Below are positions 1 through 64,000 of a stretch of 64,000 bases of DNA, in pieces. The translations under genes and the position numbers were made by a program. Position 1 is the first letter of the stretch. Every line of letters begins with the position of its first letter. Location of the stretch: positions 1,853,985 through 1,917,984 of the forward strand of contig NZ_LT671675.1 of NCBI RefSeq assembly GCF_900143685.1. The letters run 5' to 3'. The stretch comes from Parolsenella massiliensis (GTDB lineage Bacteria > Actinomycetota > Coriobacteriia > Coriobacteriales > Atopobiaceae). The notes under the pieces were generated by a model that did not search any database, was not told the origin of the DNA, and saw only the letters and a list, made by a program, of their open reading frames with translations.

Positions 1-1
1 G

Positions 2-97
2 GCGTCCATCACGGACTTCACGGCCATCATCACCGACTCAACCGACCCCGAGGTGCTGCGCGCCATCCAGGCGACGGGAACGCCCGTACTCTGCTAG
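2..97 (+). CDS. DeoR-family regulator, C-terminal fragment (gene enters from left)
   Basis: Only the last 31 codons and a TAG stop are inside the window. The readable tail ends in TDFTAIITDSTDPEVLRAIQ and then ATGTPVLC. This matches the usual end of the DeoR-type sensor domain, where a 'TDFD.IITD' strand precedes a final helix and a 'G..V' strand. The fold normally binds a phosphorylated sugar and controls a neighbouring sugar operon. A hairpin terminator follows at 126-165, so this is the end of its transcript. The call depends on a short segment. Confidence 0.6.
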   Translation, partial: ASITDFTAIITDSTDPEVLRAIQATGTPVLC

Positions 98-125
98 GAG
101 CGGCGAGGCCATGGCATACGAATAA

Positions 126-165
126 GGGAGGGCGACGCACTCAATGGTGTCGCCCTCCCCCTTTA
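126..165 (+). terminator. Rho-independent terminator after the DeoR fragment
   Basis: An 11-bp perfect stem (GGGAGGGCGAC at 126-136 with GTCGCCCTCCC at 149-159) is followed by CCTTTAT. It lies 29 nt after the stop of the left-edge regulator gene. Confidence 0.75.
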
Positions 166-190
166 TGCGCGGACTAGATGCCAACGTGCC

Positions 191-251
191 AACGGGACCC
201 GTCCCCAATGGCAGCGTGCCGGCGTGCCAAGGGAACCCGTCCCCAATGGCA
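191..251. repeat. Two copies of the ACCCGTCCCCAATGGCA intergenic repeat
   Basis: Near-identical 23-nt units occur at 191-213 and 229-251. They differ mainly by C/A after GGGA and share ACCCGTCCCCAATGGCA. The second copy ends two bases before the fsa stop codon. The same core recurs as a tandem 42-nt pair at 33895-33978, and a related palindrome with CCCCGTCCCCAA sits at 1914-1944. All copies lie outside genes. Confidence 0.7.
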
Positions 252-253
252 CG

Positions 254-922
254 CTACAGGCCGAGCTCGTTGCGGCCGTAGGCCTTCTCCCAGGAGGCGC
301 TGAACTCGTCAACGGCAATCTGAGTGCCGGGGTGGTCGATCATGGCGTGCAGGATCGCCGGCGGGAACGTGATGGCCTGGATGCCAGCCTTGATGAGCTC
401 GTGCACCTGGTTGGTGTTGTGCAGCGAGGCAGCCATGACCTTGGAGCCAAGGCCCTGGACGCGCAGCATCTCGATGAGGTCCTTGACCTGCTGGATGCCG
501 TCGCCGTAGTTGGACATGCGGTTCGTGTACGGGGCGATGTAGTCGGCGCCGTTGACGGCAGCAAGGAAGCCCTGCTCGGAGGAGTAGACGGAGGTGGACA
601 GGACGTTCAGGCCCTCGGCCTTGGCATCCTTGCAGGCCTTGAGGCCAGCCGGGGACACCGGGATCTTGGCGTAGGTGTTCTCGGGGCGCAGGGCGTTGAT
701 CTTGCGGGCCTCGGCCATGATGCCGTCGTAGTCGGTGGAGACGACCTGGACGAACAGCTTCTGGTCTGGACGCAGGTAGTCGATGATCTCCTTGAGGGCA
801 ACCTCGGGGGTCTTGCCGCTGCGCGTGATGATCGTGGGGTTGGTGGTGACGCCCGCGACGTTGAGCAGGGAGTCGAGCTCCTTAATCTCGTTGATGTCGG
901 CGGTATCGATGATGACTTCCAT
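254..922 (-). CDS. fsa: Fructose-6-phosphate aldolase / transaldolase-like (FSA-TalC family)
   Basis: A 222-residue class I aldolase of the small transaldolase subfamily. The barrel motifs GVTTNPT (residues 24-30), YAKIPV with the probable Schiff-base lysine at residue 86, and 'AASLHNTNQV' are visible. The family cleaves or forms fructose-6-phosphate, or a related sugar phosphate, from dihydroxyacetone or a short ketone plus glyceraldehyde-3-phosphate in the cytosol. The ATG at 922 was chosen over the longer frame because AAGGGA sits just upstream and the protein then starts MEVIIDT, the normal family start. It is divergent from a DeoR regulator, its likely controller. Whether the substrate is fructose-6-phosphate or another sugar phosphate cannot be read from sequence. 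Confidence 0.88.
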   Translation of the reverse strand: MEVIIDTADINEIKELDSLLNVAGVTTNPTIITRSGKTPEVALKEIIDYLRPDQKLFVQVVSTDYDGIMAEARKINALRPENTYAKIPVSPAGLKACKDAKAEGLNVLSTSVYSSEQGFLAAVNGADYIAPYTNRMSNYGDGIQQVKDLIEMLRVQGLGSKVMAASLHNTNQVHELIKAGIQAITFPPAILHAMIDHPGTQIAVDEFSASWEKAYGRNELGL

Positions 923-999
923 GACACATCCCTTCGATTGCGCCGCCCGGCGGACCGGTGCGGCAGTCGCACGCATGCAGCGCTTCCTTCTCGGCCCAT

Positions 1000-1028
1000 A
1001 AGATAGCGCGCGGATTATCGTTTTACAA
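1000..1028 (-). promoter_or_regulatory. Promoter of fsa
   Basis: Reading the minus strand, TTGTAA (1028-1023) and TATCTT (1005-1000) are separated by exactly 17 nt. This is a good sigma-70-type promoter about 78 nt upstream of the fsa start. Confidence 0.6.
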
Positions 1029-1062
1029 GTAGTTTTTCTTGTTTTATCGTATTTCGCGATAA
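1013..1062. promoter_or_regulatory. Putative DeoR operator cluster between fsa and the regulator
   Basis: An inverted repeat TTATCG-N7-CGATAA (1044-1062), another TTATCG copy (about 1015-1020) and the pair ACAAG/CTTGT lie in the AT-rich gap between the divergent genes. They overlap or border the fsa promoter. Repeated TTATCG half-sites are typical of a DeoR-family operator; regulator binding is inferred. Confidence 0.45.
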
Positions 1063-1086
1063 GTCTTGGCACAGTAGGGAGGTCTC

Positions 1087-1842
1087 ATGTACTCGAGCGA
1101 GAGACAGGACGAGATTGCCCGCATCATTGACCTCGAGGGCCGCGTCACCGTGACGAGCCTCGCGAGGAAGTTCGACGTCACGGACGACTGCATCCGCAAG
1201 GACCTGCGCCAGCTCGTCTCGCAGGGCAGGTGCCGCAAGGTGTATGGCGGGGCCGTTCGCATCGAGGGCGAGGTCAACCGTAACGTTGCCGAGCGCGTGG
1301 ACACGCTGCGCCCCCAAAAGCAGGCCATCGCGGCGAAGGCCATGGAGCTCATCAGCCCCAGGCAGACCATCTACCTGGACTTCTCGTCCATCAACATTCT
1401 GCTGGGAGAGATGATCGCCGCAAGCAAGATGTCCATCACGATCGTCTCGAACTCGGTTGACGTCATGCGTGCGGCATGCCGCGGCGGCGCGGCGCGGGCG
1501 TTTTGCCCGGGCGGCACGTACAGCATGGAGTACAACGGCTTCGTGGGACCGCTCGCGGCGCATGCGCTCGATGCGTACCGGTTCGACGCCGCGTTCATGG
1601 GCGCCGTGGGCGTCGACGCGCAGGACGGCGACGTGCTCACGCTCGACCTCGACGACGTCCCGGCCAAGCAGGCGGCCATTGCGCGCGCAAGCCAGTGCGT
1701 GCTGCTGTGCGGCACCGACAAGCTGGGGAGAACGGGCACGTACCGCTATGCCTCGCTCGACGACTTTGACATCGCCATCTGCGACACCGACCGCCCCGGC
1801 GCCGTCGCGGGGCTTCGCGCGGCGGGCATCGAGGTGCTGTAG
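1087..1842 (+). CDS. DeoR-family transcriptional regulator
   Basis: 251 residues with the standard DeoR layout. An N-terminal winged helix-turn-helix (about residues 3-58; SSERQDEIARII, then VTSLARKFDVTDDCIRKDL) is followed by a linker with YGGAV. The C-terminal ribose-5-phosphate-isomerase-like sensor domain (about 75-250) includes IYLDFSS and 'IVSNSVDVM'. Such proteins repress sugar genes until a sugar phosphate binds. It is divergent from fsa, with TTATCG inverted repeats in the gap, so local control of fsa is the simplest reading. The start is preceded by GTAGGGAGGTCTC. Confidence 0.85.
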   Translation: MYSSERQDEIARIIDLEGRVTVTSLARKFDVTDDCIRKDLRQLVSQGRCRKVYGGAVRIEGEVNRNVAERVDTLRPQKQAIAAKAMELISPRQTIYLDFSSINILLGEMIAASKMSITIVSNSVDVMRAACRGGAARAFCPGGTYSMEYNGFVGPLAAHALDAYRFDAAFMGAVGVDAQDGDVLTLDLDDVPAKQAAIARASQCVLLCGTDKLGRTGTYRYASLDDFDIAICDTDRPGAVAGLRAAGIEVL

Positions 1843-1882
1843 CGTTTTTGCGCGCTCCGGCGTGATCCAGCGTGCAAAAACG
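1843..1882. terminator. Imperfect hairpin between convergent genes
   Basis: CGTTTTTGC-GCG pairs with CGT-GCAAAAACG across a 16-18 nt loop directly after the DeoR stop. The A/T-rich arms give a U tract in both directions, so it could terminate both this gene and the facing transporter gene. Confidence 0.4.
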
Positions 1883-1913
1883 CATCATGGACGACCGAGG
1901 GGCGCTAGCGACG

Positions 1914-1944
1914 GTGACAGTTTGACCCCGTCCCCAAGTGTCAC
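1914..1944. repeat. Palindromic repeat, GTGACA...TGTCAC with CCCCGTCCCCAAG core
   Basis: GTGACA (1914-1919) and TGTCAC (1939-1944) flank a core containing ACCCCGTCCCCAAG. It resembles the dispersed CCCGTCCCCAATGG repeats at 191-251 and 33895-33978, but here the unit is itself a hairpin. It lies between two convergent gene ends. Confidence 0.55.
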
Positions 1945-1951
1945 CGGGGCG

Positions 1952-3232
1952 CTAGTAGCCCATGGCTTGGAGCACGAACATCACCACGGTGAGGATGGCC
2001 ACGACGACCACGATGAACCAGGTGAGGGCCGTCCACACGCGGCCGTTGGCGTAGGCGCCCATGACGTGGCGGTCATCGGCGATGCGAACCATGAACACGA
2101 GAAGCACGGGCAGCAGCACGCCATTGATGACCTGGGCGATCATCATGATGCCGAACAGGTCCACGTTGGGAAGCAACACCACGACGGCAGACAGCAGCGT
2201 GATGGCCGTGACCATGCCGCGGTACGCCGGCGCCTCGCCCCAGCTCTTGTCCTGGCCGCGCTCCCAGCCAAACGCCTCGCACACGGCACTCGACGTGATG
2301 CCCGGCAGCACGCACGCAGCCAGGAAGCTCGCGCCCACGAGGCCGGCGCCGAACAGCACCTCGGCGTACTGGCCGGCCAGCGGCGCCAGGGCGCGCGCGG
2401 CGTCCTCGGCCGAGTTCACGGCGATGCCGGCGGGGTTGAGCACGCTGCCGGTGCACACCACGATGAAGAAGGCGATGAGCTGGGCCACGATGGCGCCGCT
2501 CACGGTGTCGATGCGCTGGTAGGGAAGGTCGTCTGCATCGCAGTTCTTCTCGACCACGTTGCCCTGACCCATGAAGATCATGTACGGCGAGATCGTGGTG
2601 CCGATGTTTGCCACAAGCAGGCTCACGTAGGCGGGCGTCACGTTTACCTGGGGCATGAACGTGGAGCGGGCCACCTCTCCCCAGTCGGGCCCCACCATGA
2701 AGCTCGCGGCGACGTAGGTCACGAACACGCAGCCAATGGCGAGCAGGATCTTCTCGATGCGCTTGTACGAGCCGCTCATGCCCAGAAGCCACACGGCGAT
2801 GGCGGCGATGGGCACGCTCACGATCGTGGGCACGCCAAACAGCTGCATGCCCGAGGCGATACCCGCGAACTCGGAGAGCGTCACGGCCGTGTTCGAGACG
2901 ATGAGCGCGAGCATGGCGAAGGCCGAGAGGCGCACGCCGTACTGCTCGCGGATGAGCGCCGCGAAACCCTTGCCCGTGACGCAGCCCATGCGGGCAGCCG
3001 TCTCCTGCACCACGATGAGCAGAAAGCACATCACCGGGATGGACCACAGCTGCTTGTAGCCAAAGACGGCGCCGGCGTTCGAGAACGTCGCGACGCCGCC
3101 GGCGTCCATGCCGGCCAGGGCCGTGAGAAGCCCGGGGCCCATGGCGCCCAGCACGGCGGCCGCACGCAGCGGCTCGTGATGGCGAGCGGGCGCCGCGAAG
3201 GTTCTTCCAGACCTTGAGCTCCTCACGGGCAC
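1952..3232 (-). CDS. NRAMP-family transporter, NRMT-like (candidate Mg2+ transporter)
   Basis: A 426-residue membrane protein with about eleven hydrophobic segments and an SLC11/NRAMP backbone. TM1 reads GMDAGG (Asp43, Gly46) instead of the DPGN of manganese/iron NRAMPs. TM6 reads IGTTISPYM, so the usual metal-coordinating Met position is Ser215 and the following His is Tyr. Established knowledge: the NRAMP-related magnesium transporters (NRMT), characterised from the coriobacterium Eggerthella lenta, keep the Asp but lose the Asn and Met ligands. Magnesium rather than Mn2+ transport is therefore inferred. The gene starts (GTG) 3 nt after the PRC/MgtE-N/CBS gene, so the two are translationally coupled. 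A second in-frame GTG lies six bases downstream. Confidence 0.82.
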   Translation of the reverse strand: MPVRSSRSGRTFAAPARHHEPLRAAAVLGAMGPGLLTALAGMDAGGVATFSNAGAVFGYKQLWSIPVMCFLLIVVQETAARMGCVTGKGFAALIREQYGVRLSAFAMLALIVSNTAVTLSEFAGIASGMQLFGVPTIVSVPIAAIAVWLLGMSGSYKRIEKILLAIGCVFVTYVAASFMVGPDWGEVARSTFMPQVNVTPAYVSLLVANIGTTISPYMIFMGQGNVVEKNCDADDLPYQRIDTVSGAIVAQLIAFFIVVCTGSVLNPAGIAVNSAEDAARALAPLAGQYAEVLFGAGLVGASFLAACVLPGITSSAVCEAFGWERGQDKSWGEAPAYRGMVTAITLLSAVVVLLPNVDLFGIMMIAQVINGVLLPVLLVFMVRIADDRHVMGAYANGRVWTALTWFIVVVVAILTVVMFVLQAMGY

Positions 3233-3235
3233 CGC

Positions 3236-5077
3236 CTACCCAAGCACCGGGCTGGCAAGGGCGAGTGCCACGCCAACGAAGACCACGGCGGCCAGGACGA
3301 GCGCCACGGTCTGCAGCGCAAGGCCGCTCGTGTCGTTGCCCTGCTCGTCACGGCGACGGAGCAGCACGAGGTAGACGGGGGCGAGGACAAACGTGACCAC
3401 GACGGCAACCGCGCTGGCCTCAAAGCCGCGGAGCAGCTGGAACACCACGGCGCCCAACCCTTCCGTGGCACCGTTCACCACGCCGTTCGCGGCGGCGCAG
3501 ACGAGCATGACGATGGCGGCCCATAGCACGCCCATGCCGACGCTCTTCACGGCAAAGCCGGCGACGGAGGGGGCATCCTCGTCGTCCTCGTCGTACTCGA
3601 GGAAGAAGTTCGTGACGAAGCGGACCATCTCCACGGCCGCAACGAGGGCAACCGGCGCGGCGAAGGCCACGGCCACGCCCGTGTCGGGGCCGAGGGCCAC
3701 AGCGAGCACCACGGCCGCGACCATCCAGAAGAAGAACCACATTTCGTTCCGCAGGAAGCGCATGAGGTCGCCGGAGTTCGTCTCGGAGTCCGAGGAGTTG
3801 GCGGTGCCACCCGCGATGCGCAGGTCCTCCTCGTGCTCCTCCTCCATGACGTCGAGGGCGTCGTCGACCGTGACGATGCCGAGCACCTTGCCGTTCTTCT
3901 CGTCCACGACGGGCATGGCGAGCAGGTTGTACTTGGCGATGTCCTGGGCGACGTCCTCCTGGTCGTCGTCGGGCTTGGCCGTGAGGATGTCGTCCTCGTT
4001 GGCGAGCTTGGAGAGCGGCTCATCCGCATCGGAGATGAACAGGCGACGCACGGGCACGACGCCGCAGAGGCGCTCGTCGGCATCCGTGAGGTAGATGTAG
4101 TTGACGGGCTCGAAGTCGTCGGGCAGCCCGCGCATGCGGTCTGCCACCTCAGCGACGGTCGTCTCGCGCGGGACGGAGACGAACTCCGAGGTCATGATGC
4201 GTCCGGCCGTGTCGTCCTTGTAGCCGAGCAGCTGGCGGATGGCGCGCTGCTCGTTGATGCCCATGAGGCGCAGGAGCTTCTCGGCACGCTCGTAGTCCAG
4301 CTCGCCCACGAGCTCGGCGGCGTCGTCGGGGTCCATCTCGGACAGCATGCGCGAGGCGTCGGCGTCGGCCATGTCGCCCATGATCTTGGCGGCCATCTCG
4401 TCGTCGTCGAGCTCGGCCATGGCCTCGGCGGCCTGGGCGTCATCGAGCTGGGCGAACACCTGGCCGCGCAGGCGCGGGTCGAGCTGCTCGATGATGTCGG
4501 CGACGTCTGCCGGGTGCAGGTCGTCGAGCGTCTGGTGCGAGACGGACAGCTTGACGTTCGACAGGTCGCGGTCGATGAGGTCCATGTAGTTCCACGCGAT
4601 GATCTTCTCGGGAATCTCGTGGCCCATGGCGCGGGCGGCACGCATGACGAGGCGCTCGAAGGCCGGCGACAGCGCGCGCAGAATGCCACGGACGCCCACC
4701 TCGGCGCCGAGCAGGCGCAGCTGGCTGGAGCTCGTGTCGGAGAGCTTGAGGTCGTTCACGCGCACGACGCGCATGCCGCGCGTGTCCACGATCTGCTTGT
4801 TGAGCAGGTCTCGCGCGATGAGGACCTCGTCGGGCTGCAGGTAGGAGAAGCGGATGTCGGTCGCGGGGACGGCGAGGCGAACCTCGTTCTCGTCGAACGT
4901 CTCGACATACTTGCGCCAGGAGATCATGAACGGCGTCTTGCCGGGACCCTGGAAGGCAAGCGACGTGACGCGCGGAAAGACCTCGCGCGTGGCGATGCCG
5001 AGGTCGTTGACGACGCCGATCCTCTCGCCGTTGGCGTCGAGGACGGGGTTGCCCAGCAACTGGGACAGATAGATCAT
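3236..5077 (-). CDS. PRC-barrel / MgtE-N / CBS domain membrane protein
   Basis: 613 residues. The N-terminal part (about 1-150) looks like PRC-barrel modules (SQLLGNPVLDANGERIGVVND, then a second copy). An MgtE N-terminal superhelix-like segment follows (about 185-290; repeated 'L.P.D.A.....L' as in HPADVADIIEQLD and MDPDDAAELV). Next comes a CBS pair (about 295-425; GRIMTSEFVSVP, AMPVVDEKNGKVLGIV), then an acidic linker and roughly five hydrophobic segments (450-613). MgtE_N and CBS form the magnesium-sensing cytosolic part of MgtE channels, but the membrane part here does not look like the canonical MgtE pore. It heads a two-gene unit with the NRMT-like transporter, suggesting a sensing or gating partner. 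Confidence 0.75.
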   Translation of the reverse strand: MIYLSQLLGNPVLDANGERIGVVNDLGIATREVFPRVTSLAFQGPGKTPFMISWRKYVETFDENEVRLAVPATDIRFSYLQPDEVLIARDLLNKQIVDTRGMRVVRVNDLKLSDTSSSQLRLLGAEVGVRGILRALSPAFERLVMRAARAMGHEIPEKIIAWNYMDLIDRDLSNVKLSVSHQTLDDLHPADVADIIEQLDPRLRGQVFAQLDDAQAAEAMAELDDDEMAAKIMGDMADADASRMLSEMDPDDAAELVGELDYERAEKLLRLMGINEQRAIRQLLGYKDDTAGRIMTSEFVSVPRETTVAEVADRMRGLPDDFEPVNYIYLTDADERLCGVVPVRRLFISDADEPLSKLANEDDILTAKPDDDQEDVAQDIAKYNLLAMPVVDEKNGKVLGIVTVDDALDVMEEEHEEDLRIAGGTANSSDSETNSGDLMRFLRNEMWFFFWMVAAVVLAVALGPDTGVAVAFAAPVALVAAVEMVRFVTNFFLEYDEDDEDAPSVAGFAVKSVGMGVLWAAIVMLVCAAANGVVNGATEGLGAVVFQLLRGFEASAVAVVVTFVLAPVYLVLLRRRDEQGNDTSGLALQTVALVLAAVVFVGVALALASPVLG

Positions 5078-5382
5078 ACGTGCTCCTTCGTGCTTGCGTC
5101 GGCCGGGGCCAGCGGCACTTTAGCTGCGCGTGCGCACGACGGCCACTCATGCCGTCAGGCGCTCACGCAGCCCGGACACCCCATGCGGCGCATCCGGGAG
5201 ACACGTCACACGGGGTCATCGACTCACAGGTCGGGGTTTCATCAATGACCCTTCTCTTTGGCAACAGGAGGTGCGGGTGTGACCGCACGGCTGCCAGCGC
5301 GGCGGCGCGCAGGCGAGGTGTCCACGCGCGGCACATTGTACACGCGTTTTGGGGGCGCCTTGCGCCCGAGGCGGCCAAAGCT
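5078..5382 (-). other. Structured leader region upstream of the MgtE-N/CBS gene
   Basis: No convincing gene lies in this gap. On the transcribed strand it can form at least three hairpins: GGGTCAT/ATGACCC arms at 5251-5245 and 5219-5213; CCCGGA/TCCGGG at 5198-5193 and 5176-5171; and GACGGC/GCCGTC at 5156-5151 and 5143-5138. A long structured 5' region ahead of a probable Mg2+-related operon could be a metal-sensing leader. I could not match it to the M-box consensus by eye. Confidence 0.35.
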
Positions 5383-5425
5383 TGCAAAAAGCTGACGGGG
5401 CGGCACGCCTGCGCACCGCCCCGTC
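5383..5425 (-). terminator. Terminator of the polysaccharide deacetylase gene
   Basis: On the minus strand GACGGGGCGG pairs with CCGCCCCGTC (5425-5416 and 5403-5394), followed by AGCTTTTTGC. It lies just past the deacetylase stop. Confidence 0.75.
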
Positions 5426-5431
5426 GCATCG

Positions 5432-7202
5432 CTAGTTGTCCGAGCCAGACCCGCTCGAGGAATCCGAGCCGCTCTGGTCGCTCGAGCTGTCATCGCCCTT
5501 GATCTTCGTGGGCCACACGCAGCCGTCCGGCATCGTGGCGTCGCCGTTTGCGATGTCGGCGGGAATGGAGCTGTCGGACTTCATGAGCTCGCTCACGGTC
5601 ACGAACTCGTAGCCCTCGTTCTGCAGCTTCTCGATGATCTGGGGCAGGGCCTCGACGTCCTGGTCCCTGTTGCCGCCGCCGTCGTGCATGAGGATGATGC
5701 TGCCGCTCGTGACGTTCTTCGTGGAGTTCTCGACGATGGCGTCGACTCCCGGGCGCTTCCAGTCAAGCGAGTCCTGGTTCCACAGCACGCTCACGCTCGC
5801 AAGCCCGCCGGACTTGAGCCAGGCCTTCTCGGTGAAGTCGCCGTAGGGTGGGCGGAAGCCGGTCGTCTTGACCCCCGTCGTGGACTCAATCGTGGAGAAC
5901 GTGGACGAGAACTCCTTCTGCAGGGCCTCGCTGTCGAGCAGCGAGAGCTGCTGGTGCTGGTAGGTGTGGCTCATGACCTCGCTGCCACGGTCGCAGATCT
6001 TCTTGGCGAGGTCGGGGTACTCCTCGATGTTCTGGCCAAGGTTGAAGAACGTGGCGTGGATACCGTACTTGTCGAGAATGTCCAGGTAGGCGTCCGTGTA
6101 CTTCTCGGCGGGTCCGTCGTCGAACGTGAGGGCCACGAGCTTTCTGCTGTCGTCGTCGGGCGAGATCTGGTGGACGGAGACCACGGCGTTCTGCGTCTCC
6201 TCGATGGTGTCGCCGCGGGCCGTCTCGCCGGACTGCTTGCCCGTGCGCATCTCGTAGCTGCCGGGCTTGGGCCACTGGGAGACGTAGCTGAGGTTGCCCC
6301 AGGCGTCGCCGCCCATCTCGAGCTGCGGGTCCTCGGTCATGACCTGGACGTCGTAGTCCTCCATGCGGTCGCCGCCGTCGGAGATATCGAGCTCGTCGCC
6401 GGGAGAGACGCGGTAGTTCTTGGCGTCGTCCTCGGAGAGCTCGTTGCCGCCGAGCTTTGCGGTGTAGGCGTAGCCCGCGCCCTCCTCGAGGCGCTTGCCC
6501 GAGACGGACACGAGGTTGCCGGCCTTGGGCGAGAGCTCGGCCGTTTGGATGACCTGCTCGCAGGTGCTGCCCACGCGAATGCTCGTGGCCGTGCCGTTCA
6601 GCGTGATCTCCACCTTGCGGTTGGACCACAGGAGCACGCCGATGATGGCGACGATCGCCACGGCGACGATGCCCACGATGACGTTGCGTGCGCCCGAGGG
6701 TGCCGAGCGTCGGCGATTGAGGCCCGAGGAGCGCGAGCCGCCCGTGATGCCGGAGGCCAGCACCGCCATGCCGCCGGCGAGGCGAGTGCCCGCCGAGTTG
6801 CGGGGGTGCGCGCCATTGCGGCCACGGGGCTGAGCGCCATAGCGGGACCTGCCGCCATAGCGCGGGCGCGAGGAGGACGGGCGGCCCGAGGCGTTGGCGC
6901 GAGGCCGCGCGCTTTGCGGACGCGCCTGCGAGCGGGGGCTCGGCGAGGAGGCATAGGCGCGACCGTCCGTGCGCGGACGAGAAGACGCGTGAGCGTCGCG
7001 AGCAGACGGCCTGGGCGTGCCGGCCTGGCGCGGGCGGGCGTCTGTCTCTATTCCAATCTGGCGGCGGCGGCGAAATGGGGGGGGTGCCGCGACTCTGCTG
7101 GTAGGATGCGCCGTCTGGGCGACGGGTGCCATCGCGGCGTGGGTAGTCGCGATTGTCTCGGCGACCGCGCGGGTCACCGTAGGAATTCTGGTTGTAGGGC
7201 AT
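5432..7202 (-). CDS. Membrane-anchored polysaccharide deacetylase, frame broken at a C8 tract
   Basis: The C-terminal catalytic half is a clear NodB-type carbohydrate esterase 4 domain: ALTFDDGPAEK, SHTYQHQ (metal-binding histidines), FRPPYGDF, a DSLDW segment and IILMHDGG. A single TM segment (VIVGIVAVAIVAIIGVLLW) and a basic, Arg/Ser/Pro-rich cytoplasmic N-terminus precede it. It probably removes acetyl groups from cell-wall polymers. The natural start is the ATG at 7202 (MPYNQNSYGD..., with an AGAGGA site), but that frame ends up out of register with the catalytic frame. The switch coincides with eight consecutive C residues (coding strand) at 7077-7084; with seven C the gene would read 589 residues in one frame. 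Phase variation, true mutation or a sequencing error are all possible. Confidence 0.8.
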
Positions 7203-7274
7203 GTTCGTCCGATCCTCTTGCCAGGAGGCCGAGGCCCGCCCGTGGCTCGCTTGGCTGCCCCGCGCGGAATCTCG

Positions 7275-8177
7275 CTACTTGCTGGCTTCCTTGAACTCAC
7301 GCAGGAAGCCGGAGAACATGCCCTTCGTCTTGCCGAGCTGCTCGCCAACCGCGTGCGCGACCTTCGCTCCATTATCTGCGGACGTCAAGGAGGATGCCAC
7401 CCCGTTTCCGGCGGTCGCAGGTCCCTCGGCAGTAGTGCCCGCGGCCTCGTCGTAGCTCTCCTTGGCCTCCTGCACCTTGCGCTTGGCCTTGCCGATCATC
7501 TTCCCAAGGCCGTGGGAGCCCTTGTCGACGGCCTTGGCCGCGGCGTCGTCGAACTTGGCGGTCGCCTTCTTGGCCTCGTCCTTCGCATGGGCGTAGCCCT
7601 CGCCCGCCTTGGCGGCAAGGCCTCCGGAAAGCTCGAGGTCAGCTGCGGCGTCTCGCACGATCATGCGGCCCTTGTCGTAGCGAACGACCCACGCGGCGGG
7701 AATCTCGAAGTAGCCCACGAGGCCGCCGGCGGTGTTGCCCTCGTTGGCGCAGAAGCAGTCGACGTCACCGGTGGCCACGTCAAAGCTCGCGTCCATGACG
7801 TAGCCAAGGAACTTGCCAGACTCGCAGATGACGTCGGCACCCTCCCAGATGATGCAGGTGTCGAGGTCGAGGCCCAGGCGCTTGCACGCCTCCTCGTCAA
7901 ACGACTCCTTGGTGCCCGCGCACAGAAGACCGCCCTCGTGAAACTCGATGCAGTCGAGCGGGACGAAGCGGTCGTCCCGCTTCACCATGCCCGCGACGTC
8001 CGGCCGGCGCACCATGATGCCCACGACGCGGCGGCTGTCAGGCGAGAAGACGAGGTTGTGGACCTTTCCGTAGCGCTTGGGCTCCGGCTGCTCCCCCGCC
8101 TTGGCCTGCTTGCGCGAGACCTTTCCCGGCACGAAGACCCTCGTGCGGATGAGCTGACCCATCATCTGCTTTGCCAT
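7275..8177 (-). CDS. PRC-barrel domain protein
   Basis: 300 residues. The first half contains two PRC-barrel-like units (about 5-75, GKVHNLVFSPDSRRVVGIMV; about 80-175, ESGKFLGYVMDASFDVATGDV). The second half is a charged helical tail rich in Ala, Lys and Asp (AKDEAKKATAKFDDAAAKAVDK) ending in FLREFKEASK. No membrane segment or catalytic motif is visible. PRC barrels are small beta-barrels found in photosystem assembly, RimM and many actinobacterial envelope or stress proteins. It sits between a YtxH-type gene and the deacetylase and shares its domain type with the MgtE-N/CBS protein four kilobases away. Function unknown. Confidence 0.7.
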   Translation of the reverse strand: MAKQMMGQLIRTRVFVPGKVSRKQAKAGEQPEPKRYGKVHNLVFSPDSRRVVGIMVRRPDVAGMVKRDDRFVPLDCIEFHEGGLLCAGTKESFDEEACKRLGLDLDTCIIWEGADVICESGKFLGYVMDASFDVATGDVDCFCANEGNTAGGLVGYFEIPAAWVVRYDKGRMIVRDAAADLELSGGLAAKAGEGYAHAKDEAKKATAKFDDAAAKAVDKGSHGLGKMIGKAKRKVQEAKESYDEAAGTTAEGPATAGNGVASSLTSADNGAKVAHAVGEQLGKTKGMFSGFLREFKEASK

Positions 8178-8191
8178 TGCGCACCCATCTC

Positions 8192-8229
8192 AAAAAGACG
8201 GGGCGCCGACGGTCTCCCGCGGCGCCCCG
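8192..8229 (-). terminator. Terminator after the YtxH-like gene
   Basis: CGGGGCGCC/GGCGCCCCG arms (8229-8221 and 8207-8199) are followed on the minus strand by GTCTTTTTG. It separates the YtxH-like gene from the PRC-barrel gene. Confidence 0.75.
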
Positions 8230-8250
8230 CATCCAATCGATTGCGAGACC

Positions 8251-8685
8251 CTAGGCCTCGGCGTCCTCGGAGCTCTCCTCCACGTGGACGTCGACCGCCT
8301 CCGTGGCGGGAGCCTGGGGAACGGCGGCGCCGACCTTGTCGGCAACGGCCGTGGCCGTGCTGGTGACGGTGTCAGCGGCGGCGGCCACGTTGTCGGACAG
8401 CGTGCTGCGAAGCTGGTCCATGCGCTCGCGGGCGAGGTCGATCTTGGCACGCAGCTCGTCGGTCGTGGCGTCAACCGTGGGGCGAAGGCCGCTGATGCGG
8501 TCATTGACGGCGTTGCCGCCCTTCTCGTAGGCATCCGCGGCGGCATCCCAGGCGTCGTTCATGACGTCAGCGGCCATGGCGCGGCTCTCGGCGCCAGAGC
8601 GCGGGGCCAGCAAGATGCCGGCAGCGGCACCAACGGCCGCACCAAAGACGCTTCCCAGGACAAATCCAGCTGCACCCTTGCTCAT
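8251..8685 (-). CDS. YtxH-like small membrane/stress protein
   Basis: 144 residues. It starts with a glycine/alanine-rich hydrophobic segment (GAAGFVLGSVFGAAVGAAAGILLAP, about residues 4-28) directly followed by RSG, the typical YtxH/GvpP signature. A long amphipathic alanine-rich helix and an acidic tail (VHVEESSEDAEA) follow. Family members are small membrane-associated proteins of unclear role, often stress induced. The start at 8685 is fixed by a strong AAAGGAGG site; the longer upstream frame lacks one. A TATAAT element lies about 62 nt upstream and its own terminator follows, so it may be monocistronic. Confidence 0.75.
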   Translation of the reverse strand: MSKGAAGFVLGSVFGAAVGAAAGILLAPRSGAESRAMAADVMNDAWDAAADAYEKGGNAVNDRISGLRPTVDATTDELRAKIDLARERMDQLRSTLSDNVAAAADTVTSTATAVADKVGAAVPQAPATEAVDVHVEESSEDAEA

Positions 8686-8747
8686 AGCTGCCTCCTTTGG
8701 CGCCCGCATGCGCGCGAGCGCTCGTTGTCGGTCGTTCATTGTTGGCG

Positions 8748-8753
8748 ATTATA
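8748..8753 (-). promoter_or_regulatory. -10 element for the YtxH-like gene
   Basis: A perfect TATAAT on the minus strand, preceded by GCTGGG, about 62 nt upstream of the YtxH-like start. No good -35 is visible. A similar GCTGGGTATACT lies upstream of the CNNM-type gene (about 11030). Confidence 0.45.
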
Positions 8754-8766
8754 CCCAGCTGCGGGA

Positions 8767-9387
8767 CTACGCCTCGTCCTTATCGGGAACGGGATCCGCC
8801 TGCGGCTCATCGCCCTGCTCGGCGGCGGGCTCGGGGTCCTCAGCGGCGTCGACGGGGGCGTCAGCGGACTCAGCGGCCTCCGCGTCACGAGCGGCCTCGC
8901 GCTCGGCGATTTGCTCGGCGTTCTCCACGAGGTCGCGGATGCCGGAGACGATGGCCTCGACGTCGGGCTTGGGGTCGGCGCCGCCCGAGTAGGCCCACTG
9001 CAAGATCCAGGCCGCGCTCGACAGGGCCGAGGCCACGAGGACGTCGTCGGGGCAGGCAAGCTGCACGTCATAGGTGCGCGGCTCGCCCGTGACCTCCCAC
9101 GTGCGCCCGCATGACACGTCGCCGCCCAGGCCCGTGCGGGCCATGAGCTCGATCGTCACGTGCTCGAGGAGGTGGGCCACCTCGGTGGAGCCCATGACGT
9201 CGCGGAACGTCTCGCCAGAGTCTCCCAGGCAGGCGTGGTCCACGATCTGGGGGAGCAGGTTGTAGACGTGCGTCGTGCCAACGAGGTCCTCGTCGGTCAT
9301 GAGGGGACCGCCATTGGCGACGGTGACGCGGGCGGTGAAGTGCTTGGGCGCCACGGCGACGCGGCGGATGTCGATGAGCTGAGCCAT
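8767..9387 (-). CDS. Cyanophycin-synthetase N-terminal-like domain protein
   Basis: 206 residues. The central segment EVAHLLEHVTIELMARTG (about 69-86) resembles the 'EHV.LEL' region of the N-terminal domain of cyanophycin synthetase (CphA). The ATP-grasp and Mur-ligase domains of CphA are absent, so this is a free-standing relative, not a cyanophycin maker. The last 45 residues are an acidic low-complexity tail (AEDPEPAAEQGDEPQADPVP). The ATG at 9387 has AAGGGAGC upstream. It lies between the CNNM-type and YtxH-like genes, all on one strand. The molecular role is unknown, and the domain assignment is by motif resemblance only. Confidence 0.55.
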   Translation of the reverse strand: MAQLIDIRRVAVAPKHFTARVTVANGGPLMTDEDLVGTTHVYNLLPQIVDHACLGDSGETFRDVMGSTEVAHLLEHVTIELMARTGLGGDVSCGRTWEVTGEPRTYDVQLACPDDVLVASALSSAAWILQWAYSGGADPKPDVEAIVSGIRDLVENAEQIAEREAARDAEAAESADAPVDAAEDPEPAAEQGDEPQADPVPDKDEA

Positions 9388-9502
9388 GCATGCTCCCTTG
9401 TGCTTGTGTGTGGTCGCCCGCGCCAGGCAGGTTGCCCGTGTGGCAAGGCGGCTGGCGCGCACGCGCCTACCCAAATGGTAGCCGAATTGGCGCGGCGCTC
9501 CC

Positions 9503-10813
9503 CTACTCAGACTCCTCGGGCTTTGGCTGCGGAGCGGGCGCCGTGACGCGCAGCAGCGCGATGCGGCGGCCGCGCATGGACTGCACGCGGAACGTGTAGC
9601 CCTCGACCTCGAAGGCGTCCCCGGGGCTGGGCACGGAGTCCGCGAGCTCGAGGACGAAGCCGGCCACCGTCTCGTACTCGTCGGAGTCCTCGATGGGCCA
9701 GCCCAGGTCGCGGGCGTCGTCGATGGAGAAGCGGCCGTCAACGAGCCATTCGCGCTCCGACAGGCGCGTGAGGTACTTGTTGTCGGGGTCGAACTCGTCC
9801 TCGATCTCTCCCACGACTTCCTCGACGATGTCCTCGATCGTGATGACGCCGGCCGTTCCGCCGTACTCGTCCACGACGATGGCCATCTGGTCATGACGCT
9901 GCTGCATCTCGGAGAGCAGCGGGATGATGTCCTTGGTGTCGGGCACAAAGACCGGGTCACGAACGAAGTCGCGGACGGGCTTGTCGGCCGCGTCCTTGTC
10001 GACGATGGGGCCCAGGATGTCCTTGATGTGGGCCACGCCCACGATGCGGTCGATGTCCTCGTGGAACACCGGAATGCGCGAGTAGCCCGTACGGCGCATG
10101 AGGGCGAGGACCTGGCCCAGGGTCTCGGTGTCCTCGACGGCGGTGAGGTCCACGCGCGGCACCATGACCTCGCGGGCAATGGCGTCTCCCAGGTCGAAGA
10201 TCTCGTGGATCATCGACTTCTCCTTGTCGGAGAGCTCGTCCGCGTCCGTCACCATGTAGCGTATCTCCTCCTCGGAGACCTCCTGGCGGTCATCGGCGGA
10301 CTTGATGCCCAGAAGGCGGCTCAGGCCGTCGGCAGACTTTGACGTGAGCCACACAAGCGGGGCCACCGCGCGGGAGAAGCCGCGCAGGAACGGCGAGACC
10401 GACTTTGCCACGGACTCGGCGTTGGCCAGCGCGATGCGCTTGGGAACGAGCTCGCCGGCCACGATGGAGACATAGGAGACGATGACCGTGATGACGATGG
10501 GTGCGACCGCGGTGCAGATGCCAGCCGGGGCGCCCAGCGAGATGAGCCACGCGGCAAGCGGGTCGGACAGCGTGGTGGAGGCCACCATGGCCGAGAAGAA
10601 GCCCACGAGCGTGATAGCCACCTGGATGGCCGCGAGGAACTGGCCGGAGTCCCCGGAGAGCTCGAGCGCCACCTTGGCGCGCTTGTCGCCCTCGTCCGCG
10701 TCATGCTCGAGAACGGCGCGCTTCGCCGCGACGAGCGCGGACTCCGACATCGAGAAGTAGCCGTTGGCGATGGTGAGAACGAGCGTGAGGATGATGCTGA
10801 GCGCTACTCCCAT
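9503..10813 (-). CDS. CNNM/CorC-type hemolysin-family protein (DUF21-CBS-CorC_HlyC)
   Basis: 436 residues with the standard order: a DUF21/CNNM membrane domain (about 1-190; TIANGYFSMSESALV, VAGELVPKRIAL), a CBS pair (about 205-325; EVMVPRVDLTAVE, YSRIPVF, VDEYGGTAGVITIEDI) and a C-terminal CorC_HlyC domain (about 345-425). Family members are linked to Mg2+/Co2+ transport or efflux; the old name 'hemolysin' is misleading. The ATG at 10813 has GGGGAGG upstream. With the NRMT-like and MgtE-N/CBS genes, three proteins with magnesium-linked families lie within nine kilobases. Confidence 0.85.
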   Translation of the reverse strand: MGVALSIILTLVLTIANGYFSMSESALVAAKRAVLEHDADEGDKRAKVALELSGDSGQFLAAIQVAITLVGFFSAMVASTTLSDPLAAWLISLGAPAGICTAVAPIVITVIVSYVSIVAGELVPKRIALANAESVAKSVSPFLRGFSRAVAPLVWLTSKSADGLSRLLGIKSADDRQEVSEEEIRYMVTDADELSDKEKSMIHEIFDLGDAIAREVMVPRVDLTAVEDTETLGQVLALMRRTGYSRIPVFHEDIDRIVGVAHIKDILGPIVDKDAADKPVRDFVRDPVFVPDTKDIIPLLSEMQQRHDQMAIVVDEYGGTAGVITIEDIVEEVVGEIEDEFDPDNKYLTRLSEREWLVDGRFSIDDARDLGWPIEDSDEYETVAGFVLELADSVPSPGDAFEVEGYTFRVQSMRGRRIALLRVTAPAPQPKPEESE

Positions 10814-11166
10814 GACGGCACCTCCCCGCACGTCAAGGTTGCGAGCGGGCTCGCAACGCGGCGAGCCTCGTGCGGGCACCTACTGTGACAGTCTCCGGTG
10901 TCGTTCTTGGCGTTCATGTTCTCCTCGCTCATGGCATGCCGGCATGACTGCCGGCTCTGACCGGAATGCCCCGGCCTGGCCGCCGGCTCGTTCGCCGGCT
11001 GGGCGCGCATCGCGCGTAGGGTTGAGTATACCCAGCGCAGGGCCTGCGGCGTCTTGGGCGGGTTCACTCGTAACACGGCGATTGAAATCGTTATGTAAGT
11101 TCATATCTCCCATGGTTTGCGGAACGTCTATGACAATAAGCACCACTTGCGGGCAAGATTTAACCG

Positions 11167-11195
11167 TTTACAGATGACATATTGCTATAGATAAT
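11167..11195 (+). promoter_or_regulatory. deoC1 promoter
   Basis: TTTACA (11167-11172), a 17-nt spacer and GATAAT (11190-11195) match the sigma-70 consensus at 10 of 12 positions. TGACATATT direct repeats at 11175 and 11205 lie in the spacer and just downstream of the expected start, positions fitting a repressor. Confidence 0.7.
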
Positions 11196-11218
11196 CTATT
11201 GTTCTGACATATTAGCTA
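11175..11218 (+). promoter_or_regulatory. Operator-like direct repeats TGACATATT(N)GCTA
   Basis: TGACATATTGCTA at 11175-11187 and TGACATATTAGCTA at 11205-11218 are 30 nt apart, about three helical turns. They flank the partly palindromic ATAGATAATCTAT (11187-11199). Their ACATAT core also occurs upstream of deoC2, the PTS operon and (as AACATAT) the GntR gene. Confidence 0.5.
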
Positions 11219-11264
11219 AGCAAACTGAGCGGATGTAGCCGCTCGCCCGTAGGAAGGATATGCC

Positions 11265-11993
11265 ATGGCACGCTGGACCCTCGACGAGCTCTCTCGCCTC
11301 ATCGACCACACGAACATCCACGCCGACGCCACGGAGGAGGACCTCGCCAAGCTCTGCGACGAGGCCAAGGAGTATCACTTCAAGATGGTCGCCATCAACC
11401 AGGTGCCCGTGAAGTTCTGTTCCGAGCGCCTCGCCGGCACCGACATCGACACCGGTGCCGCCATCAGCTTCCCGCTCGGCCAGACCTCCATTGCCTCCAA
11501 GGTCTTCGAGACCAAGGACGCCCTGGCCAACGGTGCCAACGAGATCGACTACGTCGTGAACCTCACGCAGGTCAAGGCCGGCAACTGGGACTACGTCGAG
11601 GACGAGATGGCCCAGATCGTCGCCGTTTGCCAGGAGGCCCGCGAGGCCACGGGGCTTCCCATCCCCTGCAAGGTCATTCTCGAGACCTGCCTGCTCACCG
11701 ACGAGGAGAAGGTCAAGATCTGTGAGATCGCCACGCGCGTGAAGCCCACGTTCGTGAAGACCTCCACCGGCTGCTCCACCGGCGGCGCCACGGTAGAGGA
11801 CGTCAAGCTCATGAAGGCCACCGTGGGCGACGCCGTGCAGGTCAAGGCCTCCGGCGGCATCCGCGACACCGACACCTTCCTCGGCATGGTTCGCGCCGGC
11901 GCCACGCGCATCGGCTGCTCGGCCGGCATCCCCATCATCAACGAGATTCGCCGCCGCTTCGAGGAGCAGGGCGTCGACTCCATCGAGCTGTAG
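11265..11993 (+). CDS. deoC: DeoC-like class I aldolase, copy 1
   Basis: A 242-residue (beta/alpha)8 aldolase of the deoxyribose-phosphate aldolase family. The Schiff-base lysine is Lys165 (FVKTSTG), the helper lysine Lys194 (VKASGGIR), and the conserved Asp is Asp95 (NEIDYVVNL). Known members split 2-deoxyribose-5-phosphate into acetaldehyde and glyceraldehyde-3-phosphate. This copy and the second at 17964 share unusual features: HTNIHADA replaces the common HTxLKP segment and VAINQV replaces the usual VCVNP. A different sugar-phosphate substrate is therefore possible. The start has AGGAAGG upstream. It faces away from the CNNM-type gene and ends at a strong hairpin. Confidence 0.85.
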
Positions 11994-12026
11994 GGTCCGC
12001 ACCGCACAAGACCGCACCCTCTTTGA

Positions 12027-12068
12027 GCGAGCGCCCGCCGGATAACCCAGGATCCAGCGGGCGCTCGC
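12027..12068 (+). terminator. Hairpin terminator after deoC1
   Basis: A perfect 12-bp stem (GCGAGCGCCCGC at 12027-12038 with GCGGGCGCTCGC at 12057-12068) with an 18-nt loop. It has no strong U tract, only CTCATATATA afterwards, and lies between the convergent deoC1 and gntR-type genes. Confidence 0.6.
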
Positions 12069-12118
12069 CTCATATATATGTGGCAAGGAGGCCGGTGCCA
12101 GCCATCCCCGCTGGAGGG

Positions 12119-12835
12119 CTACGCCTCCTCGCGACTGACGTTGAACTCGAACGTGTTGTTCTCGCCGCGGTAGGTGGCCACGGAGTACTCGACGGCCCGG
12201 CCATCGGCCTCACGTCCCACGGTGTGGAACAAGAACAGCGGGTCCCCCACCTCGACGTCAAGCAGCGCCGCCGTGGCGGAGTCCGCCTTAATGACGTCCA
12301 GGCGACGGTGCGCCTGCGTCACGGGATGGCCCTCGTCGGTCATGGCACCGTACATGCGCTGCGTCGTGAAGTCATAGCTCTCGAAGTTGGGGTAGGGCTC
12401 GACGGGAATGTAGCTCTCGACGAACACGTTGGGCCTCTCGTCCACGTAGCGAAGGCGCACGAGCTTGTAGACCTCCGCACGGGGCTTGAGCTCAAGGTTC
12501 GTGGCGACCTCCTCGCTGGCCTTCTCGCGCTTGAAGATGACGACCGTGCTGCGAACGACGCGTCCCTCGCGGCTCATGTCCTCCTCGAAGCTGCGGACGC
12601 CCATCGTGAGGCCCTGGGAGACCTTGGGCTTGGTGACGATGGTGCCGCGGCGCTTACGCTTCTCGATGTAGCCGTCGTTCGCGAGGATCTGCAGCGCCTG
12701 GCGAATCGTGGGGCGGCTGACGCCATAGCTCTTCGCAAGCTCGACCTCGGGAGGGATGATGTCGCCCTCCTTGTAGGTGCCATCCTTGATCTTTGCGAGA
12801 AGGTCGTCCTTGATCGACGAGTAAAGCGTTGCCAT
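12119..12835 (-). CDS. GntR-family regulator with UTRA sensor domain
   Basis: 238 residues. The N-terminal winged HTH (about 1-70) reads LYSSIKDDLLAKIKDGTY, then IIPPEVELAKSYGVSRPTIRQAL and LANDGYIEKRKRRGTIV, which is textbook GntR/HutC. The C-terminal UTRA ligand-binding domain (about 90-235) includes 'YIPVEPYPNF' and 'FLFHTVGREADGRAVEYSVATYRG'. Such regulators bind sugar phosphates and repress uptake and catabolic operons. It lies between the two deoC-like genes and the PTS operon and is the obvious candidate controller of the island. The ATG at 12835 has GGAAG upstream; the nine extra codons of the longer frame have no site. Confidence 0.85.
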   Translation of the reverse strand: MATLYSSIKDDLLAKIKDGTYKEGDIIPPEVELAKSYGVSRPTIRQALQILANDGYIEKRKRRGTIVTKPKVSQGLTMGVRSFEEDMSREGRVVRSTVVIFKREKASEEVATNLELKPRAEVYKLVRLRYVDERPNVFVESYIPVEPYPNFESYDFTTQRMYGAMTDEGHPVTQAHRRLDVIKADSATAALLDVEVGDPLFLFHTVGREADGRAVEYSVATYRGENNTFEFNVSREEA

Positions 12836-12887
12836 GGTTCTTCCGATTCGACGTACCCGCACAGGCGTGGGTATTGTTAGTCTGTAT

Positions 12888-12907
12888 ATTATATATGTTA
12901 ACCATAT
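12888..12907 (-). promoter_or_regulatory. gntR promoter -10 and overlapping operator-like palindrome
   Basis: A perfect TATAAT lies on the minus strand at 12893-12888, about 53 nt before the start. Immediately upstream is the near-palindrome ATATGGTTAACATAT (12907-12893 on the minus strand), with perfect 5-nt arms. This could be an autoregulatory site. No good -35 is seen. Confidence 0.45.
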
Positions 12908-12941
12908 TTGTTAGGTTTGCTAATCACAAGACGAGGCACAC

Positions 12942-12974
12942 AAAAAGAGCCGCCGACGCCTGCGCCAGCGGCTC
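12942..12974 (-). terminator. Terminator of the PTS/epimerase operon
   Basis: GAGCCGC/GCGGCTC arms (12974-12968 and 12953-12947) are followed on the minus strand by TCTTTTTG. It lies 27 nt beyond the epimerase stop. Confidence 0.7.
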
Positions 12975-13000
12975 CCATGTCTTGCACCTGCGATTACTAC

Positions 13001-13645
13001 CTAAAGCTCGCGAAGCTCCTTGAAGATTTCCGCATAGGGGCGACCCTTGCCAAATACCGCGCTTGTGCCAAGCACGGCTCCGTCAACGCCCATCTTGTCC
13101 GCCTTGGCAATCACCTGCGGCGAGCAGGCGCCATCGATGATGACCTTGTAGCCGTACTTGTCCTTCGCGGCGACGAAGCGTTCGATCTTCTCGTCCACGT
13201 AGTCGAGGTACTTCTGGCCCGAGAAGCCCGGGTTCACGGTCATGACGAGCACGTAGTCAACGACGGGCAGCGACGTCTCAACCGTCTCGAAGTTGACGCC
13301 CGGGTCAACGACGAGGCCGGGGTGAGCGCCCAGGCGCTCGATCTGCAGCAACGTCGAGTTGATGGTGGGCTCGGCCTCCTGGTGCACGTAGACGATCTGC
13401 ACGCCAGCCTTCACGAGCAGGTCGATCGTCGTGGGCTCGTGCGTGGCCATGAGGTGGACGTCGCACGGCACGGTGGAGCGCTTGCAGATGGCCTCCACGT
13501 CGCCGATGCCCAGGCCCAGGTTGGGGACGAAGTGGCCGTCCATGACGTCAAGGTGGAAGCCGTCGCAGCCGGCGGCCACGAGCTCGTCGACCTCCTCGCC
13601 CAGGCGAAGGAAGTCGGCACACATCATCGAGGGGAGAAGCAGCAT
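13001..13645 (-). CDS. Ribulose-phosphate-3-epimerase family, allulose-6-phosphate-3-epimerase-like
   Basis: A 214-residue TIM barrel. Family motifs include PSMMCADF, FHLDVMDGHFVPN (catalytic Asp and metal ligands), DVHLM, VMTVNPGFSGQ and IIDGACSP. PSxMC, MTV(N/D)PGF(S/A)GQ and DG(A/S)C are closer to AlsE (D-allulose-6-phosphate to fructose-6-phosphate) than to the housekeeping Rpe, which usually has a DGGI-type strand. The substrate is therefore likely a ketohexose or other ketose phosphate. The start has TAGGAGGC upstream, 10 nt after the isomerase gene. It is the last gene of the leftward PTS operon. Confidence 0.78.
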   Translation of the reverse strand: MLLLPSMMCADFLRLGEEVDELVAAGCDGFHLDVMDGHFVPNLGLGIGDVEAICKRSTVPCDVHLMATHEPTTIDLLVKAGVQIVYVHQEAEPTINSTLLQIERLGAHPGLVVDPGVNFETVETSLPVVDYVLVMTVNPGFSGQKYLDYVDEKIERFVAAKDKYGYKVIIDGACSPQVIAKADKMGVDGAVLGTSAVFGKGRPYAEIFKELREL

Positions 13646-13655
13646 TGCACGCCTC

Positions 13656-14582
13656 CTAGGCGGTCGTCATGAACAGGGTCACGTCGCCGTCAAGCGAGAG
13701 GGACTCGCCGCGCGGCAGCAGGAACTGGTCGCCAACCGTGATGTCCTCGCCGTTGGCGCGGCCGGCGCCGCGGGCCACGGTGACGAGCTCGTAGGGGCCG
13801 GCCTCGAGTTCGGCAGGACCGGTGATCTCGAGCTTCTCGACGGTGAATGAGTCGTTGGAGACGAGCGTGGTGCGCTTCATGCCCGGTAGCTCCACCGTGG
13901 TGGGCTTGGCGGAGTTCACCATCTCGGACTTGTCGTAGTGCAGCGTCTCGATGGCCGGCTCCAGGTGAAGCTCGCGCAGCGAGCCGTCGGCCTGCACGCG
14001 GTCGTAGTCGTAGAAGCGGTAGGTGACGTTGGTGGACTGCTGGATCTCATAGACCACGGTGCCCTTGCAGCACGCGTGCAGCAGACCGGCCGGGATGTAG
14101 ACGAAGTCATCGCGCTTCACGGGCAGGTGGCCGATGAGGTCGTCCCAGCGGCCCTCGTCGATGTAGCCGCGCAGGTCCTTCTCGTCAGTGGCGTTGTGGC
14201 CAAAGACGATGGCGGCGTCGGGCTCGGCCTCGAGGAAGTACCAGCACTCGTTCTTGCCATAGGGAAAGCCGAGAGGGACGGCGTGCTCGGTGTCGGGGTG
14301 GACCTGGATGGAGAGGTCGTCCTCGGGGCCCAGCAGCGACACGATGACCGGGAAGACGCGATCCGTGTCACCAAAGAGCTCGGAGTGCTCGCTCCATAGC
14401 TCGCCGAGGGTCTCGCCCTCGTACTCGCCGGAGACGCAGACGTTGGACTCGTCGCCCTGGACGGCGAAGGCCCAGGCCTGGCCAACGCCATCGGGCATCC
14501 AGTCATAGTGCCAGTAGTCACGGACGGTCGTGCCACCCCAGACGGTCTTCTTGGGGATGGGCTTGAAGCGCAGGAGTGCCAT
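13656..14582 (-). CDS. manA: Class I mannose-6-phosphate isomerase-like enzyme, copy 1
   Basis: A 308-residue cupin isomerase. The N-terminus FKPIPKKTVWGG, the zinc-site motif IQVHPDTEHA (Gln and His), KNECWYFLEAEPDA and YIPAGLLHAC (second metal His) are all present. TYRFYDYDR follows the usual 'E....T.YR..DW.R' line. The family interconverts aldose and ketose 6-phosphates, classically mannose-6-P and fructose-6-P. It lies 185 nt after the IID gene with a strong hairpin between, and next to the epimerase. Together these could convert the phosphorylated PTS sugar to fructose-6-phosphate. A second, shorter-motif homologue is at 18789; their sharing of one substrate is not certain. Confidence 0.8.
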   Translation of the reverse strand: MALLRFKPIPKKTVWGGTTVRDYWHYDWMPDGVGQAWAFAVQGDESNVCVSGEYEGETLGELWSEHSELFGDTDRVFPVIVSLLGPEDDLSIQVHPDTEHAVPLGFPYGKNECWYFLEAEPDAAIVFGHNATDEKDLRGYIDEGRWDDLIGHLPVKRDDFVYIPAGLLHACCKGTVVYEIQQSTNVTYRFYDYDRVQADGSLRELHLEPAIETLHYDKSEMVNSAKPTTVELPGMKRTTLVSNDSFTVEKLEITGPAELEAGPYELVTVARGAGRANGEDITVGDQFLLPRGESLSLDGDVTLFMTTA

Positions 14583-14678
14583 GTTGTGTTCCCTTCATTG
14601 GACGCAAGCGGTCGCGGTGGCAATGGCACCGGGGTCGATTGCCAACGCCGCCGCTTGCCCTTGGCTGACAAACAGAGG

Positions 14679-14714
14679 CAGGCCCCGGGAGCCGCAAGGG
14701 CTGCCCGGGGCCTG
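14679..14714 (-). terminator. Strong hairpin between the IID and isomerase genes
   Basis: CAGGCCCCGGG/CCCGGGGCCTG arms give an 11-bp stem, with no U tract on the minus strand (CCTCTGTTTG follows). It may be a partial terminator or an mRNA 3'-end protector that sets different expression for the PTS and enzyme genes. Confidence 0.5.
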
Positions 14715-14767
14715 GACTAGAGCGGACGAGTGGGAAGGGCCCGCTCAGACGGTCAGGTTCTCAGCCC

Positions 14768-15613
14768 TTAGAAGACGCCGATCACGCAGAGGACAGACAC
14801 GGCCACGCAGAGGATGATGATGACCTTCGTGGGCGAGTACTGCTTCTTGTTGAGCATCCACCAGGTGAGCAGGACCGCGATAAGCGGCAGGATGCCGGGG
14901 AAGCAGCCGTCGAGGGTGTCCTGCAGCGGCTTGAACTCGCCGCCCATTGGGATGTTGAGCGTCGTGGTGAGGGCGATGTTGCCGGCAGACAGGGCGCCGA
15001 TGACCATGATGCCCAGCACGTTGAAGGCGTCCGTGAGACGACGGGCGGCCTCGCCGACAATCATGTCGACTGCGCCGACGCCGAGCTTGTAGCCCATGCG
15101 GAAGCAGAAGAACGAGATGGCCGGGCCAATGATGCCCCAGGTGATGATGTAGAACAGCGGGCCGATCGCGGAGCCGCCGGCGGCGAGGCTCATGCCGATG
15201 GAGAGCAGGATCGGGACGATGATGCCCTGGACGATGGAGTCGCCGATGCCGGCCAGCGGGCCCATGAGGGCGGTCTTGACGTTGTTCGGCATGTCCTCGG
15301 ACACCTCGCCGCCGAGGGCGATGTTCTCCTCGAGGGAGGCGACGATGCCGTTGACGATCGTGCCGGTCTGGGGCTCGGTGTTGTAGAACACGGACTGGCG
15401 GGTGAGCAGGCGGCGCTTGGCCTCGGGGTCGTCAGCGTAGTACTTGTTGGCGAACGGGATGTAGGACCAGGCGAAGGCGTGGGCCTGCAGCTTCTCGTAG
15501 CTCATGGAGGACAGGTGGGTGAAGGCCCAGCGCAGCCAGAGCTGGTTCAGGTCGTGGTTGGTAAGGCCCTGCTTGCCGTTGGGGCCAACCTTGGGCTCGA
15601 TTTCCTTTGCCAT
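14768..15613 (-). CDS. PTS mannose/fructose/sorbose-family IID component
   Basis: 281 residues. The start region reads LTNHDLNQLWLRWAFTHLSS, then 'FAWSYIPFANKYYADDPEAKRRLL', typical of IID proteins. PLAGIGDSIVQGIIVPILLSIGMSLA is the conserved membrane entrance, and the protein ends in a hydrophobic C-terminal anchor. IID pairs with IIC to form the membrane channel that moves sugar during phosphorylation. It follows IIC by 18 nt. The family covers mannose, fructose, sorbose, N-acetyl amino sugars and others, so substrate cannot be assigned. Confidence 0.92.
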   Translation of the reverse strand: MAKEIEPKVGPNGKQGLTNHDLNQLWLRWAFTHLSSMSYEKLQAHAFAWSYIPFANKYYADDPEAKRRLLTRQSVFYNTEPQTGTIVNGIVASLEENIALGGEVSEDMPNNVKTALMGPLAGIGDSIVQGIIVPILLSIGMSLAAGGSAIGPLFYIITWGIIGPAISFFCFRMGYKLGVGAVDMIVGEAARRLTDAFNVLGIMVIGALSAGNIALTTTLNIPMGGEFKPLQDTLDGCFPGILPLIAVLLTWWMLNKKQYSPTKVIIILCVAVSVLCVIGVF

Positions 15614-15631
15614 TTTCGTTGTGCTCCCTTC

Positions 15632-16456
15632 TTAGAACAGGTCGTCGTCTTCGTAGGAACCGTCGGCGTTCTCGCCGGCGTTCTCGGCAGGCGCGGCGGC
15701 AACCTTGCCAGAGGACTGGTACACGAGGTAGGCGACGAGGGCGGCGATGAAGACGATGGCGACCATCGGCAGGCCGGCGAAGGCCAGGAGCACGAAGCCG
15801 GCGAAGAAGTAGATGAGCTGGATCTTCTCCTTGATGACGATGTTCATCAGCATGCCGATGCCGAGGGCGGGCAGGACGCCGCCGAGGACGGAGATGATGT
15901 GCGTGACGATCTCGGGCACGGAGCTGAGCAGGGTGTCAACGAGGCCCTGGCCAAGGTAGATGGCGAGGAACACGGGGACGGCGCGCAGGAAGAACGTGCA
16001 GATCTGCGGGTAGACGACGTGCCACAGGGTGATGCCGCGGTCGTTGTTCTCCTCGGCGGCCTTCTGGGCACCGTTGTTGAAGAAGGAGTACAAGGCCATG
16101 CGGGTGTTGTAGAAGATCAGGCCGAAGGTCTGGCCGATGAGCACGGAGAGCGTCACGGCGACGGCCGGGTCCTTCGTGGTGGCAAGGGCCAGGCCGATGC
16201 CGCCGTAGGTGGCGTACGTGATCTCGGAGTTCGTGGCGCCGCCCGTGGAGAGGTTGGCGATGAACACGGCCTGGACGGCAACGCCGCACAGGACGCCGGC
16301 CGTCACGTCACCAAAGACGAGGCCGCACAGAAGGCCACCGACGAGCGGGCGGCCAACCATGTAGAAGCTGCCCGTAATGCCGAACATCGGCGCGGACTCG
16401 ATGGCGCCCAGGTAGCAGAACACGCCACACATAAGCGCTGGGAAAAGCAGTTCCAT
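15632..16456 (-). CDS. PTS mannose/fructose/sorbose-family IIC component
   Basis: 274 residues and about seven membrane segments. It begins MELLFPALMCGVFCYLGAIES, has the conserved 'RPLVGGLLCGLVFGDVTAGVLCGVAVQAVF' region and a GGATNSEITYATYGGIGLAL loop. The start was moved to 16456, where a very strong GAAGGAGG site exists; the upstream part of the longer frame overlaps non-coding sequence. The C-terminus carries a low-complexity Ala/Glu/Asn stretch ending YEDDDLF, very like the DEDDLF end of the IIA protein in this operon. Confidence 0.92.
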   Translation of the reverse strand: MELLFPALMCGVFCYLGAIESAPMFGITGSFYMVGRPLVGGLLCGLVFGDVTAGVLCGVAVQAVFIANLSTGGATNSEITYATYGGIGLALATTKDPAVAVTLSVLIGQTFGLIFYNTRMALYSFFNNGAQKAAEENNDRGITLWHVVYPQICTFFLRAVPVFLAIYLGQGLVDTLLSSVPEIVTHIISVLGGVLPALGIGMLMNIVIKEKIQLIYFFAGFVLLAFAGLPMVAIVFIAALVAYLVYQSSGKVAAAPAENAGENADGSYEDDDLF

Positions 16457-16590
16457 TTCTCCTCCTTCAACGATGGAACCCTTGCTCCGGCTTATCGCCG
16501 GCATTGCCCGCCCGCAGGCAAGCGTCTTTCTCCTTGCGAAGCGTCCGTGGACCGCGACCCTCCCCAAGGGGCGCGAACCACAAGCAGGCG

Positions 16591-17085
16591 CTAGGCGGAC
16601 TGGTACTTGGCCTTCATGGCCGGCCAGGCGATGGGCGAGTTGTCCGGGATCAGCTGGAACTCGACCTTCACACCCTGCTCCTCGAGGTAGTCGAGGGCCA
16701 CAACGTCCTCGTCGTTCAGGCACACGGCGTTGCCCATGGGCTTGGTGTTGGGGCGGGCGCCGTTGAGGTTGCCGATGTTGAGCACGGGGCCAAAGTTGCC
16801 ACCGGCACGCACGATGTCGGCAAAGCCGGTCGTGGAGTCAGAGATGATGTAGAAGTTCTTGCTGGAGGCGTGGACCTTCTCGAGGGCCTTGACGCCCTGC
16901 TCGACGTTGTAGATGCCAAGCTTGAGGTTAGCGGCCGCGGCCTTGAGGACCTTCTTGCGCAGGTCGTCGGCGGCGACCTTGTCGCTGATGACGATGATCG
17001 AGTCGACGGGCTTCTTGGCGACCCAACGGGTCATGGTCTGGCCGTGGATGACACGGTCGTCGACGCGAGCGAGAGTGATTGCCAT
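16591..17085 (-). CDS. PTS mannose/fructose/sorbose-family IIB component
   Basis: 164 residues. It starts MAITLARVDDRVIHGQTMTRW, whose His14 is the phosphorylation site that accepts phosphate from IIA and passes it to the sugar. 'NIGNLNGARPNTKPMGNAV' is the typical later IIB loop. The cytosolic protein links IIA to the IIC-IID channel. The ATG at 17085 has GGGAGGAATC upstream. The gap to IIA contains two tandem 25-nt GC hairpin repeats. Confidence 0.92.
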   Translation of the reverse strand: MAITLARVDDRVIHGQTMTRWVAKKPVDSIIVISDKVAADDLRKKVLKAAAANLKLGIYNVEQGVKALEKVHASSKNFYIISDSTTGFADIVRAGGNFGPVLNIGNLNGARPNTKPMGNAVCLNDEDVVALDYLEEQGVKVEFQLIPDNSPIAWPAMKAKYQSA

Positions 17086-17110
17086 GATTCCTCCCATGTC
17101 TCTCTTGCTT

Positions 17111-17160
17111 ATCCTTCGGGGTCAGCGCCCCGCAGATTCCTCGGGGTTCACGCCCCGTAG
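17111..17160 (-). repeat. Tandem 25-nt hairpin repeat between IIA and IIB genes
   Basis: Two 25-nt units (17111-17135 and 17136-17160) each contain CGGGG...CGCCCCG and end in GCAG or GTAG, followed by a third ATCCC beginning. Each unit can fold into a short hairpin. A further GCCGCC/GGCGGC hairpin lies at about 17176-17192. Being in the transcribed gap between IIA and IIB, they may affect mRNA stability. Confidence 0.55.
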
Positions 17161-17242
17161 ATCCCTTGTGAGTTGGCCGCCGCTCGGGCGGCGCGGCATG
17201 GAGGGGGCTCCCCTTCGGCGAATCGCCAGCCCCTCCCGCCGG

Positions 17243-17671
17243 CTAGAACAGGTCGTCCTCGTCATCATCCGAGACGTCAGCAGGCATCTGCGCAGCCACG
17301 ACGCCAGCAGACCCGGCCATGAGCGCGGCGGAAGCAACCGCGTCAAGGTCGTCAGAGCTCATCGCGAGCACGCCAGCCTCGAGAAGCATCGAGAAGTTGG
17401 CGCCCGCCACGAGCCTGATGTGCTCGGGATTGGTGAGGAACAGGGCGTATGCCTCGTTGTACGGCGTGCCGCCGAGAAGATCGGCGAGGATGAGCAGGTC
17501 GCCCTGGGCGAGCAGCTCATTGACACGCGCGGTGAGACGGTCGCGGAAGTCATCGATGCCCGTGTCCGTGAGGCTCACGGTGCTCACGTGATCGGCGCCC
17601 GCAGCCATCATGTGGAAAGCGTCAAGGAGTCCCTCGCAGAGGCTGCCATGTGATGTGAGCAATATGTTCAT
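17243..17671 (-). CDS. PTS mannose-family IIA component
   Basis: 142 residues. It begins MNILLTSHGSLCEGLLDAFHMM, with the phosphorylated His at residue 8, and has ILADLLGGTPYNEAYAL, the second conserved IIA-Man segment. It takes phosphate from HPr and gives it to IIB. The ATG at 17671 has AAAGGAATT upstream; the longer frame adds a non-conserved tail. The C-terminus DVSDDDEDDLF is an unusual acidic tail shared with the IIC protein. It is the first gene of the leftward operon, divergent from deoC2. Confidence 0.9.
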   Translation of the reverse strand: MNILLTSHGSLCEGLLDAFHMMAAGADHVSTVSLTDTGIDDFRDRLTARVNELLAQGDLLILADLLGGTPYNEAYALFLTNPEHIRLVAGANFSMLLEAGVLAMSSDDLDAVASAALMAGSAGVVAAQMPADVSDDDEDDLF

Positions 17672-17701
17672 TGAATTCCTTTCGCTATGTCCTGATCTGT
17701 A

Positions 17702-17713
17702 GAATACATATTC
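17702..17713. promoter_or_regulatory. GAATA-CA-TATTC palindrome upstream of the PTS operon
   Basis: A perfect 12-bp interrupted palindrome containing ACATAT, 31 nt upstream of the IIA start. It shares the ACATAT core with sites before deoC1, deoC2 and gntR. Role as a GntR operator is inferred. Confidence 0.4.
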
Positions 17714-17875
17714 ACCAAGCAGCCACATTTGATGGGCTGATTCCAAATGGCGAACGGCTTGTTTTCGGTCGCGAATGGTACTTATTTGCTTCATAGCGGA
17801 TTTATTGTTCTTACATTTAGCGGTTTTTCACCGTTTTGTAAGCTCCTTAGTGGTATCCTAGCGGCAGCACAGGTT

Positions 17876-17895
17876 TTCACACATATATGTGTGAA
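17876..17895. promoter_or_regulatory. Perfect 20-bp palindromic operator upstream of deoC2
   Basis: TTCACACATATATGTGTGAA is a perfect 20-bp inverted repeat, 68 nt before the deoC2 start in the divergent gap to the PTS operon. Its symmetry and position make it the clearest transcription-factor site in the island. Its ACATAT half matches the deoC1 repeats. Confidence 0.65.
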
Positions 17896-17963
17896 CAAAA
17901 TTGCCGGACAAACACCGGCACAAATGGCGGATCCGCTCACGGAACCGCAGAAAGGGGAAGCAC

Positions 17964-18692
17964 ATGGCAACCTACACGCTTGACGATCTCGCTCGTCTCG
18001 TTGACCACACGAACCTGCACGCAGACGCAACCGAGGCAGATATGGCCAAGCTCTGCGACGAGGCCAAGGCCTATCACTTCAAGATGGTCGCCATCAACCA
18101 GGTCCAGTCCAAGTTCTGCTCCGAGCAGCTCGCTGGCACCGATATCCACACCGGCGCCGCCATCGCGTTCCCCCTTGGCCAGACGTCCATCGCCGCCAAG
18201 GTCAACGAGACCAAGGACGCCATCGCCAATGGTGCCAACGAGATCGACTACGTCGTGAACCTCACGCAAGTCAAGGCCGGCAACTGGGACTACATCAAGG
18301 ATGAGATGACCCAGATCGTCGAGGTCTGCCGCGAGGCCAGCAAGGGCCGCAACGAGGAGATTCCCTCCAAGGTCATCTTCGAGAACTGCCTGCTCACCGA
18401 TAACGAGAAGGTCAAGCTCGCAGAGATCGCCCGCGAGGTTGAGCCCACGTTCATCAAGACGAGCACCGGCTTCTCCACCGGCGGTGCCACCGTCGAGGAC
18501 GTGAAGCTCATGAAGGCCCACTGCGGCGACAAGGTCCAGGTCAAGGCCGCCGGCGGTATTCGCGACGCCGACACGTTCCTCGACATGGTTCGCGCCGGCG
18601 CCACGCGCATTGGCTGCTCGGCCGGCATGCCCATCATCGACGAGCTCAGGCGTCGCTTCGAGGAGCAGGGCATCGACTCCATCGAGCTGTAG
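17964..18692 (+). CDS. deoC: DeoC-like class I aldolase, copy 2
   Basis: 242 residues, exactly the length of copy 1 at 11265 and by eye about three quarters identical to it. Asp95, Lys165 (FIKTSTG) and Lys194 (VKAAGGIR) are retained, as are the family-atypical HTNLHADA and VAINQV segments. The start at 17964 is set by AAAGGGGAAGC; the in-frame upstream extension is low in similarity to copy 1. It is divergent from the PTS IIA gene and preceded by the 20-bp palindrome. Two paralogues at opposite ends of one island suggest recent duplication and either dosage or different substrate use. Confidence 0.85.
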
Positions 18693-18704
18693 ACGGCTCG
18701 TCTG

Positions 18705-18741
18705 GCGGCTACCGCTCATACTGGCGGTAGCCGCCTTTTTG
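18705..18741 (+). terminator. Rho-independent terminator after deoC2
   Basis: A perfect 12-bp stem (GGCGGCTACCGC with GCGGTAGCCGCC) followed by TTTTTG, directly after the deoC2 stop. Confidence 0.9.
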
Positions 18742-18788
18742 TTCTCGCGCGGGTCTTGCCCAGGCTGCCCGCTCACCTAGGAGGAACC

Positions 18789-19724
18789 ATGGGACCAATT
18801 CTTCTCGAACCCACCTACATCTCCCCCATCTGGGGAGGCTCGCGCATCTCCGAGGCGCGGGGCCTGCCACACGGCGGTGATGTCAACAATGGCGAGGCGT
18901 TCGACGTCTCGGCGCACGAGGGCATCTGCACCACGGTGGCAAACGGGCCGTACGCCGGCATGAGGTTCGATGAGTTTCTCGCCCAGCACCACGACGAGGT
19001 CATCGGCGACCTTGATGACGACGCCACGATCCAGGTGGTCTCCATGGACCCGAGGGAGTTCCTCTCCGTGCAGGTCCACCCCGACGAGGCATACGCCCAG
19101 GCAGCCGAGGGTGACCACGAGAAGGCCGAGAGCTGGTATATCCTGCATGCCGAGCCCGGCGCGGAGCTCATCGCCGGCTGCTCGACGGATGACGTCGACG
19201 CCCTGCGCGCCGCAGCGGCGGACGACACGATTGGCAACCGCTACGGCAAGCGCGTCGAGATGCACGAGGGTGACTTCATCCTCATCCCGGCGGGGACCAT
19301 GCACGCACTTGGCCCGGGGATCTTTGCCGTTGAGATTGGCTCGTTTGGCAACACGACGTACCGGCTGTGCGACTGGGGACGCGGGCGCGAGCTGCACGTT
19401 GAGAAGGGCTTTGACGTACTCAAGACCGGTAACGAGCCAAGCGTTCGCCACCTCGGGCTCTATGACGAGAGCGCGGGCACGCGCGTGCGCACGGGTGTCG
19501 AGCACGAGCTGTTCGTCTCGAATGTCGTGGATGTCGCCGGCGAGTGGAGCTGCGAGGGCACCGGGCGCTATCAGGTGCTCACGTGCGTCCACGGCGATGC
19601 GGTTGTCGAGACGGATGAGGGCACGGTTGAGCTGCCGTACACGATGTCTGCCGTGATTCCCGCCTGCGTGCGGAGCTTCACCGTGCGTGGCAACTGCCGC
19701 GTGCTGCAGAGCTTCCGCCCGTAG
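18789..19724 (+). CDS. manA: Class I mannose-6-phosphate isomerase-like enzyme, copy 2
   Basis: 311 residues. Metal-site motifs are VQVHPDEAYA, ESWYILHAEPGAELI and IPAGTMHALGPGIFAVEIGSFGNTTYRLCDWGR, all good class I Man6P-isomerase features. The start has a strong TAGGAGGAACC site. Compared with copy 1 at 13656 it has the more usual 'TYRL.DW' line. It begins a two-gene unit with an RmlD-like reductase after the deoC2 terminator. It probably interconverts an aldose-6-phosphate with its ketose form; which of the two copies is the housekeeping mannose enzyme is unclear. Confidence 0.8.
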   Translation: MGPILLEPTYISPIWGGSRISEARGLPHGGDVNNGEAFDVSAHEGICTTVANGPYAGMRFDEFLAQHHDEVIGDLDDDATIQVVSMDPREFLSVQVHPDEAYAQAAEGDHEKAESWYILHAEPGAELIAGCSTDDVDALRAAAADDTIGNRYGKRVEMHEGDFILIPAGTMHALGPGIFAVEIGSFGNTTYRLCDWGRGRELHVEKGFDVLKTGNEPSVRHLGLYDESAGTRVRTGVEHELFVSNVVDVAGEWSCEGTGRYQVLTCVHGDAVVETDEGTVELPYTMSAVIPACVRSFTVRGNCRVLQSFRP

Positions 19725-19763
19725 GGTGGCGGCAAATCACCGAGCCAACGATTGGAGGCACCC

Positions 19764-20651
19764 ATGAGACAGCGCATTGCAATCACCGGGGCGAACGGAT
19801 ATCTTGCGAGCCTCGTGCAGCGCTACAACGCGGAGCGCTTTGAGTTCGTTCGTGTGAGCCGCGCCGACGTGGACTATACGAAGCCGGACGAGGTAGCGCG
19901 GTTCTTTAGCGACCTTGACTTTGACCTGTTGTTTCACACGGCGGCGAACGCCACGACGGCAGACTGCGAGAACGATCCGCACGGCACGCATCTCGTGAAC
20001 TGCGACTCGGCCATCGAGATCGCAAAGGTGTGCGAGGAGCGCGGGCGGCGCATGCTGTTCATCTCAACCGAGCAGCTGTTCAACGGCAAGAGCGAGCCAG
20101 GTCCGTTTGGCGAGGACGTCGAGCCCAACTGCGTCACGAACTACGGCCTGCAAAAGGCCGAGGTAGACGCATGGCTGCAAGCGAATTCGAGCGATTATGT
20201 GACCCTGCGCCTGTCGTGGATGTTCGGCATGGCCATGCCTGGCGTCAAGCCCTCGCCAGGCATCGTGGGCAACGTGCTCAAGGCCATGCGCAGTAACACG
20301 CCGACGAAGTTCACCGTGAACGAGAAGCGTGGCATGACCTATGCCCAGCAGCTCGCGGACAACTTCGCTGCCATTTGCGAGCTTGAGAGTGGCACGTACC
20401 ACTTCGCCGCCGCCAACGGGTCGAATGCGGGCGATGGCATGAGCACGTATGAGTGCGCCAAGCTCGTGGCACGCAAGCTTGGCTATGGCGAAGCGGACAT
20501 CGAGAGGCTCATCCTCCCCAATCCCGATCGCTACGCCGACCGCTTCCGCGACTTCCGCCTCGATGCCAGCAGGCTTGAGGGGCGCGGAATCAAGCTTGGC
20601 ACGTTCGAGGACAACGTCGACCGCTGCCTTGCCGACTTTGGATGGGCCTAG
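19764..20651 (+). CDS. RmlD-like NAD(P)-dependent sugar-nucleotide reductase family protein
   Basis: 295 residues. The N-terminus RIAITGANGYLASLV is a Rossmann GxxGYLG-type cofactor site. 'FHTAANATTADCE', 'FISTEQLFNG' and YGLQKAEVDAWL (YxxxK catalytic pair) fit the extended short-chain reductase family, closest to dTDP-4-dehydrorhamnose reductase-like proteins. No other rhamnose-pathway genes are near, so a rhamnose role is doubtful. The ATG at 19764 with GGAGGCACCC upstream was chosen over a TTG twelve bases earlier. It is downstream of the second isomerase and ends at a very strong hairpin. Confidence 0.75.
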   Translation: MRQRIAITGANGYLASLVQRYNAERFEFVRVSRADVDYTKPDEVARFFSDLDFDLLFHTAANATTADCENDPHGTHLVNCDSAIEIAKVCEERGRRMLFISTEQLFNGKSEPGPFGEDVEPNCVTNYGLQKAEVDAWLQANSSDYVTLRLSWMFGMAMPGVKPSPGIVGNVLKAMRSNTPTKFTVNEKRGMTYAQQLADNFAAICELESGTYHFAAANGSNAGDGMSTYECAKLVARKLGYGEADIERLILPNPDRYADRFRDFRLDASRLEGRGIKLGTFEDNVDRCLADFGWA

Positions 20652-20958
20652 AGGACGCCGCCGCTAGCGACGCCGCCATAGGGGGCCGCCAATCGCACGA
20701 TTGGCGGCCCCCTATTTGTGTGGACAAGCAATCTACGTGAGTCGCCAGGGATTTTCTCGCCGCAAAGTCGAGAAGTGTACGAGCTCCTGCTACTTTAACG
20801 GACAGGCTTCTCCCAATGCCATGTGAACATGCAGATAGATTGAGCGATAGTCATAAGCCGACTTCAAGAATTCCTTTGAACAACCCCACTGCTCGTACAT
20901 TTCTGCTGTTTACGACGGACGCTAAGCCACAACTATACGTAGAACGACTATTCGCTCT
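20652..20958. other. Intergenic region with terminator
   Basis: It holds the strong hairpin at 20678-20719 and then about 240 nt of lower-GC sequence with no credible gene. The lower GC continues into the neighbouring hypothetical gene. Confidence 0.5.
20678..20719 (+). terminator. Long near-perfect hairpin terminator
   Basis: An 18-bp perfect stem (ATAGGGGGCCGCCAATCG and its complement, 20678-20695 and 20698-20715) with a CA centre is followed by TTTG. It ends the manA2/reductase unit and may act both ways. Confidence 0.8.
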
Positions 20959-22047
20959 TCAAAGAACCCCTAGATCGGCCATCATTTGCATACGGCGAGA
21001 AGCCATCTTTGGCGACAGCTCTTTACGAAACGGTTCGAGACCGTTCTTCCTTCTAATGAGCCTGGCTATTCCGTCCATACGACCTTCGTCACGTAGCTGG
21101 TCTTTTGAAATAAACAGACAAGATTTACCCATCATCATGAGGGCATTTTGGCGAGTCTCATCCGAAAGCCTGTCTTCGCTTTTCTCATGCCACTCCCTTC
21201 CCTGGTACTCAACATCAAGGCCAGCGTCCTCGAACAACAGATCGGCAATGAGCTTCGAACGGGAGCACTCTCTTGCAGCCTCTTCGCTGAGACAAATATC
21301 GGCATTCAATCTTGGCTTTCCGCAACCCCATCCGCCAAGGTCGCGTGGAAGGCTCAGCATAACCGCCAGCGCAGTCTCTCTCGGGGATGCAGAGTTGTCC
21401 ATAGCGAGCCTTCCAACCTGACGCATCGTTCTAATTCCTCTGCACTCCGCCGACACGCAGACCAGGCAATTCAGCCTCGCTACGCTAGTCAGCGAAATAA
21501 CATCCCACTCACACTGTCCATTACTCGATATCGAATATGAGCCGGAGAGCTCCATGGCGAGCGCAATTGACTTATAGAGGCCAAGGCTATGCGCAAGCTG
21601 CATAACCACAAGTTCCGGGGAGCACATGAACACTCCCGGCTCGACTGGAACAAGCAGTCCGTCAGCTATAGGCCCGCTCCACGTATGGCATACAAGGGCG
21701 GAGGACGGCCTTCTTGCTGGGCGTTTTCCGACGACAACGGTGAGAGGCATGCTTAGCCCCAAGATCGCCGCCACATGCCGAGCTCGTTCGAAGGCAAGGT
21801 TCGGCAGCTCGAGCGGGCGAAGCGAGGTGTCGGCAGCAAGGGCTTCCGCGTCGAGCGTGGTGAGCATCTCGTCGGGATACAGTTGGCCCAACAGCTCGCG
21901 CGTCCACATGGGGTCCTCGACGCGGACGCGGCGCCAGAACGCAAGCGCGCTCTCATAGCCGATCACAATCGACGAGCCCCTCTGGGGCCGCACAATCCCC
22001 GTCCCATACACGCCGCCGAAGCCGGAAACGCCAGCGAGCCTATCCAC
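20959..22047 (-). CDS. Hypothetical protein with possible DUF559/Vsr-like nuclease fold at C-terminus
   Basis: 362 residues with lower GC than the neighbours. The N-terminal half (IVIGYESALAFWRRVR, 'LVVMQLAHSLGLYKSIALAMELSG') resembles the AbiEi-like type found in many coriobacterial paralogues. The C-terminal part (about 275-330) reads IADLLFEDAGLDVEYQGREWH, then 'DRLSDETRQNALMMMGKSCLFIS'. This follows the DUF559/very-short-patch-repair pattern: an acidic residue, 'EYQG..WH', then D-R-x-x-x-L-x-x-x-G. The GTG start at 22047 has GGGAGGGGGAGGAT upstream. The base composition and lack of linked genes suggest transfer or a mobile family. Catalysis is not demonstrated. Confidence 0.55.
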   Translation of the reverse strand: MDRLAGVSGFGGVYGTGIVRPQRGSSIVIGYESALAFWRRVRVEDPMWTRELLGQLYPDEMLTTLDAEALAADTSLRPLELPNLAFERARHVAAILGLSMPLTVVVGKRPARRPSSALVCHTWSGPIADGLLVPVEPGVFMCSPELVVMQLAHSLGLYKSIALAMELSGSYSISSNGQCEWDVISLTSVARLNCLVCVSAECRGIRTMRQVGRLAMDNSASPRETALAVMLSLPRDLGGWGCGKPRLNADICLSEEAARECSRSKLIADLLFEDAGLDVEYQGREWHEKSEDRLSDETRQNALMMMGKSCLFISKDQLRDEGRMDGIARLIRRKNGLEPFRKELSPKMASRRMQMMADLGVL

Positions 22048-22233
22048 ATCCTCCCCCTCCCTTTTGGGTGGGGCAGATACTAGAGGACCATCGACGAGTA
22101 TCCAGCCACGGGAACAACTCGTCCCGCGAGCGGCTGTTTGATTCTTGTTAGATTTGCGTCAGACCTGCTAGAAAGCCATAAATTAGCAAGCGAGGCCCTG
22201 TTTTCGCGTCATCGAACCGGTGAACGGCACACA

Positions 22234-22269
22234 GAAAAACGGCCCCGCCGAGAAACCTCGACGGGGCCG
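22234..22269 (-). terminator. Terminator of the EF-G-like gene
   Basis: CGGCCCCGTCGAG pairs with CTCGGCGGGGCCG (one G-U-type mismatch), followed on the minus strand by TTTTTCTGT. It lies 25 nt past the stop. Confidence 0.85.
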
Positions 22270-22293
22270 CACCGCAAGCCTCAAAAGAAATCG

Positions 22294-24351
22294 CTACCTG
22301 CCGGCGGCACGACGACTCTGCCACTCCTCGGCAAGCTTTGCCTGCACCTCGTGCGGGACTTGCTCATAGCCGTCAATCTCGAGCGTGAACTCGCCCGTGC
22401 CACGAGACAGCGAGCGCAGGCGCGTGGCATAGTCGAGAACCTCGGCATACGGCACGCGCGCCTGGATGACCGTGGTGCCGCGCTCACCTGCGTTCATACC
22501 CTCGATGCGGCCACGGCTCGCACTCACGTCTCCCATGACGGAGCCGGCGTAGTCCTCGGGCACCGTGACCTCGAGCTTTGCCATTGGCTCAAGCACAACG
22601 GGCTCAGCGTCGGCGGCGGCCTTCTGGAAGCCGATGCGCGCTGCCGTCTTGAACGCCATCTCGTTGGAGTCGACGGAGTGGTAGCTGCCGTCGTAGCAGG
22701 CAACGCGGACGTCAATCATGGGGTAGCCGGCAACGATGCCCTCGCGCATGGTCTCCTGGACACCCTTGTCAACGGCCGGGATAAGGCCCTTGGGGATGCG
22801 GCCGCCAACAACCTCGTCCACGAACTCGTAGCCGCCGCCAGGATTGGGCTCGAGACGAAGCCAGCAGTCACCGTACTGGCCCGCGCCGCCCGTCTGCTTC
22901 TTGTGGCGACCCTGGGCGCTCGCCGTGCGGCGAATGGTCTCGCGGTAGGGCACGCGCATGGGCACGACGTGCGCCGTGACGCCGGCGCGGGCGGCCATGC
23001 GGTCGAGCAGCACGGAGACCTGGGCCTCGCCAATGGCGGAGATGACGGTCTGGCCTGTCTCCTCGTTGCGCGTGACCTTCATCGTGGGATCGGCGTCGCA
23101 ACTCTTCTCCAGGAAGCTGAAGAGCTTGTCCTCGGTGCCGCGCTTGTCGGGCTCAATGGCAACCTGGTACAGCGAGTTGGGGAAGCGGAACGCCGCGGCC
23201 TCGACCTTGCCCGTGACGGACAGCGTGTCACCTGCCATGGCGGCGATCTTGGGCACCACGACGATGTCTCCGGCAGCCGCGCTCGGGACCTCGGTCATGT
23301 CACGGCCGACCATGCGGTAGATGTGCGCGAGGCGCTCCGGCTTGCGCGTACGAGCACACGTAAGCTCAAGACCAGGGGTAACGGTACCCGCAAGCACCTT
23401 CATAAGCGCGACGCGCCCATTCTGCTGATCGTTGAGGACCTTGAAGACGAATCCCACGGGACGGTCGTCGCCCTCATCGATATCGAGGTAGTCGCCGTTG
23501 ACGAGGGGCACGGAGCCAAAGTCGCCAGCGCTGGGGAAGTAGGTCTCGATGTCATCCATGAGGCTCGTGACGCCCTCCTCGCGCGTGCAGGAGCCCGCGA
23601 ACACCGGAACGAAGATGCGCTCGGCAATCGCCTTGGCGAGAAGACCCTCGAGCTCGTCCTGCGTGAGCTGGCCATCACCCTCGAGGTACTTGAGCATGAG
23701 CTCGTCGTCTGCCTCAACGACAAGCTCGCACAGGTGGGCGCGAGCGTCGTCTGCGGCGACACGCATGTCGTCGGGGATGTCGCACACGACGGGCTTGCCG
23801 GATCCGTCGAGGTGGCGGGCCTGCATGCGAATGACGTCGATGATGCCCTTGAAGTCGTCACCCACGCCCCACGGCAGCGTGACGGCACCAAGGCGCATGC
23901 CAAAGCGCTCCTGAAGCGCGGCAAGGGTGGCGTCATAGTGCGCCTCGGAGCGGTCGATGCGGTTCACGAAGACGGCGCGGGCAAGCGAGAGGTCCTCGGC
24001 GGCATACCACAGGCGCGTCGTGACGGCACCCGGGTCTCCGGCAGCGTCAACGACGAAGATCGCCGTCTCAACGGCGGACATGGCAGCGTAGGCGTCTCCA
24101 ATAAAGTCGGGGTAGCAGGGGGCGTCGATGACGTTGAGGCGAGCACCGTTCCAAGGCACCGGGGCCATGGCGAGCTTGATGGAGAAGGAGCGCTTCTCCT
24201 CCTCGGGGTCGTAGTCGAGCGTGGGCTTCGTACCCTTGTGGCCACCCAGGCGGTTCGTGACGCCAGAGAGATGAAGCATGGCCTCGGCGAGCATCGTCTT
24301 GCCCACGCCACCTTGGCCGACGAGGGCAACGTTCCTGATCTTCTCGCTCAT
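22294..24351 (-). CDS. Elongation factor G-like GTPase (EF-G2 type)
   Basis: 685 residues with the full EF-G domain order. The GTPase motifs are non-standard: G1 is VGQGGVGKT (residues 11-19, lacking the AHIDAGKT form), G3 is IDAPCYPDF, and G4 is NRID. The switch I region reads DPEEEKRSFSI. The rest (domains II-V; 'RIPKGLIPAVDKGVQE', 'YAGSVMGDVSASRGRIEGM') is clearly EF-G-like. This is the second, non-ribosomal-operon EF-G family known in actinobacteria, of uncertain role; it is not typical TetM. The start at 24351 has GGAGGGAGTC upstream. Confidence 0.82.
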   Translation of the reverse strand: MSEKIRNVALVGQGGVGKTMLAEAMLHLSGVTNRLGGHKGTKPTLDYDPEEEKRSFSIKLAMAPVPWNGARLNVIDAPCYPDFIGDAYAAMSAVETAIFVVDAAGDPGAVTTRLWYAAEDLSLARAVFVNRIDRSEAHYDATLAALQERFGMRLGAVTLPWGVGDDFKGIIDVIRMQARHLDGSGKPVVCDIPDDMRVAADDARAHLCELVVEADDELMLKYLEGDGQLTQDELEGLLAKAIAERIFVPVFAGSCTREEGVTSLMDDIETYFPSAGDFGSVPLVNGDYLDIDEGDDRPVGFVFKVLNDQQNGRVALMKVLAGTVTPGLELTCARTRKPERLAHIYRMVGRDMTEVPSAAAGDIVVVPKIAAMAGDTLSVTGKVEAAAFRFPNSLYQVAIEPDKRGTEDKLFSFLEKSCDADPTMKVTRNEETGQTVISAIGEAQVSVLLDRMAARAGVTAHVVPMRVPYRETIRRTASAQGRHKKQTGGAGQYGDCWLRLEPNPGGGYEFVDEVVGGRIPKGLIPAVDKGVQETMREGIVAGYPMIDVRVACYDGSYHSVDSNEMAFKTAARIGFQKAAADAEPVVLEPMAKLEVTVPEDYAGSVMGDVSASRGRIEGMNAGERGTTVIQARVPYAEVLDYATRLRSLSRGTGEFTLEIDGYEQVPHEVQAKLAEEWQSRRAAGR

Positions 24352-24502
24352 GATGACTCCCTCCGTTGAGGTCCGCGTGGCCCGGCGGGGAGGGAGAATC
24401 GCCGCACGCGACCCACCCAGACCGCTGGTCGAGTGGGCGTCGGGGTGCCCACGTGCACGCCACGGCATTCGTTGGCCTAACCGTACCCATCCCGCGGGAC
24501 AG

Positions 24503-24541
24503 AAAAGCGCCCCGTGCGCCGACACGCGGCGAACGGGGCGC
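24503..24541 (-). terminator. Terminator of the dehydrogenase gene
   Basis: GCGCCCCGT pairs with ACGGGGCGC (24541-24533 and 24515-24507), plus an inner CGCC/GGCG, followed on the minus strand by TTTTCTG. Confidence 0.75.
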
Positions 24542-24600
24542 ATGGCATGGCGGGCGGATGCCTACCGGGCCTTGACGTGCTATGCGGACGAGCCTTGGGG

Positions 24601-25578
24601 CTACTTCACGCGGCTCTCGGTGTTCCACCACTCGCCAAGCTGGGCGATGTTGCCGCGAATGTGCTCGCAGCTGGCACGGAACGCGGCCTGCTCGCGCTCA
24701 TTGAGCGGCAGCTCGAAGGTCTCCTCGATGCCGTTGGCGCCCACGACGCACGGAATGGACGAGAAGATGCCCTCCTCGCCGTGCTCGCCCGTAAGCAGCG
24801 TGGAGCAGCAGGTCACGTAGTGCTCGTTGCCAAGAATCGCCTGGACGAGGCGAACGGCCGCCTGGGCCACGGCGTACTCGGTGCAGCCCTTGCCGGCATA
24901 CGTCACGTAGCCGCCATGACGCGCCTCCTCCTCGCACTCGAGCTGGTCAAAGCCAAAGCGCTCGGGCTGCTCGGCCGCAAGGTCCGCAAGCGTCTTGCAG
25001 CCAAAGCTCACGCAGGACATGGCCGCAAACTGCGAGGCACCGTGCTCGCCGAGCATATAGGCATTGATGGAGTGCTGGTCCAGGCCCGTGCGCTTCGAGA
25101 TGGCGTTGCGAAGGCGCGCGGAGTCCAGCGCGGTGCCCGATCCCACGATGCGCTTGGGGTCGCAGCCGGAGAGGCGCCAGATCTCGGTGCAGATGACGTC
25201 GCAGGGGTTGGAGATGGAGACCCACACGCCCTTGAAGCCGGCGTCGGTCACGCGGGCAACGAAGGTGCGCGCGATCTCGGACGTCACGAACAGCTCGCCG
25301 TCACGGTCCTTGGCGGCGCTCGCAACGTCGCCGGCAGCGTTCACAATGACGTCGCAGCCGGCGAGCTTCTCGTACTCGTCACCGCAGTTCACGATCTTGC
25401 AGTTGTGCGGGTAGAAAGACAGGGCGTCCGTGAAGTCCTGGCACTCGCTCGTGAGCTTCTGGTCGTTGATGTCGCACAGGTACAGCTCGTCGGCCAGACC
25501 CTGCATGAGAAGCGAGTTGGCCACGTGGGCGCCAACGTGTCCCTGACCGAGGACGCCAACCTTACGGATGTAAGCCAT
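24601..25578 (-). CDS. L-lactate / L-2-hydroxyisocaproate dehydrogenase family
   Basis: 325 residues of the LDH/MDH fold. The NAD site is VGVLGQGHVG; NPCDV, GTALDSARLR (Arg155, carboxylate anchor) and LGEHGASQF (His179, proton relay) are conserved. The substrate loop is not the usual LDH 'AGAPQKPGE' but NAAGDVASAAKDRDGE, longer and charged, reminiscent of L-2-hydroxyisocaproate dehydrogenases. It therefore reduces a 2-oxoacid with NADH, possibly not pyruvate. The ATG at 25578 has AAAAGGATAC upstream. Single gene with its own terminator, divergent from the methyltransferase gene. Confidence 0.82.
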   Translation of the reverse strand: MAYIRKVGVLGQGHVGAHVANSLLMQGLADELYLCDINDQKLTSECQDFTDALSFYPHNCKIVNCGDEYEKLAGCDVIVNAAGDVASAAKDRDGELFVTSEIARTFVARVTDAGFKGVWVSISNPCDVICTEIWRLSGCDPKRIVGSGTALDSARLRNAISKRTGLDQHSINAYMLGEHGASQFAAMSCVSFGCKTLADLAAEQPERFGFDQLECEEEARHGGYVTYAGKGCTEYAVAQAAVRLVQAILGNEHYVTCCSTLLTGEHGEEGIFSSIPCVVGANGIEETFELPLNEREQAAFRASCEHIRGNIAQLGEWWNTESRVK

Positions 25579-25712
25579 GTCGTATCCTTTTCTCTTAGAC
25601 GATTGGGCCTCGCGCGCACCGCGCGGAACGCCCATGAATAATGGAACAACAGTAACACTCTGGGAGACGCCCAAAACCAGCATTGGTGGGCGCCGTGCAA
25701 GCTGGGAGAACC

Positions 25713-26918
25713 ATGGGATTCAAGACGTACACATGCCCCATCGCAAAGTCGTGCGGCGGCTGCGAGTGGCTTGCCGTTCCCTACCCCATCCAGCTGCGCC
25801 GCAAGCGCGACGAGGTGCTGCGCCTGTTCGCCGACGTGCTGCCCGAGGGCGCCACCGCCCAGCAGCGCGAGGAGCTCGTGCCCATCCACGGCATGGACAC
25901 GGACGGCATGGAGCCCACCCACTACCGGCACAAGGCGGCCACGCCGTTTGCGCCGGCCAAGCGCGGCAGCATCCGCTCTGGCTTCTACGCGCGAGGAACG
26001 CACCGCATCGTGCCGTGCGCGAGCTGCATCGTCGAGGCCCCGCACGCGCGAGAGGCGCTGCTAGCCGTTGCCCGCGCCGCCGAAGAGCTCCACATCCCCG
26101 CCTATGACGAGGACCACGGCCGCGGCCTTCTGCGCCACGCCGTCGTTCGCATGGGATACGCCACGGACGAGGCGCTGCTCACCATCGTCACGAACGGCGG
26201 GCAGATCGCCAGGGAGCGCCAGCTCGTCGAGCGCATCAGGGCACGCGCGCCCTTCGTGACGGCCATTGCGCAGAACGTGAACCAACGCCGCACGAACGCC
26301 ATTCTCGGCCACGAGACCCGCGCGCTGTACGGCGGCGGGCGCATGGTCGACGAGCTGCTGGGCTGCGAGTTCGAGATTGGTCCCACGTCCTTCTACCAGA
26401 CGAACCCAGCCCAGACCGAGGTACTCTACTCGCTGGCCATCGAGGGTGCGGGCCTTCAGGCTGGCATGCGCGTGCTCGACGCCTACTGCGGCATCGGCAC
26501 GATTGGCATGTGCGCCGCCAAGCAGGTGGATGGCCTCCAGGTTGTGGGCGTGGAGCAGGTCGAGGGGGCCGTGGCGAACGCCCGCGCCAACGCTCGGCGC
26601 AACGGGTTGGCCGACCGCTGCAAGTTCGTCTGCGCCGACGCCACCGCCTACATGCGAGACGTCGCCAAGGCCGGTCGCGAGGGCTTCGATGCCGTCATCA
26701 TGGACCCTCCGCGTGCCGGCTCCACGCCCACGTTCATCAACGGCGTGCTGGGCCTGGCGCCCGAGCGCGTCGTCTACGTGAGCTGCAACCCCGTGACGCA
26801 GCGTCGCGACCTCGAGCTGTTCCTCGCCGGCGGCTACGACATCGAAAGCCTCGAAGTCGTGGACATGTTCCCGCACACGAAGCATGCCGAGACCGTGCTG
26901 GTGCTGCGTCGGCACTAG
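25713..26918 (+). CDS. 23S rRNA (uracil-C5)-methyltransferase, RlmD/RumA-like
   Basis: 401 residues. The N-terminus has CPIAKSCGGCEW (C-X5-C-X2-C) and a later CASC, the ligands of a [4Fe-4S] cluster in RlmD. The SAM pocket is VLDAYCGIGTIGM, followed by VIMDPPRAG and the catalytic-Cys motif YVSCNP. These enzymes methylate a uridine in 23S rRNA (TrmA relatives act on tRNA and usually lack the cluster). No TRAM domain is visible at the N-terminus. The start at 25713 is fixed by GGGAGAACC. RNA target not determined from sequence. Confidence 0.83.
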   Translation: MGFKTYTCPIAKSCGGCEWLAVPYPIQLRRKRDEVLRLFADVLPEGATAQQREELVPIHGMDTDGMEPTHYRHKAATPFAPAKRGSIRSGFYARGTHRIVPCASCIVEAPHAREALLAVARAAEELHIPAYDEDHGRGLLRHAVVRMGYATDEALLTIVTNGGQIARERQLVERIRARAPFVTAIAQNVNQRRTNAILGHETRALYGGGRMVDELLGCEFEIGPTSFYQTNPAQTEVLYSLAIEGAGLQAGMRVLDAYCGIGTIGMCAAKQVDGLQVVGVEQVEGAVANARANARRNGLADRCKFVCADATAYMRDVAKAGREGFDAVIMDPPRAGSTPTFINGVLGLAPERVVYVSCNPVTQRRDLELFLAGGYDIESLEVVDMFPHTKHAETVLVLRRH

Positions 26919-26923
26919 AGAGA

Positions 26924-26997
26924 AGCGCGAGTGCAGCCTTTCGGTCACCTGGGGCCCCAAAACGGCCCCATACTGACCAATTAGCTACACTCGCGCT
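26924..26997. repeat. Compound palindromic element between convergent genes (family copy 1)
   Basis: A 74-nt imperfect palindrome. Outer arms AGCGCGAGTG/CACTCGCGCT (26924-26933 and 26988-26997), middle arms GGTCA/TGACC and inner arms TGGGGCC/GGCCCCA surround CCAAAAC. It lies between the ends of the methyltransferase and purN genes and may terminate both. It shares ordered blocks (GGTCAxTATG, TTTxG) with the element at 39259-39323. Confidence 0.65.
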
Positions 26998-27032
26998 CCG
27001 TGAAGGCGAGAAAACGCCGAGAAGGCCCGTCG

Positions 27033-27653
27033 CTACTCCGGGTCGATGCTCACGCGCAGGCCGTCGCCCACGTGGACGCGGCCGGCGGCGAGCCAACCGA
27101 TGACCTCGGGGTACAGCTCGTGCTCGATCTCGTGGATGTGGGCCTCGAGCTCGTCCACGCTCCAGCCCTCCTCCACCGGCAGCGCGCGCTGGGCGATGAT
27201 GGGACCCTTGTCGTACTCCTCGTTGGCAAAGTGCACCGTGACGCCCGTGACCTTGACGCCGCGCTCGTAGGCATCGGCGATGGCGTGGGCCCCGCGGAAG
27301 CTCGGCAGCAACGCCGGATGCAGGTTCACCACGTGGTTGGGATAGGCGGCGAGCAGCGGCGCGTGGACCATGCGCATGTAGCCGGCCATGATGACATACT
27401 CGCAGCCATGGCTCTTGAGCTCGGCGGCAATGATCTCGTCGGCCCGCTCGGGGTCCGCGTACATCTCCTTGGACAGCGTGAGTGTCTGCAGCCCCGCGGC
27501 CTCGGCGCGCTTGAGCCCATAGGCGCTTGGGCGGCTCGACACCACGAGTTCGATGCTCGCGTTGAGGCTGCCGTCTGCGATGCGGTCGATGATGGCCTGC
27601 AGGTTTGTGCCACTGCCAGAGAGCAGCACGCCGATCTTCAGCGGTTCGCTCAT
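27033..27653 (-). CDS. purN: Phosphoribosylglycinamide formyltransferase (PurN)
   Basis: 206 residues. GVLLSGSGTNLQAI, VIMAGYMRM, VNLHPALLPSFRGAHAI (catalytic His) and GVTVHFANEEYDKGPII are diagnostic. It transfers a formyl group from 10-formyl-THF to GAR, step three of purine synthesis. The ATG at 27653 was preferred over the GTG one codon earlier because AGGAGG then has normal spacing. It starts 9 nt after purM. Last gene of the purE-sortase-purF-purM-purN run. Confidence 0.95.
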   Translation of the reverse strand: MSEPLKIGVLLSGSGTNLQAIIDRIADGSLNASIELVVSSRPSAYGLKRAEAAGLQTLTLSKEMYADPERADEIIAAELKSHGCEYVIMAGYMRMVHAPLLAAYPNHVVNLHPALLPSFRGAHAIADAYERGVKVTGVTVHFANEEYDKGPIIAQRALPVEEGWSVDELEAHIHEIEHELYPEVIGWLAAGRVHVGDGLRVSIDPE

Positions 27654-27662
27654 CACGGCCTC

Positions 27663-28739
27663 CTACTCGGCGTCGTCGCGGTACTGGACGCAGCCCGTGC
27701 CCGGCACGCACTCGCCCATGACGAACGGCTCGAGCCCCTCGGCCTTGAGCGCGGCGGTCACGGCGTCCACGTCCTCCGGTGCGCAGATGATGCTCATGCC
27801 CACGCCCATGTTGAACGTCTTGTACGCCTCCGTGAGCGAAAGGCCCGCAAGGCGGCTCACATAGGTGATGATGGGCGGGATGCTCCACGCGGGACCAGCC
27901 TCGCCACCGCGATAGACGAGTGCGTCGACGTCTGCGGGCAGCGCACGGTTAAGGTTCTCGGTGATGCCGCCGCCCGTGATGTGGGCCATGGCGTGGATGG
28001 GCGCACCGGCGCGCAGCACGCGGATGAGCTGGCCGGCATAGATCGTGGTGGGACGCATCACGGCGTCGGCCACGGACTCGCCGAGCTCCTCGTTGTAGGC
28101 CTCGAGCTCCTCGACACTGCGCCCCTCAATGGCGACCTTGCGCACGAGCGAGTATCCGTTGGAGTGGATGCCCGAGCTCGGCAGGCCGAGAATGACGTCG
28201 CCCGCCTTGACCTTCTCGGGACCAATCATCTTCGGGCGGTCCACGACGCCCACCACGAAGCCGGCGAGGTCGTAGTCATCGGGGTTCATCACGCCGGGGT
28301 GCTCGGCCATCTCGCCGCCCACGAGGGCGCAGCCGCTCTTCTTGCAGCCGTTGGCGATGCCGGCAACGATCTGGGCAACGTGGTCTGCGCGCAGCTTGCC
28401 GATGGCCACGTAGTCGAGGAAGAACAGCGGCTCGGCGCCGATGGGCACCACGTCGTCGACGCACATGGCCACGAGGTCCTCGCCCACCGTGTCGTGGCGG
28501 TCCAACAGCTGGGCGATGGCAAGCTTCGTGCCCACGCCGTCGGTGCCCGAGACCATCACGGGGTCTTCCATGTCCTTGAACGCGGCGGCCGAGAAGCACC
28601 CGCCAAAGCCACCGAGGCCGCCGATGACCTCGGGGCGGCTCGTCTCCTTCACGGCAGCCTTGATGGCATCCACCGCGCGGGCACCCTCGGCGGTATCGAC
28701 GCCGGCGTCCTCGTAGGTCACGTGCTTGTCGTTGCTCAT
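27663..28739 (-). CDS. purM: Phosphoribosylformylglycinamidine cyclo-ligase (PurM)
   Basis: 358 residues. TYEDAGVDTAEGARAVDAIK, GGFGGCF, DGVGTKLAIAQ, CVDDVVPIGAEPLFFLDYVAIG, ALVGGEMAEHPG and HITGGGITENLNRALP are PurM motifs. It closes the imidazole ring of AIR using ATP. The ATG at 28739 has AAAGGACC upstream; the longer frame overlaps purF sequence and is spurious. It lies 110 nt downstream of purF. Confidence 0.95.
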   Translation of the reverse strand: MSNDKHVTYEDAGVDTAEGARAVDAIKAAVKETSRPEVIGGLGGFGGCFSAAAFKDMEDPVMVSGTDGVGTKLAIAQLLDRHDTVGEDLVAMCVDDVVPIGAEPLFFLDYVAIGKLRADHVAQIVAGIANGCKKSGCALVGGEMAEHPGVMNPDDYDLAGFVVGVVDRPKMIGPEKVKAGDVILGLPSSGIHSNGYSLVRKVAIEGRSVEELEAYNEELGESVADAVMRPTTIYAGQLIRVLRAGAPIHAMAHITGGGITENLNRALPADVDALVYRGGEAGPAWSIPPIITYVSRLAGLSLTEAYKTFNMGVGMSIICAPEDVDAVTAALKAEGLEPFVMGECVPGTGCVQYRDDAE

Positions 28740-28849
28740 GAGAGGTCCTTTCGTGGGTTGGACAGTCGAGCTGGTCTTACGCCGGGCGCGCCGGCAAAAA
28801 AGCGGGGCGCCGCCAGCCAGCGGGCATGGCGACGCTAATGAAACCTGAG

Positions 28850-30397
28850 CTAGATCTCCTCGTTTGCCACGTCGTCGACGTGCATGCGCGAAGCGGCGCT
28901 GGCATGTGCGAGGTTCCTGGGCTTGTAGCCCTCCAGGAACTTGCCCGCCGAGAAGCTCGCCGGAATCTCCACGGGGTACTCGCCCGTGAAGCACGCCTCG
29001 CAGTAGCCGCTGCGTCCGGCGGCGCAGCCCTCGCAGTGCGAGAGGTTGGGAACGCAGGCGCGAAGGCCCTCGGGAGACAGGAAGGCCAGCGAGTCCGCGC
29101 CAATGTAGTCGCAGATCTCGTCGACGGTCTTGCTCGCGGAGATGAGCTGGTCCTGGGTGTCCGTGTCGATGCCATAGAAGCACGGCCACGTGACCTCGGG
29201 CGAGTTGATGCGCATGTGGACCTCGGTGGCGCCGGCCTCCTTGAGCATGCGGACAATCTGCTTGGACGTCGTGCCGCGAACGATGGAGTCGTCCACGACC
29301 ACGAGGCGCTTGCCGGCGACGTTGTCGGTGAGGGCGTTCAGCTTGAGGCGCACGCCCATCTCACGCAGCTCCTGCGTGGGCTGGATGAACGTGCGGGCCA
29401 CGTAGCGGTTCTTGATGAGGCCCTCGCCAAACGGCAGGCCCAGCTCGTGCGCAAAGCCCTCCGCGGGCGGAAGGCCAGAGTCTGGCACGCCAATGACGAG
29501 GTCGACGTCTGCCGGTGCCTCCTGCGCCAAGCGGCGACCCATGTCGTAACGCATGGAGTAGACGCTCTTGCCATGGAAGCGCGAGTCGGGACGCGCAAAG
29601 TAAACGTGCTCGAAGATGCACTCGGCGCGAGGCTCGGGGTCAAGCGCCTGGGTGGAGGAGATCCCGTCGTCAGAGATGCGAATGATCTCGCCAGGACGCA
29701 CGTCTCGCACGTACTCGGCGCCCACGATGTCGAGGGCGCACGTCTCGCTGGCGACGACCCAGCCCTGGTCATTCGCGAGCTTGCCCAGGCACAGCGGGCG
29801 GATGCCGTGCGGGTCGCGGAACGCGTACAGTGCGTTCTCGCGGATGAGGGCCATGGCGTAGCCGCCCTCCATCATGGCCATCGCATGCGCGATGCCAGCA
29901 CGGAGCTGGTGCTTCTTCTCGGTGAAGAAGCCAATGAGGCGGGCCGCCACCTCGGAGTCGGTGTGCGTGCGGAACGGCACGCCGTTGTTGATGAGCTCGA
30001 CGCGGAGCTGGTCGAAGTTCACGAGCGTGCCGTTGTGCGCAAGCGCGATGAGCACGTCATTGATGGCGGAGAGGTGCGGCTGGGCGCTCTCCCAGCCCTT
30101 GGAGCCCGCCGTGCCGTAGCGCACGTGGCCGATGGCGACCTTGCCGGGAAGCGCCGAGAGGTCGGAGTCGGTGAAGGCCTGGGTCACGAGGCCCAGGTCC
30201 TTCGTGGCCATGACGGTGGCGCCATCTCCCACGGCGATGCCGGCGCTCTCCTGACCACGGTGCTGAAGCGCATGGAGCGCGAAGTACGTCATGCGCGCAA
30301 CGTCGCGCTCCGGGGCCCAGATGCCAAACACGCCGCACTCGTCATGAAGCGAGTCCGATTCGTTGGTGGCGTTCTCGTTCACAGTACGGTCAGACAT
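28850..30397 (-). CDS. purF: Amidophosphoribosyltransferase (PurF)
   Basis: 515 residues. The first 20 residues form a propeptide that is probably cleaved to expose Cys21 (HDECGVFGIW), the glutaminase nucleophile. The PRPP site is LVVVDDSIVRGTT. The C-terminus has ACVPNLSHCEGCAAGRSGYCEACF, whose clustered cysteines fit the [4Fe-4S]-containing Bacillus/actinobacterial type. The enzyme makes phosphoribosylamine, the first committed purine step. The ATG at 30397 has GGAGGGG upstream. It starts 14 nt past the sortase stop. Confidence 0.95.
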   Translation of the reverse strand: MSDRTVNENATNESDSLHDECGVFGIWAPERDVARMTYFALHALQHRGQESAGIAVGDGATVMATKDLGLVTQAFTDSDLSALPGKVAIGHVRYGTAGSKGWESAQPHLSAINDVLIALAHNGTLVNFDQLRVELINNGVPFRTHTDSEVAARLIGFFTEKKHQLRAGIAHAMAMMEGGYAMALIRENALYAFRDPHGIRPLCLGKLANDQGWVVASETCALDIVGAEYVRDVRPGEIIRISDDGISSTQALDPEPRAECIFEHVYFARPDSRFHGKSVYSMRYDMGRRLAQEAPADVDLVIGVPDSGLPPAEGFAHELGLPFGEGLIKNRYVARTFIQPTQELREMGVRLKLNALTDNVAGKRLVVVDDSIVRGTTSKQIVRMLKEAGATEVHMRINSPEVTWPCFYGIDTDTQDQLISASKTVDEICDYIGADSLAFLSPEGLRACVPNLSHCEGCAAGRSGYCEACFTGEYPVEIPASFSAGKFLEGYKPRNLAHASAASRMHVDDVANEEI

Positions 30398-30411
30398 GCG
30401 GTTCCCCTCCG

Positions 30412-31380
30412 CTAGCTGGCTGATACGGCGGTATCGGTGCCGGAGACCTCGCTCTTGAGCGCACACACGAGCAGTCCTCGGCCGTTGCCCTTTCCAAAGT
30501 CGTTCTCGTAGTCGCAGGTGCACAGCGTGAGCACGCGCGAGACGTTCGAGACGGCAGCGTCTGCCGAGCCACTCTTTGCCGTGGCCTGCGACAGCGCGTC
30601 CGCGAGGTAGGCGTGGAAGTCATCGTCCGAGGAAAACGTGGTCTGTCGGGCGGCGCCGTTCGTGGCGGCAGACTTGTAGAAGAGCAGCGGCTCGAGCTCG
30701 TAGTTTGCGTCCTCCGTGAGGTACCAGACGGTGTCGACGCCGTTGAAGTAATCCTGGCTGGCGAACTCGTCCACGTCGGTGAACATGGCGCCGTTGTTGA
30801 GGTGGTGGCCGTAGATGAGCGTCTGGCGGTCAACCAAGCCGGGACAGGCGTTCTCGTAGTCCATGGAGATCTGGCCGCCCACGGAGTAGGTGCCCTCGGC
30901 GCTCGTGCGCAGGTATGTGTCGTTCGAGTCGCCCTGGTAGACCGGGAAGTCCACATGCGTGCCGGGGATGTAGATCCAGCCCACGATGTCGGCGTTCACG
31001 GCCTTGAGACCCGCCCAGTCGATGGTGGGCGGCTGGGCCGCGTCATCTGAGACCGTGGCATAGGCGGCGAGCTTGGCGTTGTTCTCGTCCTGGACGTGGT
31101 ACTGGTACTGGGCGTATCCCCACATGCCACCGGCGACGAGCAGCAGCGCCACGCCCACGATGATGAGCAGCGTGGACAGGACGTTGCGACCGCGCCTCTG
31201 CTTGTTTAGGCGAGAGGGCTTGGGGTCACGCGAGCCGCGAGACTTGCGGCCGGTCGTGCGCGAGGCGTGGGACGCGGTGCGGGAGCAAGCGCCGGCGGAG
31301 GCCGGAACGTAGCCGGTCTTCGTCGTGGTTGCGGCGGGGCCGTCTTGCTTGAAGTGCTTTCCGTTCGACTTCTGAGCCAT
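30412..31380 (-). CDS. Class B sortase
   Basis: 322 residues. A basic N-terminal cytoplasmic segment of about 65 residues, one membrane anchor (VLSTLLIIVGVALLLVAGGMWGY, about 67-89) and an extracellular sortase domain. GWIYIPGTHVDFPVYQG, IYGHHLNNGAMF (catalytic His), LTLCTCDYEN (TLxTC catalytic Cys) and a following NGRGLLV (Arg) make it class B. Such transpeptidases attach surface or haem proteins to the wall, or build pili in some actinobacteria. It lies between purE and purF with gaps of 9 and 14 nt, an unexpected place. The only sortase substrate visible here is the giant IPQTG protein at 48717. Confidence 0.88.
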   Translation of the reverse strand: MAQKSNGKHFKQDGPAATTTKTGYVPASAGACSRTASHASRTTGRKSRGSRDPKPSRLNKQRRGRNVLSTLLIIVGVALLLVAGGMWGYAQYQYHVQDENNAKLAAYATVSDDAAQPPTIDWAGLKAVNADIVGWIYIPGTHVDFPVYQGDSNDTYLRTSAEGTYSVGGQISMDYENACPGLVDRQTLIYGHHLNNGAMFTDVDEFASQDYFNGVDTVWYLTEDANYELEPLLFYKSAATNGAARQTTFSSDDDFHAYLADALSQATAKSGSADAAVSNVSRVLTLCTCDYENDFGKGNGRGLLVCALKSEVSGTDTAVSAS

Positions 31381-31389
31381 TCGCCCAAC

Positions 31390-31851
31390 CTAGCCCTGGG
31401 CCATGGAGCGCTTGAACTCGACGATCTTCTCGCGATACTCAGGCAGGGTGGCGCCAAGGATCTGCGTGGCGTAGATGGCCGCGTTCTTGGCGCCGTTGAT
31501 CGCAACGCAGGCGACGGGCACGCCGCTGGGCATCTGGACCATGGAGAGCAGCGAGTCCATGCCGCCCAGGTCGCTCGTCTTCATCGGGACGCCAATGATG
31601 GGAAGCGGCGTGTAGGCGGCAACGACGCCACCCAGGTGCGCGGCCTTGCCGGCTGCGGCGATGATGACCTTGAGGCCGCGGTCCGCGGCGGTTGCGGCCC
31701 ACTCGTGGACCTTGTCAGGCGTGCGGTGGGCGCTCGCGATGACGAGCTCGTAGGGAACGCCGAGCTCGTCAAGCTGACCCATGCATGCCTCCATGGTGGG
31801 CATGTCAGACTTGGAACCCATGATGATGCCAACGAGCGGCTGATCTGCCAT
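31390..31851 (-). CDS. purE: N5-carboxyaminoimidazole ribonucleotide mutase (PurE class I)
   Basis: 153 residues. GIIMGSKSDMPTMEA, ASAHRTPDKV (catalytic His) and AAGKAAHLGGVVAAYTPLPIIGVP are PurE motifs. It converts N5-CAIR to CAIR in purine synthesis. No purK is in the window. The start is preceded by GAGGAGCGAAC. It opens the purE-sortase-purF-purM-purN cluster, with a promoter-like sequence overlapping the end of the kinase gene upstream. Confidence 0.95.
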   Translation of the reverse strand: MADQPLVGIIMGSKSDMPTMEACMGQLDELGVPYELVIASAHRTPDKVHEWAATAADRGLKVIIAAAGKAAHLGGVVAAYTPLPIIGVPMKTSDLGGMDSLLSMVQMPSGVPVACVAINGAKNAAIYATQILGATLPEYREKIVEFKRSMAQG

Positions 31852-31907
31852 GTTCGCTCCTCAGGTTGGTGCCTGTATGTCTGCATTGCGCGCACGCGCA
31901 AACTCCA

Positions 31908-31936
31908 AGTATAGCCACGTCGAGCCCGTCAGATAA
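31908..31936 (-). promoter_or_regulatory. Putative promoter of the purE cluster
   Basis: On the minus strand TTATCT (31936-31931), 17 nt, then TATACT (31913-31908), about 57 nt before purE. The -35 is poor, the -10 good. It overlaps the stop codon region of the kinase gene. Confidence 0.45.
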
Positions 31937-32798
31937 GCGCCGTCACGTCTCCGAGGACCGATTCGAAGCTCACGCCCCTGCGCTCGTAGTCTGGCTGGAG
32001 GCGCGTGACGGCCATGGCGTCGCAAACGAAGTCGCCCGCGAAGCGCACGGCCTCGAGCAGTGAGCGGCCGGTGTAGATGGCTGCCGTGAGCGCGCTCGCA
32101 AACAGGTCGCCCGTGCCATGGATCATGAACGGGAGAAGCTCGGCGCGGACCTCCTCGAGCGAATCGCCGCAGGCCACGTAGTTTTTGATGACGCTCTCGC
32201 CCGCACGAACCACGCCCTTGAGCACGACCGTCCTCGCACCCATGGAGAGCAACGCGTCCGTGACACGGCGCACGTATTGCTCGTCCACGTCCTGGCCCCC
32301 GTAGGGGACGCCCGCGAGAATGGCCGCCTCCGTGAGATTGGGCGTGAGGACGTCCGAGCCGTTGACGAGGCCGCGTGTAGCCTCGCACATCTCGTCGGTG
32401 TAGGTGGGGTAGGTGTGGCCGCCGTCGCCCATGACGGGGTCGACAATGCGCAGGGCGGACGGGTACTCGCGGTACAGGCGCAAGATGGCGTCCACCTGCG
32501 CCGCAGATCCCAGAAAGCCCGAGTAGATGCCATCGAGCCGCACGCCGTGGACCTGCCAGGCGTCCAGGTAGGGCTCGAGCATGGGCGTGGTGTCGTACTG
32601 ATAGAAGCCCGGGAGCGCGGTGTTTGCCGAGAACAGCGACGTGGGCACCGGGCATACGTCGATGCCGGCAGCAGAGAGCACGGGAATGGCCACGCCCAGC
32701 GAGCACTTCCCGTAGCCGCACAGGTCATGGACGGCCGCAACGCGCGGCAGATAGGCGCCGTCACGGCTATAGAGGCAGATGTCAGCAGCTGAGCTCAT
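31929..32798 (-). CDS. pdxY: Pyridoxamine/pyridoxal kinase-like (ribokinase superfamily)
   Basis: 289 residues. VAAVHDLCGYGKCSLGVAIPVLSAAGIDVCPVPTSLFS is the typical N-terminus of Gram-positive pyridoxamine kinases. DGIYSGFLGSAAQVD, VDPVMGDGG, LTPNLTEAAIL and the HGTGDLFAS anion-hole/base motif follow. It phosphorylates B6 vitamers to make or salvage pyridoxal phosphate; a hydroxymethylpyrimidine kinase is the main alternative. The ATG at 32798 has GAGGAAAACC upstream. No other B6 genes are near. Confidence 0.8.
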   Translation of the reverse strand: MSSAADICLYSRDGAYLPRVAAVHDLCGYGKCSLGVAIPVLSAAGIDVCPVPTSLFSANTALPGFYQYDTTPMLEPYLDAWQVHGVRLDGIYSGFLGSAAQVDAILRLYREYPSALRIVDPVMGDGGHTYPTYTDEMCEATRGLVNGSDVLTPNLTEAAILAGVPYGGQDVDEQYVRRVTDALLSMGARTVVLKGVVRAGESVIKNYVACGDSLEEVRAELLPFMIHGTGDLFASALTAAIYTGRSLLEAVRFAGDFVCDAMAVTRLQPDYERRGVSFESVLGDVTALI

Positions 32799-32813
32799 GG
32801 TTTTCCTCGAGAC

Positions 32814-32850
32814 AAAAAGAGGGCGGCCCTCCGCATGGGTGGGCCGCCCC
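32814..32850 (-). terminator. Terminator of the TM-anchored hypothetical gene
   Basis: GGGCGGCCC/GGGCCGCCC arms (9 bp) are followed on the minus strand by TCTTTTTGTC. It separates this gene from the kinase gene. Confidence 0.85.
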
Positions 32851-32861
32851 GTCACTTGGTC

Positions 32862-33740
32862 CTACTCCGTGGCCGCATCGGTGGCGGCGTCGGTCGCGGC
32901 GGCGTCGGTGGCAGCCGCGTCCGTGGTGCTTGCGGCGCCGGTCGCCGCGGCGGAGTCACCGATGACGGCGTCGATGATGTTCCTCGGCAGCGTCACCTTG
33001 TCACGCAGGTTCTCGGAGGCGGTGGCGTCAAGGTCGGTGATCATGCAGTTGAAGTTGAAGCCGCCGTCGACCCCCGTACTCTTCGTCCACACGAACGTGG
33101 CGAAGCGCTTCATCGTGCCCGTGGGCTTGAGGAAGCCAAACAGCGAGGACTGCTGGATCTCACCGTTGTCGTCGATATGGACGTCGACGTGGTAGATGAC
33201 CTGGTTGATGTTGGGGTTGAGCAGCGCGTTGACGGCGAGCGCGGCAGCCTGGATTTGCGATCCGGCAAGGCACTCGAGCTCGTTTTTGGACGAGGTGTCC
33301 ACAACGCTGACCTCGATGGCGCCAGACTGCTCGTTGGCCTCGAGGACTGTGTAGTCCTCGGGGAACTGCGTGAAGCCGTCGCCCCACTCGACGCCGTTGC
33401 GCAGCGCCGTGTTGACGCTCGCGGAGTCGACGTGCTCGGCGAGCTGCGCCGTGCCGGCCCTGCGCACGAGGCCGCACGCCACCTGCGAGACCACGACGGC
33501 CACGAGCAGCACGATGAGCACGACAATCGCCGCACGCGTCATCGTCTTGCCAACGTTGGAGCCAGACGGGTCGTCACCGGACAGGGGGTCGACCTCCACC
33601 GCCGCCTTGCGGGCGCGGCGACGCGTGCGCTCCTTGCGGGCCTTGGACGCGTTCGTGTGGCCCGTCTCGTCCACGTCAGAGAAGATGGCCTCCACCTCGT
33701 CGGGCGTGGGGGCCTTTGCACTCTTGTCCTTCTTGGCCAT
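32862..33740 (-). CDS. Hypothetical single-pass membrane protein with Thr/Ala-rich tail
   Basis: 292 residues. A charged Lys/Arg-rich cytoplasmic N-terminus (about 1-65) precedes one TM segment (AAIVVLIVLLVAVVVSQVACGLV, about 69-91). The extracytoplasmic domain of about 170 residues has no motif I recognise. The end is a low-complexity run of TDAAA and TDAATDAATE units, with the corresponding DNA repeat at 32865-32925. Topology resembles actinobacterial membrane-anchored wall proteins, but no sortase signal or lipobox is present. It has its own terminator and lies between the kinase and an ABC exporter gene. Confidence 0.6.
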   Translation of the reverse strand: MAKKDKSAKAPTPDEVEAIFSDVDETGHTNASKARKERTRRRARKAAVEVDPLSGDDPSGSNVGKTMTRAAIVVLIVLLVAVVVSQVACGLVRRAGTAQLAEHVDSASVNTALRNGVEWGDGFTQFPEDYTVLEANEQSGAIEVSVVDTSSKNELECLAGSQIQAAALAVNALLNPNINQVIYHVDVHIDDNGEIQQSSLFGFLKPTGTMKRFATFVWTKSTGVDGGFNFNCMITDLDATASENLRDKVTLPRNIIDAVIGDSAAATGAASTTDAAATDAAATDAATDAATE

Positions 33741-33894
33741 GCTCTTCCTCGTAGTGTCGTCAGCGGCCGCGCGGCCGCTCGCAGGGTCAGTTCAGTTGGA
33801 ACTCAGTATAGGCAGGCAGCTTGGGCTTTCCTTAAGGCACCCCGCCATTCCGCCCAAGCTACACACGCCGAGAGGAAGCGGGCCGTCAAATCCT

Positions 33895-33978
33895 ACCAAA
33901 CAACAGGATGACAAAGGGACCCGTCCCCAATGGCATACCAAACAACAGGGAGACAAAGGAACCCGTCCCCAATGACAC
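33895..33978. repeat. Tandem 42-nt repeat with the CCCGTCCCCAATGG core
   Basis: Two adjacent 42-nt units (33895-33936 and 33937-33978) each read ACCAAACAACAGG, then a GACAAAGG block and ACCCGTCCCCAATG. They differ at about five positions. The last 5 nt precede the ABC exporter stop. The core matches the copies at 191-251, and GTGACA/TGTCAC variants occur at 1914-1944. Confidence 0.7.
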
Positions 33979-33982
33979 GGCG

Positions 33983-35776
33983 CTACGCGTGGCGGCCAAA
34001 CTGCATGCGGTAGTAGGTGGCGTAGGTGCCGCCCAGCGCCATGAGCTCGTCGTGGGTGCCGCGCTCCACCACGCGACCGCCGTCCACGGTGACGATCTCA
34101 TCGGCGTCTCGGATGGTCGAGAGGCGGTGCGCGATGACGAGCGTCGTACGGCCCGCAGAGAGACGGGAGAGCGACTCCTGGACGGCACGCTCGCTCTCGT
34201 TGTCGAGCGCGCTCGTGGCCTCGTCGAGCACGAGGATCTTCGGGTTCTTGAGGAACACGCGCGCGATGGCGATGCGCTGCTTCTGGCCACCGGAGAGGCG
34301 GGCGCCGCGCTCGCCCACCTGTGTCTCATAGCCCTCGGGCAGGCTGTCGATGAACGCGTCGATGTTCGCGGCGCGGGCTGCCTCGCGAATCTCTTCGAAC
34401 GTCGCCGAGGGGCGTCCGTAGGCGATGTTCTCACCAATCGTGCCGTCAAACAGATAGACGTCCTGCTGGACGAGGCCGATCGCCTCGCGCAGGCTCTTCT
34501 GCGTGACGTCGCGCACGTCCTGCCCGTCGATGGTGATGGATCCCTCGCGCACGTCGTAGAAGCGCGGCAGCAGGCTGCAGGTGGTGGACTTGCCGCCGCC
34601 GGAGGGACCCACGAGGGCAATCGTCTCGCCCGGCTTGATGTCCAGGTCTAGGCCGCACACGACGTCGTTCTCGCCGTCATAGGAGAAGCGCACGTCCGAA
34701 TAGACCACGTGACCTGCGGTGATGTCGATGTCTGGGGCGCCAGGGGCGTCAAGGACGTCCGGCTTCGTGACCAGGATCTCGTCGAAGCGCCTAAAGCCCG
34801 CCTCGGCCTTCTGGAACATCTCGGTGAAGTTGAGCAGCTGCTCGATGGCGGCGGTGAACGTGGTGATGTAAAGCGCGTAGGTGGAGAGATCCACCGGCTC
34901 CATCTCGCCGGCCGCAATGAGATAGCCGCCGTAGACGATGACCACGGTGAACAGCGCGCCCATGAGGGCCGCGATCATGGCCTGGTAGCCACCCATGACG
35001 TGATACATCCGCTGCTTGCTCTCGAGGTAGGCCTCGTTGGAGCGGGCGAACTTCTCGCGCTCGACGTCCTCGGCAGCGAAGCCCTTCACGACGCGGATGC
35101 CGCCAAGCGAGTCCTCGAGCTGCGAGTTGATGCCCGAGATACGCTTGCGGTTGTCCATGAACACCACGCGCATGCGCCTGTTCGCACGCGAGTTGTACGC
35201 CCACAGGATCGCCGTGATCACGGCGAGCACCGCGGAGAGCTTCCAGTTGATGGTCGCGAGAATGGCGAACGAGCCCACGATCTTGATGCCGCAGATGATG
35301 GCGTACTCGGGCCCGTGGTGCGCGGCCTCGCAGATGTCGAACAGGTCAGAGACCACGCGGCTCATGAGGTCGCCGGTGTTGTGACGGTCGAAGTACGAGA
35401 AGCTGAAGCGCTCATACTGGTCGAACAGGTCCTGGCGCATGTGGCTCTCCATGCGCGCGCCCATGACGTGGCCCCAGTAGCCCACGAAGTAGCGGCAGGC
35501 GTAGCGCACGGCGTACATGACGACGAGCCCGAGCGCGAGCGTGCCCAGCGCACCCATGATGGCGCCGGCACCCTCGGTGAAGAGTCCTCCCGTGAGGTTG
35601 CGCAGGATGATGGGGAACGCCAGGTCAACCGCCGTCATGACGACGGCGGCCACCGTGTCGATGGCGAACAGGTGCCACTGGGAGCGGTAGTACGAGATGA
35701 ACTTGCGGTACAGCGCGCCCGCGGCATGCGGGGCCGACCCGCCACGGGGACGGCCGTTGGTGCTGGTATCTGACAT
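33983..35776 (-). CDS. ABC exporter half-transporter (membrane plus ATPase)
   Basis: 597 residues. The N-terminal six-helix exporter domain (about 20-320) begins FISYYRSQWHLFAIDTVAAVV. The ATPase domain has Walker A GPSGGGKSTT, the signature LSGGQKQRIAIARVFL, Walker B ILVLDEATSALD and the H-loop IAHRLS. A single fused half-transporter probably works as a homodimer exporting lipid, peptide or drug; the substrate is not deducible. The ATG at 35776 is 4 nt from the NUDIX stop, so it is translationally coupled to that gene. Confidence 0.88.
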   Translation of the reverse strand: MSDTSTNGRPRGGSAPHAAGALYRKFISYYRSQWHLFAIDTVAAVVMTAVDLAFPIILRNLTGGLFTEGAGAIMGALGTLALGLVVMYAVRYACRYFVGYWGHVMGARMESHMRQDLFDQYERFSFSYFDRHNTGDLMSRVVSDLFDICEAAHHGPEYAIICGIKIVGSFAILATINWKLSAVLAVITAILWAYNSRANRRMRVVFMDNRKRISGINSQLEDSLGGIRVVKGFAAEDVEREKFARSNEAYLESKQRMYHVMGGYQAMIAALMGALFTVVIVYGGYLIAAGEMEPVDLSTYALYITTFTAAIEQLLNFTEMFQKAEAGFRRFDEILVTKPDVLDAPGAPDIDITAGHVVYSDVRFSYDGENDVVCGLDLDIKPGETIALVGPSGGGKSTTCSLLPRFYDVREGSITIDGQDVRDVTQKSLREAIGLVQQDVYLFDGTIGENIAYGRPSATFEEIREAARAANIDAFIDSLPEGYETQVGERGARLSGGQKQRIAIARVFLKNPKILVLDEATSALDNESERAVQESLSRLSAGRTTLVIAHRLSTIRDADEIVTVDGGRVVERGTHDELMALGGTYATYYRMQFGRHA

Positions 35777-35780
35777 GAAG

Positions 35781-36482
35781 CTAGTCCTCGGTCGGTGCGT
35801 TTGGGGCAAGGCGGCGAGCCACGGCGTCGCAGGCGAGCGCGCCCACGACGGTCTTGGCGTCCTCGACGCGGCCATCAAGCACCGCGTCGACGAGCTCGGT
35901 GAGCTCCACGAGGTCAACGTTGATGAACTCGTCGTCATCGGGGTTGGAGCTCGTGAACGTGAGGCCCGTGGCCATGTAGAGGTGGATGACCTCATCGGTG
36001 AAGCCGTCCGAGCTCGCGATCGAGGTGAGGTAGGCCATCTTGTCGGCCGTGAAGCCCGTCTCCTCCTCGAGCTCGCGGTGCGCCGCGGCCAGCGGGTCCT
36101 CGCCCGGCTCGAGCTTGCCGGCCGGAATCTCCACCGTCACGCGGTCGAGCGCCGTGCGGTACTGGCGCACGAGGCAGATGTGGCCGTCATCCGTGAGCGC
36201 CACGATGGCGACGGCGCCGGGGTGGCGCACGACGTCACGCACGGCCTCACGGCCGTCGGGCATCTGCACGTGCAGACGGCTCACCGAGAAGATGCGGCCC
36301 GTCCAGGCCGTCTCCTCGGTAAGCGGGCGCTCGGCCAGGGCGGCGTCGCGAGGATCATCGTTGCCGCGGACAAATCCGCGCCTCTCGGGCTCGCCGCTCT
36401 TGTGGTCGTGGTTCACACGGTCCCCGTCATAGGTGAACGCCTCGACGGTGTCCATGAGCTCGTCCGTGTCCTTCTGTGCCAT
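35781..36482 (-). CDS. NUDIX hydrolase, ADP-ribose pyrophosphatase-like
   Basis: 233 residues. The NUDIX box GKLEPGEDPLAAAHRELEEETGF (about 121-143) matches GX5EX7REUXEEXGU. The upstream 'VRQYR' and 'VEIPAGKLE' segments are typical of ADP-ribose pyrophosphatases. A charged N-terminal extension of about 50 residues precedes the fold. It probably hydrolyses ADP-ribose or a related nucleoside diphosphate derivative. It starts 6 nt after purD and is followed by the ABC exporter, so all three are probably one transcript. Confidence 0.82.
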   Translation of the reverse strand: MAQKDTDELMDTVEAFTYDGDRVNHDHKSGEPERRGFVRGNDDPRDAALAERPLTEETAWTGRIFSVSRLHVQMPDGREAVRDVVRHPGAVAIVALTDDGHICLVRQYRTALDRVTVEIPAGKLEPGEDPLAAAHRELEEETGFTADKMAYLTSIASSDGFTDEVIHLYMATGLTFTSSNPDDDEFINVDLVELTELVDAVLDGRVEDAKTVVGALACDAVARRLAPNAPTED

Positions 36483-36488
36483 GTGGCT

Positions 36489-37790
36489 CTAGACCTCCCA
36501 GGCGTCACGGCCGCGCAGGGCTCGGGCCCCGATGTCGTGACGCAGCGTCTTTCCCTCAAAGTCGATGAGATCGCAGGCGCGGTACGCCTGCTCGCGGGCA
36601 TGCTCGAACGTGTCGGCGACGGCGGTGACGTTCAGCACGCGGCCGCCGTTGGTCACGAGCTCGCCGGCGATCGTCTTGGTGCCGGCGTGGTAGACCGTGA
36701 CGCCCTCGAGCTTCTCGGCCCCCTCAATGCCGCGGATGGGCTTGCCCTTCTCGTAGGAGCCGGGGTAGCCCTTGCTCGTAAGCACCACGGAGACGGCCCA
36801 GTCGTTGTCCCAACTCACGTCCGCCTCGTCGAGCGTGCCGTTGTCGCAGCGGCAGAACACGTCGAGAAGGTCGGCCTTCATGCGCGGCAGGACCACCTGG
36901 GTCTCGGGGTCACCAAAGCGCGCGTTGAACTCGAGCACCCTGGGGCCGTCCTTCGTGAGCATGAAGCCGCCGTACAGGCAGCCGGAGTACGGGATGCCGT
37001 CGGCGGCGAGCTGGGCCACGACGCGGCGCTCGATCTCCACCATGGCCTCGTGCTCCTCGGGCGTCACGAAGGGCACCGGCGAGTAGACGCCCATGCCGCC
37101 CGTGTTGGGTCCAAGGTCACCCTCGAGGGCACGCTTGTGGTCCTGTGACGTCGCAAGCGGGATCACGGTCTTGCCGTCCGTGAGCGCGAGAAGCGAGCAC
37201 TCCGGACCCTTGAGCATCTCCTCGATGACGACGGTCTGGCCGGCCTCGCCAAACGTGCCCGAGAAGCACTCGCGCACGCCGGCGAGCGCCTCCTCGGTGG
37301 TCTGCGCCACGATGACACCCTTGCCGGCCGCGAGGCCGTCGGCCTTCACAACGCAGGGGCCAGCCAGCTCGCGAACGTAGGCCTCGGCAGGGGCGGCCTC
37401 GGTGAAGCTCTGGTAGCGGGCCGTGGGAACGCCGGCACGCTCCATGACCTGCTTGGCGAAGAGCTTGGAGCCCTCCATCTGCGCGGCCTGGCCGCTCGGG
37501 CCAAAGCACGCGATACCCGCGGCGCGCACGGCGTCTGCCACGCCGGCGACAAGCGGGGCCTCGGGGCCAATGACGACAAGGCCAACGCCGTGCTCGCTGG
37601 CAAAGCTCGCCACCTCGGCGGGGTTGTTCTGGTCAATCTGGGCAAGCTCGGCCTCGGCGAGGATGCCACCGTTGCCGGGGGCCGCCCAGACCTTGCCCGC
37701 GCGCGGGCTCTCGAGGAGCTTGCGAAGCAGCGCGTGCTCGCGGCCGCCAGCGCCCAGAAGGAGGATGTCGATCGTCTCGGTTGCGTCCAT
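36489..37790 (-). CDS. purD: Phosphoribosylamine-glycine ligase (PurD)
   Basis: 433 residues. ILLLGAGGREHALLRKL, the ATP-grasp segments (CVVKADGLAAGKGVIVA, EEMLKGPECSLLALTDG) and GPNTGGMGVYSPVPFV are PurD hallmarks. It joins glycine to phosphoribosylamine, step two of purine synthesis. The ATG at 37790 has GGGGGCACC upstream. It is separated from purA by two hairpins, then followed closely by the NUDIX and ABC exporter genes. Confidence 0.95.
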   Translation of the reverse strand: MDATETIDILLLGAGGREHALLRKLLESPRAGKVWAAPGNGGILAEAELAQIDQNNPAEVASFASEHGVGLVVIGPEAPLVAGVADAVRAAGIACFGPSGQAAQMEGSKLFAKQVMERAGVPTARYQSFTEAAPAEAYVRELAGPCVVKADGLAAGKGVIVAQTTEEALAGVRECFSGTFGEAGQTVVIEEMLKGPECSLLALTDGKTVIPLATSQDHKRALEGDLGPNTGGMGVYSPVPFVTPEEHEAMVEIERRVVAQLAADGIPYSGCLYGGFMLTKDGPRVLEFNARFGDPETQVVLPRMKADLLDVFCRCDNGTLDEADVSWDNDWAVSVVLTSKGYPGSYEKGKPIRGIEGAEKLEGVTVYHAGTKTIAGELVTNGGRVLNVTAVADTFEHAREQAYRACDLIDFEGKTLRHDIGARALRGRDAWEV

Positions 37791-37811
37791 GGTGCCCCCT
37801 GATCCTCACGT

Positions 37812-37835
37812 GAGACGGGGACGCTGCCCCGTCTC
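37812..37835 (-). terminator. Hairpin between purA and purD, promoter-proximal to purD
   Basis: GAGACGGGG/CCCCGTCTC, a perfect 9-bp stem 22 nt upstream of the purD start. No U tract follows. It could be an attenuator-like element or the second part of a double terminator. Confidence 0.45.
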
Positions 37836-37850
37836 GTCACCTGTGTCCAA

Positions 37851-37883
37851 ACCAAGACGGGCCCGACACGTGCCGGGCCCGTC
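37851..37883 (-). terminator. Terminator of purA
   Basis: GACGGGCCCG/CGGGCCCGTC arms around GCACGTGT (minus strand), followed by TTGGTTTGG, 15 nt after the purA stop. Confidence 0.7.
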
Positions 37884-37897
37884 AGATGCGTCTGCTC

Positions 37898-39184
37898 TTA
37901 CTTCCAGAAGCGGTTGATCGTCTGCTCGCGGTCGGGGCCCACGGCAACGAAGGAGACCTTCACGCCGCTGAGCTTCTCGATGAGCTCAATGTAGTCCTGC
38001 GCGGCCTTGGGGAGCTCGTCGAAGCTCCTGCAGCCAGTGATGTCTTCCTTCCAGCCCGGCACCTCGATGTACTTGGGCTTGGCGTGGTCGAAGACGGAGC
38101 GGTGCTCGGGGACCGTCGTGTACTCGACGCCATCGCACTCGTAGGCGGTGCAGACCTTGATGGTGTCGAGGCCCGTGAGCACGTCGAGCTTGGTGATGGC
38201 GAGGTCCGTGAGGCCGTTGACCTGGGCGGCGTACTTGACCACCACGGCGTCGTACCAGCCGCAGCGGCGCTTGCGGCCCGTGGTCACGCCGTACTCGTGG
38301 CCGGTCTCGAGCAGGAACTTGCCCACGCCCTCGTCAAGGCTGAGCTCCGTGGGGAACGGGCCAGAGCCAACGCGCGTGAGGTAGGCCTTGGCAACGCCGA
38401 GGACGCGCTCGATGTTGGTGGGGCCAACGCCCGAGCCGGTGACGGCGCCGCCGGCGGTGCAGTTGGAGGAGGTCACGTACGGGTACGTGCCGTGGTCGAT
38501 GTCGAGCATCGTGGCCTGGGCACCCTCGAACAGGACGCTCTTGCCCTCGGCGAGCAGCTCGTTGAGCAGCTTGCCGCTCTCGATGATGTAGGGACGCAGC
38601 TGCTTGGCGTAGCCAAGGAACTCCTCGCACACAGCGTCAACGGAATAGGTGGGCAGGCCGTAGACCTTCTCGAGGATGGGGTTCTGGTAGGCCAGCGATG
38701 CCTCGACCTTCTCGCGGAAGGTGTCATCGTCGAGCATGTCCTGCATGCGGATGCCCGTGCGGTTCATCTTGTCCATGTAGCAAGGGCCGATGCCGCGCTT
38801 CGTGGTGCCGATGAGGTTCTTGCCGAGGTTCTTCTCGTGGGCGCCGTCGAGGTCCTTGTGCCAGGGCATGACGACGTGGGCGTTGCCCGAGATGCGCAGG
38901 CCGTTGCAGGTGAGGCCCTCGCCCTTGATGTGCTCGAGCTCCTCGAGGACGACCGTGGGGTCAACGATGCAGCCGTTGCCGATGATCGACAGGACGTCTT
39001 CGTGGACGATGCCAGACGGAATCTGGTGGAGTGCGAGGTGGTGTCCATTGGCGACAACGGAGTGGCCGGCGTTGGCGCCACCGCCGTAGCGGCAGACCAC
39101 GTCGAAGTCACCGGAGATGAGGTCGGTGATCTTACCCTTGCCCTCGTCGCCCCACTGGGTTCCCACCAGAACTGATGCCGGCAT
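37898..39184 (-). CDS. purA: Adenylosuccinate synthetase (PurA)
   Basis: 428 residues. QWGDEGKGKITD (GTP/IMP site), NAGHSVV, GTTKRGIGPCYMDKMNRTGIRM, FEGAQATMLDIDHGTYPYVTSSNCTAGG and TTGRKRRCGWYD are diagnostic. It converts IMP and aspartate to adenylosuccinate, the first step to AMP. The start has AAGGAGCTC upstream. It lies between dnaB and purD, each separated by hairpins. Confidence 0.96.
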   Translation of the reverse strand: MPASVLVGTQWGDEGKGKITDLISGDFDVVCRYGGGANAGHSVVANGHHLALHQIPSGIVHEDVLSIIGNGCIVDPTVVLEELEHIKGEGLTCNGLRISGNAHVVMPWHKDLDGAHEKNLGKNLIGTTKRGIGPCYMDKMNRTGIRMQDMLDDDTFREKVEASLAYQNPILEKVYGLPTYSVDAVCEEFLGYAKQLRPYIIESGKLLNELLAEGKSVLFEGAQATMLDIDHGTYPYVTSSNCTAGGAVTGSGVGPTNIERVLGVAKAYLTRVGSGPFPTELSLDEGVGKFLLETGHEYGVTTGRKRRCGWYDAVVVKYAAQVNGLTDLAITKLDVLTGLDTIKVCTAYECDGVEYTTVPEHRSVFDHAKPKYIEVPGWKEDITGCRSFDELPKAAQDYIELIEKLSGVKVSFVAVGPDREQTINRFWK

Positions 39185-39258
39185 GAAGAGCTCCTTCTCT
39201 TACGGCTTAGCAAACTCTTTGAGTATACGCCAACGAGAACGTCTTCAGCCGCCTGCGT

Positions 39259-39323
39259 GAGCGCTGCAAACGAGACACTATGGGGAGCTCGAAAGCCGTC
39301 ATAGTGACCGATTTGCAGCGCTC
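39259..39323. repeat. Compound palindromic element between dnaB and purA (family copy 2)
   Basis: GAGCGCTGCAAA (39259-39270) and TTTGCAGCGCTC (39312-39323) form a perfect 12-bp outer stem. Inside, CACTATG and CATAGTG form a second stem around GGGAGCTCGAAAGCCGT. Block order and several strings match the element at 26924-26997. Confidence 0.65.
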
Positions 39324-39329
39324 GCGAGC

Positions 39330-39366
39330 AAACAAAGCGGCGCCCGGATTTGGACCCGGGCGCCGC
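39330..39366 (-). terminator. Terminator of dnaB
   Basis: GCGGCGCCCGG/CCGGGCGCCGC, an 11-bp stem followed on the minus strand by TTTGTTTGC, 10 nt past the dnaB stop. Confidence 0.8.
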
Positions 39367-39375
39367 GCGCAATGC

Positions 39376-40776
39376 CTAGACGTCGTCGTGGTGCATGTCG
39401 ACTTCCATGAACTTGGTCTTCTCGGCAAAGAAGGCCATGTCGATGATGCCCAGCGGGCCCGAACGGTTCTTTGCCACCACGAACTCCGTGATGCCGTAGT
39501 CCGGCCTGTCCTCGCGAGAGCCCTCCTCCTCCGTCATGGAACGGTCGAGCAGGATGACGATGTCTGCGTCCTGCTCGATGGAGCCCGACTCACGCAGGTC
39601 GGACAGCTGCGGGCGCTTGCCGCGCTGGCCGGTGCGCTCCTCGTTCTTACGCGAGAGCTGCGACAGGGCGATGACGGGAATGCCCAGGTCCTTGGCCATG
39701 ATCTTGATGCCACGGCTCATCTCGGAGACCTCGGTGGCGCGCGAGTCGGCGCGCTTGCTGGGCGGGGGCGAGACGAGCTGCAGGTAGTCGAGAATGACGA
39801 CGCCCTTCTCCTTGTTGCGCAGCATTCGGCGGGCCTTGGCACGAATCTCCGTGACGGTGGTGCCCGGGGTGTCGTCGATGAGGATGTCCAGGTTCGACAG
39901 GTCCTGCGTTGCCGTGAGGAGCTGGTCCCAGCTCTCGGGCGCGATCTTGCCCGAGCGGATGGCCTGCAGGGGCACCATCGAGTACGTGGACAGCAGGCGC
40001 TGCGCCACCTCCTCGACGCTCATCTCGAGCGAGAAGAAGCACACCGTGGCGCCGGACTGCGCCATCTGGACGGCAAGGTTCAGGGCGAACGAGGTCTTGC
40101 CCACGCCAGGTCGGGCGCCCACGACGATCATCTGGCCGGCGCGAAGGCCCAGGAACATGCGGTCCATGGCGGGGAAGCCCGTCTGGATGCCGACCGTTTC
40201 GCCGTCCTGCTGGCTGAGGCGCGCCAGGTCGTCGTAGAGAGACACCATCGCGTCCTCGAGCCTGACGTAGGAGGTCTTGATGTCGCGGTTCGTGACGTCG
40301 AGCAGCATCTTCTCGGCGGTCTCCACGACCTCCTTGGTATCCTCGGGCGCATTGGCGGCGAGGTTGGCAATCTTTGCGGAGGCATCGATCATGAGGCGCA
40401 GGGTTGCGTCTCGGTGCAGCATGTCGGCGTGATGCTTCCAGCTGGCGATGGCGAACGAGTCCTCGCCGAGACGTGCCAGCGACTGGATGCCGCCTGCACG
40501 CTCAAGCTGCTCGTTTGAGGTGAGGTAGTCGGCAAGCGAGATGGGGTCGAGAGCGATGCCGCGCTCGAACATCGTGCGCATGGCCGCAAAGACGATGCGG
40601 TTGGCGTCAACGAAGAAGTCGATCTCGGAGAGCTCGACGAGCGCGCTCTCGAGAACGTCTGGCGAGAGCATCATCGCCGAGAGCACGGAGCGCTCGGCGT
40701 CGGGGTGCGATGGCATGGTCTTGATGGAGGCAAGGGCCGCAGGTGACGGCGCTGCGTCATACACGATCTCGTCCAA
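39376..40776 (-). CDS. dnaB: Replicative DNA helicase (DnaB)
   Basis: 466 residues. The N-terminal domain (about 10-130; HPDAERSVLSAMML) binds primase, followed by the RecA-type motor with Walker A GARPGVGKTSFALN, VVILDYLQL and ALSQLSRKNEERTGQRGKRPQLSDLRESG. No intein is seen. It unwinds DNA ahead of the replication fork. A TTG start at 40776 was chosen because AAGGGAGGCACC precedes it and the N-terminus then has normal length; the longer ORF has no site. Confidence 0.92.
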   Translation of the reverse strand: MDEIVYDAAPSPAALASIKTMPSHPDAERSVLSAMMLSPDVLESALVELSEIDFFVDANRIVFAAMRTMFERGIALDPISLADYLTSNEQLERAGGIQSLARLGEDSFAIASWKHHADMLHRDATLRLMIDASAKIANLAANAPEDTKEVVETAEKMLLDVTNRDIKTSYVRLEDAMVSLYDDLARLSQQDGETVGIQTGFPAMDRMFLGLRAGQMIVVGARPGVGKTSFALNLAVQMAQSGATVCFFSLEMSVEEVAQRLLSTYSMVPLQAIRSGKIAPESWDQLLTATQDLSNLDILIDDTPGTTVTEIRAKARRMLRNKEKGVVILDYLQLVSPPPSKRADSRATEVSEMSRGIKIMAKDLGIPVIALSQLSRKNEERTGQRGKRPQLSDLRESGSIEQDADIVILLDRSMTEEEGSREDRPDYGITEFVVAKNRSGPLGIIDMAFFAEKTKFMEVDMHHDDV

Positions 40777-41233
40777 GGTGCCTCCCTTATGCGTTCGGAA
40801 TAGAGTGCCTGACAATCTTAGCTCATGGTGGCGAGTGCACGGCCGGACCGCCCAGGGAGCCGATGGGGCGAGACAGGCCCACATGTCAGTGACTCACGCA
40901 AGGATGCGTGTACCTGCGGGTTTTCAAAAGCCCACGCAAGTTACCACGGGAAACGCGAGTTTTCACACTTTTCAACATTTTTGGAAAATTGGATGAGTGG
41001 TTTTCAACATCAGGCACATAAAGCCACCTCGAAGCCCCTGTGCCATAACAAAGGGTTTTGAAAGACTCCCAATCATTTACCAATCATGCAAAGTGCCTGG
41101 TAAACGGCCTGTTTGAGGCCTTACTAATAGTAAGGCCTGTGTGACAGAGACTCCATCCGGCATCTCGTGAAGCCGTCGACGACCAAGGAGATCTGCGCAT
41201 AGCCCCTGCTTATTGTCGATTGCGGCAGGTCGA
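40777..41233. other. Intergenic region between rplI and dnaB, partly AT-rich
   Basis: More than 450 nt without a credible gene. It includes an AT-rich tract (about 40915-41010) with two TTTTCAACAT copies (40969-40978 and 41001-41010), and a perfect 10-bp inverted repeat AGGCCTTACT-AAT-AGTAAGGCCT (41116-41138). The dnaB promoter must be here. No exact DnaA box was found. A short minus-strand frame (40886-41083, 65 codons) lacks a convincing start site. Confidence 0.45.
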
Positions 41234-41269
41234 TAAAAAAGGACCCGCGGCACTTAGCCACGGGTCCTT
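41234..41269 (-). terminator. Terminator of the rpsF-ssb-rpsR-rplI operon
   Basis: AAGGACCCGTGG/CCGCGGGTCCTT arms (one mismatch) are followed on the minus strand by TTTTTTATCG. Confidence 0.9.
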
Positions 41270-41316
41270 GCGTGCTTGGGTTGCCTCTTCGCCGTGGGGC
41301 GAAGGAGAAGAGCAGC

Positions 41317-41847
41317 CTACTCGGCGGCCTCGGTGGTCTCCTCGGCAGCCTCGGTCTCGGCGACCTCGGCCTCGGGAGCCTCCTCGGCGACCTCCTCGAC
41401 GGCCGGCTTGCCGACCTGGAGGTGGAGCTCGGCGGCGATCTCACGGTACAGGCTCACCTTGATGGTGTGCAGACCGGAGGTCTTGATGGCGCGGTTGAGC
41501 TCGATGCGCTTGCGCTCGACCTCGACACCAAGCTCGTTCTTGATGGCGTCAGCAACCATGGTGTTGGTCACGGAGCCGAAGAGCTGGCCCTCGTCGCCCA
41601 CCTTGGCGTCGATGAGGACGGTCTTGCCATCGATGGCGGCCTTCAGAGCCTCGGCATCGGCGATGCGCTTAGCCTCGCGCTTCTCGATGTTGTGACGACG
41701 CTCCTCGAGCTGCTTGATGTTGCCCTTGGTGGCCGGCAGGGCCATGCGGTTGGGGAACAGGTAGTTCTCAGCGAACCCCTGGGCGACCTCGACGACGTCG
41801 CCCTCTCCGCCCTTGCCCTTGAGCTCACCCAGAAGGATGACTTTCAT
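41317..41847 (-). CDS. rplI: Ribosomal protein bL9
   Basis: 176 residues. MKVILLGELKGKGGEGDVVEVAQGFAENYLFP is the invariant L9 N-terminus, followed by the long central helix and the C-terminal domain. Standard L9 is about 148 residues; here the last 27 or so form an extra Glu/Ala-rich tail (from VEEVAEEAPEAEVAE to TTEAAE). The ATG at 41847 has correctly spaced AAGGAG. Last gene of the operon, 13 nt after rpsR. Confidence 0.95.
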   Translation of the reverse strand: MKVILLGELKGKGGEGDVVEVAQGFAENYLFPNRMALPATKGNIKQLEERRHNIEKREAKRIADAEALKAAIDGKTVLIDAKVGDEGQLFGSVTNTMVADAIKNELGVEVERKRIELNRAIKTSGLHTIKVSLYREIAAELHLQVGKPAVEEVAEEAPEAEVAETEAAEETTEAAE

Positions 41848-41860
41848 GGACACTCCTTAC

Positions 41861-42127
41861 TTAGCTGCGGTCGCGACGGCCACCACGGCTGGACACCACG
41901 GGAACGGTGTACGGCAGAAGGGCCATCTCACGGGCGCGCTTGATGGCGTTGGCGATGTCATGCTGGTGCTGCGTGCAGGCGCCAGTGACGCGACGGGGCT
42001 TGATCTTGCCACGGTCGGTCATGTACTTGCGAAGGAGCTGAGTATCCTTGTAGTCAATGAACTCAGTGTCCTCCTTGCAGAACTGGCAGAACTTGCGACG
42101 CGGCTGACGCTGGTACTCAGTAGCCAT
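41861..42127 (-). CDS. rpsR: Ribosomal protein bS18
   Basis: 88 residues. [26 protein letters not shown] and [12 protein letters not shown] are standard S18. CQFC plus a later Cys suggest the zinc-binding form rather than the Zn-independent paralogue. It binds S6 in the 30S platform. Located between ssb and rplI in the usual order. Confidence 0.96.
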
Positions 42128-42249
42128 GTCTCAATACCTTTCTGTTGGCGTGCGGCCGGCTTTCGGCCGGACGCCGGTTCTCTCGGAGACGCTGCCCAAT
42201 GAAGGGCAGGCCAGCCACCGTGACCTGGGCGAGCCCAGGCGTAGGTGGC

Positions 42250-42738
42250 CTAGAACGGGATGTCCTCGTCGTAGACGTCCGCGGCAGGCGGGGTTGCGAC
42301 GGGGGCAGGGGCGGGCGCCGGCTGTGGGGCGCTCGCCTGATAGCCGGCCTGCGGTGCAGGAGCGGAGTAGCCGCCCTGCTGCTGGCCGTAGCCGCCGGAG
42401 TTGCCACCCTGACGAGAGCTCATGAACTCGATCTCGTCGATGACGACCTCAATCTTGGATCGCTTCTGACCGTCACGCTCCCAGGAGCTGTAACGCAGAC
42501 GACCCTCGATGGCGACCTTGGTTCCCTTCGAAAGGTAGCGCTGAATCGCCTCGGCACGGGTGCCGAACATCACGCAGTCGATGAAGTTGGGGTAGTCCTC
42601 CCAGTTGCCGGTCTGTGGGTTGCGACGACGGTCGTTGACCGCGACGCCAAGGTGCAACACCTGCGTGCCGCCCTGGGTAGCCCTCAGCTCGGGATCCCTG
42701 GTCAGGTTGCCCGTAATGTTCACTCGGTTGATGCTCAC
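42250..42738 (-). CDS. ssb: Single-stranded DNA-binding protein
   Basis: 162 residues from the GTG at 42738. The OB fold (about 1-110) begins SINRVNITGNLTRDPELR and has FIDCVMFGTRAEAIQRYLSKG. A Gly/Gln/Pro/Ala-rich linker and the acidic tip DEDIPF, which binds partner proteins, follow. An in-frame GTG three codons earlier gives an internal VSI duplication and a too-close Shine-Dalgarno, so the later start is preferred. Second gene after rpsF. Confidence 0.95.
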   Translation of the reverse strand: MSINRVNITGNLTRDPELRATQGGTQVLHLGVAVNDRRRNPQTGNWEDYPNFIDCVMFGTRAEAIQRYLSKGTKVAIEGRLRYSSWERDGQKRSKIEVVIDEIEFMSSRQGGNSGGYGQQQGGYSAPAPQAGYQASAPQPAPAPAPVATPPAADVYDEDIPF

Positions 42739-42834
42739 GATGCTCACTACCTTTCACTCGCGCAATGCCTGGCGCTCGAGATTCGATGCCCTGCGATTGC
42801 GCTCGGGGCCTAGCGGCCCGCTTCCATGACTGAC

Positions 42835-43128
42835 TTACTCGTGATCCGGACGGCGCACGATCATGTGGCGCTTCACGGCATCGTTGATGCGGAGAACGCG
42901 GTCGAGCTCGGCGATCTGGGTAGGATCAGCGTGGAAGTTGACGAGGGTGTAGTCACCCTCCGTGAGCTTGTCGATCTCATAGGCGAGCTTGCGCTTGCCC
43001 CAGTTGTCGACGTTGTCGACCTGGCCACCATTCTCGGTGAGAGCGACTTCGATGCGCTTCATAACGCCAGCGCGCGCCTCATCAGTGATCGTAGGATCGA
43101 CAAAAAACAGCAGTTCATAAGCCTTCAT
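42835..43128 (-). CDS. rpsF: Ribosomal protein bS6
   Basis: 97 residues. MKAYELLFFVDPTITDEAR, then GKRKLAYEIDKLTEGDYTLVNFHA are S6 motifs. It partners S18. The ATG at 43128 has a perfect GAGGAGGTGACC site. First gene of the operon, with a promoter-like TGGTATGAT about 75 nt upstream. Confidence 0.96.
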   Translation of the reverse strand: MKAYELLFFVDPTITDEARAGVMKRIEVALTENGGQVDNVDNWGKRKLAYEIDKLTEGDYTLVNFHADPTQIAELDRVLRINDAVKRHMIVRRPDHE

Positions 43129-43202
43129 GTGGTCACCTCCTCTGGGCATGTGGCCTCGGGTCGTGAAGGTTTGCGCCCGAGACAGGAAAGGTTCGGCTGC
43201 GA

Positions 43203-43211
43203 ATCATACCA
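43203..43211 (-). promoter_or_regulatory. Extended -10 promoter of rpsF
   Basis: TGGTATGAT on the minus strand is an extended -10 (TGnTATGAT), about 75 nt before rpsF. The -35 region is weak, as extended -10 promoters permit. Confidence 0.55.
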
Positions 43212-43460
43212 CGAACGGCATGGGCATGACACTTGCGAAGACCCACCTGGCGCCCCATCCTGCACAGAGCCACCACATGGGACCATCCCCACGCTGGTCC
43301 TTTCCTGGCCCAACCCTAGCGTGTGTTCCTGACAGAAATCTGGTCTCGGTCAAACGCAAATCAAACAGACGAGCTAGCAGGCGCTGGCGAAAGCCACCCT
43401 CACACGGCTCTTCTTGCATATGCGCCGCTTGCGGCCGCAGACATGCCATCTACGTCAGAT

Positions 43461-43490
43461 GGGTGCCGGCGAGCCCTGTCGCCGACACCC
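43461..43490 (-). terminator. Possible terminator of the DUF4013 gene
   Basis: GGGTGTCGGCGA/TCGCCGGCACCC arms (one bulge) lie 31 nt past the stop of the membrane protein gene. No U tract follows on the minus strand, so efficiency is uncertain. Confidence 0.4.
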
Positions 43491-43520
43491 ATCCTTCACA
43501 ACTTTGGGTTTTCCACTCCC

Positions 43521-44540
43521 CTATGCCTGGGGATTGTCCTGGCCCTCATCGGCCACATCGTCTGTTCGACGCGGCGTGAGCGGGACGATTACCTCATCAT
43601 TCTCGGCAGGTTTTGGCTGCTGCGGCTGGGGAACCGGAGCAGGGGCCGGAGCCGGCGTCGCAGCCGGAGCAGGCGCTGCGGGCGGCGCGTCAACGGGCGC
43701 AGGCGCGGGAGGAAGTGGCATCCCGGCCTCGGGCAGGGGCTCCGACGGCGCACCCCAGGAAGCCACGTTGAACTGACGCATCCACAGCCCAATGCTGTTC
43801 ACGAGAAGCAGGCTTCCCGCAACGGAGAACACGAGGCACACGTAGGAAATGAGGATCGATGCCGGAAGCACCGCCCTCAGGAGCGACCCGACGATGGCCA
43901 TGAGGTCGCTAAGGTCCGAACTGCCCGAGGCGCTCAGATACTCGACCTCATAGACCAGCCTCAGGACGTCCGGCATCACGAATGACATGAGCAGAAGGCC
44001 GCTCACCACGCAGATGCCGCCAACGATGAGCGTGGTCACGAGCGAGATGGCCACGTTCTTGAACAGACCGGAGGAATCCCGTGAGACCATCTCGAACACC
44101 CGCGTGGGCGAGAGGCCGGCAGAGATCTTCTCGTAGATGGTTGCGCGCAGGGCGGCAGCCATGACGACGAGGGACACGAGGAGCTGCGCCACCGTCATCG
44201 CAATCGAGAACAGCGAGGTCAGAAGCCGTATGCGGAGCGCCGACACGATCGTTGTCGCAAGGGAGCTCGCAACGCCCCACACGAGCATCCACACGAGGAT
44301 GACCACGAAGGCACGCCAGCCGGCAGCCAGGCAGCCGCCCAGCTTGACGCCCTTCTGCTTTGGTGCGGCATCGACATTCCAGGCGCTCAGCCTTGCCCAC
44401 TCATAGGCATAGCCAATGACGGCAAAGGGTCCCACGATGGGCACGAACATGGCGATGGCAAGCACCAGGATGGGCTTGATCCAGCCCTTGTCCCTCGTAA
44501 GCAGCGCCCAGGAGTGCGAGAAGTACTTGGTGTCCGGCAT
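43521..44540 (-). CDS. DUF4013-family membrane protein
   Basis: 339 residues. The N-terminus (about 10-60) RDKGWIKPILVLAIAMFVPIVGPFAVIGYAYEWARL matches the DUF4013 signature. About six hydrophobic segments span 25-260. The C-terminal 75 residues are Pro/Ala-rich (PAPAATPAPAPAPVPQPQQ), then an acidic end. The start at 44540 has GGGAGGACC upstream; the longer frame runs into the tRNA gene. Function unknown; neighbours (ribosomal and tRNA genes) give no hint. Confidence 0.75.
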   Translation of the reverse strand: MPDTKYFSHSWALLTRDKGWIKPILVLAIAMFVPIVGPFAVIGYAYEWARLSAWNVDAAPKQKGVKLGGCLAAGWRAFVVILVWMLVWGVASSLATTIVSALRIRLLTSLFSIAMTVAQLLVSLVVMAAALRATIYEKISAGLSPTRVFEMVSRDSSGLFKNVAISLVTTLIVGGICVVSGLLLMSFVMPDVLRLVYEVEYLSASGSSDLSDLMAIVGSLLRAVLPASILISYVCLVFSVAGSLLLVNSIGLWMRQFNVASWGAPSEPLPEAGMPLPPAPAPVDAPPAAPAPAATPAPAPAPVPQPQQPKPAENDEVIVPLTPRRTDDVADEGQDNPQA

Positions 44541-44701
44541 TGGTCCTCCCAGAGTCATCGGATACGAGATAAGTGTAGACAATCCGTCGGGGCGGCTGCA
44601 CGCATCAAGGCGGGGCAACCGCCAGTTGCCGTTCTCGCCAAAGCGCATCCACAAGTGGCAAGGCCGAGGAGCGGAGCCGCTTGGCCCGTGGCCTCGCACA
44701 T

Positions 44702-44736
44702 AAAAAGGACCCGGCTCGCATGGCGAACCGGGTCCT
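44702..44736 (-). terminator. Terminator after tRNA-Ser(CGA)
   Basis: AGGACCCGG/CCGGGTCCT arms followed on the minus strand by TTTTTATG, 8 nt past the tRNA 3' end. Confidence 0.85.
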
Positions 44737-44741
44737 GTACG

Positions 44742-44835
<94 letters not shown>

Positions 44836-44878
44836 AGAGATATGGAAGCGGCGCCGCTATGGGCGCCGCGGAAGACTC

Positions 44879-44969
44879 TGGCGGAGAGTCGGGGATTTGA
44901 ACCCCGGAGACGCTTGAGACGCCTACACGATTTCCAATCGTGCGCCTTCGACCACTCGGCCAACTCTCC
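44879..44969 (-). tRNA. tRNA-Ser (anticodon GGA)
   Basis: 91 nt with encoded CCA. It starts GGAGAGTTGGCCGAG; the anticodon loop TTGGAAA has GGA. A long variable arm and the GGGGTTCAAATCCCC T arm are present. It is 43 nt upstream of tRNA-Ser(CGA), with a GCGGCGCC/GGCGCCGC hairpin between them, so the two may be processed from one transcript. Confidence 0.95.
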
Positions 44970-45136
44970 AGTAAAGTGCGTTGACTATTCTAGCGTAAAA
45001 CTCTTGGCAAGCACAAGAGAATTTTCCAGATTCATGACAGCGCTTCTCCGCCCAAGAAAAACAACGACGAGGACGCCCGGGCACAGCATGAGGACCATAA
45101 TGCTTGGCACGCACAGGACGTATGGGAGGAGCCATC

Positions 45137-45865
45137 GTGCCAGAGATCGCGTCGTTTCTCGCCCAAGGCACCCATGCGCTGCTGCTTCCCACCTGGCTCG
45201 AGCTCACCTCGGTGGTCGTGGGGTCGCTCTCCGGCTCGCTCGTGGCAATCGACCGCAAGCTCGACCTCACGGGCTGCGTGGCCCTCTCGCTCATCTGTGG
45301 CCTGGGCGGCGGGCTCATCCGAGACGTCATCATGCAGAAGGGCGACGTCTACATGCTCAACTCCACGCCGGCGATTGTGCTGTGCATCGTCGCTGGCGTC
45401 ATCGTCTTTCACTTCCCCAAGCCGTTCTCGCGCGTGCCCAACGCCATCGAGTGGGCAGACATCATCGAGGTTGGGCTGTTCAGCGCGGCCGGCGTGAGCA
45501 AGGCCCTCGCCTACGGGCTCGGCGGCGTCCAGGCCGTCCTCATGGGTGTCATCACGGGCGTGGGCGGTGGCCTGCTTCGCGACGTGTGCCTTGGCGACGT
45601 CCCCCGGATATTCCAGACGTCCAACTTCTACGCCGTCTGCGCGCTGGGCGGCTCGCTTGCCTACTTTGCGCTCTACCGCTACGCCCACGTCATGAACCCC
45701 TGGGTTGCCATGGCGTGCGTCATCGTCACGGTGGCACTCAGGAGGGCAAGCCTGCGCTGGGGCATCGTGTCGTCTTCAAGCCGCGACCACACGGACCAAG
45801 TGCTCGCACCCGTCAAAAAGGCCGCGGCACGGGCAAAGGACCACGCGAGAAGGCTCGGCGAGTAG
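45137..45865 (+). CDS. UPF0126/TRIC-family cation channel-like membrane protein
   Basis: 242 residues and about seven membrane segments. GSLSGSLVAIDRKLDLTGCVALSLICGLGGGLIRDVIM and its second half-repeat (FSAAGVSKALAYGL, GVITGVGGGLLRDVCLGDVP) form the duplicated three-helix unit of the UPF0126/TRIC family. These are trimeric K+/cation channels. The GTG at 45137 with GGGAGGAGCC upstream is preferred to the earlier in-frame start. It faces the typA end. Physiological role in bacteria is unclear. Confidence 0.82.
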   Translation: MPEIASFLAQGTHALLLPTWLELTSVVVGSLSGSLVAIDRKLDLTGCVALSLICGLGGGLIRDVIMQKGDVYMLNSTPAIVLCIVAGVIVFHFPKPFSRVPNAIEWADIIEVGLFSAAGVSKALAYGLGGVQAVLMGVITGVGGGLLRDVCLGDVPRIFQTSNFYAVCALGGSLAYFALYRYAHVMNPWVAMACVIVTVALRRASLRWGIVSSSSRDHTDQVLAPVKKAAARAKDHARRLGE

Positions 45866-45892
45866 CCAGGACGCGGACGAGCGACCATTCCA

Positions 45893-45928
45893 CAAAAAAG
45901 GGGCGCACCGCAGACACGGCACGCCCCA
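45893..45928 (-). terminator. Terminator of typA
   Basis: GGGGCG/CGCCCC arms with internal CCG/CGG pairing are followed on the minus strand by TTTTTTG. It sits between the convergent TRIC and typA genes. Confidence 0.65.
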
Positions 45929-45951
45929 CTCGGCTTGAGTCCGAGAAAACT

Positions 45952-47790
<1,839 letters not shown>

Positions 47791-48022
47791 GTTTATCCTC
47801 AATCTCGTGCGGCGCGTCGGATTACGCGCGATATGGCATGCTTGGGCCGATTTCTCGGCCAACGGCTTAGTTTAGCGCGGTGGACGGTAGGTTGCTTTCC
47901 TCACAAGCGCATCCATCGAGGTATCACGGTTGAGGCCGGTCTCACTCGGATGGACAGGCGCCAAGCATGGCGCGAGGGCTTATGGGCTTGTCGGGACGAC
48001 CTCAATACCGCCGCGACGAGTC

Positions 48023-48475
48023 CTACAGGAGGCTCGGGGTCTCCCCTGCCGGGGCGGGATCGCTCCAGTCAAGGTCGTCGCCCGCGCCGATCCCCTCGAC
48101 AAGCGAGAAGGCGGAGTAGCCGCACTCGGCGCCACGCTCGCCAAACTCGAGGATGAGCGCATCTCGGAAGACGTCGTCCTCATCCGCAACCGCACCAAGG
48201 TACGCGATGGCGTAGCAGGCGGGCTTACCAATGACGCGAGCGTTGTCCTCGCCACGAGCGCCGTTGCGAACCCACGTGCGGGCCGCATCGAGGCACTGCT
48301 CGGCGGAATCATCGTCGAACTCGCAGGTCATACGCTGGCCCTGAGAGTCCGCGGCGGTGGCGACGACGGAGAAGTCCTCGCCGGCGGCGAGGCGGTCGAG
48401 GGCCTCGCCCATGAGGGTGCTGCCGAGCTCGTCGGTCTGAGCGGAAACGCCGCCGTTGCCGTGATTGTCCGCCAT
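48023..48475 (-). CDS. Hypothetical small acidic protein
   Basis: 150 residues. No family recognised. The sequence is acidic with short Asp/Glu runs (CEFDDDSAEQC, VADEDDVFRD) and four cysteines. There is no signal peptide or membrane segment. The ATG at 48475 has GGAGGGC upstream, and codon use is like its neighbours, so it is probably real. It lies between typA and the giant adhesin. Confidence 0.55.
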   Translation of the reverse strand: MADNHGNGGVSAQTDELGSTLMGEALDRLAAGEDFSVVATAADSQGQRMTCEFDDDSAEQCLDAARTWVRNGARGEDNARVIGKPACYAIAYLGAVADEDDVFRDALILEFGERGAECGYSAFSLVEGIGAGDDLDWSDPAPAGETPSLL

Positions 48476-48560
48476 GTATCGCCCTCCGCGTTCGCCGTGA
48501 TATCGAAAAGATGGTAACGCATCCCCGCACGAGGTTGCGCGCTCCACGCCAAAAGAGAAG

Positions 48561-48588
48561 GGAGCCGAGGCCAATTGACCTCGGCTCC
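48561..48588 (-). terminator. Second hairpin downstream of the giant adhesin
   Basis: GGAGCCGAGG/CCTCGGCTCC, a perfect 10-bp stem with an 8-nt loop followed on the minus strand by CTTCTCTTTTG. A backup to the closer terminator at 48667-48698. Confidence 0.55.
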
Positions 48589-48666
48589 CAGAGCACCGGA
48601 CGGGAATTGCGAAAGGAGAACGGGAGAAGCTCGACGAAATCGCCCGGTGGAAAGGAGCAGACCCTC

Positions 48667-48698
48667 GCCGGCGCGGCAATGGGAGGAGCCGCGCCGGC
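48667..48698 (-). terminator. Terminator of the giant adhesin gene
   Basis: GCCGGCGCGGC/GCCGCGCCGGC, a perfect 11-bp stem, 18 nt after the stop. No strong U tract on the minus strand. Confidence 0.6.
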
Positions 48699-48716
48699 TT
48701 AGGCTTTCTTAGTCCC

Positions 48717-51700
48717 CTAGTTCCTCTTACCCCTCTTGCTCACAACGAGGGCGACGGCGAGGATAGCGACGCCGAGAACCGCGCTAACCACGATGGGTGC
48801 GGACTCGATGGGGTCACCCGTCTGCGGGATGAACTTCGTGGGCGGCGTCGGGGTCGAGGGCTTCGCGGGCTCCTCGGGCTTGGTGTACGTGTTGCGGAAC
48901 ACGCATGCCTCGAGCTCCTCCTGGTTCACACTCGCGATGAGATTGCCCAGTCGATCGTCTTCGACCGTGACGGTGACCTTGCGCTCCGTCTCGTCGTATG
49001 TGACGCCCTGCTGGCCATCGTTCACCTCGGAGATGGTGAACGTGTAGGTGCCGGCTTGCGTGAAGGAGAGCTCGGAGAACGTAACCTGACCGTTCGCGTC
49101 GTTCGTCGCGGTGAGCTCGACACCGCCGCCGGAGAGCTTGAAGGTGAACTGGCCGGCCTTGAGGTCTGCGCCCTCGAGGACCTTAGCTGCGGTGAGCGCG
49201 AGCTTCGTGGACTTGGCGGTGTAGACGTTTTCGAACTCAGCCTCATCCGCATCCACGAGCTCATGAGTAACGTAGAGGGTTCCGTCCCCGTTGTCCACGA
49301 CGGTCGTCGTCACACGGTAGGCGGCATCGCTATACGTAACGCCATTCGCGGTGGTCCCGTGGCCGCGCTCGCGGATCGTGTAGTTGTGGACCCCAGGAGC
49401 GGTGTACTCAATGGGGCTCAGAGCCACATTGCCGGACGCATCGTTCGTGCCCGTGGCAACAACGCGCCCATCCTCGATAAGTTCAAACGTGAACTCGTTC
49501 TCGTCGAGGGTGCGTCCGGTCAGGGTCTTGCGGACCTTGATCTGATCGGTGACGCTCGAAGTGGTGGACGTGACGCTGTAGGAGTTCGTGAAGGTGAAGG
49601 CCGGACCGGCGAGCTCGTTGCCGTTCGCGTCGACGCGAGCGACGGTGAGCTTGCCGAGGCCATTATCCGTAACCCTGATGTACACGACGCGCGTGGACTG
49701 TGCGTCATTCGTGACGCCCTTCACAGAACCGCTCTCGGTGATGGTGTAGCGGAAGGTGCGGGAGCGCTCGCGAACGGGCCCGGCGACAGCTTCGCCATCG
49801 GTCGCGGCGGCTGCGGCGGTATCGGAGACAACGCGCATCAGCCTACGAGACCCACGCCAGGAGGCGGTAGCAACAGTGTCCGCCTCAACGTCATGGTTGG
49901 CAAGGGCCTGAGGTGCTGCCTCGGAAGCGGAGCCGGGCTCCGCAGTGGGCGCGGACTCAGACGCAGCGCCCTCAGACGGCGTGGGAGCGGCTTCCTGAGT
50001 TGCGGGAGGAGCAGTGTCAGGTTCGGAATCGACAACGGGGTTCCCGGTCTCTCCCACCGCAGGCTCGTTGGGCTGCGCGTTAGGCGTGGGCGAGGGTTCG
50101 CCCGGGGCAGCGGCGTCGCCAGCCACGGCGCCCGCACCTTCTGCCTCGCCGGCGGCGTCATTGGCCTCGCCGTTCTCGCCAAGGGCCTTCAGAAGGTCAT
50201 CGAGCTTAAATGTGATCGAGCCAAAGTCGACGTTGCCATTCGCATCGTTCGTGGTCGAGGTGCGGGTGGGCATGGGGGCACCAGCTTCGCCCTCAACGGT
50301 GAAGGTGAACTTCCCGGTGATATCGGTGCCATCAAGGCCTTCGGGCACGCTAAGCTGCTTGGAGCCCTTGAGGCTGATAGAAACGGGCTCGCCCGTCGCG
50401 TACGTGTTGAGGAACGCGAGGCCACCGTTGGGGAGGTCCGCGGTGCAAGTCAGCGTTCCGTCGCCGTTATCCACAACGGTCACGTTGAAGGAGAAGCTCG
50501 ACGCCGTGGACGTCACACCCTTGTCGCTGAGACCGTCAGCCACCTCGTAGGCAACGTACGGAATCGTCCAAGTGTTGCCCGTGCGAGTAGCGAGGCGCTC
50601 GTCAACAAGGCTGGCGAGCTTGGCGCTGTCATAGGACAGGACTCCGAAGTTCACCTGACCGGAGATGTTCGTGGCAGTGGAAACGACCTTGCTGGCGTCG
50701 TTGCCGTAAGCCAGGCGGAAGTTGAAGTCGTTATCGAACATGAGGCCGTTCGTCATGGACTTCGTGCCAACGATAGGACTGGTCTCGCCGGCGGCGGCAT
50801 AGGAGTTCACGAAGGAGACCTTCGCAGCGGCGTTCGCGTCAGAACCGGCAACGTAGGTGTACGCGTTGTCGATACCGGATGAGCTCGTGACGTGCGTCGT
50901 TACCGTGAGCCTGGCAGCAGAGGCGTCATCATCCGTGGTGATCTCGACGTTGTAGCTTGTAGCGTCGTAGGCGACGCCGCCAAGATTGTCGCCCTTCTCG
51001 GTAATGGTGTAGGAGTAGACCTTCCCTACGTCTTCCTGGGTAAACGTGACGCCCGCGGGCGAGCTCACCACAAGGGCCTCGTCCCCGTCAGGGGCTGCGG
51101 AGTTGGCGTGCTCGCCGGCAATCCCGAGCTTGTCGCCATCGCCGTTGGCGACAACGTCAAACTCAAACTCTCCCGCGCTCATGGCTCGGCCATTCATCTT
51201 CTTCGTGACGCTCAGGCCACCAGCGGCGGTGTAGTCGAGGCGAGAGCTATAGGTGTTCGTGAAGACGTTGTTCTCGTTCGTCACGACGGCGCTCATCGTT
51301 CCATTGCCCCGGTCAGCGACCGTTACGGTCACCGTCGCGACGTGGGTGTCGTCAGAGATTCCGGTGATACTGGAGGCGTTCTCGCGAACCTCGTAGACGA
51401 ACGTGCGGGCGCCATCACGCACCATGTCATAGGTGAACGGGATGGTGCCAAACGTAAAGTCTGCCGCCTCGGTGGCGTCGTGGACGGTCACGTTGGTGAC
51501 TTCCTCGCCGTTGACATCAACGGGCAGCGGAGCTCCGTCGGTCTTGGCGCTGATCGTGAAGCTGAACTCGTCTCCCTCGCGCCACTCGCGGCCCTCGAGG
51601 ACCTTGGAGAAGTGGGGGCTCACGAGCTGATCAGACGGGATGCTCGAGTCATACGTGTTGACGAACTCCCTGTCACCAGACACGCGCTCAACGGAAGCCT

Positions 51701-54700
51701 CGAGCTTGCCAGTCTCGGTGTTATCGCGGACGGTGACGCGGAGGGTAGCAACATTGTCAGAGTAGCCCATGCCACCGGCGCTTCCGCGCTCCTCGGTGAC
51801 CCTGTAGTCGTACTGGCCAGGCTGCGTATACACGATGGAGCCAAAGTCGATCATGGCCGCGCCATCGGAAACGTCATCAGGACCGAGGACGACCCTCGTG
51901 GAGGGAGCGCCGTCGTCACCCATGGGGACGGGAGCGCCGTTGACGCCCTCAAGCAGGAAGGCGAAGCTGTCGCCGTCCCGCCAGTCGCGACCCTCAAGGA
52001 CCTTCGTCAGGCCGAAGTCCGCCGTGGCGAAGCTGGCATCCTCGGCATGGTACTTGTTCTCGAACAGGACCCTACGGCTGTCGTCGCTCACAATCTGGCC
52101 GTCGATCTTCGTCGTAACCGTCAGCGTGCCGTCAAAATTGTCGGTGACGGAGATGACTACCTCGTGCGTGTGGTTGTCATAGGTAACGCCAGGGACCTTG
52201 TCCTCGTCGGCAGGGATGATCTCGGCCACGTCGAACGCGTAGGTCTTGTTGGCGTTCTCCGCGTTAAAGACCACGTCAGACAGCTTCGCCATGTCCTCAG
52301 CGATGCCGCTTGCGCGCCTCTGGGTGTTGGAGAAGCTCTTGTCGGAATCGGCGAGCAAGGCAGTTGCCTCGTCAGCCGTCGCAACAGTGGTTCCGGTCTC
52401 GGCGGTGGCATCCTTACCCGTGATGGTGAAGGAGAACACGCCCATATCCATGGAACGGCCGGTGAGGACCTTGCTCACGGTAAGCCCGGGATAGTAGGCA
52501 ACCTCGGTAGGCGTGTAGACGTTCGTGAAAGCCGCGTGATCGGTGACGGCCTTGTCCGCATCGATCGCGGAGGTCGTGTTGTCGTAGGAGACATTCCCGA
52601 GGGCGAGCTTGCCATTGTCGTCAACGATGGTGACGGTTGCGGTGGCGACATGGCGATCCCACGTGATACCAGCGCTATCCTCGGCAGGAGCGTTCTCGCG
52701 AATATTGAAGGTATACTCGCCAGGCTCGATGAAGGTCATCTCGCCGGACTTGAAGTTGACCACGTTACCGTTGCTCTCACGCTCGAGAGACATGTCAGAG
52801 ATGACGCCATTCTCGGGGCCAGAGACGAGGTTCAGGGAGAAGTTAAAGTCGTCCGTATCGAGCATGTCGCGGCCAACAAGGTGCTTCTCGCCCGTGATGG
52901 CACCGGACTCAGTGAACGCCTCGGGCGCATAGGAGTTCTCGAACGCAGCCTCCCCGCGGCTCTCACTCTCGCCTTCGCGGGCATACGTGGCGGAAACCAT
53001 GACGAGGTTCTCGCCGTTGACGGTCTCGTGGGTCACGGTCACGGTCGCGATCCAGACCGTGGTGTCATACGTCATGCCGGGGCGAGGGTCGACAGGGACC
53101 TTCTCGGAAATCTTGTACTGGTAGGTCTTGCCCACGTCCTCGCCCGTGAAGGTGATTCCCTCGAAGACCACGACGCCATGGGCGTTGTTGTTGCCAACAA
53201 GCTCGGTCGCGTCGGCAGGCATGGGAGCGTCGCCCACAGGCGTCAGCGAGAACTCGAACATTCCGGACTGGAGGGACAGCGCGCCGGATGCGTCGTTCAG
53301 TGTCTTCGTGGCGATGGGCGCCCATTCCTGCGAGGCGGCGTCGAAGATGTTCGTGAACCTCGCGACGTTCGTCGTGGCGGCGTCGGGAGAGACGTCGGCA
53401 CCGAGGTCGTCGTGTACGCGTGTAATCTCGGCAGAGGCGTCGAGCGTTCCGTCGTGGTTGTCCTCGACCGTGACGGTTACGGTGAAGAGGGCGAGCGAGG
53501 TCGACACACCGGGCGTCGCCGCTTCCTCGGCGGGCTCGTAAATCTGATAGGTGTAGGTGCTAGGTGCATCGTAGGCGATGTCACCAAAGTTGAAGGCGAC
53601 GGGCGTGCCGGAGCTTGTGCCTTCGGGACTCGTCACGACCACCCTGGAGATGTCTCCCTCGGCACCTTCCGGCATGGGCGCACCGTCGAGACCCTGAAGA
53701 ATGAAGGTGAAGCTATCGCCCGCAAGCCAGGCGCGACCGTTGAGAATCTTCTCGCCGACGAGGTTCTCTCCACCGGAGAGCGTTCCCGTAGCGGAATAGG
53801 TGTTCGTGAATTCCGCCTTAGTCTCGAGCCCAGCCTCGACCACGCCTTCTTGCGTTGTGGAGGGCGAAGTCTCGAAGCCACTCGCGGCTTCCTCGGTCAC
53901 GGTGTAGGCAGTTCCCCGAGCAAGGCCATACACGTAGAGAGTCTCTCCGTGCTTGAGCGTGTGCGTGGCGTTGCCGGCGGCATCAAACCTGAGATCCCAG
54001 GACTCGTCACCGTGGACCGTCCCGTCCTCACCCCTGACGGTTGCCTTGAATGTCTTGCCGGCAGCATCGGGAATCGAGATGTTGAACATGAAGTCGAGGT
54101 CGTTGTAGTAGCCCTCGTCAAAGCCAGCAGGAACAGCGACCGTCTTGGAAATTGCAAGCGTTCCAGGCTGCTCAAGCGAGATGCGGCCATTGTTGCCAAG
54201 GGCGACGTTGACCGTCGTGCCATTCCAGTGAGGGTTGATGATGGTGGAGGCAGTTGCCGTTGCGTTGTTATCCTTATCGGTACGAAGCTCGTTGATGTAG
54301 GTGAGGCGGCGCGAACCCTTCTTCAGGATGAGATATCCGGATTCATCAGTGGCGATTGCACCCGTAACACCCTCGGCAACGCTGCCGGGGAAGGAGACCA
54401 CGCTCGAAGCCCTGGTCGCCTTTCCATCAGCAATGTCATACCAAGAACTCTCGTAGTAATACGTCACGGAACCGTTCAGCGGACCACGAGCGCGCTGAGT
54501 GCACTCGGCGTCGAGATAGAGCTGAGCGTCTTCGGTGATGTAGTAGTACCTGTTACCCGTCGCGGGAGTGAACGCGGACATCGTGTCGCCGTCCGCCCCA
54601 CCGGAGTACGCGTTCGCGAGGAAGTAAACCTTCCCCTCCGCATCCGTGTGGTTGGCAATGTAGTCCGCCATGGCCTCGTCAGGATTCGCGAGAAGGTCAA

Positions 54701-56183
54701 TCGCCTCTTCCTTGAGGCTCGACCCGTAGAATACGCGGATGGGGAGCGTCAGCGTCACGTCACCGGTTCCCGCATCCTCATCGACGTTGAAATGACGAAG
54801 CGGAATGAGAGATGCCGGAATGGAGACGGTCACCTTGTCGCCAGTCCGGGCAACATCGGAGCGCTCGACGCGAATAATGGCGTCGGCGAGGTCGCCCGTG
54901 GGATAGAGCACGTTGCCGGCCGCGCCATGGAATGTGTAGGTATCGACGTTGCCAGAGGTGGAGACATCGGGATTGGAGAAGACCTTGCTGGCAAAGACAA
55001 TGCTCTCGAAGCTGTCGACCTTCATGTAGTCGCCCAGCTGATCGGTAAACGTCACGTAGCCAGACGTGTTCTCGGCACCCTCGACGACATCAGTGGGATG
55101 ACCGGCCGCGCTCACGATGTCCTGCGAGATTCCACTAAAGACATCCTTGAGATCGTTGGCGCTCGTCGCGGTCTTATAGAAGTCGGAGTCAGTCGCGCGC
55201 GCACCAAGCTCGTCATACTTCGTTGCAGCGGGATAGTTGCTGGACACGGCGTGCAGGAACTTGTTCTCCTTCGTGGTATTCCATCTGTTGGGATCAGCGG
55301 AAGGATTGGCACCACTCTGGATGCCGACGGTGTAGATGGTGGTTCCGCCGTCCTTGAGGGCCTTGGCGGTGGAAACGGCGGAGTTGGCGACGGACTCGCT
55401 GAAGCTGTTGCTCTCAGTCGGCGTACCGTCTGTGAAGAACACAACGACCGTCTTAGCACCAGGGCGCGGGTTTTCATCGAGTGCCTTTTTGGCCTGGCTC
55501 ATGCCCTCGTCGGCGCGGGTGGCGCCGGCAGGCTCGATCGCGTTGATGCGGGAGGTGATGGTCCCCTTGCCGTCCTGCGTGCAGGCGGTGAGCCCAAGCA
55601 TGCGCTGGCTGTAGTTGTATTTGTATCTGTAGCCGCCAGACCAAGACCAATAGGTATCGTTGCCAATACGCTCCGTGCCGTCGCCGGCAAACTTCACCAC
55701 GGCGACGCGATGCTGCTGGCTTGCGTCTGAGATACCCTCGTTTGCCTTCGCAATCTCGCCGACGAAGGCATTGGCGGCGGCCTTGAGCGCATCGATGCGC
55801 TTGGTGGAGTCACGGTTGCCCATCGAGTCGTTCATCGAGCCAGAGGCATCGAGAACGAGAACGATGTCCAGGGGCGTCGAGGACGTCATCGTCAGGTTTG
55901 ACGTCGATGAGATGGCGGAGAGTGACGTCAGGAAGTCCGAGTCACCCTTCTTGATCGTCATGGTGCCGCCGGCGCCCGTGAGGTCGATGTCGCCATCCGA
56001 GACGGTTTTGTCCGTCCAGATGCGGCCAACGTTCTCCGTCGAATTCTCGAGACCCCAGTTGCGCCACGTTGACGCAGACGAGGGATCGGCGACCGTGGTG
56101 GCGCCAGCCATGGCGGCGAAGGCCGAGACAGGTGTCAACGTAAGGAATATCGCAAACAACAACAGAAGCCTTAGCCGCTTCAT
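48717..56183 (-). CDS. Giant sortase-anchored vWA / isopeptide-domain surface protein
   Basis: 2488 residues. An N-terminal signal peptide (MKRLRLLLLFAIFLTLTPVSAFA) precedes a vWA domain (about 105-380) with the MIDAS start DIVLVLDASGSMNDS (residues 106-120). From about residue 674 there are about twelve beta-sandwich domains of Spy0128/pilin type (the first closer to DUF7601). Each starts with an '..K.L.GR' lysine and ends in an 'F.N.Y' asparagine, with a conserved Glu in 'Y.I.E' between, the triad that makes internal Lys-Asn isopeptide bonds. Ends lie near residues 789, 944, 1079, 1219, 1374, 1508, 1639, 1791, 1924, 2199, 2319 and 2429. The eighth Spy0128-type domain has Asp (YEVAD) where Glu is expected. 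The C-terminus is FIPQTGD, a TM segment and KRGKRN, a sortase signal. Strong GGAGGAGGTCACC site. Confidence 0.92.
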   Translation of the reverse strand: MKRLRLLLLFAIFLTLTPVSAFAAMAGATTVADPSSASTWRNWGLENSTENVGRIWTDKTVSDGDIDLTGAGGTMTIKKGDSDFLTSLSAISSTSNLTMTSSTPLDIVLVLDASGSMNDSMGNRDSTKRIDALKAAANAFVGEIAKANEGISDASQQHRVAVVKFAGDGTERIGNDTYWSWSGGYRYKYNYSQRMLGLTACTQDGKGTITSRINAIEPAGATRADEGMSQAKKALDENPRPGAKTVVVFFTDGTPTESNSFSESVANSAVSTAKALKDGGTTIYTVGIQSGANPSADPNRWNTTKENKFLHAVSSNYPAATKYDELGARATDSDFYKTATSANDLKDVFSGISQDIVSAAGHPTDVVEGAENTSGYVTFTDQLGDYMKVDSFESIVFASKVFSNPDVSTSGNVDTYTFHGAAGNVLYPTGDLADAIIRVERSDVARTGDKVTVSIPASLIPLRHFNVDEDAGTGDVTLTLPIRVFYGSSLKEEAIDLLANPDEAMADYIANHTDAEGKVYFLANAYSGGADGDTMSAFTPATGNRYYYITEDAQLYLDAECTQRARGPLNGSVTYYYESSWYDIADGKATRASSVVSFPGSVAEGVTGAIATDESGYLILKKGSRRLTYINELRTDKDNNATATASTIINPHWNGTTVNVALGNNGRISLEQPGTLAISKTVAVPAGFDEGYYNDLDFMFNISIPDAAGKTFKATVRGEDGTVHGDESWDLRFDAAGNATHTLKHGETLYVYGLARGTAYTVTEEAASGFETSPSTTQEGVVEAGLETKAEFTNTYSATGTLSGGENLVGEKILNGRAWLAGDSFTFILQGLDGAPMPEGAEGDISRVVVTSPEGTSSGTPVAFNFGDIAYDAPSTYTYQIYEPAEEAATPGVSTSLALFTVTVTVEDNHDGTLDASAEITRVHDDLGADVSPDAATTNVARFTNIFDAASQEWAPIATKTLNDASGALSLQSGMFEFSLTPVGDAPMPADATELVGNNNAHGVVVFEGITFTGEDVGKTYQYKISEKVPVDPRPGMTYDTTVWIATVTVTHETVNGENLVMVSATYAREGESESRGEAAFENSYAPEAFTESGAITGEKHLVGRDMLDTDDFNFSLNLVSGPENGVISDMSLERESNGNVVNFKSGEMTFIEPGEYTFNIRENAPAEDSAGITWDRHVATATVTIVDDNGKLALGNVSYDNTTSAIDADKAVTDHAAFTNVYTPTEVAYYPGLTVSKVLTGRSMDMGVFSFTITGKDATAETGTTVATADEATALLADSDKSFSNTQRRASGIAEDMAKLSDVVFNAENANKTYAFDVAEIIPADEDKVPGVTYDNHTHEVVISVTDNFDGTLTVTTKIDGQIVSDDSRRVLFENKYHAEDASFATADFGLTKVLEGRDWRDGDSFAFLLEGVNGAPVPMGDDGAPSTRVVLGPDDVSDGAAMIDFGSIVYTQPGQYDYRVTEERGSAGGMGYSDNVATLRVTVRDNTETGKLEASVERVSGDREFVNTYDSSIPSDQLVSPHFSKVLEGREWREGDEFSFTISAKTDGAPLPVDVNGEEVTNVTVHDATEAADFTFGTIPFTYDMVRDGARTFVYEVRENASSITGISDDTHVATVTVTVADRGNGTMSAVVTNENNVFTNTYSSRLDYTAAGGLSVTKKMNGRAMSAGEFEFDVVANGDGDKLGIAGEHANSAAPDGDEALVVSSPAGVTFTQEDVGKVYSYTITEKGDNLGGVAYDATSYNVEITTDDDASAARLTVTTHVTSSSGIDNAYTYVAGSDANAAAKVSFVNSYAAAGETSPIVGTKSMTNGLMFDNDFNFRLAYGNDASKVVSTATNISGQVNFGVLSYDSAKLASLVDERLATRTGNTWTIPYVAYEVADGLSDKGVTSTASSFSFNVTVVDNGDGTLTCTADLPNGGLAFLNTYATGEPVSISLKGSKQLSVPEGLDGTDITGKFTFTVEGEAGAPMPTRTSTTNDANGNVDFGSITFKLDDLLKALGENGEANDAAGEAEGAGAVAGDAAAPGEPSPTPNAQPNEPAVGETGNPVVDSEPDTAPPATQEAAPTPSEGAASESAPTAEPGSASEAAPQALANHDVEADTVATASWRGSRRLMRVVSDTAAAAATDGEAVAGPVRERSRTFRYTITESGSVKGVTNDAQSTRVVYIRVTDNGLGKLTVARVDANGNELAGPAFTFTNSYSVTSTTSSVTDQIKVRKTLTGRTLDENEFTFELIEDGRVVATGTNDASGNVALSPIEYTAPGVHNYTIRERGHGTTANGVTYSDAAYRVTTTVVDNGDGTLYVTHELVDADEAEFENVYTAKSTKLALTAAKVLEGADLKAGQFTFKLSGGGVELTATNDANGQVTFSELSFTQAGTYTFTISEVNDGQQGVTYDETERKVTVTVEDDRLGNLIASVNQEELEACVFRNTYTKPEEPAKPSTPTPPTKFIPQTGDPIESAPIVVSAVLGVAILAVALVVSKRGKRN
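49770..50190 (-). other. Disordered insertion inside the ninth isopeptide domain
   Basis: Within residues about 1998-2137 of the giant protein, the sheet is interrupted between SITFKLDDLLKALGENGE and RTFRYTITESG by about 135 residues rich in Pro, Glu, Ala and Ser (GEPSPTPNAQPNEPAVGE, PPATQEAAPTPSEGAASES), ending in a basic WRGSRRLMR segment. The domain before and after is otherwise normal. Confidence 0.75.
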
Positions 56184-56451
56184 GGTGACCTCCTCCGACG
56201 AAAGCTAGATGACCGAGCTTATCGTCAGTAAATCGAGGTCAATTCGATAGGTCACATGTGTGCCAAACTTGAGAACTCGCAGGTAGATTAACCTATTCCA
56301 ATAATCACCGTTTCCGCGAACGGTAAGGGAAAACAAAGCCGCGAGTTGGTTGCGGAGGCGCATATCTGTCGATGCGAAAGGGCAATAAAGCGTGTTCGGA
56401 AGTGTCGAAACGAGCGTTTGATATCGACGGGCAGCGCCCCGTTCGCTCTCT

Positions 56452-57924
56452 CTATGCCTTCCCGCGGACCCTGAGTTCGTCGAGCCAGGCATCGAATTCT
56501 CGATAGAGACCAACGCGCGTGGTAACTCCCGCCTTCTCATAAATGGCGGAGATATGCCTCTGTGCCACACGGCGCGAGATGAACAGGCCATCCGCAATCT
56601 CTTGAACACCGAGGTCCGTAGTCAGGAGGGCCTGATACACTTCCCCTTCCCTCGCGGTGAGACCAATCTTCTCGGCGTATAGGGTAAGCGCCTCTTCGCG
56701 AGATGGAAGGGCGGGCTCCCAGATGAGGCCTTCGCCGACCCCCGCCTTCTCCTCGTCCAGGTTCTCCGTAATTCCCCACGCGATGTCGCGGACAAGGACG
56801 AGAAGGCAGACAACCGACAGCAAGCATGACACCGTCGTTGTCACGACCACGCCCAGTGACTCGAAGAGAGGACGCGCAAAGAGAGCGCCCAGAGCGCCCA
56901 CGAGACAGCTGATGGCGCTTCCCATACCTGCAACGATCTCCGGACAAGACGTCTTAGGCGCAACCCTCATGAAACTCGCGCTGAGATACATGACATAGAA
57001 AGAGCCATATATTCCTGTGATGAGAGTTGCGGAGGACATTCCCGCCGGCGTTTCCGCCGCGGGCACCGCCGCAGCGAAAAGGAACATCGCACATATCGTG
57101 ATGAGGGAGCGAAGGCGGCCTTTCTTCAGGTCAAACAACACGCCGACGAGTGGAAGCGAAAGCGAGTAGGCGATCTTGGAGAGACCGGTGCTGAGGATAT
57201 TCCCGTTTGCATAGCTCCAGACAAGAACGCCGTCGAGAAGACCATAGTCGAGGGTCATGGCAGTGGCAGCAACTGCAAGAAGGACAATCGACCCCTTGCT
57301 CACGCCGGATGTCTGCTGTGGCGATGGCTGGCGGGCGTACAACCACCGCCTCGCGGGGCGGCCGGCAAACCACAAAATGACAATCGCACTCAGGGCCACG
57401 CAAATCACAAAGGCCACAGGGGTCATCCCGAGGGCCTCGACAAGATACTGGAGCAGCAAAGCAACACCCATGCCAATTCCAAGCGCTCGCCCAGAGACCG
57501 TGCTCTCGAATGACACGAGGCTAAACCCATAGTGGACGGCGGCGCCAATGTAGCCAAGGGCCAGAATCGTCGCACAGCTCGCAATAAGGAAGCCAGGCAG
57601 GCGAAGGGTCGCCACCATCCCAATGGCTCCGGTGACGCAAAGAGACATCGCGGCGGCAGTGGCAGTTCTTTTCTCCATCGAGCCTGAAAGATAGGATAAA
57701 GCAACCCAAAAGAGGACATAACCAAGCCTCGTAAAGGCGAGCAGAATCGCATATACGCTCCCTATGACGCCAGGCTCCGCAAGGCGAGGAGTACGCCCGA
57801 GCGTTACGGACATGCATAGCTTCCAGGTGAAGAAGTAGAGGGAGAAAGAGGCAACCTCAATGGATAGCGGCCACGAGAGAAGGTGGAAGGGAGCAATATG
57901 CTGGAGCTTTCTAGTTGCGCGCAC
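56452..57924 (-). CDS. LuxR-type regulator with 12-TM membrane domain
   Basis: 490 residues. The first about 400 form twelve hydrophobic segments arranged like an MFS transporter. The C-terminal 70 are a LuxR/FixJ DNA-binding domain: IGLTAREGEVYQALLTTDLGVQEIADGLFISRRVAQRHISAIYEKAGV (about 425-480). Such fused membrane regulators are typical of Coriobacteriia and are thought to sense an unknown ligand. The gene lies 268 nt upstream of the giant adhesin on the same strand, so it is a good candidate regulator of it. TGACC-N-CGA-like repeats occur in the gap. Confidence 0.85.
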   Translation of the reverse strand: MRATRKLQHIAPFHLLSWPLSIEVASFSLYFFTWKLCMSVTLGRTPRLAEPGVIGSVYAILLAFTRLGYVLFWVALSYLSGSMEKRTATAAAMSLCVTGAIGMVATLRLPGFLIASCATILALGYIGAAVHYGFSLVSFESTVSGRALGIGMGVALLLQYLVEALGMTPVAFVICVALSAIVILWFAGRPARRWLYARQPSPQQTSGVSKGSIVLLAVAATAMTLDYGLLDGVLVWSYANGNILSTGLSKIAYSLSLPLVGVLFDLKKGRLRSLITICAMFLFAAAVPAAETPAGMSSATLITGIYGSFYVMYLSASFMRVAPKTSCPEIVAGMGSAISCLVGALGALFARPLFESLGVVVTTTVSCLLSVVCLLVLVRDIAWGITENLDEEKAGVGEGLIWEPALPSREEALTLYAEKIGLTAREGEVYQALLTTDLGVQEIADGLFISRRVAQRHISAIYEKAGVTTRVGLYREFDAWLDELRVRGKA

Positions 57925-58135
57925 GAGTTTCCTCCCTTCATCTCTCCACCTATCTTCGCATGATATTCGAGAGGGGGAGACAATAAAAACAGCGACAAAA
58001 GTCCCAAATAATCATTGCTTTTAAAGCTGATATCAGAGCCTGGAAGAAGGATAACGATTACGCTCTTTCACGCTTCGTTGACAGGCATTCAGAAATGCCT
58101 TGAGGGCACAAATACCAGGCGCAGAGGAGGTCAGC

Positions 58136-58165
58136 ATAAAAAAACGCCGGAGAAGCACTCCGGCG
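58136..58165 (-). terminator. Terminator after tRNA-Ala
   Basis: CGCCGGAG/CTCCGGCG arms followed on the minus strand by TTTTTTTATG, 9 nt past the tRNA end. Confidence 0.9.
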
Positions 58166-58173
58166 AAACAGAC

Positions 58174-58249
58174 TGGTGGAGACGATGGGGATCGAACCCA
58201 CGACCTCAGGCTTGCAAAGCCCGCGCTCTCCCAACTGAGCTACGTCCCC
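58174..58249 (-). tRNA. tRNA-Ala (anticodon TGC)
   Basis: 76 nt with encoded CCA. It begins GGGGACGTAGCTCAG; the anticodon loop holds TTTGCAA (TGC). GTGGGTTCGATCCCC gives the T arm. Confidence 0.95.
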
Positions 58250-58256
58250 TTTTAGT

Positions 58257-58301
58257 AATAAACGCCCCAGCGGCGACTCGGCTCACGCTGGGGCGTTTAT
58301 T
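58257..58301. terminator. Hairpin between tRNA-Ile and tRNA-Ala
   Basis: AATAAACGCCCCAGC/GCTGGGGCGTTTATT, a perfect 15-bp stem. The A/T ends give a U-rich tail both ways, so tRNA-Ile may be separately terminated. Confidence 0.75.
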
Positions 58302-58311
58302 GGCGAAAAGG

Positions 58312-58388
58312 TGGTGGGCCCGACAAGGTTCGAACTTGTGACCTCCCGGTTATCAGCCGGACGCTCTGACCAACTGAGCTACGGGCCC
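58312..58388 (-). tRNA. tRNA-Ile (anticodon GAT)
   Basis: 77 nt with encoded CCA. It begins GGGCCCGTAGCTCAG; the anticodon loop is CTGATAA (GAT). ACAAGTTCGAACCTTGT is the T arm. Confidence 0.95.
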
Positions 58389-58568
58389 ACATGCGGTGTG
58401 TTCGCCACAACGCGCTTCGCTATAATAGAACATCGCCCAAACTAAGGTCAACTACTTTTTTCAAAAAAGTTTTTGGCCTGCCAAAATAGGCGACAACGGG
58501 TAGCATATCGCTACCAACGGACGGTGACAGCTGACCTCAACGCCGCTGTCACCACGAGAGGAGAAGGG

Positions 58569-59093
58569 ATGGACCACATGGTTGAGATGACGCTCAGAAA
58601 CCTCATCGTGGGAGGTGGCCCCATTCCCTCCGCCATCATCCTGCAGCCCGCCGGTGACGAGAACGACAGCGAGCTCGTCCTGCCCATCAGCGTTGGCACC
58701 GTGGACGCGGCCAACGTGGCGCGCGCCACGAACGCGGACGACCACAAGCGCCCGGCAACCCATGCCCTGCTCGTGGACACAATCGACGCACTAGGCGGCG
58801 AGCTCGAGAGCGTGAGCATCACCCGCGTCGAAGGTGCCACGTTCTTCGCCACGCTCGACGTTCGCTCGGCCACGGGCGAGCAGCACCACATCGATGCGCG
58901 CCCCTCGGACGCCATCTCCGCCGCCATCGAGGCGGACGCCCCCGTCCTCGCGAGTGAGGACGTGCTGGAGTGCGCCGGCCTCCCGGACTTCGCCGCCGTC
59001 GAGCGAGACGAGCAGGAGCGCGAGGCCGCCGAGTTCCACGACTTCGTCGAGAACCTCACCCCGGACGACTTCAAGGCCCCCAAGCAGAGCTAG
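58569..59093 (+). CDS. Bifunctional nuclease family protein (DUF151)
   Basis: 174 residues. HHIDARPSDAISAAIEADAPVLASEDVL is the core DUF151 motif ('DARPSDAI.LA......I...E.V'). The middle 'ALLVDTIDALGGELESVSITRVEGATFFATLDV' also fits. Related plant proteins have DNase and RNase activity; bacterial roles are unproven. The start has AGAGGAGAAGGG upstream and a strong bidirectional terminator follows. A Glu/Asp-rich C-terminal tail of about 35 residues extends past the domain. Confidence 0.82.
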   Translation: MDHMVEMTLRNLIVGGGPIPSAIILQPAGDENDSELVLPISVGTVDAANVARATNADDHKRPATHALLVDTIDALGGELESVSITRVEGATFFATLDVRSATGEQHHIDARPSDAISAAIEADAPVLASEDVLECAGLPDFAAVERDEQEREAAEFHDFVENLTPDDFKAPKQS

Positions 59094-59141
59094 AAAAAAA
59101 CAGGCCGCCCCAAAAGTGTCAGAGACTTTTGGGGCGGCCTG
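59094..59141. terminator. Bidirectional terminator
   Basis: A perfect 17-bp stem (CAGGCCGCCCCAAAAGT and its complement, 59101-59117 and 59125-59141), preceded by AAAAAAA. It lies directly after the DUF151 stop. Confidence 0.9.
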
Positions 59142-59147
59142 TTCATC

Positions 59148-59179
59148 AAAAAGGGAGGGGTACCATTGGCACCCCTCCC
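59148..59179 (-). terminator. Terminator of gyrA
   Basis: GGGAGGGGT/ACCCCTCCC arms followed on the minus strand by TTTTTGATG, just past the gyrA stop. Confidence 0.8.
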
Positions 59180-59185
59180 TAGTGG

Positions 59186-61885
<2,700 letters not shown>

Positions 61886-61938
61886 TTGTGGCCTTTCTCG
61901 TCTTAATTAAACCCTACAGGTTGGCTCGGGAAACCCGG

Positions 61939-63990
<2,052 letters not shown>

Positions 63991-64000
63991 CTAGGATGAA

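Follow-up and report, generated by a model that had tools for sequence, protein, structure and literature searches.

The gene at 48717..56183 on the minus strand of the window (the whole analysed stretch of 64,000 nucleotides from a gut-type actinobacterium) very probably encodes a sortase-anchored fibrillar adhesin, i.e., one polypeptide with a stalk predicted to be isopeptide-locked and, at its tip, an integrin-like head with a von Willebrand factor A (vWA) domain. The reading frame is intact and the translation comprises 2488 amino acids, in agreement with the length and position assigned in a preliminary description of this DNA. A strong ribosome site (GGAGGAGG) is located 5' of the ATG, GGAGGAGGTCACC precedes the ORF, and neither a promoter-like site nor a phase-variation tract was found upstream of the gene. 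Inspection of the protein revealed a signal peptide (residues 1-23, 56115..56183, minus strand; MKRLRLLLLFAIFLTLTPVSAFA), which is kept in the orthologues, and at the opposite end (48717..48830, minus strand) the previously noted IPQTG wall anchor, followed by a hydrophobic segment and the basic tail KRGKRN. Pfam assigned a vWA domain (residues 106-292), a DUF7601 domain (residues 674-796) and eleven FctA stretches, the latter reaching 608 bits with the FctA profile (PF12892; curated cut-off 22.1), while NCBIfam recognized the streptococcal pilin isopeptide linkage domain ten times. Thus, one chain combines an adhesive-type domain and tandem stalk domains with a signal peptide and a surface anchor, the last two as read by inspection.

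Cutting the stalk at the FxNxY motif of the last strand yielded twelve domains, all encoded on the minus strand, each with a complete Lys-Glu-Asn triad (Lys on the first strand, Asn on the last). Domain 1 (53790..54173; K680-E764-N794) is of the DUF7601 type, as judged from Pfam and the triad motif. The other eleven are FctA domains, for which profile alignment and triad motif agree unless stated otherwise: domain 2 (53337..53789; K812-E883-N945, also by Pfam), domain 3 (52923..53336; K960-E1027-N1083), domain 4 (52509..52922; K1100-E1163-N1221), domain 5 (52044..52508; K1238-E1321-N1376), domain 6 (51645..52043; K1394-E1464-N1509), domain 7 (51243..51644; K1527-E1601-N1643), which is missing in the G058 orthologue, domain 8 (50793..51242; K1661-E1729-N1793), domain 9 (50394..50792; K1808-E1880-N1926), assigned from alignments, orthologues and an AlphaFold2 model, domain 10 (49572..50393; K1942-E2150-N2200), split by a long insert and assigned from the tandem-domain alignment and AlphaFold2, domain 11 (49215..49571; K2219-E2272-N2319) and domain 12 (48879..49214; K2334-E2386-N2431). 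An initial automatic alignment misplaced the Lys of domain 10 because of the insert and the Glu of domain 1 because of the different family; both residues are plain by motif, that of domain 10 also in the tandem-domain alignment. A recent repeat expansion within the gene was considered and rejected, the best domain pair being 36-39 % identical and long DNA repeats being absent.

The preliminary description had counted about twelve isopeptide-type domains with triads in almost every one. The present analysis specifies one DUF7601 and eleven FctA domains and strengthens the second statement, since the triad is complete in 12/12 domains (11/11 for the FctA domains alone). From their sequences, the aligned positions of the twelve triads would not be expected to arise by chance. 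A profile alignment covered 496 domain stretches, taken from the adhesin and from 38 other proteins comprising two paralogues as well as orthologues and relatives. Its Lys column holds Lys in 474/478 cases (99 %), the Glu column Glu in 490/492 (99.6 %) and the Asn column Asn in 489/489 (100 %); the profile behind this count of about 490 domains was seeded with the adhesin itself, so that domains devoid of the triad could have escaped it. Structure prediction, proposed earlier as a check, gave AlphaFold2 stalk models that match FctB and Spy0128. FctA and DUF7601 both belong to the Lys-Glu-Asn isopeptide families of a published survey, in which proteins with such domains are described as elongated monomeric adhesins (PMC12617251).

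Domain 9 (residues 1798-1930), the eighth of the Spy0128 type, had been reported to carry Asp in place of the catalytic Glu and hence to form a possible weak link or variant bond. Judged by alignments and predicted structure, this Asp variant is a register error: apparently the string YEVAD had been aligned on YTITE, whereas the alternative PYVAYE places Glu1880 at the catalytic site. The latter residue was selected in three alignments (the twelve domains, the 496-domain profile and the tandem-domain alignment). Domain 12 of the same protein reads SEVNDG at the corresponding place, with the same spacing. Two orthologues, reading YTYTAREVTDGL (G058) and YLAYEKADGL (L057) at this site, fit the Glu register only, since the Asp register would point Arg or Lys inward, into the core. 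The AlphaFold2 model covering domains 9-10 (built from 24 sequences; domain 9 mostly with pLDDT >90) places Glu1880 at the end of the strand and Asp1883 in the next loop. A weak or variant link is therefore most improbable, even though YEVAD is alignable with YTITE and the orthologues retain Asp1883; they retain Glu1880 too, and alignments, orthologues and model together give a normal Glu and leave the weak-link idea unsupported.

A feature missed previously is an insert of about 130 residues (about 2004-2133; 49785..50174, minus strand) that separates two strands of domain 10. It has a high content of Ala, Glu, Pro and Gly and is predicted to be disordered (pLDDT mostly <50). Comparable inserts occur at the same position in L048, L049, L057 and L058, including Slackia and another member of the Eggerthellaceae, i.e., in orthologues from two families. 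One may speculate, with the odds clearly against it, that this loop, situated in the stalk portion close to the wall, serves as a functional side arm, e.g., a glycosylated brush or a tether. Such a side arm would be held by an isopeptide-locked domain that resists being pulled open.

AlphaFold2, structure matches and conservation place the adhesive head at residues 24-670 (54174..56114, minus strand), with the vWA domain apparently lying within a split beta-sandwich domain. The vWA domain itself (residues about 106-363; 55095..55868, minus strand) is defined by Pfam, conservation and structure matches with Z scores of 20-24, and its metal ion-dependent adhesion site (MIDAS; D112, S114, S116, T222 and D252) is complete and kept in 29-30 of 30 homologues. 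A search of the PDB with the single sequence gave no match, and profiles were needed. The head model (mean pLDDT 86) was built from an alignment of 30 heads sharing 38-58 % identity with that of the adhesin, and its top ranks in Foldseek were PitA, SpaC, RrgA, Mfa5 and GBS104. VIA-align superimposed it on the vWA domain of Mfa5 with a Z score of 23.8 (2.2 A, 198 residues), on SpaC with 21.5 (436 residues, rmsd 8.4 A) and on the three domains of Mfa5 with 21.6 (328 residues, rmsd 9.7 A). The complete MIDAS and the resemblance of the model to pilus-tip adhesins thus bear out the view of a tip-like vWA head.

In Mfa5, the vWA domain is inserted in a split domain in which Lys111 and Asn518 are joined, with Asp432 nearby (PMC7835359). 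The head of the adhesin has Lys59 on a strand before the vWA domain (invariant in 29/29 heads) and Asp381 on a strand just after it (30/30), and among the 30 heads Asn640, Asn664 and Asn665 are each invariant, giving several candidate partners. The split domain probably contains a thirteenth isopeptide, which would involve Lys59, Asp381 and either Asn640 or Asn664-665. The GBS104-like split Ig domain with a Lys-Asp-Asn isopeptide (PF21426) gave no profile match up to an E value of 5. This probable extra isopeptide domain had gone unnoticed in the preliminary description. The motifs GRIWTDK, ahead of the vWA domain, and LGNNG, ahead of the stalk, hardly vary across the relatives (L057-L093) and may serve as family signatures.

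The likeness of the head to PitA, SpaC, RrgA and GBS104 could point to a tip subunit of a sortase-polymerised pilus, such as RrgA or PitA. The genome is complete (one contig, 2.01 Mb) and two sortases were found in it, neither of which passes for class C: a class B-type enzyme in the window (30412..31380, minus strand; TIGR03064, E 3e-45, just above its cut-off) and a second sortase (L052:4131-7664, minus strand) beside a 909-aa repeat-bearing surface protein, in a locus with ParB- and relaxase-like ORFs nearby that is probably a mobile element. No class C sortase scored above the cut-off in the complete genome, the weak match below the cut-off being to the class B-type enzyme at 30412-31380. 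Moreover, no sortase gene and no pilin gene, be it for shaft or base, adjoins the adhesin gene, and known tip pilins have few stalk domains as against twelve here. A role as pilus tip is accordingly highly unlikely, and since the genome lacks a class C sortase, the adhesin most likely acts as a single chain. The earlier picture of a pilus built as one polypeptide remains apt in this respect, but fibrillar adhesin is the standard name. As a guess, the chromosomal class B-type sortase is the candidate anchoring enzyme; the wall signal looks like class A.

The adhesin gene is part of a conserved order (gyrA, a nuclease-like gene, a LuxR-type gene, the adhesin gene, a small gene, typA), which is kept in two relatives, namely a sister species (head 89 % identical) and a member of a second genus (57 %), the orthologue of the latter being without domain 7. 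The LuxR-type gene directly upstream (56452..57924, minus strand) encodes a protein with a GerE domain and a long hydrophobic N-terminal part, occupies the same place in L048 and L049, and is a possible regulator of the adhesin. The genome contains two paralogues: a 2306-aa protein with DUF11, SpaA, DUF7601 and six FctA domains, ending in LPQTGD (L050:2247-9167, minus strand), and a 1519-aa protein with three FctA domains, ending in MPQTGD (L051:474-5033). A plasmid search gave no match to the adhesin, nor did a first scan of genome contigs with the single protein as query. Head homologues range across the Coriobacteriia and some Lachnospiraceae, and relatives that share this head carry 7-21 FctA domains; they come from Slackia, Eggerthella, Gordonibacter, Collinsella, Olsenella and Lachnospiraceae. 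The homologous adhesins of Collinsella aerofaciens genomes, which make up most of L059-L068, have 10 to 13 FctA domains, with domain pairs within one protein being up to 77 % identical, which indicates that the copy number changed recently in this species.

Taken together, families, triad conservation and predicted folds provide good support for the proposed cross-linked stalk, vWA binding head and sortase anchor, the bonds themselves being predicted. The signal peptide would export the protein, and a sortase would cut at IPQTG and tie it to the wall. Going by the triads, each of the twelve CnaB-like domains would form a Glu-assisted Lys-Asn isopeptide, resulting in a thin, inextensible and protease-resistant stalk, which by the size of the Spy0128 domains may be roughly 50 nm long. 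At its tip, the vWA domain with the intact metal site would be presented on the split beta-sandwich domain, probably isopeptide-locked as well, and may bind a host, food or bacterial ligand. Comparison of the relatives shows that gain and loss of whole domains alters stalk length. That the surface protein instead is a sensor, a scaffold or a carrier of an enzyme has very little probability: Pfam finds no catalytic domain in the protein and the fold of the head is that of known adhesins.

As judged from sequence and predicted folds, the adhesin adds a well-formed new member to a class already known, the isopeptide-stalk fibrillar adhesins. The structure database underlying the published isopeptide survey ends at 1280 residues (PMC12617251), and for this reason the survey could not fully see the long adhesins of the Coriobacteriia, of which the present protein is a clear example. 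With its conserved head and variable stalk length, the family is well suited to identifying the targets to which these bacteria attach.

Compared with known systems, the adhesin shares the single long chain with N-terminal adhesive part with the isopeptide-stalk fibrillar adhesins (PMC12617251), e.g., the giant adhesin of Mobiluncus mulieris (PMC10619420). The latter likewise has tandem cross-linked Ig-like domains, including the Spy0128 type; it differs, however, by a thioester domain and 51 stalk domains, as opposed to a vWA head and twelve stalk domains here, and the isopeptide domains of the present protein are of the FctA and DUF7601 types only. The Spy0128/FctA pilin of Streptococcus pyogenes (PF12892) has family, Lys-Glu-Asn triad and predicted fold in common with the stalk, but comprises two domains and is polymerised by sortase, whereas the adhesin unites eleven FctA copies in one chain. 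With PitA, SpaC, RrgA, GBS104 and Mfa5 it shares a MIDAS-bearing vWA domain that seems to sit within a split beta-sandwich domain, and with Mfa5 in particular a Lys before and an Asp just after the vWA domain (Lys111 and Asp432 in Mfa5; PMC7835359). It departs from these vWA pilus tips in apparently not being part of a polymer, in an identity of 10-23 % and in an extra beta-rich region between vWA domain and stalk. The head homologues of the taxa named above have head, stalk domains and kind of anchor in common with the adhesin and differ from it in the number of FctA domains.
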